The notes below the pieces were generated by a model, which saw only the letters and a list, made by a program, of their open reading frames with translations, was not told the origin of the DNA and searched no databases. A program made the position numbers and the translations under genes. Positions 1 through 34,624 of a stretch of DNA of 34,624 nt are shown one piece after another; positions within the stretch are counted from its first letter, which is position 1; each line of letters starts with the position of its first letter. The DNA is from a bacterium (GTDB lineage: Bacteria > UBA6262 > WVXT01), in assembly GCA_035530055.1 (NCBI GenBank), contig DATKVN010000055.1, positions 1 through 34,624 on the forward strand. Direction: 5' to 3'.

Positions 1-81
1 TCGGCGTGCCAAAATTCCCCCCTTTTGTAGATCCTGGCCACCTTTTGCCTCAATAAGATGGCACATTTTTGGCACAATCAT
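1..81 (-). CDS. Possible start of an unidentified gene, cut by the window edge
   Basis: An ATG lies one base after the tldD stop codon and opens a frame of 27 codons that runs without a stop to the window edge. The tight spacing is what a following operon gene would show. No good ribosome-binding site precedes it and 27 residues match no family I recognise. The stretch also carries two nearby copies of GTGCCA, so it could instead be repeat sequence. I assign no function. Confidence 0.3.
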   Translation of the reverse strand, partial: MIVPKMCHLIEAKGGQDLQKGGILARR

Positions 82-82
82 T

Positions 83-1528
83 TCAGTGGGTACCACCGAT
101 GGTGAGCTTCTTTATGCGAATAGTAGGTTGACCGTCAGTGACGGGGACCCATTGTCTATCCTTGCCGCAGGTACCAATATTAAAGCCCAAGTCACTGCCG
201 ACCATTATAATCGAATTTAAAACCTCAGGACCGTTTCCAATTAGAGTTGCCCCTCTTAACATTTCTCCTACTTTACCATTAACTATCTCGTAGCCTTCTT
301 CTACTTCAAAGACGAAATCACCGTTGGCTGTATTCACCTGTCCCCCACCCATTTTCTTCACCAGAAACCCTTTGTTTACGGAACGAATGATTTCCTCTGG
401 CTGGGACTCGCCCGGGAGAATATAGGTATTACTCATCCTGGGAATAGGCTGGTGATGGTATGATTCTCTTCGTCCGTTTCCCGTAGATTTAGTTCCATCC
501 TTTTGGGCTGTAAAGCGGTCGTAGAGATAATTTCTTAGCATTCCCCTTTCCAACAAGATTGTCTTCTGAGCAGGGGTGCCTTCATCGTCAAAATGGAAAG
601 AACCCCTGTAGTTGGGAATAGTGGGATCGTCCACTACAGTAATAAGTTCAGAAGTAACCCTTTTGCCTAGCATCCCCATATAGGATGGAGATACTTTCTT
701 CTGTACTAAATCTGCTTCCAAAGAATGCCCGATCGCCTCATGAATCATAGTTCCTCCTGCAGTAGATGTCAAAACGACTGTCATTTCTCCAGAAGGAGCT
801 TTCTGGGCAAATAGCATCTTGACTGCTCTTTCTGCTGCCTCTCGGGCTATCTTCTTAACATCATATTTATCAAATAACTCAAATCCCACCAAACCTCCCA
901 GAGGCTCATACCCTGTCTGGATTATCTCTTCCTGTTGAGCTACAACGTTGACCAGATAGGTAGTATAAATTCTCTTCTCCTCAATCCGATTATCCTTAAC
1001 CACACCATATTTCGAGGAAAGAGATAAATTGGCAATAGTTATATCCATAGTAGTATCAGCATAGCTTATACTGACCTGCTTTATTTTATCTCGGTCAACT
1101 TCTCTGGCAATGCGATTGCCCAGCAAAACAAGTCGAATTTTTTCTTCAATGGGCACTTCACCGGGTGGTTTTTCAATCTTATGGATTATGTTGGTTCGAC
1201 TTCCTGTCGATGACTTAAGGTTAGGCTTAGAAGAAAAAGAGAAGTTCTTTTTTCTCATCTTTTCGGATTCCGGAAGATTACTTGCTATCTCTTTTGCTAA
1301 TTCTTTCAGTCCAACCTCGGTTACTTTATTTGTGGAAGCATATATATTACTTTCTCCTGAGATTACCCTTATTCCTGCTCCCACATCTTGTCCCGAGATG
1401 AGCCTCTCAATTCTATTATCTTCACAGCTCACTTGGTTAGTAAACCTTTTCTCTATATATATGTCGGCAAAATCTCCACCTTTACTTAAAGCAATTTTTA
1501 AAATTTCCATTAACTTTTCTTTATTCAT
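83..1528 (-). CDS. tldD: TldD-type metalloprotease
   Basis: This is a 481-residue peptidase of the TldD/PmbA (U62) family. The family forms cytosolic zinc proteases; in enterobacteria the TldD-TldE pair processes modified peptides and degrades unfolded peptides. The zinc-binding HExxxH motif is visible as HEAIGH at residues 263-268, preceded by a Gly-rich strand (TAGGTM), and the C-terminus keeps the conserved GTCGK segment. Length is normal for the family. The gene starts four bases after the histidine kinase stop, so the two are probably co-transcribed. No TldE/PmbA partner is in the window; it could lie beyond the left edge. Family assignment is firm, the substrate is unknown. Confidence 0.95.
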   Translation of the reverse strand: MNKEKLMEILKIALSKGGDFADIYIEKRFTNQVSCEDNRIERLISGQDVGAGIRVISGESNIYASTNKVTEVGLKELAKEIASNLPESEKMRKKNFSFSSKPNLKSSTGSRTNIIHKIEKPPGEVPIEEKIRLVLLGNRIAREVDRDKIKQVSISYADTTMDITIANLSLSSKYGVVKDNRIEEKRIYTTYLVNVVAQQEEIIQTGYEPLGGLVGFELFDKYDVKKIAREAAERAVKMLFAQKAPSGEMTVVLTSTAGGTMIHEAIGHSLEADLVQKKVSPSYMGMLGKRVTSELITVVDDPTIPNYRGSFHFDDEGTPAQKTILLERGMLRNYLYDRFTAQKDGTKSTGNGRRESYHHQPIPRMSNTYILPGESQPEEIIRSVNKGFLVKKMGGGQVNTANGDFVFEVEEGYEIVNGKVGEMLRGATLIGNGPEVLNSIIMVGSDLGFNIGTCGKDRQWVPVTDGQPTIRIKKLTIGGTH

Positions 1529-1531
1529 CTT

Positions 1532-3157
1532 TCAACCCTTATCCAATACCTTGGGTAGAGTAAAGAAGAACTTACTTCCCTTTCCCGGTCTACTCTCCAC
1601 CCCCACCTTGCCTCCATGGGCTTCCACAACCTGCTTCACTACTGCCAGGCCCAGCCCAGCACCCTCAACCTGACCGGTGAAGGTTTCTTCTATCTGGTAA
1701 AATTTAGAGAATATTTTCTCCCTTTCCTCTGAAGGAATTCCCGGACCATTATCCTTAATTTCCACGCGAATGAACTTTTTCCCTTTTAGTGGACGAGCGG
1801 AAATCTCCACTCTCTTTTCTTTCTTATCATTGAATTTTATTGCATTCTCTACCAGATTTTGGATAACTTCCTGAACCTTCGCTCTATCTACGAGAATCGG
1901 AGGAACTTTATCTATAGAATTTCCTGCCACAATTTTAACTCCCCTGCGGATTCTCAATGCAAGCTTTTTCAAACTCATTTCCACAATAGACTTAAGGCTT
2001 TCTTTCCCTCTGGCGAGTTCCAGTTCCTCACTTTTCAGTAGACTGAACCCGAGTAACTCATTTATCAATCGAGAAAGGCGGTTGCCTTGACTATCAATAA
2101 TTCGCACCGCATTCTTTCCCACCTTATCCAATTTGCTAAGTCTTTCTTTCTCTCTCAAAAGCGGCATGTATCCACTGATGCAGGTTAAAGGCGTCTTCAG
2201 CTTATGGGAGATAGAAGAGATAAAGCTCGCTTTAAGGTATTCCTCTTTCCTCTCAGAGGTAACGTCACGAATAATCATCACATAACCAACTACTCTGTTC
2301 TCCTCGTCTACGATTCTCGTGGCAATCCCCGAGAGAACGAAGGTCTTCGGTTTACTTCTCGCCAAATCGAAAGTAGTCACTCTATCTTCTTTGGTCAAGA
2401 ATTCCGTAAGGGAACTTCCGGGGGCCGCCACTTTTTTCGGTTCCCATCTGGAAAAAACCTTAAACTGTCTGACTATTCGGGAAATATTTTTGCCCAGATA
2501 ATCTTTACTTCCTATGTCCAGAAAATTCTTCGCAGAACTATTGAGCATAACCAGATTCAGTTTTGCATCAATAACAACAGCTCCATCACCCATCCCGCTG
2601 AAAACTACCTCTATCTTTTCCTTTTCCCTCTTGAGATTCTGGAAAAGGCGGGCGTTCTCAATGGCGATAGCTGCCTGAGAGGCGAACGCCTCAAATATCT
2701 TCCTATCTTCATCTACAAAATAACCACGACCGACTTCGTTAATCGCCTCCATTACTCCAATAATTCTCTCTTTTATCCTCAAAGGCACACAGAGTAGAGA
2801 CTTCGTTCTAAATTTCGTAACTTCATCTGCCTTAACAAAGAACCTGGGATCCTTCCTGGCATCCGTAATCATCAGAGGCTTCCCTTCTTTCGCCACCCAT
2901 CCTCCAATTCCCTCACCGAGTTTCAACCGTATCTGCCTTAGCTTTTCCCCTTTCCCTCCTACAGTAACGTCAAAGAAAAGCTCCTTTTTTGCTTCGTCCA
3001 GAAGCATCAACGAACTCGCCTCAGCATTGACTACCCTCTTTGCCTGCCCCATAATTACTTTAAGCAATCTATCCAAATCGAGTGTAGATGTAAGAACCTT
3101 ATTCGCATCTAAAAGCAACTCAAGCTTTTCACTTTTAGTTTTTATACCTTTTTGCAT
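1532..3157 (-). CDS. Cytosolic GAF-PAS sensor histidine kinase
   Basis: About 541 residues. Order of domains: short coiled N-terminus, GAF domain (roughly residues 20-165), a PAS-like domain (about 180-300), then a HisKA dimerisation domain with H-box SISHKLKTPL and a HATPase domain with N-box (QNLVENAIKF), G1 (DNGPGIP), F-box (FYQIEE) and G2 (GAGLGLAV). All catalytic boxes look intact. No transmembrane segment is evident, so it should sense a cytosolic ligand or redox signal. I place the start at the ATG at 3157 because a GGAG lies nine bases upstream; a TTG 15 bases earlier is also in frame. No response regulator is adjacent, so its partner is elsewhere. It is followed directly by tldD. Confidence 0.9.
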   Translation of the reverse strand: MQKGIKTKSEKLELLLDANKVLTSTLDLDRLLKVIMGQAKRVVNAEASSLMLLDEAKKELFFDVTVGGKGEKLRQIRLKLGEGIGGWVAKEGKPLMITDARKDPRFFVKADEVTKFRTKSLLCVPLRIKERIIGVMEAINEVGRGYFVDEDRKIFEAFASQAAIAIENARLFQNLKREKEKIEVVFSGMGDGAVVIDAKLNLVMLNSSAKNFLDIGSKDYLGKNISRIVRQFKVFSRWEPKKVAAPGSSLTEFLTKEDRVTTFDLARSKPKTFVLSGIATRIVDEENRVVGYVMIIRDVTSERKEEYLKASFISSISHKLKTPLTCISGYMPLLREKERLSKLDKVGKNAVRIIDSQGNRLSRLINELLGFSLLKSEELELARGKESLKSIVEMSLKKLALRIRRGVKIVAGNSIDKVPPILVDRAKVQEVIQNLVENAIKFNDKKEKRVEISARPLKGKKFIRVEIKDNGPGIPSEEREKIFSKFYQIEETFTGQVEGAGLGLAVVKQVVEAHGGKVGVESRPGKGSKFFFTLPKVLDKG

Positions 3158-3190
3158 AGAGCCATTCTCCAAACCTACCAGGAGTAGAAT

Positions 3191-3280
3191 GGTAGCCGTA
3201 GGCTTCAGTCTGCGTTCAGGAAAATGGTAGTCGCAGGCTTCAGCCTGCGTATAAAACGCAAACTAAAGTTTGCGGCTACC
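3191..3280. repeat. Family A nested palindrome: one full copy and one half copy
   Basis: The full copy (3226-3280, 55 bp) has an outer stem GGTAGT/GCTACC enclosing two hairpins, CGCAGGC-TTCA-GCCTGCG and CGCAAAC-TAAA-GTTTGCG, joined by an A/T-rich linker. A half copy (3191-3214) contains only the left outer arm and the first hairpin, with substitutions. They fill the gap between polA and the histidine kinase. A second full copy is at 16564-16629. Confidence 0.85.
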
Positions 3281-3284
3281 AAAA

Positions 3285-5954
3285 CTATTCCTTCAGGTCC
3301 CGCCAGTTCTTTCCCTTCTTTATATCCACCACCACAGGAACATCTAAAGAAACCGCTATTTCCATCTCTTCCTTTGCCAATCGACTCAATTCATCCACTT
3401 CCCCTTCAGGCACCTCGAAAAGCAACTCATCGTGTATCTGTAAACTCATCTTCGCCTTCAAGCCTTTAGCCTTTAGCTTCTGTGTTATTCGGATCATTGC
3501 CACTTTTATGATATCTGCAGAAGTTCCCTGAATGGGCGTATTTATGGCAGTCCGTTCAGCAAAACCACGAACATTACCATTTTTACTATTTATCTCCGGT
3601 AAGTACCTTCTGCGATTTAGAAGTGTAATTACGAATTCATCTTTTCTTGCCTGAATAATTGTTTTTTTAATATAATCTTTTACTCCTTTATATTTTTTAA
3701 AATAACTATCAATGTATCTTTTAGCTTCAGTTTGAGAAATCTCCAGGTCCTTAGAGAGCCCGTATGGACTCATTCCATAAGAGAGACCAAAATTGACCGT
3801 CTTAGCAATGCGCCGTAATTCAGGAGTTACTTCTTTCTGGGGAACTCCAAAAATCTCTGATGCTGTCCGACGATGGATATCCTCGTTATGCAAGAAAGCA
3901 TCCCTGAGACTCTCATCTCCCGAGATGTGAGCAAGAACCCTAAGGTCAATCTGAGAGTAGTCAGCAGAAACGAAAACACAACCTTTATCAGGAATGAAAG
4001 CGCACCTTATCTTTCTACCCTCTTCTGTGCGAATAGGTATATTCTGGAGATTCGGTTCCGACGAAGAAAGCCTGCCAGTAGCTGTAACCGTTTGGTTAAA
4101 GGAAGTATGCAGACGACCCGTTTGAGGATTAACCATTCCTGGAAAGGCATCTATATAAGTAGATTTCAACTTCCATAGTTCTCTGTATTCTATGATAAGG
4201 GAAGGTAGTTTATGTTTTTCTGCTAACTGCAGAAGAACTTCCTCGGAAGTGGATGGTCCTGTTTTCGTTCTACGCACTACTGGCAATTTCAATTTCTCAA
4301 AAAGAATAAAAGAGAGTTGTTTCGGCGAGTTTATATTAAACTCCTGACCAGCAGATTTATAGATTTCTTTTTGCACGTCTTTTAATCTTACAGAAAAATC
4401 CTGGGAAAGTTGAGCCAGATAATCCATGTCAATAATGACCCCGTTCATCTCCATTTCCGCCAAAACCTCTAAAAGAGGCATCTCTACTTCATAGAAGAGC
4501 TTATCCAACTCTTTATCTTTCAGTTCTCTTTCCATAATATGAGCAACCCCGAGGACAATATCAGCATCAGCACAGGCATAATGAATAACTCTTTCCACTT
4601 CCACCATGTCCATGGTGATTGCCTTTTTCCCTTTGCCAATCAATTCACTGATGGGCGTCATTTTATAGTTTAAGTATTCAAGGGCAATATCGCCCAGATT
4701 ATGATTCATCTTCGAAGGATTCAGAACATAGGAAGCAATCATAGAATCGAAATAGACTCCTTGAAGGTCTATTCCTTCACGCTTCAACACAATCAGGTCA
4801 TATTTTATATTCTGCCCATACTTTTTAATCTTACTATTCTCCAGAATAGGTTTTAACCTTTCCAGAACATACTTTTTCTCTAACTGTTTCGGTACACCTA
4901 AGTAACTATGTGCTACAGGTATATAGAAAGCAATATAAGGTTCTAATGCAAAAGAGATGCCCACAATTGCGGCACGCATCGGGTCAGTACCTGTGGTCTC
5001 CAAATCCAAGGAGACCAGTGGCGCCTTCCCCAGCTCCTCGAGCAATGCCTCGAATTCCTTCTGGTTAAAGATACCTTTATAGTTTACCTTGTGTTTCTCT
5101 TCTTGAGGAACTAATTCCACAATCAGACGCTTAAACTCCAGCTCCTGAAGAATCTTCAGCAACTCTTCCCGATTAGACTCGCCAACTTGACACTCTCGAA
5201 TGTCAACCTCTACGGGTATATCCTTTACCAGAGTTACCAGTCGCCTGGAGAGAAAAGCTTTTTCCTTACCCTTTTCCAATTTCTCCTTTAATTTACCTTT
5301 CACTTTAGAAAGATTCTGGTACAAATTTTCCAAACTGCCAAATTCCCGAATCAATTCCGTACCTGTCTTGGGACCAACCCCCAAGACGCCAGGAACATTA
5401 TCGGAAGCATCTCCCATTAATCCCATAAGTTCAGTAATCTGTCCAGGAGAGACTCCCATCTTTTCTTTGACTATCTTTTCTGTATAAAGGATGTTTTTAG
5501 TCTCGTTTAAAACTTTTACAGAATCATCTACCAATTGCAAAGCATCCTTATCACCAGTAACAATAACTGTTTCTATGCCTTCTTTCGACGCTTTACTGCT
5601 CAATGTGCCGATAAGGTCATCGGCTTCATAGCCTTGCTTTTCAAAAACGGAAATATTTAAGGCCTTAACTATCTTATGGACAAGAGGAATCTGCTCTTTC
5701 AACTCATCGGGAGTCTCTTTTCTTGTAGCTTTATATTCGGCAAACTCCTTATGACGAAAAGTAGGTGCTGGAAAGTCAAAACAGACAGCTATATAATCTG
5801 GCTTTTCCTGGCGGAGAATCTTCAGAACCATCCGCGTGAAACCGTAGACCGCATTTACCATTCGTCCTGAAGAGTTAGTTAAAGGCGGGAGGGCATGGAA
5901 GGCTCGGTGGATGTAGGCATTACCGTCTATAAGGTAAAGCTTTTTTTTTGCCAT
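3285..5954 (-). CDS. polA: DNA polymerase I, with 5'-3' and 3'-5' exonuclease domains
   Basis: This 889-residue family A polymerase removes RNA primers and fills gaps. The N-terminal 290 residues are the 5'-3' exonuclease (LIDGNAYIHR start, EADDLIG, TGDKDALQLV). The proofreading domain appears active: DLE at 317-319 and the YACAD motif ending at D463 are present. Polymerase motif A is DYSQIDLR (D665 to about R672), motif B includes K718 in RRIAKTVNFGLSYG, and motif C has D842 in QIHDELLFEV. Motif A carries Asp670 where the family nearly always has Glu (E710 in E. coli, the ribonucleotide steric-gate residue). No clear ribosome-binding site precedes the ATG. It follows panD with a hairpin between the two. 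Confidence 0.97.
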   Translation of the reverse strand: MAKKKLYLIDGNAYIHRAFHALPPLTNSSGRMVNAVYGFTRMVLKILRQEKPDYIAVCFDFPAPTFRHKEFAEYKATRKETPDELKEQIPLVHKIVKALNISVFEKQGYEADDLIGTLSSKASKEGIETVIVTGDKDALQLVDDSVKVLNETKNILYTEKIVKEKMGVSPGQITELMGLMGDASDNVPGVLGVGPKTGTELIREFGSLENLYQNLSKVKGKLKEKLEKGKEKAFLSRRLVTLVKDIPVEVDIRECQVGESNREELLKILQELEFKRLIVELVPQEEKHKVNYKGIFNQKEFEALLEELGKAPLVSLDLETTGTDPMRAAIVGISFALEPYIAFYIPVAHSYLGVPKQLEKKYVLERLKPILENSKIKKYGQNIKYDLIVLKREGIDLQGVYFDSMIASYVLNPSKMNHNLGDIALEYLNYKMTPISELIGKGKKAITMDMVEVERVIHYACADADIVLGVAHIMERELKDKELDKLFYEVEMPLLEVLAEMEMNGVIIDMDYLAQLSQDFSVRLKDVQKEIYKSAGQEFNINSPKQLSFILFEKLKLPVVRRTKTGPSTSEEVLLQLAEKHKLPSLIIEYRELWKLKSTYIDAFPGMVNPQTGRLHTSFNQTVTATGRLSSSEPNLQNIPIRTEEGRKIRCAFIPDKGCVFVSADYSQIDLRVLAHISGDESLRDAFLHNEDIHRRTASEIFGVPQKEVTPELRRIAKTVNFGLSYGMSPYGLSKDLEISQTEAKRYIDSYFKKYKGVKDYIKKTIIQARKDEFVITLLNRRRYLPEINSKNGNVRGFAERTAINTPIQGTSADIIKVAMIRITQKLKAKGLKAKMSLQIHDELLFEVPEGEVDELSRLAKEEMEIAVSLDVPVVVDIKKGKNWRDLKE

Positions 5955-5973
5955 ACTTTTTTAAAAAAGACAG

Positions 5974-5998
5974 AAAAAAAGTGCCTGTCACTTTTTTT
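5974..5998 (-). terminator. Hairpin with T tract overlapping the panD stop
   Basis: On the minus strand AAAAAAAGTG and CACTTTTTTT flank a five-base loop, ending in seven T residues, which is the form of an intrinsic terminator. It overlaps the last codons of panD and lies just upstream of polA. The core GTGACAGGCAC is a dispersed repeat also found at 6988-7025, so it may be a repeat that acts as a terminator. Confidence 0.55.
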
Positions 5999-6344
5999 CT
6001 ATTATTTTGTTTTTTTCATCTAAGAGGACTATCTTGGGTTTGTAAACTTTTGCTTTCTCTTCCTCGACAAACTCGTAAGAAATAATAATTAGTCTGTCTC
6101 CTACTTCTCCCAGTCTTGCTGCTCCTCCTTGAAGCCCTATGACTCCTGAATTATTGCCAGCAGGAATGGCGTAGGTTTCAAACCTGGCTCCTGTATTCAA
6201 GTTGACTATGAGCACTATCTCGTAAGGAAGAATATCTGCCTCAGCCATTATGTTTTTACCAATAGCGATACTTCCTTCGTACTCTAAGTTCGTCTCAGTG
6301 ACGGTTGCCTTCTGAATCTTCGATTTACACATCATTCGCAACAT
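5988..6344 (-). CDS. panD: Aspartate 1-decarboxylase (pyruvoyl enzyme)
   Basis: This 118-residue proenzyme converts L-aspartate to beta-alanine for pantothenate and CoA synthesis. It self-cleaves between Gly24 and Ser25, seen here in YEGSIAI, with Ser25 becoming the pyruvoyl group; the position matches the family exactly. The conserved NSGVIGLQGGAARLG segment follows. The N-terminus has a few extra basic residues. An AAGGAG lies six bases before the ATG and the gene begins 13 bases after the fumarase beta stop, so it is probably co-transcribed with the fumarase and malic enzyme genes. Other pantothenate genes (panB, panC) are not in the window. The last codons run into a dispersed repeat, giving a Lys-rich tail. 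Confidence 0.95.
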   Translation of the reverse strand: MLRMMCKSKIQKATVTETNLEYEGSIAIGKNIMAEADILPYEIVLIVNLNTGARFETYAIPAGNNSGVIGLQGGAARLGEVGDRLIIISYEFVEEEKAKVYKPKIVLLDEKNKIIEKK

Positions 6345-6357
6345 TTTATTCTCCTTA

Positions 6358-6936
6358 TTAAGTAACTTTTCGATACTTCTTTATGCCTTCATCAAAAAGG
6401 TCATTGCCATAGACATCGTTAGCCACAATTAATGGAAAATCTTCCACTTCCAGACGATAGATGGCTTCAGGACCCAAGTCCTCATAAGCCACTGTCTCTA
6501 TTCTTTTGATTCTCTTGGAAATTAATACTGCAGCCCCACCTACAGCAACGAAATAGACAGCCTTATACTTCTTCATTGCTTCGATTGTATCCTTACCACG
6601 CCTTCCCTTTCCAATTGTTCCCTTTAATCCCTTCTCTAATAGAATGGGAGTGTAGGTGTCCATTCGGCCACTGGTGGTTGGCCCAGCGGGGCCGATTACC
6701 ATTCCTGGTCTGGACGGAGCAGGACCAACATAATAGATTACTTGCCCCTCCAGAGGGAAGGGTAGATTAGGCTGGCGATTTTCTTTTCCGGCTTTCTCTA
6801 ATTCATCAACTAAGCGCTTATGAGCCTGGTCTCTGGCAGTATAAACTATTCCGTTTAATAGAACCTTATTTCCTATCTTCAGTTTACTTATCGTTTCTTC
6901 ATCCAGTGGTGTTTCAATTTTAATAGAACTGACCAT
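6358..6936 (-). CDS. Fumarate hydratase beta subunit (class I, Fe-S)
   Basis: This 192-residue protein is the C-terminal-type subunit of two-subunit class I fumarase, which interconverts fumarate and malate with a 4Fe-4S cluster. It shows the conserved YYVGPAPSRPG, GPAGPTTSGRMD and IGKGRRG segments that form part of the substrate site; length is normal. It follows the alpha subunit, but 89 bp containing two copies of a short repeat separate them. GAGAGG lies four bases before the ATG. L(+)-tartrate dehydratase has the same architecture; the malic enzyme next door favours fumarase. Confidence 0.92.
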   Translation of the reverse strand: MVSSIKIETPLDEETISKLKIGNKVLLNGIVYTARDQAHKRLVDELEKAGKENRQPNLPFPLEGQVIYYVGPAPSRPGMVIGPAGPTTSGRMDTYTPILLEKGLKGTIGKGRRGKDTIEAMKKYKAVYFVAVGGAAVLISKRIKRIETVAYEDLGPEAIYRLEVEDFPLIVANDVYGNDLFDEGIKKYRKVT

Positions 6937-6987
6937 AAAGCCTCTCTATAAAATTATTATGACATGCCGAGCAGGGCAGCACCAAAT

Positions 6988-7025
6988 AAAAAAGTGCCTG
7001 TCACCTTTTTGCATGTCACTTTTTT
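6988..7025. repeat. Two adjoining copies of the GTGACAGGCAC-type repeat
   Basis: Two tandem degenerate copies, an A-tract then GTGCCTGTCACC then T-tract, followed by GCATGTCAC with T-tract, sit between the fumarase genes. The same core occurs at 5974-5998, and related A-tract/T-tract hairpins are at 16497-16517. Each can form a hairpin with a T run on the minus strand. Confidence 0.7.
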
Positions 7026-7868
7026 CTATAAGATTATTGTAGCGTGCCGGACAGCGTGGCACTGCAGATTTATGGCTAAAGGTAGACTGGCTATATGGCA
7101 GGGATAAGTCTCAATGTGAACAGCTAAAGCAGTAGAAGAGCCACCCAGCCCTTGAGGACCCAGTCCCAGATTGTTTATTTCTTTAAGAAGCTCTTCTTCC
7201 ATTTCAGCATAGAAAGGTTCAGGATTCTTTGAACCTATTGGACGCAACAGCGCTTTCTTGGCCAGCTTTGCCACCCCTTCAAAAGTGCCACCAATTCCCA
7301 CTCCTACTACAAGCGGGGGACAAGCATTCGCTCCTCTCTCCTTTACCCAATCCAACACAAATTTCTTCACCCCTTGCACTCCTTCGGTGGGAGAAAGCAT
7401 CTTTACTGTGGACATATTTTCGCTACCAGCTCCTTTGGGCATAACTGAAATCTTAAGTTTATTTCCAGGAACAATATCTATATGCACCCAAGCAGGAGTA
7501 TTATCACCTGTATTCTTACGCCGCAGTGGATCTTTAACTACTGACTTCCTCAAGTATCCCTTCCTATAACCGTTGCCTACTCCCTTGTTAATTGCTTTGT
7601 AAAAATCTCCTCCAGTAACTCTAATCTCTTGACCCATTTCCACAAAAATTGTGGTAAAACCTGTATCCTGGCACAGGGGAAGTTTCTCTTCTTCAGCCAT
7701 GCGGTCGTTCTCCAGAATCTCTTCCAGCACTTCTTTCCCCACAAGAGATTCCTCGTTTTTTAACTTCTCCCTGAGAGCTTTCCAGACATCCTCGCTCAAA
7801 GTACAATTTGAGGAGATGCAGAGATTCTCTACTGCCTGGGTAACCTCTTCTGAAGTAATCTCTCTCAT
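7026..7868 (-). CDS. Fumarate hydratase alpha subunit (class I, Fe-S)
   Basis: This 280-residue protein is the cluster-binding subunit of two-subunit fumarase. The three expected cluster-ligand cysteines are visible: C66 in LPLCQDTG, C183 in NACPPLVVGVGIGG and C270 in INLQCHAVRHA. The MPKGAGSEN segment is conserved. The start ATG lies one base after the malic enzyme stop, indicating tight coupling. The product malate is the substrate of the preceding malic enzyme, so fumarate to malate to pyruvate is encoded as a unit. Length and C-terminus are typical despite the adjoining repeat. Confidence 0.95.
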   Translation of the reverse strand: MREITSEEVTQAVENLCISSNCTLSEDVWKALREKLKNEESLVGKEVLEEILENDRMAEEEKLPLCQDTGFTTIFVEMGQEIRVTGGDFYKAINKGVGNGYRKGYLRKSVVKDPLRRKNTGDNTPAWVHIDIVPGNKLKISVMPKGAGSENMSTVKMLSPTEGVQGVKKFVLDWVKERGANACPPLVVGVGIGGTFEGVAKLAKKALLRPIGSKNPEPFYAEMEEELLKEINNLGLGPQGLGGSSTALAVHIETYPCHIASLPLAINLQCHAVRHATIIL

Positions 7869-7869
7869 C

Positions 7870-9207
7870 TTACTTTTCCTGGGGCAAAGGAATAAACCCT
7901 TCCTTCATTAAAGATTCCGTTTCTTCTCTGGCAACACGGATGATCTCTGAGGCCCTCTTGTATAGTTCTTCTTTACTCAACTTAACCCGGGCTATTCCTT
8001 GCCTAATAGCTTCCATTCCCACTGCTACTGCTTCACGGGGAAAGACTTCCCTTTCCTCCATAGAAGGAATCACATATTCTTCATTTAGCCCTCTCTCCTC
8101 AGCACATTTCGCCAGTTCTTTCGCTGCAGCAATGCACATTTCATCAGTTATGGTCTGGGCTTGCACATCCAGGGTTCCCCGAAAAATGCCAGGAAAGCCA
8201 AGGGAATTGTTTACCTGATTGGGGAAATCGGAACGCCCGGTGGCAATAACTCTTGCCCCTGCCTCTTTTGCCTCCCAGGGCCAGATTTCAGGGATAGGAT
8301 TGGCACAGGCAAAAACTATAGGGTCTTTAGCCATCTTTGCCACCCATTCCTTCTTAACCACACCCGGGCCAGATTTAGATAAGGCTATTAAAACGTCCAT
8401 CCCTTCCATAACTTCGGGAATATATCCAGTTCTTCCCTCGATATTTGTCTTTTGGCAAAATTCCCACTTTTCTCTGTGGGTCTTTTTGAGTTCTTTTCTA
8501 TTCTTATGGAGTGCTCCTTTACTATCACACATAATAATATTTTCTGGATTGGCTCCATAAGCAATTATCATCCTGGCAGTACTTATATTAGCTGCCCCTG
8601 CCCCTACCATGGCAATCTTCACTTTTTCTATTTTCTTACCCACGATTTTAAGACTATTAATTAGACCAGCCAGAGTTACAGCAGCTGTTCCCTGTTGGTC
8701 GTCATGCCAGACAGGAATTTCACATTCTTTCCTAAGGCGACGTAGTATCTCAAAACATTTTGGTTGGGCAATATCTTCAAGGTTTATACCACCAAATGAT
8801 GGTTGTAGTAACTTTACAGTGTGAATGAACTCTTCCATGTCTTTAGTATCCAGACAGAGAGGGAAAGCATCTACGCCTCCCAGGTACTTGAAAAGGAGCG
8901 CCTTCCCTTCCATAACCGGCAAAGCTGCTTCCGGACCGATATCTCCCAGACCCAACACCCTGGTTCCATCAGAAATAACCGCCACAGTATTCCATTTGTT
9001 AGTGTAGGTGTAGACTAAATTTTTGTCTTTATGAATAGCCTTGCAAGGCGCTGCTACGCCAGGAGTATACCAGATTGCAAAATCATCAAAATTTCTCACA
9101 CAGCACTTTGCTACTATCTTAATTTTCCCCCGATAAAAGGGATGCAGTCTCATCGCTTCTTTTGCTGGTTGGCTGGCTTTAGCCAAAAGTTCCTTTTCAT
9201 CTACCAT
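7870..9207 (-). CDS. NAD(P)-dependent malic enzyme
   Basis: This 445-residue enzyme oxidatively decarboxylates malate to pyruvate and CO2. The catalytic Tyr lies in WYTPGVAAPC and the Lys in EGKALLFKYLGG. Metal-binding acidic residues are in NLEDIAQPKC and WHDDQQGTAAVT, and the Rossmann dinucleotide site is MVGAGAANISTARM. It is the short bacterial type without a phosphotransacetylase domain. Cofactor preference cannot be fixed from sequence. GGAG lies seven bases before the ATG. It is the first gene of a likely malic enzyme, fumarase alpha, fumarase beta, panD unit. Confidence 0.95.
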   Translation of the reverse strand: MVDEKELLAKASQPAKEAMRLHPFYRGKIKIVAKCCVRNFDDFAIWYTPGVAAPCKAIHKDKNLVYTYTNKWNTVAVISDGTRVLGLGDIGPEAALPVMEGKALLFKYLGGVDAFPLCLDTKDMEEFIHTVKLLQPSFGGINLEDIAQPKCFEILRRLRKECEIPVWHDDQQGTAAVTLAGLINSLKIVGKKIEKVKIAMVGAGAANISTARMIIAYGANPENIIMCDSKGALHKNRKELKKTHREKWEFCQKTNIEGRTGYIPEVMEGMDVLIALSKSGPGVVKKEWVAKMAKDPIVFACANPIPEIWPWEAKEAGARVIATGRSDFPNQVNNSLGFPGIFRGTLDVQAQTITDEMCIAAAKELAKCAEERGLNEEYVIPSMEEREVFPREAVAVGMEAIRQGIARVKLSKEELYKRASEIIRVAREETESLMKEGFIPLPQEK

Positions 9208-9227
9208 AGCACGTCTCCAGTTCCTCT

Positions 9228-9326
9228 GTAGTGTAGCCCTTTATGGGCGTAATTCTTACTTGGGCGACCATAAAGGTCGCCCCTACGCGACCCCAAAATC
9301 ATTACGGGGACAAGCCCCTACACTAC
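9228..9326. repeat. Family B nested palindrome, three leaves
   Basis: A 99-bp element bounded by a perfect 9-bp inverted repeat, GTAGTGTAG and CTACACTAC. Inside are three self-complementary units: GCCC-TTTAT-GGGC (9236-9247), GGGCGACC-ATAAA-GGTCGCCC (9262-9282), and a GGGGC/CCCC-type arm around 9290-9317. It fills the gap between the malic enzyme start and the pheS stop. Confidence 0.75.
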
Positions 9327-9334
9327 CAAATGAC

Positions 9335-9358
9335 GCGGAGCTATCGCTCCGCTACTCC
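9335..9358 (-). repeat. Half copy of the family C cloverleaf
   Basis: Read on the minus strand this is GGAGTA followed by the hairpin GCGGAGC-GATA-GCTCCGC and then GTCA. It matches the left outer arm, first leaf and linker of the full family C copies at 16762-16811 and 30401-30453, but the leaf stem differs (GGAGC instead of GAAAC) on both sides. Confidence 0.65.
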
Positions 9359-9384
9359 TTTTTTGTGATTTTTTGGGGGTGTGT

Positions 9385-10419
9385 TTAGAACTGTTTCAAA
9401 AATCTACGGTCATTCTCGAAGAACAAGCGCATGTCATCTATGCCATATCTCAACATGGCAATCCTCTCCACACCCATGCCAAAAGCAAAGCCAGTGTACT
9501 TCTTCGTATCGTACTTCACAAATTCAAACACTCTAGGATTGACCATGCCCGCACCCAGAATTTCCAACCATCCACTCTGTTTACAGACAGAACAGCCTTT
9601 ACCTGCACAGATAACACATTGAATGTCAACTTCTACACTCGGTTCTGTAAAGGGGAAAAAACTGGGTCGAAAGCGAACTTTAGTCTCCGCACCGAACATT
9701 CGATGACAAAAGTGGGTAAGAACTCCTTTCAAGTGGGCAAAGCTGACCCCTTCATCAACCAGAAGTCCCTCCACCTGATGGAACATCGGCGAATGAGAAG
9801 CATCGACTGCATCTCGGCGGTAGCATTTGCCAGGGGCAATAATAGCTAAAGGAGGAGATTGCTTCTCCATAACCCGAATTTGAACTGGGGAAGTATGAGT
9901 GCGTAAAAGCACCCCTTCCTTTATATAAAGTGTGCTCCACATATCTCTTGCGGGATGGTGTAAATCCATGTTGAGAGCTTCGAAATTGTAATACTCTGTC
10001 TCCACTTCCGGACCGTCCACAATGCAAAATCCTAAAGAGACAAATATATTTTTAATCTCATCCAGGATTAAAGTAATCGGATGCTTTTTCCCTAAACTGA
10101 ATTTTTTACCAGGCAACGTAATATCAATTGCTTCTTTCTCCTCTTTTACCTCTTCTTTCTTGAGTTCTATCTCCTTTTTCTTTTTGTTCCATTCACTAAA
10201 CGCATCATTTCTAACCCGGTTGGCAAGTTCCCCGGCTTTCGGTCTCTGTTCGGCCGGTAGGCTGCTAATGGTCTTAAAAATCTCTATAAGTAGACCTTTT
10301 CTTCCCAGGTACTTAATCCTCAGTTTCTCTAACTCTTCGGGAGTAGTTATCCTGGCAATCTCTTGCCTAAATAATTTTCTTAACTCTTCTATTCTGTCTG
10401 CCATTTCTATCTCTTGCAT
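9385..10419 (-). CDS. pheS: Phenylalanyl-tRNA synthetase alpha subunit
   Basis: About 344 residues. The alpha subunit holds the catalytic class II core that charges tRNA-Phe. It has an N-terminal coiled coil (first 90 residues), motif 1 near HPITLILDEI, motif 2 around LLRTHTSPVQIRVME, a Cys pair region (CVICAGKGCSVC) followed by GWLEILGAGMVNP, and motif 3 in GFAFGMGVERIAMLRYGI. The ATG used here overlaps the TPR gene stop as TGATG; GTG at 10422 and ATG at 10404 are alternatives. The beta subunit gene pheT, which usually follows, is absent; a repeat and the malic enzyme gene come next. Confidence 0.96.
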   Translation of the reverse strand: MQEIEMADRIEELRKLFRQEIARITTPEELEKLRIKYLGRKGLLIEIFKTISSLPAEQRPKAGELANRVRNDAFSEWNKKKKEIELKKEEVKEEKEAIDITLPGKKFSLGKKHPITLILDEIKNIFVSLGFCIVDGPEVETEYYNFEALNMDLHHPARDMWSTLYIKEGVLLRTHTSPVQIRVMEKQSPPLAIIAPGKCYRRDAVDASHSPMFHQVEGLLVDEGVSFAHLKGVLTHFCHRMFGAETKVRFRPSFFPFTEPSVEVDIQCVICAGKGCSVCKQSGWLEILGAGMVNPRVFEFVKYDTKKYTGFAFGMGVERIAMLRYGIDDMRLFFENDRRFLKQF

Positions 10420-10739
10420 CACTTCCCCACTATTTTTTCCAGATGTTTGCTCGCCAGTTGATGACCGGGATTGAGCTCCAGCGCTTTCGTATACATCCGG
10501 CTGGCTTCATCGGGTAAATTCTTACTTTCGTATACAACACCTAAGTTATAGTAAATTTCTGCATTCTTCTCGTCAATTTTAGATGCTTCTTTGAATTTCT
10601 CAATTGCTTCATTATATTTCTCGTTCAGAAAATAGAACTTACCCAATTCAATAAGTTTTTCTGCTTTTTCTTTTCGGTCTTTTATCTTGGCAATCTTTGC
10701 CTCAAGGTTATTAAAATCTCTCTTTTCCTCTCGAACCAT
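10419..10739 (-). CDS. Small TPR-repeat protein
   Basis: This 106-residue protein has a charged N-terminal helix and two to three tetratricopeptide units: AEKLIELGKFYFLNEKYNEA, then AEIYYNLGVVYESKNLPDEA with a following helix. TPR pairs build a protein-binding groove. No signal peptide is present, so it is probably cytosolic. A strong GGAGGAGG lies 10 bases before the ATG. It overlaps pheS and follows ktrA closely, suggesting co-transcription, but no specific partner can be named. Confidence 0.8.
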   Translation of the reverse strand: MVREEKRDFNNLEAKIAKIKDRKEKAEKLIELGKFYFLNEKYNEAIEKFKEASKIDEKNAEIYYNLGVVYESKNLPDEASRMYTKALELNPGHQLASKHLEKIVGK

Positions 10740-10786
10740 CTCAGATTATCCTCCTCCCGAAGAGTCCGGAAATCTAACTCTTTTTC

Positions 10787-11473
10787 TTATAACTTTCTCA
10801 GTTTATCTATGTTTTTATTATCCCCCAGAACCACCAGAATATCGCCATCGGCAACTTCTTCCTCTGCTCCTGGAGTAATCAGAATCTCTTCTTTAAAATC
10901 GGACTCCCCTGTATCGGTCAAACAAGGAAGTTTCCTCTTAATGGCAATTATATCTACTCCATGTTTTGCCCGTACATCAATCTCTTTCAGGCTCCTTCCG
11001 ATAAAACTTTTTGGAGCACGAACTTCCAGAATACTATATTCTGGAGATAAAGATATGTGTTCCAGAATGTCCGGGGCAGCAAGGTTCTCTGCAACTCTAA
11101 CTCCCATATCTCTCTCAGGGAAAACCACACGCGTTGCCCCAACCTTGCGCAGCACAGTTCCATGAGAAGGAGAGACAGCTTTAGCCACAATAGTTTTAAT
11201 CCCTAACTCTTTCATCAGGAGAGTTGTCAGAATGCTTGCTTCCATATTTTCCCCAGTAGAGACAATCGCTATATCCATTTTGTCCACACCCAGGGCACGC
11301 AGAGCCTTCTCATCGGTTGCATCGGCCTGCACTGCTTGTGTAACGATGTCAGATATCCCTTTAACTTTCTCTTCACCTTCGTCAATCGCCAGAACCTCAC
11401 AGCCTCTTTCTGCAAGAGCCTTAGCTACAGAGGCTCCGAAAATCCCCAAACCAAGCACAACACATTGTTTCAT
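10787..11473 (-). CDS. ktrA: KtrA/TrkA-type potassium channel regulatory subunit
   Basis: About 228 residues with an RCK_N Rossmann domain (VVLGLGIFGASVAKAL at the start, acidic residue in VLAIDEG at the end of the second strand) and an RCK_C domain from about residue 140. Such subunits form a ring that gates the KtrB/TrkH pore in response to nucleotides. I chose the ATG at 11473 because AGGAGG lies nine bases upstream; an in-frame TTG at 11482 falls inside the spacer. The ribosome-binding site overlaps the ktrB stop (TAAGGAGG), so the pair is translationally close. Confidence 0.93.
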   Translation of the reverse strand: MKQCVVLGLGIFGASVAKALAERGCEVLAIDEGEEKVKGISDIVTQAVQADATDEKALRALGVDKMDIAIVSTGENMEASILTTLLMKELGIKTIVAKAVSPSHGTVLRKVGATRVVFPERDMGVRVAENLAAPDILEHISLSPEYSILEVRAPKSFIGRSLKEIDVRAKHGVDIIAIKRKLPCLTDTGESDFKEEILITPGAEEEVADGDILVVLGDNKNIDKLRKL

Positions 11474-11487
11474 CTTGTTCAACCTCC

Positions 11488-12819
11488 TTACCCCACCAGT
11501 ACCCTTTTTTCTGGATAGCGAAACCTCAGGTCTTTCACTTCACTCATCATCGCCACTCCAATGGTAAGAGGTCCCAACCTTCCCACAAACATAGTAACAA
11601 TCAACAATGTCTTGCCCAGACTGGAAAGTCCACTGGTAATTCCTGTGGACAACCCTACTGTGCCGAAAGCAGACATAGTCTCAAAAAAGGCCCTGATGAA
11701 GCTATAACTTTCGCTACTGGTAATAATCACAGTGATAATAACAATAAAAAATATTGATAAGAAACCAACCACAAAAGACTTATTAATAACCTCCCCTGAA
11801 ATGCGACGTTTGAAAAGCGTAACATCCTTTTTTCCTTTCAGAGTAGCCCATACCGTAGCCAGCATAACTCCAAAAGTAGTAGTCTTAATCCCTCCGCCAG
11901 TGCCTCCAGGTGAAGCACCGATGAACATTAAAATAATGGTAAGAAATAAACTTCCCTGCATCATTCCCCCGACATTGACCACACTAAACCCCGCTGTGCG
12001 CGGTGTCATTGTTTGAAACAGAGAGGCCATAATTTTCTCTCTTCCTGACAATCCCCCCAGTGTCAAAGGATTTTTATATTCCAAGAGAAAGAAGCCAACT
12101 CCTCCCAAAACAATCAAGGTCAATGTAATGGATAAGACCATTTTTGTGTGCACTGAAAATTGGGGAAACTTACGATGCCTCAAATAATAGAGGTCGCTGA
12201 CCACAACATATCCCAGTCCTCCGATGAAGAACAAAGACAGAACAGTCAGACAAATAACCATATCTCCCCGAAACCCTATCAAACTGTCGCTAAACAGGGA
12301 AAAACCTGCGTTGCAAAATGCTGAAACAGCGTGAAATATTCCCAGATATATTGCTCTGGAAACAGGGTATTGTCCCATCCAGCGTAAACTCAAAATCACC
12401 GCCCCAATAACTTCCAGGACAAGGGTTATCTTTAGAACATGTTTTGCAAACTGAACCACACCTCCCAGACTAAATTGAGGCATCGATTCCTGCATTATTA
12501 ATCTTTCTTTAAGAGTTATTGTCTTGCCAATAAGCAAAAGCAGAAAAGTAGCCATAGTCATGTAACCCAGACCACCTATCTGGATTAGCAAGAGAATAAC
12601 AATCTGCCCAAACAAGGAAAAATAACCGCCGGTATCATGAACTATTAAACCGGTAACGCAGACAGCGGAAGTTGCCGTAAACAGAGCGTCAACAAGTGGT
12701 TGACTCTTTCCACTGGCAGTAGCTTGCGGCAGAGAGAGAAGAATCGTGCCAATAAGGATAACGATTAAAAATCCAAGGACGACTATTTGAGGAGGAGAAA
12801 GCGACTGATTTTTAGCCAT
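11488..12819 (-). CDS. ktrB: KtrB/TrkH-type potassium transporter pore subunit
   Basis: About 443 residues, a polytopic membrane protein with the four-fold M1-P-M2 design. Pore loops with the conserved Gly are visible: SAVCVTGLIV, SAFCNAGFSLF, TPRTAGFSVV and SAFGTVGLSTG. The Gly-rich intramembrane gate loop GASPGGTGGGIKTTT is diagnostic of KtrB. I start at the ATG at 12819, which has GGGGA six bases upstream; a GTG at 12843 would sit in a hairpin repeat. With ktrA just downstream this forms a complete Na+- or H+-coupled potassium uptake system. Confidence 0.93.
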   Translation of the reverse strand: MAKNQSLSPPQIVVLGFLIVILIGTILLSLPQATASGKSQPLVDALFTATSAVCVTGLIVHDTGGYFSLFGQIVILLLIQIGGLGYMTMATFLLLLIGKTITLKERLIMQESMPQFSLGGVVQFAKHVLKITLVLEVIGAVILSLRWMGQYPVSRAIYLGIFHAVSAFCNAGFSLFSDSLIGFRGDMVICLTVLSLFFIGGLGYVVVSDLYYLRHRKFPQFSVHTKMVLSITLTLIVLGGVGFFLLEYKNPLTLGGLSGREKIMASLFQTMTPRTAGFSVVNVGGMMQGSLFLTIILMFIGASPGGTGGGIKTTTFGVMLATVWATLKGKKDVTLFKRRISGEVINKSFVVGFLSIFFIVIITVIITSSESYSFIRAFFETMSAFGTVGLSTGITSGLSSLGKTLLIVTMFVGRLGPLTIGVAMMSEVKDLRFRYPEKRVLVG

Positions 12820-12837
12820 AGATTCCCCATTTTGGTC

Positions 12838-12916
12838 GGGCACTCTTTAGAGTGCCGTTTTCGTCACCGCACCCTGTCCCAAGACCGGGATGGGATCGGG
12901 AAAGGGCAACCGACCA
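12838..12916. repeat. Hairpin and degenerate repeat between ktrB and rplT
   Basis: GGCACTC-TTTA-GAGTGCC (12839-12856) is a perfect 7-bp hairpin just upstream of ktrB. It is followed by TCACC and AAGGGCAACCGACC, a degenerate form of the repeat at 18580-18636 and 25204-25227. No T tract supports a terminator on the minus strand. Confidence 0.5.
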
Positions 12917-12930
12917 ATTAACTAAGAACC

Positions 12931-13305
12931 TTACGCTTCTGGGATTTCTTTCTTATTCGCCTCAAGGGCAATAGCCACTAATTGAGAAAAGGCATTTGTA
13001 TCGTTCACCGCCAAATCGGCTAAAATTTTTCGGTTAATTTGAACTTTCGCCTTTCTCAGACCGCTTATAAACTGACTATAAGACATACCATTCAAGCGGG
13101 AAGCAGCATTTATTCTGATAATCCACAGAGAACGAAAATCCCTCTTCTTCCTTCGGCGATCCCTGTAGGCATACTGCAGACCTTTGTCCAGTTGTTCTGT
13201 TGCATGGCGATAAAGATGCTTCTTGCCCATCCGATACCCTTTGGTTAACCGAAAGAGCTTCTTCTTTCGCCTTCTGGTAGTTACACCACCTTTTATCCTC
13301 ACCAT
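12931..13305 (-). CDS. rplT: Ribosomal protein L20
   Basis: This 124-residue primary 23S rRNA-binding protein of the large subunit shows the basic N-terminus (MVRIKGGVTTRRRKKKL), the GYRMGKKHLYRHA region and the family C-terminal LWIIRINAASRLNGMSYSQF. It closes the infC-rpmI-rplT set, a near-universal bacterial order. L20 is the known autogenous regulator of this operon in E. coli and Bacillus, which bears on the leader upstream of infC. Confidence 0.98.
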   Translation of the reverse strand: MVRIKGGVTTRRRKKKLFRLTKGYRMGKKHLYRHATEQLDKGLQYAYRDRRRKKRDFRSLWIIRINAASRLNGMSYSQFISGLRKAKVQINRKILADLAVNDTNAFSQLVAIALEANKKEIPEA

Positions 13306-13340
13306 TGTCCTAACCTAACCCCATACATAATTTTGGTACA

Positions 13341-13364
13341 AAAATTCCCGATTGAAAATAGGGA
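13341..13364. repeat. Short palindromic repeat with TTCCCGATTGAAAAT core
   Basis: The AAATTCCCGATTGAAAATAGGGA segment lies between rplT and rpmI and recurs in opposite orientation, with a perfect palindrome, at 29337-29361. Each can form a hairpin. Confidence 0.6.
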
Positions 13365-13401
13365 CTTCAGGACTTCGTCGTTCGCAATGACAGCATAATC
13401 T

Positions 13402-13599
13402 TCATGCATACGGTAAAAGTTTCTTTACCAATCTACTATCTCTGTGAATCGATGTGCTTGATTTTCTCAACTTTCTCAATCTTTTAGAACTCTTTTTTGT
13501 TAATTTATGCCGGGCACCCGCTCTCTTGTGTTTAATTTTGCCCTTAGACGTAAATTTAAACCTCTTTTTAGCACCACTATGAGTCTTTATCTTAGGCAA
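13402..13599 (-). CDS. rpmI: Ribosomal protein L35
   Basis: This 65-residue, very basic protein of the large ribosomal subunit begins MPKIKTHSGAKKRFK, the family signature. The start codon is TTG, fixed by AGGAGG five bases upstream and by the conserved N-terminus. It sits between infC and rplT, separated from infC by a 73-bp tandem duplication. Confidence 0.97.
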   Translation of the reverse strand: MPKIKTHSGAKKRFKFTSKGKIKHKRAGARHKLTKKSSKRLRKLRKSSTSIHRDSRLVKKLLPYA

Positions 13600-13663
13600 A
13601 ATCGCCTCCTATGTGAATCAGCCTGTGCTTCCCGATTCATCGGGACGTTCGCTACGCTCTCGT

Positions 13664-13809
13664 TTCCCCGGGGCGCTCAAGCGTCTTCCGCCCGTCGCTA
13701 ACACAGAGCTCCTTATTCGTCGCTCCAGCGGTCCTTCGGACCCGGGGCGCTCACCGTCTCGCGCCCGTCGCTAACACGGAGCTCCTTATTCGTCGCTCCA
13801 GCGACCCTT
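13664..13809. repeat. Tandem duplication, 73-bp period, between infC and rpmI
   Basis: Two adjoining copies share CGGGGCGCTCA, then CGCCCGTCGCTAACAC, then GAGCTCCTTATTCGTCGCT. The period is 73 bp, measured from GAGCT at 13706 and at 13779. The copies differ at several sites. The GC-rich segment sits inside a ribosomal protein operon. A diverged relative is at 26165-26280. Confidence 0.8.
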
Positions 13810-13823
13810 TCCGTCCACAAATT

Positions 13824-14366
13824 CTACTCTTTCTTTTGTTCAGTCTGTACCTTTTTCTTGGGAACAAGCAACATCGTCATTCGATACCCGTCCAAACGAG
13901 GTTCCTGCTCACAGTTGGCTATGGAAGAAAAATTTTCCTTGATTGTTTCCAGAACTTTTCTCCCTAAATCAGCGTGACTGGTTTCCCTTCCTTTGAAATT
14001 AATTGTGACTTTTACCTTGCGTTCGGTCTCCAAAAACTCCTGGATGTGCTTCGACTTAACATCCAAATCGTGTTGCCCTATTGTGGAACGCATTCTCACT
14101 TCTTTTAACTGACCAACCCTCCTGTGTTTATGCGTCTCCTTCTTCTTCCTCTTCTGCTCATAACGGTACTTGCTATAATTCATAATTTTGCAAAGAGGAG
14201 GTGTCTGCCCAGGAACAATCTCTACTAAATCCATCTGTTTACTACGGGCGGCAAGCAAAGCTTCTTTGATTTCTACAACCCCTTGCATCTTACCTTCTTC
14301 ATTAATCAACTTAACCTGTTTATCTCTGATGTTTTCATTTACTCGCAACTTCGCTTTTTTTACTAT
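13824..14366 (-). CDS. infC: Translation initiation factor IF-3, apparent AUA start
   Basis: IF-3 binds the 30S subunit and proofreads initiator tRNA and start codon choice. Both domains are seen: N-terminal domain to about residue 75 (RVNENIRDKQVKLINEEG), a basic linker (KQKRKKKETHKHRR), and the C-terminal domain (VRMSTIG-like, RKVKVTINFKGRE). A full Shine-Dalgarno, AGGAGGTGAT, lies at 14372-14381. In frame, with an upstream TGA at 14375-14373, the only well-spaced candidate is ATA at 14366, nine bases after AGGAGG, giving 180 residues starting (M)VKKAKLRVNEN. A TTG at 14348 is 27 bases from the Shine-Dalgarno. Rare AUU/AUC/AUA starts on infC are known and allow IF-3 to repress itself. Confidence 0.93.
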   Translation of the reverse strand: MVKKAKLRVNENIRDKQVKLINEEGKMQGVVEIKEALLAARSKQMDLVEIVPGQTPPLCKIMNYSKYRYEQKRKKKETHKHRRVGQLKEVRMRSTIGQHDLDVKSKHIQEFLETERKVKVTINFKGRETSHADLGRKVLETIKENFSSIANCEQEPRLDGYRMTMLLVPKKKVQTEQKKE

Positions 14367-14388
14367 AAGCCATCACCTCCTAGAATAT

Positions 14389-14485
14389 AAAAAAAGTCCG
14401 CCATAGACGGACCTCACAGTTTCCTATCTCAAAAATGACAACCTTTTCGGAATTTCCTTAAGGTGAGGCATAGCCTACTTCCGAA
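14389..14485 (-). promoter_or_regulatory. infC leader with attenuator-like terminator and competing pairing
   Basis: On the minus strand the leader ends with GTCCG-loop-CGGAC (14396-14412), extendable by three weaker pairs, followed by seven T residues (14389-14395). That is an intrinsic terminator only about 23 bases before the infC start. CCTCAC at 14468-14463 is exactly complementary to GTGAGG at 14417-14412, which overlaps the terminator's left arm, so the two pairings exclude each other. TTCGGAA (14485-14479) and TTCCGAA (14452-14446) pair outside. The layout resembles an L20-controlled attenuator, as known in Bacillus; the identity is inference. Confidence 0.65.
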
Positions 14486-14487
14486 CT

Positions 14488-14517
14488 TTTATACAAAATA
14501 TCTCTCTCGCTTGTCAA
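14488..14517 (-). promoter_or_regulatory. Promoter for infC-rpmI-rplT
   Basis: A perfect -35 TTGACA (14517-14512) is followed after 18 bases by TATAAA (14493-14488). It lies between thrS and infC and would start transcription near 14481, giving a leader of about 115 bases. Confidence 0.65.
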
Positions 14518-14629
14518 GTGAAAAAATATATTATTTATAACCAGAACTTTGGGTTTTTTTCATGAACTGTCTCAAAAATTTCTTATTTGTCTTCTTCCAG
14601 CTCCTAATTAAATATCTGCATTATTGGGT

Positions 14630-16372
14630 TTATCTTCTATTTTTTATCTCTTCCGATATGTCTTCAATGAATTGGTTAACCTTAACAGGACCAAGGTCTT
14701 TCTGGTCCCTTCTTCTTACAGCGACTGTCTCTGATTCCACTTCCCTCTTTCCAATGACTAACATATAGGGAATTTTCTGAAGCTGCGCATTGCGAATTTT
14801 TTTATCTATTTTCTCATTAGCAAAATTTGCTTCCACTCTTATAGACTTTTCTTTCAACCGATTATAGACTTTCTGACTATACTCCTTCTGTAAGTCGGTA
14901 ATAGTTAGAACCGTTGCCTGCACAGGAGCAAGCCAGACGGGAAAAGCACCTCCATAATGTTCTATTAGAACTCCAAAGAATCTCTCCAGGGAACCCAAAA
15001 GTGCCCGGTGAATCATTATTGGTCGGCGACGTTGCCCACTGATGTCTATAAAATTAATATCAAACCTTTCGGGAAGATTAAAATCCACCTGAATGGTGGA
15101 ACATTGCCATGCTCGACCCAATGAGTCTTTTATTTTTATATCTATTTTGGGTCCATAGAAGACCCCCTCGCCTGGATTAACCACATAGGCAAGTTTTACT
15201 TTCTCCAGTGCCTTCTTTAATGCACTTTCTGCCTTTTCCCAACTCTCCAGAGTTCCCACATATTTTTCTGGCCGTGTACTTAAAGCAACATCATAATCGG
15301 AAAAGCCAAATGTCCTTAACATGAAAAGAACAAACTTAATCACCCCTACAATCTCATCTTCTAACTGTTCAGGACGACAGAAAATGTGAGCATCATCCTG
15401 AGTAAACCCACGAACCCGCATAAGGCCATGCAGGACTCCCGAACGCTCATAGCGATACACAGTTCCCAGTTCTGCCCAGCGAATTGGCAAATCACGATAG
15501 CTTCTCACCTTAGTTTTATAAATCAGTATATGTCCGGGACAATTCATTGGTTTAATTATATACTTCTGCCCCTCGATGTCCATAGGCGAATACATATACT
15601 CCTGATAGAAATCGACGTGACCGGAGGTTTGCCACAAATCTATTCTGGCAATATGGGGAATATCTACCAGCTCGTATCCATTTTTTAGATGTTCCTCTTC
15701 CCAAAAATCTTCTATTACTTTCCTGATACGTGAGCCCTTAGGATGCCAGTATATTAGTCCAGCTCCTGCTCTCTCGTGCATGCTGAAAAGGTCAAGCTCA
15801 ACCCCTAATTTGCGATGGTCCCTCTTTTTAGCTTCTTCCAGCAAATATAGATATTTATCCAGCTCCTCCTGGGTAAAAAATGTTGTTCCGTAGATTCTCT
15901 GGAGGCTCTCCCTCTTCTCATCACCCCGCCAGTAAGCACCAGCAACGCTTAACAACTTAAAATATTTTACCTTATCTGTCGACTTGACATGGGAACCTCG
16001 GCAGAGATCAATAAAGCCTCCCTGCTCGTAAATGGTTACCTTCTCATCATCCATTCCTTCTATCAGCTCAACTTTATACTTTTCCCCTCTATCACCAAAG
16101 AATTTCAGCGCCTCTTCTCTCGACTTTTCAGAACGAACGAAGGGATAATTCTTTTTGATAATATCTTTCATCTTTTCAGTAATTTTTTCTAAATCTTGGG
16201 GAGTAAAAGGCTCCCTCTTATCAAAGTCATAGTAAAAACCATCAGCAATAGGTGGTCCGATAGCAAGCTTTACACCAGGAAAAAGTTCAGTAACTGCATG
16301 CGCCATAATATGGGAACAGGAATGGCGCAGTGCCTCTAAATCTTTCTCAATTTTTTCGTTTCTCTTAGCCAC
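14630..16372 (-). CDS. thrS: Threonyl-tRNA synthetase lacking the TGS domain
   Basis: This 580-residue class II synthetase charges tRNA-Thr. The editing (N2) domain carries its expected residues, H17 and H21 (HSCSH) and C124/H128 (DLCRGSH). The catalytic domain has the zinc ligands C278 (NCPGH), H329 (DDAHIF) and H455 (IHRALLGS), and a C-terminal anticodon-binding domain follows. About 60 residues of N-terminal TGS domain, present in most bacterial ThrRS, are absent. The start is GTG with AGGAG six bases upstream. The gene follows tRNA-Val by 38 bases; no T-box leader is visible. Confidence 0.97.
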   Translation of the reverse strand: MAKRNEKIEKDLEALRHSCSHIMAHAVTELFPGVKLAIGPPIADGFYYDFDKREPFTPQDLEKITEKMKDIIKKNYPFVRSEKSREEALKFFGDRGEKYKVELIEGMDDEKVTIYEQGGFIDLCRGSHVKSTDKVKYFKLLSVAGAYWRGDEKRESLQRIYGTTFFTQEELDKYLYLLEEAKKRDHRKLGVELDLFSMHERAGAGLIYWHPKGSRIRKVIEDFWEEEHLKNGYELVDIPHIARIDLWQTSGHVDFYQEYMYSPMDIEGQKYIIKPMNCPGHILIYKTKVRSYRDLPIRWAELGTVYRYERSGVLHGLMRVRGFTQDDAHIFCRPEQLEDEIVGVIKFVLFMLRTFGFSDYDVALSTRPEKYVGTLESWEKAESALKKALEKVKLAYVVNPGEGVFYGPKIDIKIKDSLGRAWQCSTIQVDFNLPERFDINFIDISGQRRRPIMIHRALLGSLERFFGVLIEHYGGAFPVWLAPVQATVLTITDLQKEYSQKVYNRLKEKSIRVEANFANEKIDKKIRNAQLQKIPYMLVIGKREVESETVAVRRRDQKDLGPVKVNQFIEDISEEIKNRR

Positions 16373-16410
16373 TTGCGTCTCCTAACTATAATCAAGAACT
16401 CTAAAATTAT

Positions 16411-16487
16411 TGGTGGGCGGTACTGGACTTGAACCAGTGACCTCATGGATGTCGACCATGCACTCTAACCACCTGAGCTAACCGCCC
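16411..16487 (-). tRNA. tRNA-Val (anticodon GAC)
   Basis: A 77-nt cloverleaf with acceptor GGGCGGT/ACCGCCC, D-arm GCTC/GAGT, anticodon stem CATGG/CCATG with loop TCGACAT, T-arm ACTGG/CCAGT with loop TTCAAGT, and encoded CCA. The loop places GAC at 34-36. Base 33 is C rather than the nearly invariant U. Confidence 0.93.
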
Positions 16488-16496
16488 AAAAAATAA

Positions 16497-16517
16497 AAAA
16501 AGTGCCAGGTACTTTTT
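16497..16517. repeat. A-tract/T-tract hairpin
   Basis: AAAAAGT and ACTTTTT flank a seven-base loop GCCAGGT, just upstream of tRNA-Val. It resembles the repeats at 5974-5998 and 6988-7025 with a changed core, and could act as a terminator on either strand. Confidence 0.5.
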
Positions 16518-16538
16518 GGTTCTGGAGTCCGCCCGAAA

Positions 16539-16659
16539 GAGGCTGTGTCGTAACCCTAATTCTGGTAGTCGCAGGCTTTAGCCTGCGCAATTTCCCCGTC
16601 GAGAACGCAACCTGAAGGTTACGGCTACCAAACAAAAAATCTAATTATGACACAGCCTC
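16539..16659. mobile_element. MITE-like insertion with terminal inverted repeats, interrupting a palindrome
   Basis: A 121-bp segment is bounded by perfect 11-bp inverted repeats, GAGGCTGTGTC (16539-16549) and GACACAGCCTC (16649-16659), with further imperfect matching inward. It splits a copy of the repeat GTCCGCCCGAAAGGGCGG: CCCGAAA precedes it and GAAAGGGCGG follows, so GAAA (up to CGAAAG, depending on where the element ends) is duplicated. No coding capacity is present. Its core is a family A palindrome. No transposase is visible, so the element would be non-autonomous. Confidence 0.65.
16564..16629. repeat. Family A nested palindrome, second full copy
   Basis: The outer stem GGTAGT/GCTACC encloses the hairpin CGCAGGC-TTTA-GCCTGCG and a second hairpin AACCT-GA-AGGTT with flanking CG pairs. 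Compared with 3226-3280, the second leaf has changed on both strands (AAAC/GTTT there, AACC/GGTT here) and the linker is longer. Confidence 0.8.
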
Positions 16660-16761
16660 GAAAGGGCGGAATAAAAAAGGATATGTACTTTTTTGCTTCT
16701 GGACTCCTCCCAAAAGGGAGGGATGTACTTCACCTTGCTTTCGCAAGGACTCCAGGGTTTT

Positions 16762-16811
16762 GGAGTAGCGAAACTTGTTTCGCGTCAACGCACCGCAAGC
16801 GGTGCTACTCC
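16762..16811. repeat. Family C cloverleaf repeat, three leaves
   Basis: A 50-bp unit has an 8-bp outer stem, GGAGTAGC/GCTACTCC, enclosing three abutting palindromes: GAAAC-TT-GTTTC, GCGT-CA-ACGC and ACCGC-AA-GCGGT. There are no unpaired linkers. Flanking sequence (about 16690-16880) holds related hairpins such as CCTTG-CTTTCG-CAAGG and CCGTCC-GAAA-GGGCGG (16824-16839). The second full copy is at 30401-30453. Confidence 0.85.
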
Positions 16812-16883
16812 AATTATTGGAGTCCGTCCGAAAGGGCGGAATCTAGTTTTCCCCCGATTTCATCGGGGGACTCCAGAAATTTC

Positions 16884-16959
16884 TGGAGGCGCGGGACGGA
16901 TTCGAACCGTCGAATAAAGGTTTTGCAGACCTCTCCCTTAGCCACTTGGGTACCGCGCC
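16884..16959 (-). tRNA. tRNA-Cys (anticodon GCA)
   Basis: A 76-nt cloverleaf with acceptor GGCGCGG/CCGCGCC, T discriminator, encoded CCA, anticodon loop CTGCAAA with U33 present and GCA at 34-36, and T-loop TTCGAAT. A 38-bp copy of its 5' half is found at 18248-18285. Confidence 0.95.
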
Positions 16960-16987
16960 ATAAATGATAATAGTATTGGGTTTTTTA

Positions 16988-17016
16988 TTTATAGCACAAT
17001 TAACTGCTTTTGTCAA
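16988..17016 (-). promoter_or_regulatory. Promoter for tRNA-Cys
   Basis: TTGACA (17016-17011) and TATAAA (16993-16988) are separated by exactly 17 bases and lie about 30 bases upstream of the tRNA-Cys gene. A near-consensus vegetative promoter. Confidence 0.8.
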
Positions 17017-17089
17017 TAATATCCAATCGCCGTCTCGAAAAGTAAAACGAACGGAAGGAATAAAATTTGAACTGCTCCGGCAAATTAAA

Positions 17090-17122
17090 AAGCGGGGTGA
17101 CCTCACATTAGAGACCCCGCTT
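17090..17122 (-). terminator. Strong hairpin terminator after the RRM gene
   Basis: AAGCGGGGT and ACCCCGCTT form a perfect 9-bp stem around a 15-base loop, and the minus strand continues into TTTTAATTT. It lies about 210 bases downstream of the RRM gene and upstream of the tRNA-Cys promoter. Nine bases of its loop are complementary to 17149-17157 upstream in the same transcript, so a pseudoknot is possible. I see no gene in 17123-17335. Confidence 0.8.
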
Positions 17123-17335
17123 AAATAAATCCCTATTCAGTTGTCTACGTGAGGTCATTACTCTCTTTCAAAAGTGTTCACTAAAATGTCCAAACCATAG
17201 TAAAATTGACAAAAAATTACAAAGATATCAAACGTCTTTTTTATCGTTTTTATCGTCGACAGAATGGTTTCCAGACGAGAAATCTTGAGAATTATTTTTT
17301 GGTTTTACTATGATTCCATTATGTCCGAGCGCCTC

Positions 17336-17653
17336 TTACCAGGAGCGCCGTCCGCCACCACCACCGCCACCGCGTCTTCCTCCACCTCCACCTCCACCTC
17401 CACGGCCTTGGGGACGAGGGCGAGCCTCATTAACCTTAAGTGGTCGTCCCTTTAACTCCTTGCCATTCGCTCCGGTGATCGCGGACTGGGCTTCAGCTTT
17501 AGCGGGCATTTCCACGAATCCGAATCCTCTTGATTCGCCACTGAACTTGTCCTTAATAATAGCGGCGGTTTCGACCTTCCCAAAGGCTTCAAAAGTTTGT
17601 CGTAAATCCTCTTCGGTGACATCACGCGACAGATTGCCTACGTAGATGTTCAT
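17336..17653 (-). CDS. RRM-family RNA-binding protein with Gly/Arg-rich tail
   Basis: About 105 residues. One RNA recognition motif spans residues 1-80, with RNP2 as NIYVGNL and RNP1 as SRGFGFVEM, both complete with their aromatic residues. The last 25 residues are an Arg/Gly-rich tail like those of cyanobacterial and other bacterial RBPs, often linked to cold response and RNA chaperoning. I start at the ATG at 17653, preceded by AAAGGAGG with normal spacing. It begins 16 bases after the FKBP stop and probably shares its transcript. The RNA targets are unknown. Confidence 0.92.
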   Translation of the reverse strand: MNIYVGNLSRDVTEEDLRQTFEAFGKVETAAIIKDKFSGESRGFGFVEMPAKAEAQSAITGANGKELKGRPLKVNEARPRPQGRGGGGGGGGRRGGGGGGGRRSW

Positions 17654-17669
17654 TTTCACCTCCTTTAAA

Positions 17670-18248
17670 TTACTCAATACCAATAACCTTTATATCGAAA
17701 GTAAGATCCCTTCCGGCTAAAGGATGATTGAGGTCAACAGTTATGCTATTCTCAGTTATGTCTGTTACTGTCCCCGGCATTGCTCTTCCAGTTTGGTCTT
17801 GTAGTTTTATCATTATACCTTTCTCAGGTTTAAAATTTTCGGGTAAAGAATTTTTGGGGAACTCCCTTATTGCAGTTTCATCTCTTTTCCCATAAGCATC
17901 TTCCGTTTTTAGAGTTACTTTCTTTTCTTCATTCAATTTCATTCCTTCTACTGCTTTATCAAAGCCGGGTATTATTTGTCCACTTCCCACAGTAAACTCT
18001 AATGGCTCTCCCTCCTTTGACTTATCAAATATAGTCCCATCCTGTAGTGTTCCTGTATAATGGACTTTGATTCTATTTCCTTTTTTAACCAGCGCCTTTT
18101 CATCTCTTTTCTCTGGAATTACTTTTCTTGGCAATATTTTTTCTGCCTCTTTCACTGAAGGTTGTTTTTCTTCTTTCCTACCACATCCATTAATTAGAAC
18201 CAATCCCATTATTAAAAATAATACTAAAGTGATTTTCATTACTTTCAT
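17670..18248 (-). CDS. FKBP-type peptidyl-prolyl isomerase, SlyD-like, predicted lipoprotein
   Basis: This 192-residue protein starts with a hydrophobic signal segment ending in a lipobox (LINGC, Cys22), predicting a periplasmic, membrane-anchored lipoprotein. A charged linker precedes a short FKBP domain (KVHYTGTLQDGTIFDKS, GSGQIIPGFDKAVEGM) interrupted by a SlyD-type insert-in-flap chaperone domain (AYGKRDE, then VTDITENSITVDLNHPLAGRDL). It likely assists folding of exported proteins. The start codon directly adjoins a tRNA-Cys half: the A of ATG corresponds to the last anticodon-loop base, and AAGGAAAAGG of the tRNA lies seven bases upstream as the apparent ribosome-binding site. Confidence 0.92.
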   Translation of the reverse strand: MKVMKITLVLFLIMGLVLINGCGRKEEKQPSVKEAEKILPRKVIPEKRDEKALVKKGNRIKVHYTGTLQDGTIFDKSKEGEPLEFTVGSGQIIPGFDKAVEGMKLNEEKKVTLKTEDAYGKRDETAIREFPKNSLPENFKPEKGIMIKLQDQTGRAMPGTVTDITENSITVDLNHPLAGRDLTFDIKVIGIE

Positions 18249-18285
18249 TTGCAGACCTTTTCCTTAGCCACTTGGGTACCGCTCC
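18249..18285 (-). pseudogene. 5' half of a tRNA-Cys gene, used as FKBP leader
   Basis: Together with the first base of the FKBP ATG this stretch matches the first 38 bases of the intact tRNA-Cys (16922-16959) at 35 positions. It covers the acceptor 5' strand, D-arm and anticodon arm to the end of the anticodon loop, then stops where the FKBP reading frame begins. Changes are one acceptor base (GGAGCGG for GGCGCGG) and two near the anticodon stem (GGAAAAGG for GGGAGAGG). It follows tRNA-Leu and tRNA-Gly in a tRNA row, so it looks like the stump of the row's original Cys gene. Confidence 0.85.
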
Positions 18286-18301
18286 ACAGGAGAAGATAAA
18301 G

Positions 18302-18374
18302 AGCGGGCGATGGGTTTCGAACCCACGACCTTTTGCTTGGCAAGCAAACGTTCTACCAGCTGAACTACGCCCGC
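18302..18374 (-). tRNA. tRNA-Gly (anticodon GCC)
   Basis: A 73-nt cloverleaf with acceptor GCGGGCG/CGCCCGC, anticodon stem TTGCT/AGCAA, loop TGCCA within TTGCCAA, and T-arm GTGGG/CCCAC. CCA is not encoded. Confidence 0.95.
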
Positions 18375-18421
18375 AGATTCTTAGGGGCCTCTGGAAACCT
18401 AATAATTCCCCTCACCTTTAT

Positions 18422-18442
18422 CCTCTCCCCCAAGGGGAGAGG
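18422..18442. repeat. CCTCTCCCC palindromic repeat
   Basis: CCTCTCCCC and GGGGAGAGG surround a three-base loop between tRNA-Gly and tRNA-Leu. An oppositely oriented copy with shared flanks (GTGAGGGG, GAATTAT) is at 26319-26339, inside the 3' end of the RND gene. Confidence 0.7.
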
Positions 18443-18468
18443 AGCTTCAAGTCCCTTATCAACCCAAC

Positions 18469-18553
18469 TGGTGGGCAGGGCGGGACTTGAACCCGCACAG
18501 GTTACCCCATACGCCCCTCAAACGTACGCGTATACCAATTCCGCCACCTGCCC
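18469..18553 (-). tRNA. tRNA-Leu (anticodon GAG)
   Basis: An 85-nt type II tRNA with acceptor GGGCAGG/CCTGCCC, anticodon stem TACGT/GCGTA with loop TTGAGGG (GAG at 34-36), a long variable arm, T-arm GCGGG/CCCGC and encoded CCA. It follows secG in the same direction, with tRNA-Gly next. Confidence 0.94.
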
Positions 18554-18579
18554 AACATGGAAATCATATATAAAATTTC

Positions 18580-18636
18580 GTCACCCTGAAGGGCGACCGA
18601 CCTGTATCCTGTCACTCTAAAGGGTAACCGACCTGT
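18580..18636. repeat. Two direct copies of a 26-bp repeat
   Basis: GTCACCCTGAAGGG then YGACCGACCTGT-like sequence occurs at 18580-18605 and 18611-18636, between tRNA-Leu and secG. A third copy lies at 25204-25227 and a degenerate one near 12862-12916. Each holds a small CCCT/AGGG hairpin. Confidence 0.75.
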
Positions 18637-18669
18637 TCCTACTTACTTAGGCTGGACTGGTTCTGGTAG

Positions 18670-19017
18670 TCAAGGTGTCTCAGGCTTGACGGGTGGCACT
18701 TCCGGACCAGCTGTTTCCTTTTTGGGTTCCTCGGGGACTGCTGCTGGAACAGCTGGCTCTTTATAGATAATTGTGCTTAATGGTCTACGGACAGAAATTA
18801 TAGTTAAAGTTAGAGAAGTGCATATAAACAGGATGGCGAAGACCACGGTCAATTTTTTCATAAAAACATCTCCTCCTCCGCCACCGAAAATCGCCTCACC
18901 TCCGCCTCCTCCTCCGAATAAGCCTGATAGACTGGCGCCTTTTCCTACCTGTAAGAGCACAATCAAAATCAAACATATAGAAACAATAATATGGACTACT
19001 AATATTAAAGTTGTCAT
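18670..19017 (-). CDS. secG: Protein translocase subunit SecG
   Basis: This 115-residue inner-membrane protein stimulates SecYEG translocation. It has two transmembrane helices (about residues 2-23 and 54-75) separated by the family's Gly-rich loop (SLSGLFGGGGGGEAIFGG), and a Pro/Glu-rich C-terminal tail of unknown role. Its ATG overlaps the pgk stop by four bases (ATGA), so it is translationally coupled to pgk, a common bacterial arrangement. Confidence 0.95.
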   Translation of the reverse strand: MTTLILVVHIIVSICLILIVLLQVGKGASLSGLFGGGGGGEAIFGGGGGDVFMKKLTVVFAILFICTSLTLTIISVRRPLSTIIYKEPAVPAAVPEEPKKETAGPEVPPVKPETP

Positions 19018-20222
19018 TCTTTATCTCCTCGCTTATCTTTCAAAGAGGCAATTCCCGGTAATTCCTTTCCTTCCAGAAACTCTAAGGCTGCTCCACCTCC
19101 GGTGGAAATATGCGATACATTCTCCTGGAGTCCGGATTTGGTAACAGCAGCAACGGAATCTCCTCCACCAACAATTGATATACTGCCTTTCTTGGTAGCT
19201 TCGGCAATTGCCTCAGCGATTGCTTTTGTCCCCTGACTAAATTTATCTATTTCAAAGATACCCATTGGTCCATTCCAGAGAATCGTTTTAGCAGACTTAA
19301 TTGCCGAAGAGAACCGCTTAACAGAGAAGGAACCTATGTCGACTCCTATCCATCCTTCGGGAATGGCGACTTCTGAGATTTCTTTACTCTCAGCATCTTC
19401 AGAAGCTTTATTAGCAATAATGTGGTCAAGAGGTAATAGAACCGTTACTTTCTTTTTAGAAGCCTGTTTTAATATTTCACCTGCGGTATCAATTTTATCT
19501 TCCTCTACCATTGAACTACCTGTTCCTATATTCTCTGCTCTCAAGAAAGTGTAGGCCATAGCACCGCCTAAAATCAAGGAATCTACTTTAGACAATAATT
19601 TATTTATAACTCCAATCTTGGTGGATATCTTGGCTCCTCCCAGAATAGCCAAAAAAGGTCTTTCTGGTTCTTCTAAAGCCTGCTTCAGATATTTTATCTC
19701 TTTCTGTAATAGAAAGCCAGCGCCAGAAGGTAAATGCCTGGGCACTCCCGATGTGGAAGCATGCGCCCTGTGCACAGTGCCAAAGGCATCCTGGATAAAT
19801 ACATCGGCCAGTGAGGCGAGTTGCTGAGCGAACTTTTCATCATTTGTTTCTTCTCCTGAACGGAACCGCAAATTTTCTAAAAGAAGGACTTCTCCCCCTT
19901 TCAACTCCCTGGCCATCTTCTCTACATCAGGACCGATACAGTCAGGCGCCATAAGAACCTCAAGATTCAAAAGCTCTCCTAATCTTTCGGCAACCGGTTT
20001 CAAGCTTAATTTCGGGTCTACTTTCCCTTTAGGTCGACCAAGATGGGACATCAGAATAACTGCGCATTCTCTTCCCAGAGCGTATCTGATTGTAGGTAGA
20101 GCAGCTTGAATTCGGGTGTCATCCGTAATTTTTCCCTTGTCATCTAAAGGAACATTGAAATCGCAACGAATTAAGACTTTCTTGCCTTCTATTTCCAGGT
20201 CGGAAATTGTTAATTTCTCCAT
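19014..20222 (-). CDS. pgk: Phosphoglycerate kinase
   Basis: This 402-residue glycolytic enzyme interconverts 1,3-bisphosphoglycerate and 3-phosphoglycerate with ADP/ATP. The N-terminal substrate domain shows RCDFNVPL and MSHLGRPKG; the C-terminal nucleotide domain shows AILGGAKISTKIGV and the phosphate loop VGGGDSVAAV with STGGGAALEFLEG near the end. Length is normal. It lies 69 bases after gap and overlaps secG. The usual tpiA between pgk and secG is missing. Confidence 0.98.
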   Translation of the reverse strand: MEKLTISDLEIEGKKVLIRCDFNVPLDDKGKITDDTRIQAALPTIRYALGRECAVILMSHLGRPKGKVDPKLSLKPVAERLGELLNLEVLMAPDCIGPDVEKMARELKGGEVLLLENLRFRSGEETNDEKFAQQLASLADVFIQDAFGTVHRAHASTSGVPRHLPSGAGFLLQKEIKYLKQALEEPERPFLAILGGAKISTKIGVINKLLSKVDSLILGGAMAYTFLRAENIGTGSSMVEEDKIDTAGEILKQASKKKVTVLLPLDHIIANKASEDAESKEISEVAIPEGWIGVDIGSFSVKRFSSAIKSAKTILWNGPMGIFEIDKFSQGTKAIAEAIAEATKKGSISIVGGGDSVAAVTKSGLQENVSHISTGGGAALEFLEGKELPGIASLKDKRGDKE

Positions 20223-20291
20223 TATTTTTACCTTTTTCGTAAGCTAGAGCTAAAGGCTCTGACCTTGAGGCTCGAGCCGGCAAGGTCGCCT

Positions 20292-21338
<1,047 letters not shown>

Positions 21339-21371
21339 TTATCACTTACCTCCTTTTATAACTTACTCTCC

Positions 21372-21399
21372 ATTATATAAATTCACCCAATAAAGTCAA
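21372..21399 (-). promoter_or_regulatory. Promoter for gap-pgk-secG
   Basis: TTGACT (21399-21394) and a perfect TATAAT (21377-21372) are separated by 16 bases and lie 34 bases upstream of the gap start codon. The leader would be short. Confidence 0.8.
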
Positions 21400-21414
21400 G
21401 ATTTTTTTCAAATT

Positions 21415-22113
21415 CTACATTCCATGGGCCAAAACCAGCGCGTAAACTTCACTAACTCCTGCCCTCTTTAACGTTTTGGCACATTCATCTAGGGTTGCGC
21501 CTGTAGTTGCCAGGTCGTCTAATAGTAGAACTGTCTTTCCTGCAATTGTGGCGACGTCTTCTTTGACTGATTCTGAGATTTCAAAGGCACAGGAAAGGTT
21601 CTCAAACCTCTCCTTCTTGTTCAGTTCAAACTGGGGCTTGGTTTTCTTTCTTCTTTTCACTAAATTGGTCAATATTGGTTTATTTACCGCTTCTCCCAAA
21701 ACCCGGGCTAAAAGTTCTGCCTGGTTGTAACCCCTCTTCTTCTGCCTGGCCTTCTCCAGTGGTATGGGAATAATATAATCGAATTTTTCTTCTTCCAGGT
21801 ACTCCTCCACAAAATCGACCATGAGTTTCCCCAATGGATTGGCCAAATATTTCTTCTCTTTATATTTAAATTGATGTATCAACTTCCTCAACACCCCATC
21901 ATATACTGCTACTGACCATATCTCTTCTAAGGATAGCCTTATGTCAATTGGCCGGTTGAGATAGATAATCCTGCTCCAGCAATCTCCGCAGACATGGTCT
22001 TTATTATCGGCTGTGAGCAACCTTCTGCAGTTGATACACTGAAGGGGAAAGAAAAAATTCAAAAGAAGTTCCCAGAAAGTAGCCAAAAATCTCTCCTTTT
22101 TTTCTGACCCCAT
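21415..22113 (-). CDS. ComF family phosphoribosyltransferase-like protein
   Basis: This 232-residue protein has an N-terminal zinc-ribbon with two CxxC pairs (CINC and CGDC) and a type I phosphoribosyltransferase domain with the PRPP-binding motif VLLLDDLATTGAT. ComF/GntX proteins are cytosolic and linked to DNA uptake in competent bacteria, though their biochemistry is unsettled. The RGYNQAELLAR segment is a family hallmark. The gene stands alone between the gap promoter and a terminator; no other competence genes are in the window. Confidence 0.92.
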   Translation of the reverse strand: MGSEKKERFLATFWELLLNFFFPLQCINCRRLLTADNKDHVCGDCWSRIIYLNRPIDIRLSLEEIWSVAVYDGVLRKLIHQFKYKEKKYLANPLGKLMVDFVEEYLEEEKFDYIIPIPLEKARQKKRGYNQAELLARVLGEAVNKPILTNLVKRRKKTKPQFELNKKERFENLSCAFEISESVKEDVATIAGKTVLLLDDLATTGATLDECAKTLKRAGVSEVYALVLAHGM

Positions 22114-22174
22114 TTTTCCAAATAATATCTTTTTATTTTATTTTTTTCAAGAGTTTTTCTCTTCACCTCTATAA

Positions 22175-22212
22175 AAAAGACCGCTAATGCCATAATTAAT
22201 TAGCGGTCTTTT
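22175..22212. terminator. Bidirectional intrinsic terminator after the acyl-CoA ligase
   Basis: AAAAGACCGCTAAT and ATTAGCGGTCTTTT form a perfect 14-bp stem with a ten-base loop. T residues follow the stem on both strands. On the minus strand it ends the unit from padR to the ligase. Confidence 0.88.
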
Positions 22213-22244
22213 CATAGATTAAGCAGTTCCCGGAATCTTGAACC

Positions 22245-23756
22245 TCAGGAGCTCGTTTTGGCCAGTTCTCCCCTGGCTATCTTTCCTGTCTTTGTCTTGG
22301 GAAGACTCTCCCTGAACTCAACTTCCTTGGGAACTTTGTAGTCTGCCATTTTCTCACGACAGTAATCGATTATCTCCTTATTCGTAGCTTCCATTCCCTC
22401 TTTCAGGGCGACAACTGCTCTTATTCTCTCACCTCTTTTTGGGTCAGGAGCACTCACTACTGCCACTTCTTTTATCTTGGGATGGTGGTGAAGAACGTCC
22501 TCAACCTCGGAAACATAGACCATCAATCCTCCCACATTTATCCTGTCCTGTTTCCTTCCCACAATGTAGATATAACCATCCTCGTCTCTCCGCGCTAAAT
22601 CGCCAGTGTGTAGCCAGCCATCCTTGATTATCTCCTCAGTGGCTTCAGGGTCATTGTGATACCCTTTCATTACGTGTGACCCACGAGTAACTATCTCACC
22701 AACCTCTCCCACGGGAAGTTCATCTCCATCCTCATCTACTATCTTCACTTCCTTGCCCGGCATTGGCTTGCCAATGTTTCCCAAGGGAGCATTGCTGTCG
22801 GGTGACTCGAGGGTAAGTAGAGGCGAAGTCTCAGTTAACCCATAACCTTGACAACATCGTCTTAATCTCAGTTTTTCTCCAAGTTCCTTGACCAGCCCGG
22901 GAGTTGAATACGCGCCCATAAGGGCGACAGCTTTCAAGCTGGACAAGTCGTACTTTTCAAATTGATTCAACTGTATCAATGCATTGGCCATAGGGGGCAC
23001 AAAATGGAGCTTAGTTACGCGGTTCTTCTCTACAGTCTCCAGCCATTTCCTGGGATTGAAAGCCCCTAAGATTGAAGTGGCAACCCCCATCACAATCGTC
23101 TGATTGAAAAGAATAGGTCCACTTATATGGGATGCGGGTAATGAGAGCATATAGACATCGTCCTCGGTGGTTTTCCATATAGCGTGCATATCTTTAGGGA
23201 ACCAGTCCAGGTTACCAAAAGTTACCATTACTCCCTTTGGCTTGGCAGTAGTCCCTGAAGTATAGAGATAAAGAGCTGTATCTCCATCCTCAACTTCCAC
23301 GGGAATAACTCGGGAGGAATCTTTATCTCTCATCTCTTTGAAAGATTTACACCCTTGTTTCACTTCTTCTCCCACCACGATGATGCTTTTTATACTGGGA
23401 ATTTCTGCTCTCATGGAGAGAAACATATCCTGAAACTGGCTGGTGGTAATAACTACCGCTGGTTTAGCGTCACCAAAAATTAACTTTACTTCCTCCTCTT
23501 TAAGCCTCACATCGAGTGGAGCATGAATAGCTCCAACTTTCAGGATAGCATAATAACTTAAAGCAATCTCCATTGCATCGGGCAGAAAAGTGACCACGCA
23601 GTCACCTTTCCTCACACCCTCCCCAATTAGACCTGCGCTTAGATTGTTCACCAGACGGTCGAGCTCCCGGAAAGAGACTTTCTCATCCTCAAAAAATATG
23701 GCCACCTTGTCTCCGAACTTACTAACACTTTCTTCCAGAACCTTTCCTATATTCAT
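22245..23756 (-). CDS. AMP-forming acyl-CoA synthetase/ligase
   Basis: About 503 residues of the ANL superfamily, which activates a carboxylic acid as acyl-AMP and passes it to CoA. Core motifs are intact: P-loop YTSGTTAKPKGV, YGLTETSPL, the hinge region GWLHTGDLARRDEDGYIYIVGRK, and the catalytic Lys in PKTKTGKIARGEL near the C-terminus. It resembles medium/long-chain fatty acyl-CoA ligases; the substrate cannot be fixed. I place the start at 23756, six bases after the AGGAGGAGG run, not at the upstream in-frame ATG that overlaps the porin gene. It is the last gene of the exporter locus. Confidence 0.93.
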   Translation of the reverse strand: MNIGKVLEESVSKFGDKVAIFFEDEKVSFRELDRLVNNLSAGLIGEGVRKGDCVVTFLPDAMEIALSYYAILKVGAIHAPLDVRLKEEEVKLIFGDAKPAVVITTSQFQDMFLSMRAEIPSIKSIIVVGEEVKQGCKSFKEMRDKDSSRVIPVEVEDGDTALYLYTSGTTAKPKGVMVTFGNLDWFPKDMHAIWKTTEDDVYMLSLPASHISGPILFNQTIVMGVATSILGAFNPRKWLETVEKNRVTKLHFVPPMANALIQLNQFEKYDLSSLKAVALMGAYSTPGLVKELGEKLRLRRCCQGYGLTETSPLLTLESPDSNAPLGNIGKPMPGKEVKIVDEDGDELPVGEVGEIVTRGSHVMKGYHNDPEATEEIIKDGWLHTGDLARRDEDGYIYIVGRKQDRINVGGLMVYVSEVEDVLHHHPKIKEVAVVSAPDPKRGERIRAVVALKEGMEATNKEIIDYCREKMADYKVPKEVEFRESLPKTKTGKIARGELAKTSS

Positions 23757-23778
23757 TTTCATCCTCCTCCTTTCTCCC

Positions 23779-25167
23779 TTAGAATCCAAATCTTAATTCA
23801 AAAAACAGCTCGTCTCTCTCAGCAAACTGCCCATAAAGATTCTTGGGTTTACCTTCAAAAATATGGACACCGGCAACTGCTACGAGACTATCCAGAATTT
23901 CAAACTGCACCTTAGGAGTTATTTTCCAGTCATTATCCAATCCATATATCACCAGGACCTCTGGCTTGAGCCTCTCATGCATAAAATCTGTAGAGAGCTT
24001 CAGGCTTAACATAGTAGTTACCTGATCCATTGGACCCAATGTTGGTCCAAACAGGAGACTATTGCCCTGATAACTTGCCTTGGATGTAATGAACTGGATG
24101 AATTGCAGGCTGGCAAGCCAGTTTGTCACCAGAGACTTATCGAATCCCAGGACATAGTTAAAGTTGTCCAGTTTCACTGGAGGACCTGCAACTCGACCAT
24201 CTGTTCCGTAGTAAGTAGGAACGTCTTGAATGTAAGCAAATTCACCCCTTATGGTCAAACCAGAAAGTGCCCCTTTAGTCAGGGCTTTGGTGAACGAAGC
24301 TCCATATAGGTATATCCGCTCATACCTCTTCTGAAGATTCAAGGTATCTGCAGGTCCAAACCAAGAATAATTGGCTCCTGGAAGATAGAATCCATACAGG
24401 AAATTGAGAGTATATTCGAATCCTCCCAATACATCAAGCCAGCGAAAACCTATAGTGGTATCCGACAAATCACTCCAGGGATCTGGCTTTACTTCTTCGT
24501 GGAAGGAAACCTTCGCGCCCGGCGGCCCGTTAATAAGCCAATTAACCACACTCGCTTGACCAAGCACTGATGCCCGGAAAGTAAAGGGAGCGCCTACAGG
24601 CGGAATGTAGTTTGCTTGGAAATCTGGAATAAACAGACACTGAAAAGTTCCGTTAACCGTTGGCGCATACTCTAACTTAACCATCCACAGAGGTATGCGG
24701 CTGTCAGCATAGTCATCGAGGGTGAACTCTCTCATATCAGTAGGATTTACTGCATCCAATATCTTCACACCATCGGCAGTTCCCCAGACCACCTGCTGTC
24801 TTCCTAACCTGACATCCAACCTGTCGGAAAGGAAATCCACATACAACTCCCTGAGCCAATCATTGGTAACATCTGTGCGGTAAAGTTCGCTTTTCACAGG
24901 TTCATATTGTTCTTCAGCGTCGAAGACACCGTCATAGAAAAACCTGAAAAGCCCAAATAGATGTAGATATTCTGTTGGTGTATATTCTACTCCCATCTGG
25001 ACTGTATTCTCAATCTTCATAAACTCGCCCATTTTCAGATGGCTCGCTGTCTCATTCTTTATTACCCCGGAAATGGTAACATTTTCAGCAACATCGATAC
25101 CATAAACTGAAGATGCCACCAAAACCATAAGCCCAATAATTAAAAATCTACTAACTCCTCGCTTCAT
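23779..25167 (-). CDS. DUF1302-type outer-membrane beta-barrel protein
   Basis: This 462-residue protein has a signal peptide (about residues 1-23, ending VYG) and alternating amphipathic strands, and it ends in Phe (FELRFGF), the usual C-terminal signal for outer-membrane barrels. The segment GRQQVVWGTADGVKILDAVNP is characteristic of DUF1302 family proteins, which often accompany RND exporters of the MMPL/HAE3 type and LolA-like proteins. AAGGAGG lies before the ATG. It probably supplies the outer-membrane step, or takes up a hydrophobic substrate. Function within the family is not established. Confidence 0.85.
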   Translation of the reverse strand: MKRGVSRFLIIGLMVLVASSVYGIDVAENVTISGVIKNETASHLKMGEFMKIENTVQMGVEYTPTEYLHLFGLFRFFYDGVFDAEEQYEPVKSELYRTDVTNDWLRELYVDFLSDRLDVRLGRQQVVWGTADGVKILDAVNPTDMREFTLDDYADSRIPLWMVKLEYAPTVNGTFQCLFIPDFQANYIPPVGAPFTFRASVLGQASVVNWLINGPPGAKVSFHEEVKPDPWSDLSDTTIGFRWLDVLGGFEYTLNFLYGFYLPGANYSWFGPADTLNLQKRYERIYLYGASFTKALTKGALSGLTIRGEFAYIQDVPTYYGTDGRVAGPPVKLDNFNYVLGFDKSLVTNWLASLQFIQFITSKASYQGNSLLFGPTLGPMDQVTTMLSLKLSTDFMHERLKPEVLVIYGLDNDWKITPKVQFEILDSLVAVAGVHIFEGKPKNLYGQFAERDELFFELRFGF

Positions 25168-25203
25168 CTTTAACCTCCTTAGAATTCAAGAATTCTTATT
25201 TTC

Positions 25204-25227
25204 GTCACCCTAAAGCGACCGACCTGT
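25204..25227. repeat. Third copy of the TCACCCT...CCGACCTGT repeat
   Basis: It lies between the LolA-like gene and the porin gene and matches the direct copies at 18580-18636, with two bases missing in the AAGGGC part. There is no sign that it terminates transcription. Confidence 0.65.
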
Positions 25228-25235
25228 TCAGAACC

Positions 25236-26099
25236 TTACCATTTACTTCTCATCAAAGTCTTTTCTGTAAACAACCCTTCTTTCAATCCCGAATCAAATT
25301 TTATCTCATCAAATGTAATAATTGTTTTATGCCCGGTTCTCACGTTCTTACATTCCAGTAATGTCTGAGGTAAGTACCCCTTTTGGTACTCTTGATATTC
25401 TCTAAAGAGTGTCCTTGCTTTTCTCTCCAGGGGATCGTAAATCTCATCGTAGATACTGGCTCCTGTATTCTTGTCAATCCAGACAATCCGTTTCGAATAA
25501 TACCAATCTTTTCTCTTTGGTTTTGCTTCCACCAGGTAGCAATCCAAACCCTCATAATAGGTCTTTCCCGTAAACTCAGAGTGGTAACCTTCAAATTTTT
25601 TATTCCCAATGATTTCATAAGTTTCGTCTTCCCACCTGCGGATGGTAATCTCTTCGGTAGTAAAATCAGTTCCCATAAAGGAATCATCTGCTTGCGACTG
25701 AGAGATTCTCCTTATCTTTCTCAAACTGGGTAGCCACAGCCAGACGTCCTGTTCCTTTTTCGGGTCGATGTAAGTCCAGGTTAAAATTGCCAGACCTTTT
25801 ACGTTGCCTGGCTCGGTGAACGCCACCACATCCTTATAGTCTATCCCATCGCTCTTTCTATTCAAAGTAATGCGCGACCTCAAAAATTTCCTATGTCTCT
25901 TAAAACCTCCCTTAGTAATCAACCACACATGGCCTGTGCTCTGGTAGTCCTGGGCAAATTTAGTGTGCTTGATATAGTACTTTATCTTCATTAATTCATC
26001 GGCTGAAATTCCTTCGTACGGTTTATCAATGGCACTCGCAAGCTGAGTCAAAACCAAAACCAGACCGCAAACCAGAAAAAACAATTTTAAAGACTTCAT
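25236..26099 (-). CDS. LolA-like periplasmic lipid/lipoprotein carrier (COG2834 type)
   Basis: This 287-residue protein has a signal peptide (1-23, cleaved after ASA). The mature part fits the outer-membrane lipoprotein-sorting family that neighbours HAE3 RND exporters: WLWLPSLRKIRRISQSQADDSFMGTD-type region (about residues 121-146), then YYEGLDCYLVEAKPK and a C-terminal GLKEGLFTEKTLMRS. LolA-fold proteins carry a hydrophobic ligand across the periplasm. Its place between the RND and porin genes supports a role as the shuttle between inner-membrane pump and outer-membrane acceptor. Confidence 0.85.
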   Translation of the reverse strand: MKSLKLFFLVCGLVLVLTQLASAIDKPYEGISADELMKIKYYIKHTKFAQDYQSTGHVWLITKGGFKRHRKFLRSRITLNRKSDGIDYKDVVAFTEPGNVKGLAILTWTYIDPKKEQDVWLWLPSLRKIRRISQSQADDSFMGTDFTTEEITIRRWEDETYEIIGNKKFEGYHSEFTGKTYYEGLDCYLVEAKPKRKDWYYSKRIVWIDKNTGASIYDEIYDPLERKARTLFREYQEYQKGYLPQTLLECKNVRTGHKTIITFDEIKFDSGLKEGLFTEKTLMRSKW

Positions 26100-26164
26100 C
26101 TTTCATCTCCTTTCTTTATATTTTAATTTAGAAAATAACCAATCTATCTTTCCTTTCTTTATCA

Positions 26165-26280
26165 CCTCCTTTCGCTTCGCTCAATCCGGCCGGGGTTCTC
26201 ACTATCTCGAACCCGTCGCCAGACCTGTCGCTCCTTACTCGTCGCGACGGCGACCCTTCCGCTTCGCTTCAGTTCCCGAT
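26165..26280. repeat. GC-rich repeat region between exporter and LolA-like gene
   Basis: This gap holds CGCTTCGCT direct repeats, a GAACCCGTCGCC block with GTCGCTCCTTACTCGTCGC that is a diverged relative of the tandem repeat at 13664-13809, and a hairpin TCCCGAT/ATCGGGA at the end. It is a composite of dispersed repeats with no open frame of note. Confidence 0.55.
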
Positions 26281-26284
26281 TTAT

Positions 26285-28669
26285 TCATCGGGACCCTCCT
26301 TTTTGCACCTTATTACTGCCTCTCCCCTTGGGGGAGAGGGGAGGGTGAGGGGGAATTATAAATTTTGGTTTGAAAATAGAAATAAGAGCAGGAAGCAGAA
26401 TCAATGCACCGAGCATATTCAATAGGAGAAGTGCCCCGAGAATAACTCCCAACCTGGCTTGTAAGCGAATATTGGAAAATACCCAGGAGAAGACTCCCAG
26501 AGCCACTGTTGCTCCTGTAAAGAATACAGCTTTCCCTGAAGTCTCCAGAGAAGTATATATTGCTCTTTCGAATGGCAATCCTTGTCTCAGCTCTTGCCTG
26601 AGACGACTGGTGACATATATCCCATAATCTACTCCCAATCCTATTCCCAAAGCGGCTACAGGTAATGTTTCTACTGTTAAGCTCACTCCCAGAAGACCCA
26701 GAGTTCCAAAAGTCAAAAGCACCCCCAGAACCAGAGGTATCAAAAGTAGAATCCCGGCAACATACGACCCATAAGCAACCCAAATACAAATAAATACTAT
26801 TGAAGATAATTGTATTATGTTTTGGGGCAAGACCTTTCTAATAATCTCATTTATAGCTGCCAGAATTCCGATATCTCCTCCTGGATAACGGAATTCAAAA
26901 TTCTGAACCTTATGATTCTTATCCACCCACTCTTTAGTTGCAGTCAGTACTTTGTTTATGGTCCCTGCCTTATGGTCTTTCAAATCAAATTTGATGTTGG
27001 CATACTTGTAATCAGGACTAACCACAGGGTCAAAATCACCGGGAAATGCAGTCATGGAGTAGAGGAAGAGATATTCTGCTATGGTTTGGCTCTTCTCAGG
27101 AACTCTTAAATATCTGGGGTTGCCGCCAAACATTGCAAAGTTAAGGCCCTTAATATAATCTACTAAGGAGAGGGAATGCCCTGCTTCAGGGATTTTCTCC
27201 TTTACGTAATTCGTAAGTGACTCCATTTCTAAAAGTGTCTGAGAATCTACCAGGCCTTCCTCTTCTTTACCTTCAATTAACACGTAATATGGGCTGGAGC
27301 CGGCAAATTTATTGCTTATCATCGTCTCGGCAACATTATAGGGAGAATTGCGGTAGAGAGATGCCGAACCAGGTTCATTATCCCCGACTACAATTCTGGA
27401 AGCACCTATCGTTCCCACCACTCCCAGGACGAGGAAAATACCTACCACTGCCCATCTGGAAAGGCGGTGTATACTCAAAGAGGATATTTTTCCCAGAATC
27501 CTGTTCAGCAAATTGAATTTTTCCTCTCGCTCAACCTCCTTTCTTTTAGGAGAAGGAAGAAAAGAAAGGATTGCAGGTATAAAGGTTACAGTAGTGAAGA
27601 AGATACTTAACACTCCTGCTCCGGTAGCCAGAGCCATACTCCTAATCATTGCCAGAGGGACTATAAGAAGAGAAAGAAAACCCAATCCATCAGTAACAAG
27701 GGAAGTGCAGGCGGGAACAAAGAGAGACTGAAGTGTTTCCTGAGAGGCTTCTTTGCTGGAAAGATGCTTCAGTTCATCTTCATAATATCTCTTTATAAAT
27801 TGAACAGAGTGGCTTATCCCCAAAGCCAGTACCAGAAAGGGCGTAAGTATGGTGGTTGGACCAAGCTTATATCCTGAAAGAGTAAGAATACCTAACCCCC
27901 AAACAGTAGCCATAAGACTGGAAGCAAGGGGAAGGAGAATTCCTCTCTTAGACCGGAAAGCAATGTATAAGATTAGAATCATTACAATTAGCGTTCCCAT
28001 AAAAATTTTCCCCATTTTGGGAGTATAGAAGTCAAGCCATCCTTCCAATATCGGTCTTCCACCAATGTATATATTGTTATTGGAATCCTTCTCTTCCTCA
28101 ATAATCTGTTGAACCTGGCGAAAGATTCTTCTCGAGGAGACATCCGATTCAAAATCAGCCTGAATTAGCGTGCTTTTGAAATCTTTCGATACAATGGGTC
28201 CATAAATCATAGGATTCCGGACAATAGTCTCTTTCAGTCTTTCCATTTCTTCAGCCGACTTCGGCGGATACCTCATAAGTCTTCTTGCTCCAAATCCCTC
28301 AGCAGTCGCTTTCACACTCTTGATTTTCCTCGCTGAAAGGGAAACAACTCTACCAGCATTTATTCCATTGAGAAGGTATAATTTCTTCGTGATGCTATGG
28401 ACTTTACTGAGAGTGGAATAATTAAATATATCTCCTTCTTTTACTTCAATGGCAATAGAGATTTGATTCAATCCACCGAAGATATGGGTAAGTTGTCTTT
28501 GCACTGCAAGGTAGGGATGTTTCTGGGGAGCAAAATCACCTAAATTGGTCTGCAAAGTTAAATGTCTCAGTTGATAGGCAAATAAAATAGTCAAAGCCAA
28601 AGAAATAAGAATAAATACTATCCTGTGACGAATGACAAATCTGGCAAAAAACTTGGAAAAATTATTCAA
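26285..28669 (-). CDS. RND superfamily exporter, MMPL/HAE3 type
   Basis: About 794 residues with two repeated halves, each a transmembrane helix, a large periplasmic loop and five further helices. The proton-relay region is recognisable as GIGLGVDYGIYVTSRLRQEL in the second half and ALGISHSVQFIKRYY in the first. Family members export lipids, hopanoids and other hydrophobic molecules. I use the TTG at 28669 because GGAGG lies seven bases upstream; an earlier TTG at 28696 would overlap padR. The last 22 or so residues (PPHPPLSPKGRGS and on) are encoded by a dispersed palindromic repeat and are unlikely to be ancestral. Confidence 0.92.
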   Translation of the reverse strand: MNNFSKFFARFVIRHRIVFILISLALTILFAYQLRHLTLQTNLGDFAPQKHPYLAVQRQLTHIFGGLNQISIAIEVKEGDIFNYSTLSKVHSITKKLYLLNGINAGRVVSLSARKIKSVKATAEGFGARRLMRYPPKSAEEMERLKETIVRNPMIYGPIVSKDFKSTLIQADFESDVSSRRIFRQVQQIIEEEKDSNNNIYIGGRPILEGWLDFYTPKMGKIFMGTLIVMILILYIAFRSKRGILLPLASSLMATVWGLGILTLSGYKLGPTTILTPFLVLALGISHSVQFIKRYYEDELKHLSSKEASQETLQSLFVPACTSLVTDGLGFLSLLIVPLAMIRSMALATGAGVLSIFFTTVTFIPAILSFLPSPKRKEVEREEKFNLLNRILGKISSLSIHRLSRWAVVGIFLVLGVVGTIGASRIVVGDNEPGSASLYRNSPYNVAETMISNKFAGSSPYYVLIEGKEEEGLVDSQTLLEMESLTNYVKEKIPEAGHSLSLVDYIKGLNFAMFGGNPRYLRVPEKSQTIAEYLFLYSMTAFPGDFDPVVSPDYKYANIKFDLKDHKAGTINKVLTATKEWVDKNHKVQNFEFRYPGGDIGILAAINEIIRKVLPQNIIQLSSIVFICIWVAYGSYVAGILLLIPLVLGVLLTFGTLGLLGVSLTVETLPVAALGIGLGVDYGIYVTSRLRQELRQGLPFERAIYTSLETSGKAVFFTGATVALGVFSWVFSNIRLQARLGVILGALLLLNMLGALILLPALISIFKPKFIIPPHPPLSPKGRGSNKVQKGGSR
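26319..26339. repeat. CCTCTCCCC palindromic repeat inside the RND gene end
   Basis: CCTCTCCCC and GGGGAGAGG surround a short loop, followed by GGGAGGGTGAGGGGGAATTAT. It matches 18422-18442 in reverse orientation. It lies within the coding sequence, extending the protein C-terminus. Confidence 0.75.
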
Positions 28670-28688
28670 CCGATTTCCTCCGCGCTTG

Positions 28689-29204
28689 TTAAGCAAATTG
28701 TTTTATCAATCTCTCTGTGAATCTGATTTCGGACTTGGCACTCTCCAGAGAATGCTCTGTAATAGCAATCATATGGTACAGGGCTTTCTCTTTCTGAAGA
28801 GTCTTTTCTCTATTCTCCGCCCAGGTTTTTATTCCTCTTAATCCATTCAACCTGTTTTCCAGTCTCCTCTTGACTATTTTAGGATTCCCATATTGGAGAA
28901 AGTAAAGCGAGAGGTCTATATTCAGGTAGGGTCTCTGAATAACGAGAAAATTCTTATTTAGCAGTTTAGCAAACTCTTCTTTCCCCTTTTTAGTAACCCT
29001 ATAGACATACTTCTCAGGACGCCTCCCTGCCTTTCCCGCTCTCTTGGAAACCATACCCTTCTCTTCTAACTTCTTCAAAGGATAGTAAACCGATTTGACA
29101 TTTATGCCAGTAAATTGACTTACTACATTATTAATCTCTTTTTTTATTTCATAACCGTGTTTCGGACCTTCCTGCAATAGACCCAAAAACATCAAATCTT
29201 CCAT
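28689..29204 (-). CDS. PadR-family transcriptional regulator
   Basis: About 171 residues: an N-terminal winged helix (MEDLMFLGLLQEGPKHGYEI, then NVKSVYYPLKKLEEKGMVSK) and a C-terminal helical dimerisation domain of the Vir_act_alpha_C type. PadR proteins are usually repressors released by small hydrophobic or phenolic ligands. I choose the ATG at 29204, eight bases after GGAGG; an ATG at 29219 has no ribosome-binding site and sits in the palindrome. The stop lies about 20 bases before the RND start, so it is the first gene of the export unit and probably its regulator. Confidence 0.92.
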   Translation of the reverse strand: MEDLMFLGLLQEGPKHGYEIKKEINNVVSQFTGINVKSVYYPLKKLEEKGMVSKRAGKAGRRPEKYVYRVTKKGKEEFAKLLNKNFLVIQRPYLNIDLSLYFLQYGNPKIVKRRLENRLNGLRGIKTWAENREKTLQKEKALYHMIAITEHSLESAKSEIRFTERLIKQFA

Positions 29205-29217
29205 TTTTTTTTCCTCC

Positions 29218-29253
29218 ATATAGTAAAATTTTAATAGTTAAATTTTACTATAT
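29218..29253. promoter_or_regulatory. Large palindromic operator upstream of padR
   Basis: A perfect 14-bp inverted repeat, ATATAGTAAAATTT and AAATTTTACTATAT, is separated by eight bases. It begins at the promoter -10 region and ends next to the padR ribosome-binding site, covering the expected transcription start. The form and place fit autorepression by the PadR dimer. Confidence 0.8.
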
Positions 29254-29280
29254 CCTAACAATCGCCAAGTGCTTTGTCAA
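29252..29280 (-). promoter_or_regulatory. Promoter for padR and the exporter locus
   Basis: TTGACA (29280-29275) and TAGGAT (29257-29252) are separated by 17 bases. The -10 element overlaps the outer end of the operator palindrome. Confidence 0.7.
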
Positions 29281-29330
29281 GCTTTTTTTGAAAAATTTTT
29301 TGTGAGAGGCGGGAATCGTTCGGAAGGGAT

Positions 29331-29367
29331 TAGGCATCCCGATTTTCAATCGGGAAATTTTTGCCTA
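29331..29367. repeat. Nested inverted repeat downstream of the methyltransferase
   Basis: TAGGCA and TGCCTA enclose TCCCGATT-TTC-AATCGGGA. The inner part is the same repeat as at 13341-13364. It may end the methyltransferase transcript, but no T tract follows on the minus strand. Confidence 0.6.
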
Positions 29368-29388
29368 CAACGACAGTGCCTGTGAGAG

Positions 29389-30231
29389 TCATTTAACGGC
29401 CACTATAGTAATATACCTGGAAAGAAGGCATCTTGATGTGATTTTTCTTAATCGCTTGGGAAGCATGTTGAGTATATATTCAATAATAATGAAATACGCA
29501 AATGGCTTTTTGGTCAGATTCCTTTTTGTATATTTATAACCAGACCATGATGAATATTCCAAACGCTTGAGAATCTTTGCTATCTCGCTATAGGTCCATT
29601 CCTTAAGGTGGAATCCTTCTGCCTCATTTGAAAAATAACGAGAAACATCGTGGGGACCTGAAAATCTATGGGGTGTCCGAAATACGTATACACCTTGCGG
29701 TCTCAAAATCTTTCTTACCAACTGAAAGTGAAATTCTGTATCCTCCGGATGTAAGTGTTCTATTAATTGGTCACTAAATACAACATCGGTAGAGTTCTCT
29801 TGCATTTGAAGATTATAGCCATCATAAATAATCAGTTCAAAATTATCTGGCACATTATCAAGTTGTCCTCTTTGGTCTGAAATATCTACCCCATAAACAA
29901 ACCTTACACGGTTACATATACTTATAGCAAATCTGCAATCACCAGGGGCAAACTCTACAAAAATTGTAGATTTATCAATAAACTTTTCTATTAACTTTAA
30001 CTTATTTTGATTTGCAATGGCGGTCATCTTCGGGTCTTCCCGACGTTTAAGTCTTGAGTGGTCAGGGACTTGTTTAAATAACTCGTCATACATTGTTTGA
30101 TAAATTATTTTTCTTTCTTCCCTGATAGCTCTTTTGAGTCTTGTGGCAATGGCTTTTTCTATCTCATAGTGATTCCTTATTTGTTCAAAAGTCCTATCGC
30201 TAGGAAGTTTTTTCTTTAATTTGCAGTTCAT
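29389..30231 (-). CDS. Class I SAM-dependent methyltransferase
   Basis: This 280-residue protein has a charged helical N-terminus of about 85 residues and a methyltransferase domain. SAM-binding motif I is FVEFAPGDCRFAI (about 91-103), the acidic end of the second strand is VYGVDISDQ, and a later strand holds VVFSDQLIEHLHPED, typical of the Methyltransf_11/23 group. After it comes VLRPQGVYVFRTPHR-like sequence (here KILRPQGVYVFRTPHR). The substrate is unknown; such enzymes often modify surface glycans or small molecules. It stands alone between a repeat cluster and the padR promoter. AAGGG lies ten bases before the ATG. Confidence 0.85.
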   Translation of the reverse strand: MNCKLKKKLPSDRTFEQIRNHYEIEKAIATRLKRAIREERKIIYQTMYDELFKQVPDHSRLKRREDPKMTAIANQNKLKLIEKFIDKSTIFVEFAPGDCRFAISICNRVRFVYGVDISDQRGQLDNVPDNFELIIYDGYNLQMQENSTDVVFSDQLIEHLHPEDTEFHFQLVRKILRPQGVYVFRTPHRFSGPHDVSRYFSNEAEGFHLKEWTYSEIAKILKRLEYSSWSGYKYTKRNLTKKPFAYFIIIEYILNMLPKRLRKITSRCLLSRYITIVAVK

Positions 30232-30291
30232 TTTATTTTAACCCTTCTTAGCTGAAATCGTTCCATCGGGGAAGTCCAGAATTTTTGGAGT

Positions 30292-30359
30292 CCTCCCGAA
30301 AGGGAGGTTGGAGTGTCAAGCGAAAGCTTGACCAAGTGAAACTCTCGTTTCACACTCCA
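30292..30359. repeat. Hairpin plus two-leaf nested palindrome
   Basis: CCTCCC-GAAA-GGGAGG (30292-30307) is followed by a unit at 30309-30359 with outer arms TGGAGT/ACTCCA enclosing CAAGC-GAAA-GCTTG and GTGAAAC-TCTC-GTTTCAC. It has the same layout as families A and C with different stem sequences. The interval 30232-30547 contains only such repeats. Confidence 0.75.
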
Positions 30360-30400
30360 GAATTTAATTACCTCGCTTTCGCAAGGATTCCAGGATTTTT

Positions 30401-30453
30401 GGAGTAGCGAAACTTGTTTCGCGTTAATAACGCAGAGCAAGCTCTGCTACTCC
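30401..30453. repeat. Family C cloverleaf repeat, second full copy
   Basis: The outer stem GGAGTAGC/GCTACTCC encloses GAAAC-TT-GTTTC, GCGTT-AAT-AACGC and AGAGC-AA-GCTCT. Compared with 16762-16811 the third leaf stem differs at three pairs, with both strands changed, and the second leaf is one pair longer. It is followed by a copy of CCTCCC-GAAA-GGGAGG at 30469-30484. Confidence 0.85.
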
Positions 30454-30493
30454 AGAGTCTTTTGGAGTCCTCCCGAAAGGGAGGTATATAAAA

Positions 30494-30549
30494 AAATGGT
30501 CGCTGTCCCTATTTAAATGGTCGCTGTCCCTATTTTTGTCCCTATTTTT
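30494..30549. repeat. Direct repeats of AAATGGTCGCTGTCCCTATTT
   Basis: Two adjoining 21-bp copies (30494-30514 and 30515-30535) and a truncated third (TTTGTCCCTATTTTT, 30535-30549) sit directly after, and overlap, the stop of the SprA-like gene. Confidence 0.85.
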
Positions 30550-33500
30550 AAAACTTTATGGTAAGCGTGGTGCTGATATCAACGGCAAAATAGTTATTCT
30601 GGTCTAAAACGTGATTAATAAAAAAGGTCATTCCGCTTCCTACAGTTAACATTAGATTCGAGCCCACGTTAAAATCACTTGATACCAGGGTAGAATAAGT
30701 GTCAGTATTGTCACTCTCCCAATTGAGCTCGCTTCTCTTAATTTCAGCACTAAAACGAGCCTTGACTCTCATCTCACCTGCTGTTCTGACCTGCTTTCCG
30801 ATTATCGGAATCTTCCAAAGTTCAGGCAACTTTAGACTTGCTTCTACATCTATGCTTGGTGTGTGAATTCGACTTTCGGTAGTCTTCTCCCCGCCGGTTT
30901 TTCCCTCTTCTTTCTTATAGCCATACCTGAGATTAAATCTCCAATCCTTCAACCAGGTAAAAGTAATTTGAGCGTTATATTCCCTATTAAATCCCTCCTG
31001 GCTAATCTGCCAGGAAGGCGCACTTTTTACCTTGTTTCGGGAACTACTGTAGGTTAACCAAAAATAATAATTTTCAAATAATTTAAATCTTAGGTCTTCA
31101 CTGAAGTTTACCGTCTTCCCCAACGAGACATCTCTGGCATCTTCCGTGGTCAGGATATACTTTGTTATCATTTCTGCTTCCTGCATTGCCAATCCAAGTA
31201 GAGGGAATTTTTCCAGGCTACTCATCCTTATATCCAGATAGGGCCAGATGCGCTTCTCGCTATCGAGGATTGTTGGTCCCTGACGGCTCTGTGTGCGAGT
31301 ATAGTCTATGTCAGTGGTTATAGTGCTGAACGGATAAAGATAACCTTTTAAATCGAGAAATTCCAGAGGCTTCCAGTTGCTTTCCATCCTGAAAGTATCG
31401 CGAAGAGAAAAAGATTTCAATTTGTCCTCAACTCCCTCAAGTCTTTTATACCCCATACCCTTGCCCCTTAACCACAACTTCCCATAGATACGATAGTCTT
31501 GACTTATGTTCTCATAACTATCACCATCGTCTAATGCATAAGAGGAAGTGACGTTCAATGAATCTACAGGTTTAAATTTGGGAAAGAGTGTTTTGGCAAC
31601 AAAAGGCAGGCTTAGTTTTGCTGAGCTCAACCTGGTAAAATTCTTCTCTGTAGGAGTTGAGGTGCTGGTAAGGATTACAAAATTTTCCGTATTAGTTATG
31701 CTGTAATTCAAAGAAGGCTTGAACCATTCAAAAAATTGGAGAGTTGAATTAAATCCCGCTGTCTGCGTTCCCGACCGGGGACGGTCCGTCTTACCTTCCA
31801 CATATACTCTTTCCTTCACTTTTCGCAAGGAATAGGAAGGAACAATCGATAAATCAGATAGTGGTCTGAAGGTCGCTTTACCTGACCAATCATTTGTGAA
31901 TTCCCGGAAATTATTCTCTGTAGGAGCAGTGCTTGTGAATTTGTTAAATTTATTAATCCTTTTATAAGAACCCCCTAAATCGCGCGGAAGAAGAAAGAAG
32001 CGAACCGGCAGTTCATACTGGTGGAGAGTAGCGGAATATGTATCCGAATCTTCCCTCTTGCCTTCGGGCTGACTGCGGTCAACAATGCTTTTCGTATAAC
32101 TTGTTCCTACCTGCGGGAGCTTTGGCAGTCTCAATTCCGCGCTGGCACTGCCCTGATGGCTTACCACGCGTCCTTCGTCCTGAAAGCTCAGATCCTCAAC
32201 CCTGACCGCCGAAGGAGTCACTGTGGTGGTCTTGCTCCAATTTAACGAAAGCGGCAGGTAATTGAGTCTATTAAAATTGGTGTAGGCTGAGATTACTTCT
32301 TTGTCCTGATTCTTGCTGGGAACAGTAATCGTCTCGAAATTCCTATCCATATACCAGTACTTCCCGCCAAAAGTGAACCAGTCGGGGAGCTCACAATCCA
32401 AACCGATTCTCCCTGCCCAGCCTTCTTTTTTCCTCGCGCCCGTCACGTGAATCTCATTAACCCATATTTCTCCATCAATATCACCCGCTGTATCATTTAC
32501 AATCATTAGTCTTATCTCTGCAATGTTAGTGAGAACGGGATTTCCTACCCGGGTTATGGTTCCATCTGAACTTTCCATCGTGTCTGCTCCATATTTTCCG
32601 TCCTTCTCTGCCAGGTTGATAGTCAAAAGCTTCCAGCCTCCCCAGTTCACCGTTCTTTCAAATTGGTAATAGTCGCTGGGTGTGCCCAATCTCATTATGA
32701 ACTTCGGGTTCTTTGTGGGAAAATCGGGATTACTAATAAAGAATTTCAGTTCTTCATATTTTGAATAGTCCTCGGCTCTGGTAAATGTCCATTTGGTGTA
32801 GCCTGTTGCGCCGGCAGTCAATGTGTACTTCAGCGAAAGTGCCTGCTCCACTTCCTTTTCTTCAACACTTCTCTCACCGTAAAGGTCTTCATAATCGTTG
32901 TTATAAAGTAAGCCCCGACCGTAAACAGCAAAATCATCCTCAGTATTCACAGCGACAACAGAGAACTCATCATTTGCATCTGTGCTCTGGACAATTCCTC
33001 TTTCCCATTTGTTCCCGATCACGCCCATTGAGGCAATCTTTAAACCTCCCGAAACATTTGATCCCTTCAATGTTATCCTTACGTGCTTTATAGCTGTCCA
33101 GTTTGAAACGGTGTTTGTAGTAATACCGAGGTCCCATTCCACTTTCTTCCATCCGGACCAGTTGATACCCGTGGAAAACGGGAAAACATTACCTTCCGCT
33201 TCCGGACCCACGCGGTCTCCATCCAAATCTTCAGTATCAATTTTCCCGTTCTTGTAGCCGATTTTTCCATCCCTGAGGTAAATCTTCTCATCATCATCAG
33301 TCCATCCCCAAAAATCCCAGCCAACGTCTTCGCCGACATTTAGAGTCCCATCGCCATTAATATCCTCTGTGTCCAACTCCCCATCACCATCGGCATCTTC
33401 AGCAATGCTTCCCAGCGTAATCTCTAAAATCTCTCCCTTATTATCCCCATAAACATATAGTTCTAAACTCTCCTTCTGCGAGTAGTCCACTCCCCGGGTG

Positions 33501-34624
33501 GAAATAGGATAGACAATAGATGCCGTGGCATTCCCGGTCAAATCATAACTAATTTTCAGGACTTCCTGCTCCTCATCTTCACCCACGTCGGCATTTGGTT
33601 TAATATCTTTAATTTTGACATCCTCGTTGTCCCAGCTAATAGCTCCTTCTTGCGTAGGAACTCCTCCCGGATTACTGGCTATCTGCCATACATCTTTATC
33701 AATGGGCATTCCATCAACTAACTTTACCCCTTCCATACTATCAATTATCGCCTTTCCCCAGGTATTGGGATTATTGAAGCTCCTGGCCAATTCTCCGGAA
33801 ATCTTTGTCTGGAAAGGGAAAAATGGCTGGGCGTCAAAAGAGAATTCTGAATTTGCATCCAGAATGAATTTACTTCCGGGGGCTGCCCTCACGTTAGGGA
33901 TGGTTGCCGATTTCGCTGCACCGCTATAGAGGATTGTAGAACCTAAAAAGAACCTGTCTGTGGGCGCCCATTCTCCTCTCGCACCCAATAGAGTCTCCTG
34001 GAAGAGACCGGCAAAGGGCATATATTCATAATTAATCACAATTTCTGTCTCTTCATCAATCTCTTCTTCACGGAAGAATGTAATAAAGCCAGATTCATAG
34101 TCAATGAAATAATCTTCATCCCTTTTGAGTGACCGCTCATTCAACGTAATCTTTTCACTTCCCTCCACGATGTTCGGACGCAGGAAATATGTCTTCTGCC
34201 GATACTTATATTCCATATATATGATGTAATAGTGTTGCGGATTTGTTTTATAGTAGATTTCCTCATGCCCCCCGTAATCCTTGCCAAGTGGCTTTCTGTT
34301 TTCAAATTTCAATATTCCCTCATCGTAATCCATTTCAATCATCCCGTAGGCATTCGGAAACTCAGGCACTTCCTTGCGGTTCAAATCCAAAATCTTTACT
34401 ACAAAGTCCCTGCCTTCAACTCCCTGAATAATCTTTTTTCGTCCTAAGTCGTAATAATTCATCATCTCCTGGTCCAGGAGTTCATTTTCGTCTTTAAGTA
34501 TCTTGCGGTAACCGTTATTGCCCACCGAAATCAATTGACCACTGGAGTCTTTATAATCCACAGCAATGACATAATTTTCATAAATAGTCTTGCGGAAAGT
34601 GATAATCCCTTTGATATAGTCTAT
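30548..34624 (-). CDS. Giant SprA-like outer-membrane protein, 5' end outside the window
   Basis: 1358 residues are visible and the frame stays open to the right edge, so the true start is outside. The N-terminal visible part holds repeated beta units such as YFIDYESGFITFFREEEID and VNYEYMP. The middle has YNLxLG-type jelly-roll-like segments and GEIWVNEIHVTGARKKEGWAG, closely matching the conserved WVNELR region of SprA, the type IX secretion translocon barrel. The C-terminal third is rich in amphipathic strands and ends in Phe (TTLTIKF). Between about 33200 and 33400 are Asp-rich calcium-loop motifs (DADGDGELDTED, DINGDGTLNVGED). Membership of the SprA family is likely; a role in secretion is inference, as no other type IX genes are seen. 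Confidence 0.75.
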   Translation of the reverse strand: MDYIKGIITFRKTIYENYVIAVDYKDSSGQLISVGNNGYRKILKDENELLDQEMMNYYDLGRKKIIQGVEGRDFVVKILDLNRKEVPEFPNAYGMIEMDYDEGILKFENRKPLGKDYGGHEEIYYKTNPQHYYIIYMEYKYRQKTYFLRPNIVEGSEKITLNERSLKRDEDYFIDYESGFITFFREEEIDEETEIVINYEYMPFAGLFQETLLGARGEWAPTDRFFLGSTILYSGAAKSATIPNVRAAPGSKFILDANSEFSFDAQPFFPFQTKISGELARSFNNPNTWGKAIIDSMEGVKLVDGMPIDKDVWQIASNPGGVPTQEGAISWDNEDVKIKDIKPNADVGEDEEQEVLKISYDLTGNATASIVYPISTRGVDYSQKESLELYVYGDNKGEILEITLGSIAEDADGDGELDTEDINGDGTLNVGEDVGWDFWGWTDDDEKIYLRDGKIGYKNGKIDTEDLDGDRVGPEAEGNVFPFSTGINWSGWKKVEWDLGITTNTVSNWTAIKHVRITLKGSNVSGGLKIASMGVIGNKWERGIVQSTDANDEFSVVAVNTEDDFAVYGRGLLYNNDYEDLYGERSVEEKEVEQALSLKYTLTAGATGYTKWTFTRAEDYSKYEELKFFISNPDFPTKNPKFIMRLGTPSDYYQFERTVNWGGWKLLTINLAEKDGKYGADTMESSDGTITRVGNPVLTNIAEIRLMIVNDTAGDIDGEIWVNEIHVTGARKKEGWAGRIGLDCELPDWFTFGGKYWYMDRNFETITVPSKNQDKEVISAYTNFNRLNYLPLSLNWSKTTTVTPSAVRVEDLSFQDEGRVVSHQGSASAELRLPKLPQVGTSYTKSIVDRSQPEGKREDSDTYSATLHQYELPVRFFLLPRDLGGSYKRINKFNKFTSTAPTENNFREFTNDWSGKATFRPLSDLSIVPSYSLRKVKERVYVEGKTDRPRSGTQTAGFNSTLQFFEWFKPSLNYSITNTENFVILTSTSTPTEKNFTRLSSAKLSLPFVAKTLFPKFKPVDSLNVTSSYALDDGDSYENISQDYRIYGKLWLRGKGMGYKRLEGVEDKLKSFSLRDTFRMESNWKPLEFLDLKGYLYPFSTITTDIDYTRTQSRQGPTILDSEKRIWPYLDIRMSSLEKFPLLGLAMQEAEMITKYILTTEDARDVSLGKTVNFSEDLRFKLFENYYFWLTYSSSRNKVKSAPSWQISQEGFNREYNAQITFTWLKDWRFNLRYGYKKEEGKTGGEKTTESRIHTPSIDVEASLKLPELWKIPIIGKQVRTAGEMRVKARFSAEIKRSELNWESDNTDTYSTLVSSDFNVGSNLMLTVGSGMTFFINHVLDQNNYFAVDISTTLTIKF

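Follow-up and report, generated by a model that had tools for sequence, protein, structure and literature searches.

A probable REPIN population and a RAYT gene flanked by its REPs in a poorly sampled bacterial lineage

REPINs have been described as doublets that are mobilised by REP-associated tyrosine transposases (RAYTs) and that may have arisen from the ends of an IS200-like ancestor. RAYTs are regarded as mostly domesticated, single-copy genes that do not mobilise themselves, and a REPtron is not considered to move as a unit (PMC3116915, PMC6006769, PMC8049555). How REPINs originate, move and diversify is an open problem in the field.

Several described systems resemble the repeats that we analysed. 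The REPINs and clade I RAYTs of Pseudomonas fluorescens SBW25 have the same plan: inverted REP doublets with conserved ends and a variable spacer, present in many dispersed copies, together with a RAYT that occurs once and is bordered by cognate REPs. Paired changes were already noted there, and the RAYTs appeared unable to mobilise themselves (PMC3116915). Compared to SBW25, our host genome has an extended foot (GGAGTAGC), perfect 7-bp hairpins and a TT loop, and its RAYT is enclosed exactly by the two halves of a single REPIN and is variably present at its locus. The BIMEs of E. coli and their TnpA_REP REPtron share a GTAG foot followed by a hairpin, an HUH/Y1 enzyme of related sequence (4er8) and heterodimers of different REP subtypes (y, z1, z2), but the REPs are longer and carry a mismatch bulge; E. 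coli REPtrons do not appear to move as a unit (PMC8266576, PMC6006769).

TnpA_Y1 subclass 2.4 has double-foot REPs, in which one hairpin is bracketed by a foot and the reverse complement of that foot; a central deletion of an inverted REP dimer has been proposed as their origin (PMC6006769). By element layout we liken them to GGAGTAGTCCCGATGAATCGGGACTACTCC on contig C46 of a sister species (G003), where, unlike in subclass 2.4, the double-foot element occupies the place of a full REPIN. Finally, the super-family of GTAG-tagged REPs has the same tag, head-to-head heterodimers with different stems, repeat-specific RAYTs and several families per genome (PMC3733652). Our host differs in belonging to another, poorly sampled and uncultivated lineage, and its second repeat class has GGAGT without GTAG.

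Architecture and distribution of the repeats

The window (the whole stretch of 34,624 nucleotides that was analysed) was originally predicted to hold cloverleaf repeats with three leaves. Both full copies are exactly as described (Table 1). With a probability of about 0.9, we consider them REPINs (REP doublets, the basic unit of BIMEs), that is, non-autonomous mobile elements that use single-stranded DNA and have a cognate RAYT in the same genome.

Each REP consists of the foot GGAGTAG, with the canonical GTAG inside it, and a hairpin whose stem is 7 bp and whose loop is 2 nt. This anatomy is drawn from the copies in the fetched loci, where a full copy opens with the head REP GGAGTAGC-GAAAC-TT-GTTTC-GC. 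A spacer follows, most often 6, 9 or 11 nt long, and then an inverted REP, which reads GGAGTAGC-AGAGC-TT-...-GC or has ACCGC in place of AGAGC. This inverted pair with a short spacer is the predominant form: 45 of 71 heads belong to complete doublets and the remainder are half, nested, composite or tandem. The ends are better conserved than the spacer, and the entire unit can be folded into a hairpin. The two conserved feet, inverted relative to each other, account for what had been taken for an outer stem, and the supposed second leaf is the spacer. Contrary to the suggestion that it goes beyond a simple REP palindrome, the repeat stays within REP biology, as the usual REP doublet. The reported half copy is present as well, although it is a complete solo REP and not half a cloverleaf; its GGAGC stem is also found at two other loci (L047 and L213).

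Table 1. Repeats in the window, and sites of hairpin exchange between host genome and sister species G003
Feature	Position or loci	Strand	Details
Second-class REPIN (GGAGT foot)	16701-16755		Hairpins CTCCC-AAAA-GGGAG and TTGC-TTTC-GCAA; beside copy 1
REPIN copy 1	16762-16811	+	Head REP 16762-16783 (stem GAAAC, loop TT)
Copy 1, spacer and right half	16784-16811	+	Spacer GTCAAC 16784-16789; inverted REP 16790-16811 (stem ACCGC)
Second-class REPIN	16819-16874		GGAGTCC-GTCCGAAAGGGCGG ... CCCCCGATTTCATCGGGGGACTCC; counterpart stands alone at the syntenic site in G003
Solo REP, same foot	9335-9358	-	GGAGTAGC-GGAGC-GATA-GCTCC-GC
Second-class REP	30287-30307	+	GGAGTCCTCCCGAAAGGGAGG
REPIN with GGAGTG foot	30310-30358		GGAGTGTCAAGC-GAAA-GCTTGAC ... 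GTGAAAC-TCTC-GTTTCACACTCC; common to G003, missing from G001
Second-class REP	30370-30392	-	CTCGCTTTCGCAAGGATTCC; adjoins copy 2
REPIN copy 2	30401-30453	+	Head REP 30401-30422 (stem GAAAC)
Copy 2, spacer and right half	30423-30453	+	Spacer GTTAATAAC 30423-30431; inverted REP 30432-30453 (stem AGAGC)
Second-class REP	30464-30484	+	GGAGTCCTCCCGAAAGGGAGG; adjoins copy 2; missing from G001 and G003
Hairpin-exchange sites, G000/G003	L009/L206, L010/L211, L032/L210

We counted 65 occurrences of the 22-mer head GGAGTAGCGAAACTTGTTTCGC in the genome of 1.68 Mb (64 exact copies plus one loop variant, matched by a gapped pattern) and none of its reversed control. A looser REP pattern, GGAGTAGCNNNNCNTGNNNNGC, has 140 copies (control 0), and GGAGTAGC alone has 303, compared to 51 for the reversed control. 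These numbers are far higher than chance would give. Five heads lie inside automatically called ORFs and all others are intergenic or at contig edges. Against the 140 copies of the REP pattern in the host genome (G000), the sister species G001, G002 and G003 hold 9, 0 and 31, in assemblies that are fragmented and 83-96% complete. Only three single matches come from 37 more distant genomes, which beyond the same-order relatives share just the domain with the poorly sampled host lineage. The repeats are specific to the genus. One exact copy of the head on a G+C-rich viral contig from IMG/VR (L214:11061-11082), apparently within a coding region, looks incidental.

The second REP class, GGAGTCCTCCCGAAAGGGAGG / CCTTGCTTTCGCAAGGAGTCC, adjoins both window copies, and further repeats are scattered through the window. 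Copy 2 is adjoined by GGGACAGCGACCATTT repeats (30490-30550), which also stand beside a RAYT-like gene on contig C31 (L060) and are probably the repeat class of that gene. Palindromic repeats of the type GGTAGTCGCAGGCTTCAGCCTGCG / GCGGCTACC lie at two intergenic sites (3181-3283 and 16563-16632); with their GGTAG foot they make up a REP-like class of their own. The palindromes GTAGGGGCGACC...GGTCGCCC and GTAGGGGCTTGTCCCC (9254-9327) resemble the REP class beside the RAYT-like gene of contig C69. Short palindromes of the AAAAAGTGCCTGTCACTTTTT type lie at three intergenic places (5967-5997, 6980-7025 and 16488-16517) and can be found close to REPINs outside the window as well (L004). A 55-nt sequence between two genes (13682-13809) is present in two direct copies that are 91% identical and 73 nt apart. 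All 23 larger non-overlapping ORFs of the window are on the minus strand, and in the fetched loci about 94% of gaps lie between genes of the same direction.

The RAYT gene and the inferred movement of REPINs

The original prediction proposed a REP-associated tyrosine transposase as a candidate partner of the repeats, and such a gene is indeed present in the genome, flanked by exactly these REPs. It is one of eight Y1_Tnp matches and lies on contig C35. The 177-aa protein scores 31.1 bits against Pfam Y1_Tnp (cut-off 23) and 85 bits against the NCBIfam model REP_Tyr_transpos (NF047646; cut-off 80). Its best PDB match is TnpA_REP (4er8, E=7.6e-7), with which an HxH motif (NHFH) and a Tyr-containing motif (NYTNYNPVKH) align. 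Judged by its sequence, the protein belongs to the HUH Y1 family, with HxH and a predicted catalytic tyrosine, as a RAYT should. Matches to capsid proteins in the PDB are weak, cover one 63-residue stretch without a shared catalytic motif, and were set aside as chance. An IS200/IS605 insertion sequence was also rejected: the gene has a single copy, and the IS200 model of NCBIfam reaches 21.8 with a cut-off of 55.

The gene sits exactly between the halves of a REPIN (GGAGTAGCGAAACTTGTTTCGCG-taaataaATG...TGA-GCATAGAGCAAGCTCTGCTACTCC), so that matching REPs are found on both sides. Because it lies between two half-REPINs of identical sequence, a REPIN looks like the RAYT element minus its gene. 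The whole unit is placed in the gap between argG and argH and is itself bordered by two REPINs that are identical at 76 of 77 positions. The same gap has no element in G002, other repeats in G003 and one composite REPIN in G001. Recombination between the flanking REPINs, which are direct repeats, would delete the RAYT and could produce exactly the state of G001 from that of G000.

A second RAYT with this layout is found in G003. It is 47% identical to the C35 protein and is placed as GGAGTAGC-AGACT-TT-AGTCT-GC ... AGGTT-AA-AACCTGCTACTCC, that is, exactly enclosed by half-REPs that keep the foot and have other stems (AGACT, AGGTT). Its locus is the end of a mraY-like gene, where G000 and G001 have no RAYT. 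Within the host genome, the second REP class has its cognate RAYT on contig C43 (174 aa, 51% identical to the C35 RAYT), with arrays of that class on its flanks, and the flanks of five other Y1 genes hold other REP-like classes. Among more distant relatives, two clade RAYTs have long inverted REP-like matches spanning the gene (31 nt at L221, 16 nt at L217); others have complete REPINs with a GGAGT-like foot on their flanks. In the host, one intergenic site (L015 / L144, L192) holds a GGAGTAGC REPIN; in G003 it holds another RAYT, which comes with GTAGGCACGGTTTTAACCGTGC REPs, so that two element families use this gap.

REPINs also differ in presence between species. Both window REPINs are missing at the syntenic sites in G001 and G003, and in G003 second-class or GGAGTG REPs alone remain there. 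For nine further REPINs we searched with joined flanks, and several are absent from sister species, for example L029 from all three sisters, L045 from G001, G002 and G003, and L009 from G002. Neither a target motif nor a target duplication could be defined from these nine queries, since at most empty sites the junctions were too changed by other repeats or small differences. Mobility of the doublet is suggested here by syntenic presence and absence between species, with no excision or insertion events observed.

We infer that the C35 RAYT catalyses the movement of REPINs. By analogy with the studied TnpA_REP enzymes, this HUH/Y1 protein would recognise foot and hairpin on single-stranded DNA, cleave beside them and join the element elsewhere. 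One could also argue that the repeats owe their origin and spread to host recombination alone, be it gene conversion, slippage or a switch of template at palindromes, with the RAYT only a passenger. Such a process would suit the copies that are tandem, composite or half-replaced, and also the REPs of G001 and G003 (assemblies 92% and 86% complete), where no close C35-type RAYT was detected. However, about 65 near-identical heads at dispersed sites are not readily produced in this way. Furthermore, the ends of the RAYT element are the ends of the REPIN, a layout common to two related RAYTs at different loci. We therefore think it unlikely that recombination acts alone.

Exchange of hairpins between copies

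The original prediction read the paired substitutions between copies as the mark of a maintained fold. A few stepwise compensated changes exist, but most of the covariation reflects replacement of whole hairpins. At three sites shared by G000 and G003 (Table 1), the left hairpin CGAAACTTGTTTCG has been replaced by TCCCGATGAATCGGGA directly 3' of GGAGTAG. At L009, the spacer and the right leaf of G001 are the same as those of G003, private changes included (GATAATAACATAGAGCAAGTTCTGC); hence, only the left hairpin was exchanged. At L032, G003 has one double-foot hairpin as its element, between unchanged outer junctions, and a comparison of L101/L103 with L043 shows that half a hairpin plus the linker was replaced. 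Insertions can also be nested: a 75-bp unit, made up of a REPIN and part of an ACCGC REP, occupies the same right-hand hairpin-loop position at five G000 loci, which differ in their outer spacers or flanks and of which one is uninterrupted in G001.

Would gradual compensatory mutation under selection for pairing explain the arm differences without any exchange of hairpins? The change from GAAAC/GTTTC to GAGAC/GTCTC fits such a process, as apparent G-T intermediates (GAGAC/GTTTC) are found in the genome. The main change in the alignment, from AGAGC to ACCGC, does not, because it alters two adjacent pairs jointly in the same seven sequences. Nor does the replacement of the entire left hairpin by TCCCGATGAATCGGGA at syntenic sites, at one of which spacer and right leaf stayed the same. 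Gradual compensation as the sole cause seems improbable to us, and the covarying arms mostly reflect exchange of modules between REPs, with a little stepwise compensation. Pairing that stems from duplication and inversion of single arms had been named beforehand as speaking against selection for structure, and whole-hairpin exchange is of this kind. Rec-type gene conversion could be an alternative source of the exchanges, without the RAYT.

A further reading is possible but tentative, and we would put it at somewhat below even odds: REPINs may be internally deleted forms of a REP-RAYT-REP unit that is still mobile, and hairpins may be swapped in place as cassettes, perhaps by the RAYT. If REPINs are internally deleted RAYT elements, then the RAYT unit and the REPIN would be expected to have exactly the same ends, as is seen in two species, and the loci to differ in occupancy, as they do. 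If cassettes are swapped, then the diversity of stems evolves through swapping instead of mutation. Autonomous REPINs that carry a RAYT, together with in-place exchange of hairpins, would to our knowledge be new. Across the four related genomes of the genus, the occupancy of RAYT loci differs, the ends of REPINs and RAYT elements match, and hairpins are replaced at fixed sites. These contrasts make the origin of REPINs and the making of REP diversity directly testable.

Folding of the repeats and the structured RNA reading

Neither window copy has the three-leaf fold as its minimum-energy structure. With DNA parameters, copy 1 folds into two leaves and copy 2 into a single long hairpin; with RNA parameters, both fold into a single long hairpin. 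The second leaf as originally drawn borrows the terminal GC/GC bases of both neighbouring leaves. Among 32 distinct aligned copies, in which the outer stem is invariant by construction because they were chosen for intact feet, bases are paired in 100% of cells in leaf 1, 94.6% in leaf 3 and 77% in the middle leaf, whose central pair is broken in 16 of the 32. The folded form does matter, as had been suggested.

A three-leaf RNA kept by selection on the transcript, for example as a cis-regulatory leader, a processing site or a small RNA, would be a different explanation for the pairing. The leaf stems are well paired and fold better than shuffled sequences, and copies lie between co-directional genes, some immediately 5' of start codons. 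Yet this placement is the norm of the genome (139 of 148 gene gaps), so that we rejected the co-directional context of 63 of 64 classified copies as a signal, and the orientation of the arms relative to genes (39:24) has no clear bias. RNA folding yields no cloverleaf, copies are gained and lost between species despite unchanged neighbouring genes, and conserved structure backed by covariation does not extend to all helices, as the middle leaf is unpaired in half of the distinct copies. A scan with Rfam found four tRNAs only and no family matching the repeat. A structured RNA family, as had been suggested, is unsupported, and we regard this explanation as highly improbable. Hence a note of caution: paired substitutions among repeat copies need not indicate RNA structure.

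A real candidate for a three-leaf element was seen in another lineage. In one distant genome (L219), an element with three hairpins lies 3' of the RAYT, enclosed by inverted TTTGGAGT feet (TTTGGAGTGCGGTC...GCCGCACTCCAAA).

Follow-up and report, generated by a model that had tools for sequence, protein, structure and literature searches.

A type IX-like secretion branch, consisting of a SprA channel, cargo-linked PorV-like shuttles and partial control by c-di-GMP riboswitches, is the favored reading of the gene at the end of the stretch of bacterial DNA analyzed here (the window, 34,624 nucleotides) and of its genomic surroundings, with a probability of roughly 55%. Judged from its sequence, the window gene is a divergent SprA by descent and would form the channel through which type IX secretion crosses the outer membrane. 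The system is regarded as a probable type IX secretion variant, the gene counting as a SprA relative by homology although it scores under the curated cut-off.

According to the proposed mechanism, cargo with an N-terminal signal would be exported to the periplasm, its C-terminal Ig-like sorting domain would be taken through SprA, and a small barrel of FadL type from the PorV/UPF0164/TraF_2 group would draw the cargo out of SprA and hold it at the surface. Most cargo genes would have their own adjoining PorV-like gene, in some cases with a fusion to TPR repeats or to Ig and OmpA domains, instead of relying on the single PorV that all type A cargo shares in Bacteroidota, while riboswitches of the c-di-GMP-I clan, located before sprA and some of the cargo/PorV operons, would switch part of the system. 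Both the transport of the cargo and the shuttle role of each partner are predictions.

The sprA gene and its relationship to known SprA

The long open reading frame reported in the original prediction is real, being free of stops over its 1358 residues and running past the end of the window, where the contig boundary truncates the gene (Table 1). The genome is 1.68 Mb in size (106 contigs, 96% complete), and the window, its contig C55, shares 127 identical nucleotides with contig C81, the end of which is an exact match to the first 42 residues of the window frame, giving a joined sprA frame of 1722 codons. Contig C81 encodes MetK, S-adenosylhomocysteinase, a PorV-like protein, a CTD subtilase, LptF/LptG and the start of SprA. 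The join is sound, because a related MAG (L004) carries the PorV-like, subtilase, LptF/G and sprA genes with unchanged order on a single contig that is unbroken at this point, and an intact SprA copy of 1683 aa is present in L005.

Table 1. Coordinates of the SprA homologue and associated features in the window
Feature	Position	Strand	Remark
SprA homologue, C-terminal 1358 residues	30548..34624	-	frame and homology; 5' end continues on contig C81
127-nt overlap with end of contig C81	34498..34624	.	C81 holds first part of sprA, leader and riboswitch
SprA_N (PF14349) match, residues 676-789, contains GEIWVNEIHVTG	32258..32599	-	27.2 bits, cut-off 27
Acidic loop 1, EDADGDGELDTED	33362..33400	-	conserved in SprA relatives; probable calcium site
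Acidic loop 2, INGDGTLNVGED	33326..33361	-	alignment of relatives
Acidic loop 3, NGKIDTEDLDGD	33215..33250	-	F. johnsoniae SprA counterpart is DVEDINRDNTMST

The SprA identity suggested by the original prediction was supported by family models as well as by the comparison with the SprA structure that it had proposed. The model TIGR04189 matched the window part of the protein with an E value of 1.7e-34 and two full-length relatives with E values of 9.3e-48 and 7.8e-51, the corresponding scores (118, 162 and 173 bits) all lying below the equivalog cut-off of 200. A profile built from 13 SprA proteins, the members of which are 23-42% identical to the first row of the alignment, retrieved Flavobacterium johnsoniae SprA (6h3i) with an E value of 6.4e-58 over three colinear stretches, the C-terminal part lying outside the alignment. 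This structure was not found in the PDB when a single sequence, a narrow alignment or the acidic-loop region alone served as the query. Two proteins exceeded the Pfam SprA_N gathering score of 27, with 27.2 and 28.5 bits, and the SprA of L005 gave no match to this Pfam model. In the window, GEIWVNEIHVTG is located at 32438-32473 and the GWAG motif at 32411-32422. An AlphaFold model of a 586-residue part of SprA including the loop region, calculated without a deep alignment, had a mean pLDDT of 34.

Cargo genes, PorV-like partners and riboswitches

The genome search for PorV and CTD cargo that the original prediction had proposed revealed both in the SprA-bearing genome. The host phylum, which is very small and uncultured, was sampled with six genomes, five of which yielded SprA, the sixth being 76% complete. 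Type A-like CTD cargo was detected in all six (96 places with E values of at most 0.1), as was PorV over its cut-off, with 51 places matching PorV under the same E-value limit. At 32 of the 96 CTD places, a PorV place on the same strand followed directly, no more than 1 kb downstream, compared with 0.27 expected from random placement.

In the genome that contains the window, 14 of 15 CTD places exceed the TIGR04183 cut-off, and gene inspection indicated that 12 of the 15 CTD genes adjoin a gene of the PorV/UPF0164/TraF_2 group. Half of these partners score over the curated cut-off (C36, the second pair of C7, C21, C81, C9 and C60) and half below it (the first pair of C7, C39, C11, C44, C52 and C73); the CTD genes on C28, C65 and C47 have no PorV-like neighbor, the frames on C28 and C65 being cut at a contig end. 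The partner lies upstream of the cargo on C81 and C9. TPR repeats are carried by partners on C7, C9, C11 and C44, and the C21 partner carries FlgD-Ig and OmpA domains. The PorV-like barrel recorded at L070:1-1821, which is joined to FlgD-Ig domains and an OmpA domain, is possibly a peptidoglycan-anchored shuttle. The cargo comprises a subtilase and proteins with CBM96, Big_5/CARDB, fn3, PKD, CBM_11 and lamin-tail domains. Co-variation of CTD and PorV was considered as a further line of evidence and dropped: the distances correlated with an r of 0.64 over 13 pairs, which fell to 0.02 once two copies were removed. Co-evolution is therefore not supported, since the correlation was due to two pairs duplicated as units.

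Riboswitch matches exceeding the curated covariance score were identified at a part of these loci. An aptamer of the c-di-GMP-I-GGC family (RF03167) precedes sprA in L006 (11085-11161), L005 (2554-2630) and L004 (8698-8774), and likewise in L088; in L006, it is immediately preceded by a 12-of-12 promoter match. Aptamers of RF01051 are positioned 59 to 92 nt before the C36 cargo, the first C7 cargo and the C9 PorV, and a further GGC aptamer precedes a 566-aa protein without a Pfam match on C65. Terminator-like hairpins with T runs follow several of the aptamers, as read by eye and by a scan. Altogether, five aptamers occur in 151.6 kb of the own genome chosen around these genes, and none was found in the window or in 250.5 kb of other own-genome contigs; only 2 of the 15 CTD loci of this genome have a riboswitch. 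Six aptamers of RF01051 were found in 20 loci of genomes G003, G004 and G005, five before CTD cargo and one before PorV; these are not independent, because they appear to be equivalents of the same operons. One more RF01051 aptamer precedes CTD cargo in G001. At the gathering score, no aptamer was detected around the SprA genes of L084, which belongs to the sister family, or of other phyla. The ligand and the direction of switching are putative. A diguanylate cyclase gene (GGDEF, TPR, GAF) and a response regulator gene come immediately after the C36 cargo-PorV pair, which is headed by a riboswitch, at L068:3121-6878.

Motor, sortase, acidic loops and competing explanations

Searches for the remaining type IX components covered the motor and the sortase. 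GldM was found in none of the six phylum genomes and in none of 80 SprA-bearing genomes, and since the controls gave no match either, its absence is not implied. The 80 genomes that entered this second GldM search were drawn from 139, the other 59 being omitted for low completeness, for weaker matches or because they had been tested earlier. No place over the GldL cut-off was detected in the six phylum genomes; a weak GldL-like place was rejected as an MCE/MlaD-type sequence on inspection by eye. A PorU-type C25 peptidase was not found in five of the six genomes, including the own genome, and G004 contains only a fragment covering 58 profile positions. A GldLM motor may be absent from these genomes.

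In a sample of 386 genomes drawn from many families, 139 were matched by a SprA profile of this group. Nine SprA-bearing genomes outside the phylum were compared for CTD and PorV. G145, G134 and G130 contain 69, 81 and 31 CTD places and 2, 7 and 2 PorV places, respectively, and no downstream CTD-PorV pair occurs among the CTDs listed for them (60, 61 and 9). G145 and G134, with many CTDs and few PorVs, show the opposite layout to the phylum of the window. Four pairs were observed among ten CTDs listed for G120 and one among five listed for G069, while G061 matched neither CTD nor PorV. In the low-scoring genomes G370, G076, G151 and G069, the CTD counts are under-counted and represent at least values.

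These results bear on the possibility that the system is an ordinary type IX system, in which motor, ring and sortase have diverged too far for the family models and an expanded set of PorV copies is exchangeable between cargoes. SprA itself scores below its equivalog cut-off, so its partners may be equally diverged; the silence of the GldM controls, set against 0 of 80 genomes, and the lack of CTD-PorV co-variation beyond the duplicated pairs point in the same direction. However, exchangeable copies fit poorly with the tight cargo-then-PorV gene order and with the lack of pairing among the CTDs listed in genomes with many CTDs and few PorVs, and the C25 model that found nothing in five genomes did recognize the fragment in the sixth, so that this explanation is considered somewhat unlikely. 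A role of the PorV-like neighbors as FadL-type uptake channels for the products of surface enzymes, with SprA secreting alone or together with one PorV, appears quite improbable: several partners do match UPF0164, TraF_2 or FadL (Toluene_X) at least as well as they match PorV, but the partners adjoin unrelated kinds of cargo (subtilase, Ig-like, PKD and lamin-tail proteins), and the places matching PorV itself are numerous across the six genomes.

The acidic loops concern another alternative, a different surface-assembly system into which a calcium-binding module has been inserted. The Asp-rich loops that the original prediction had noticed at about 33200-33400 are present within this region and are typical of calcium sites, and in the 11400 residues of window frames of at least 150 aa the pattern D.D.DG occurs a single time, in the sprA frame. 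Yet the loops line up and are conserved across all 13 SprA relatives (23-42% identity), where the region contains variants of EDADGxGxLDTED, then the second loop, and then NGxLDTEDLDGDG, with five acidic residues (E733, E744, D745, D757 and D790 in L005 numbering) invariant throughout. As they are present in all 13 diverged relatives, the loops are, on this alignment, an old family trait. Moreover, because loop 3 aligns with the degenerate stretch DVEDINRDNTMST of 6h3i, the SprA of Bacteroidota looks like a version with degenerate loops. The notion of an inserted EF-hand module was thus abandoned and an inserted calcium domain ruled out, given the conservation across the family, making this alternative extremely unlikely. 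The acidic loops themselves may bind calcium.

Of the original suggestion, the SprA homology and the occurrence of PorV and CTD cargo in the SprA-bearing genome are supported, and an insertion of the calcium loops is not. A position of the host outside Bacteroidota is likely, because the genome falls in the phylum of the six genomes and two related MAGs are labeled 'Clostridia bacterium'. This label of L003 and L004 is doubtful, L004 having LptF/LptG-like and outer-membrane protein genes. A stronger version, which is rather doubtful at present, would describe a separate type IX lineage that lies beyond Bacteroidota, and perhaps beyond the whole FCB group, operating without a GldLM motor and a PorU sortase, with one PorV-like shuttle per type A cargo (the TPR and OmpA fusions being possible periplasmic anchors), and switched by c-di-GMP riboswitches. 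A passage of PMC12611786 describes SprA as FCB-specific.

Relative to SprA/Sov of Bacteroidota (6h3i), the likeness consists of a homology that is colinear over three stretches, together with partners of the PorV type and type A CTD cargo in the genome. The SprA of the host phylum is shorter (about 1.7k residues vs 2.4k) and has fuller acidic loops, and its genomes, unlike those of Bacteroidota with type IX secretion, have many cargo-linked PorV genes, with GldL, GldM (searched without a positive control) and PorU not found. As stated in PMC12618676, type A CTDs are all recognized by PorV, and PorP/SprF genes are commonly located directly downstream of type B cargo. The latter pairs, known from F. 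johnsoniae, resemble those of the host phylum in having the gene for an outer-membrane shuttle directly downstream of the cargo gene; they differ in that the CTD of the host phylum is type A-like (TIGR04183/FlgD_ig) and the partner belongs to the PorV/UPF0164/TraF_2 group. No description of type A cargo with linked PorV genes was found in a limited literature search. The riboswitches resemble known c-di-GMP-I riboswitches (RF01051 and RF03167) in their over-cut-off matches and, in several cases, their terminator-like hairpins, but are unlike them in standing ahead of the gene for SprA and of CTD-PorV operons; the papers listed by a full-text search on type IX secretion with riboswitches and c-di-GMP both concern second messengers in P. 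gingivalis. Should type A cargo be able to have private shuttles, the choice of substrate may reside in cargo-shuttle pairs instead of one PorV. Should there be no GldLM motor, what draws cargo from SprA becomes a directly testable question in these lineages.

Several additional features were recorded. An AMP-binding enzyme, a DUF1302 barrel, a LolA-like protein and an MMPL transporter are encoded in a row near sprA at 22245-28696, and MMPL, LolA-like and DUF1302 genes likewise lie near sprA in L005. At L213:4794-5366, a match to a group I intron, with 51.8 bits against a cut-off of 50, shares sequence with the 3' end of a tmRNA match, and ARAGORN finds no tmRNA there. A 16S gene is present on L157 (4716-6285, minus strand). 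Short intergenic hairpin repeats of the CCTCCCGAAAGGGAGG and GCGAAACTTGTTTCGC types form recurring blocks between genes at 30283-30485 and 16520-16840, as well as in L006 and L069.
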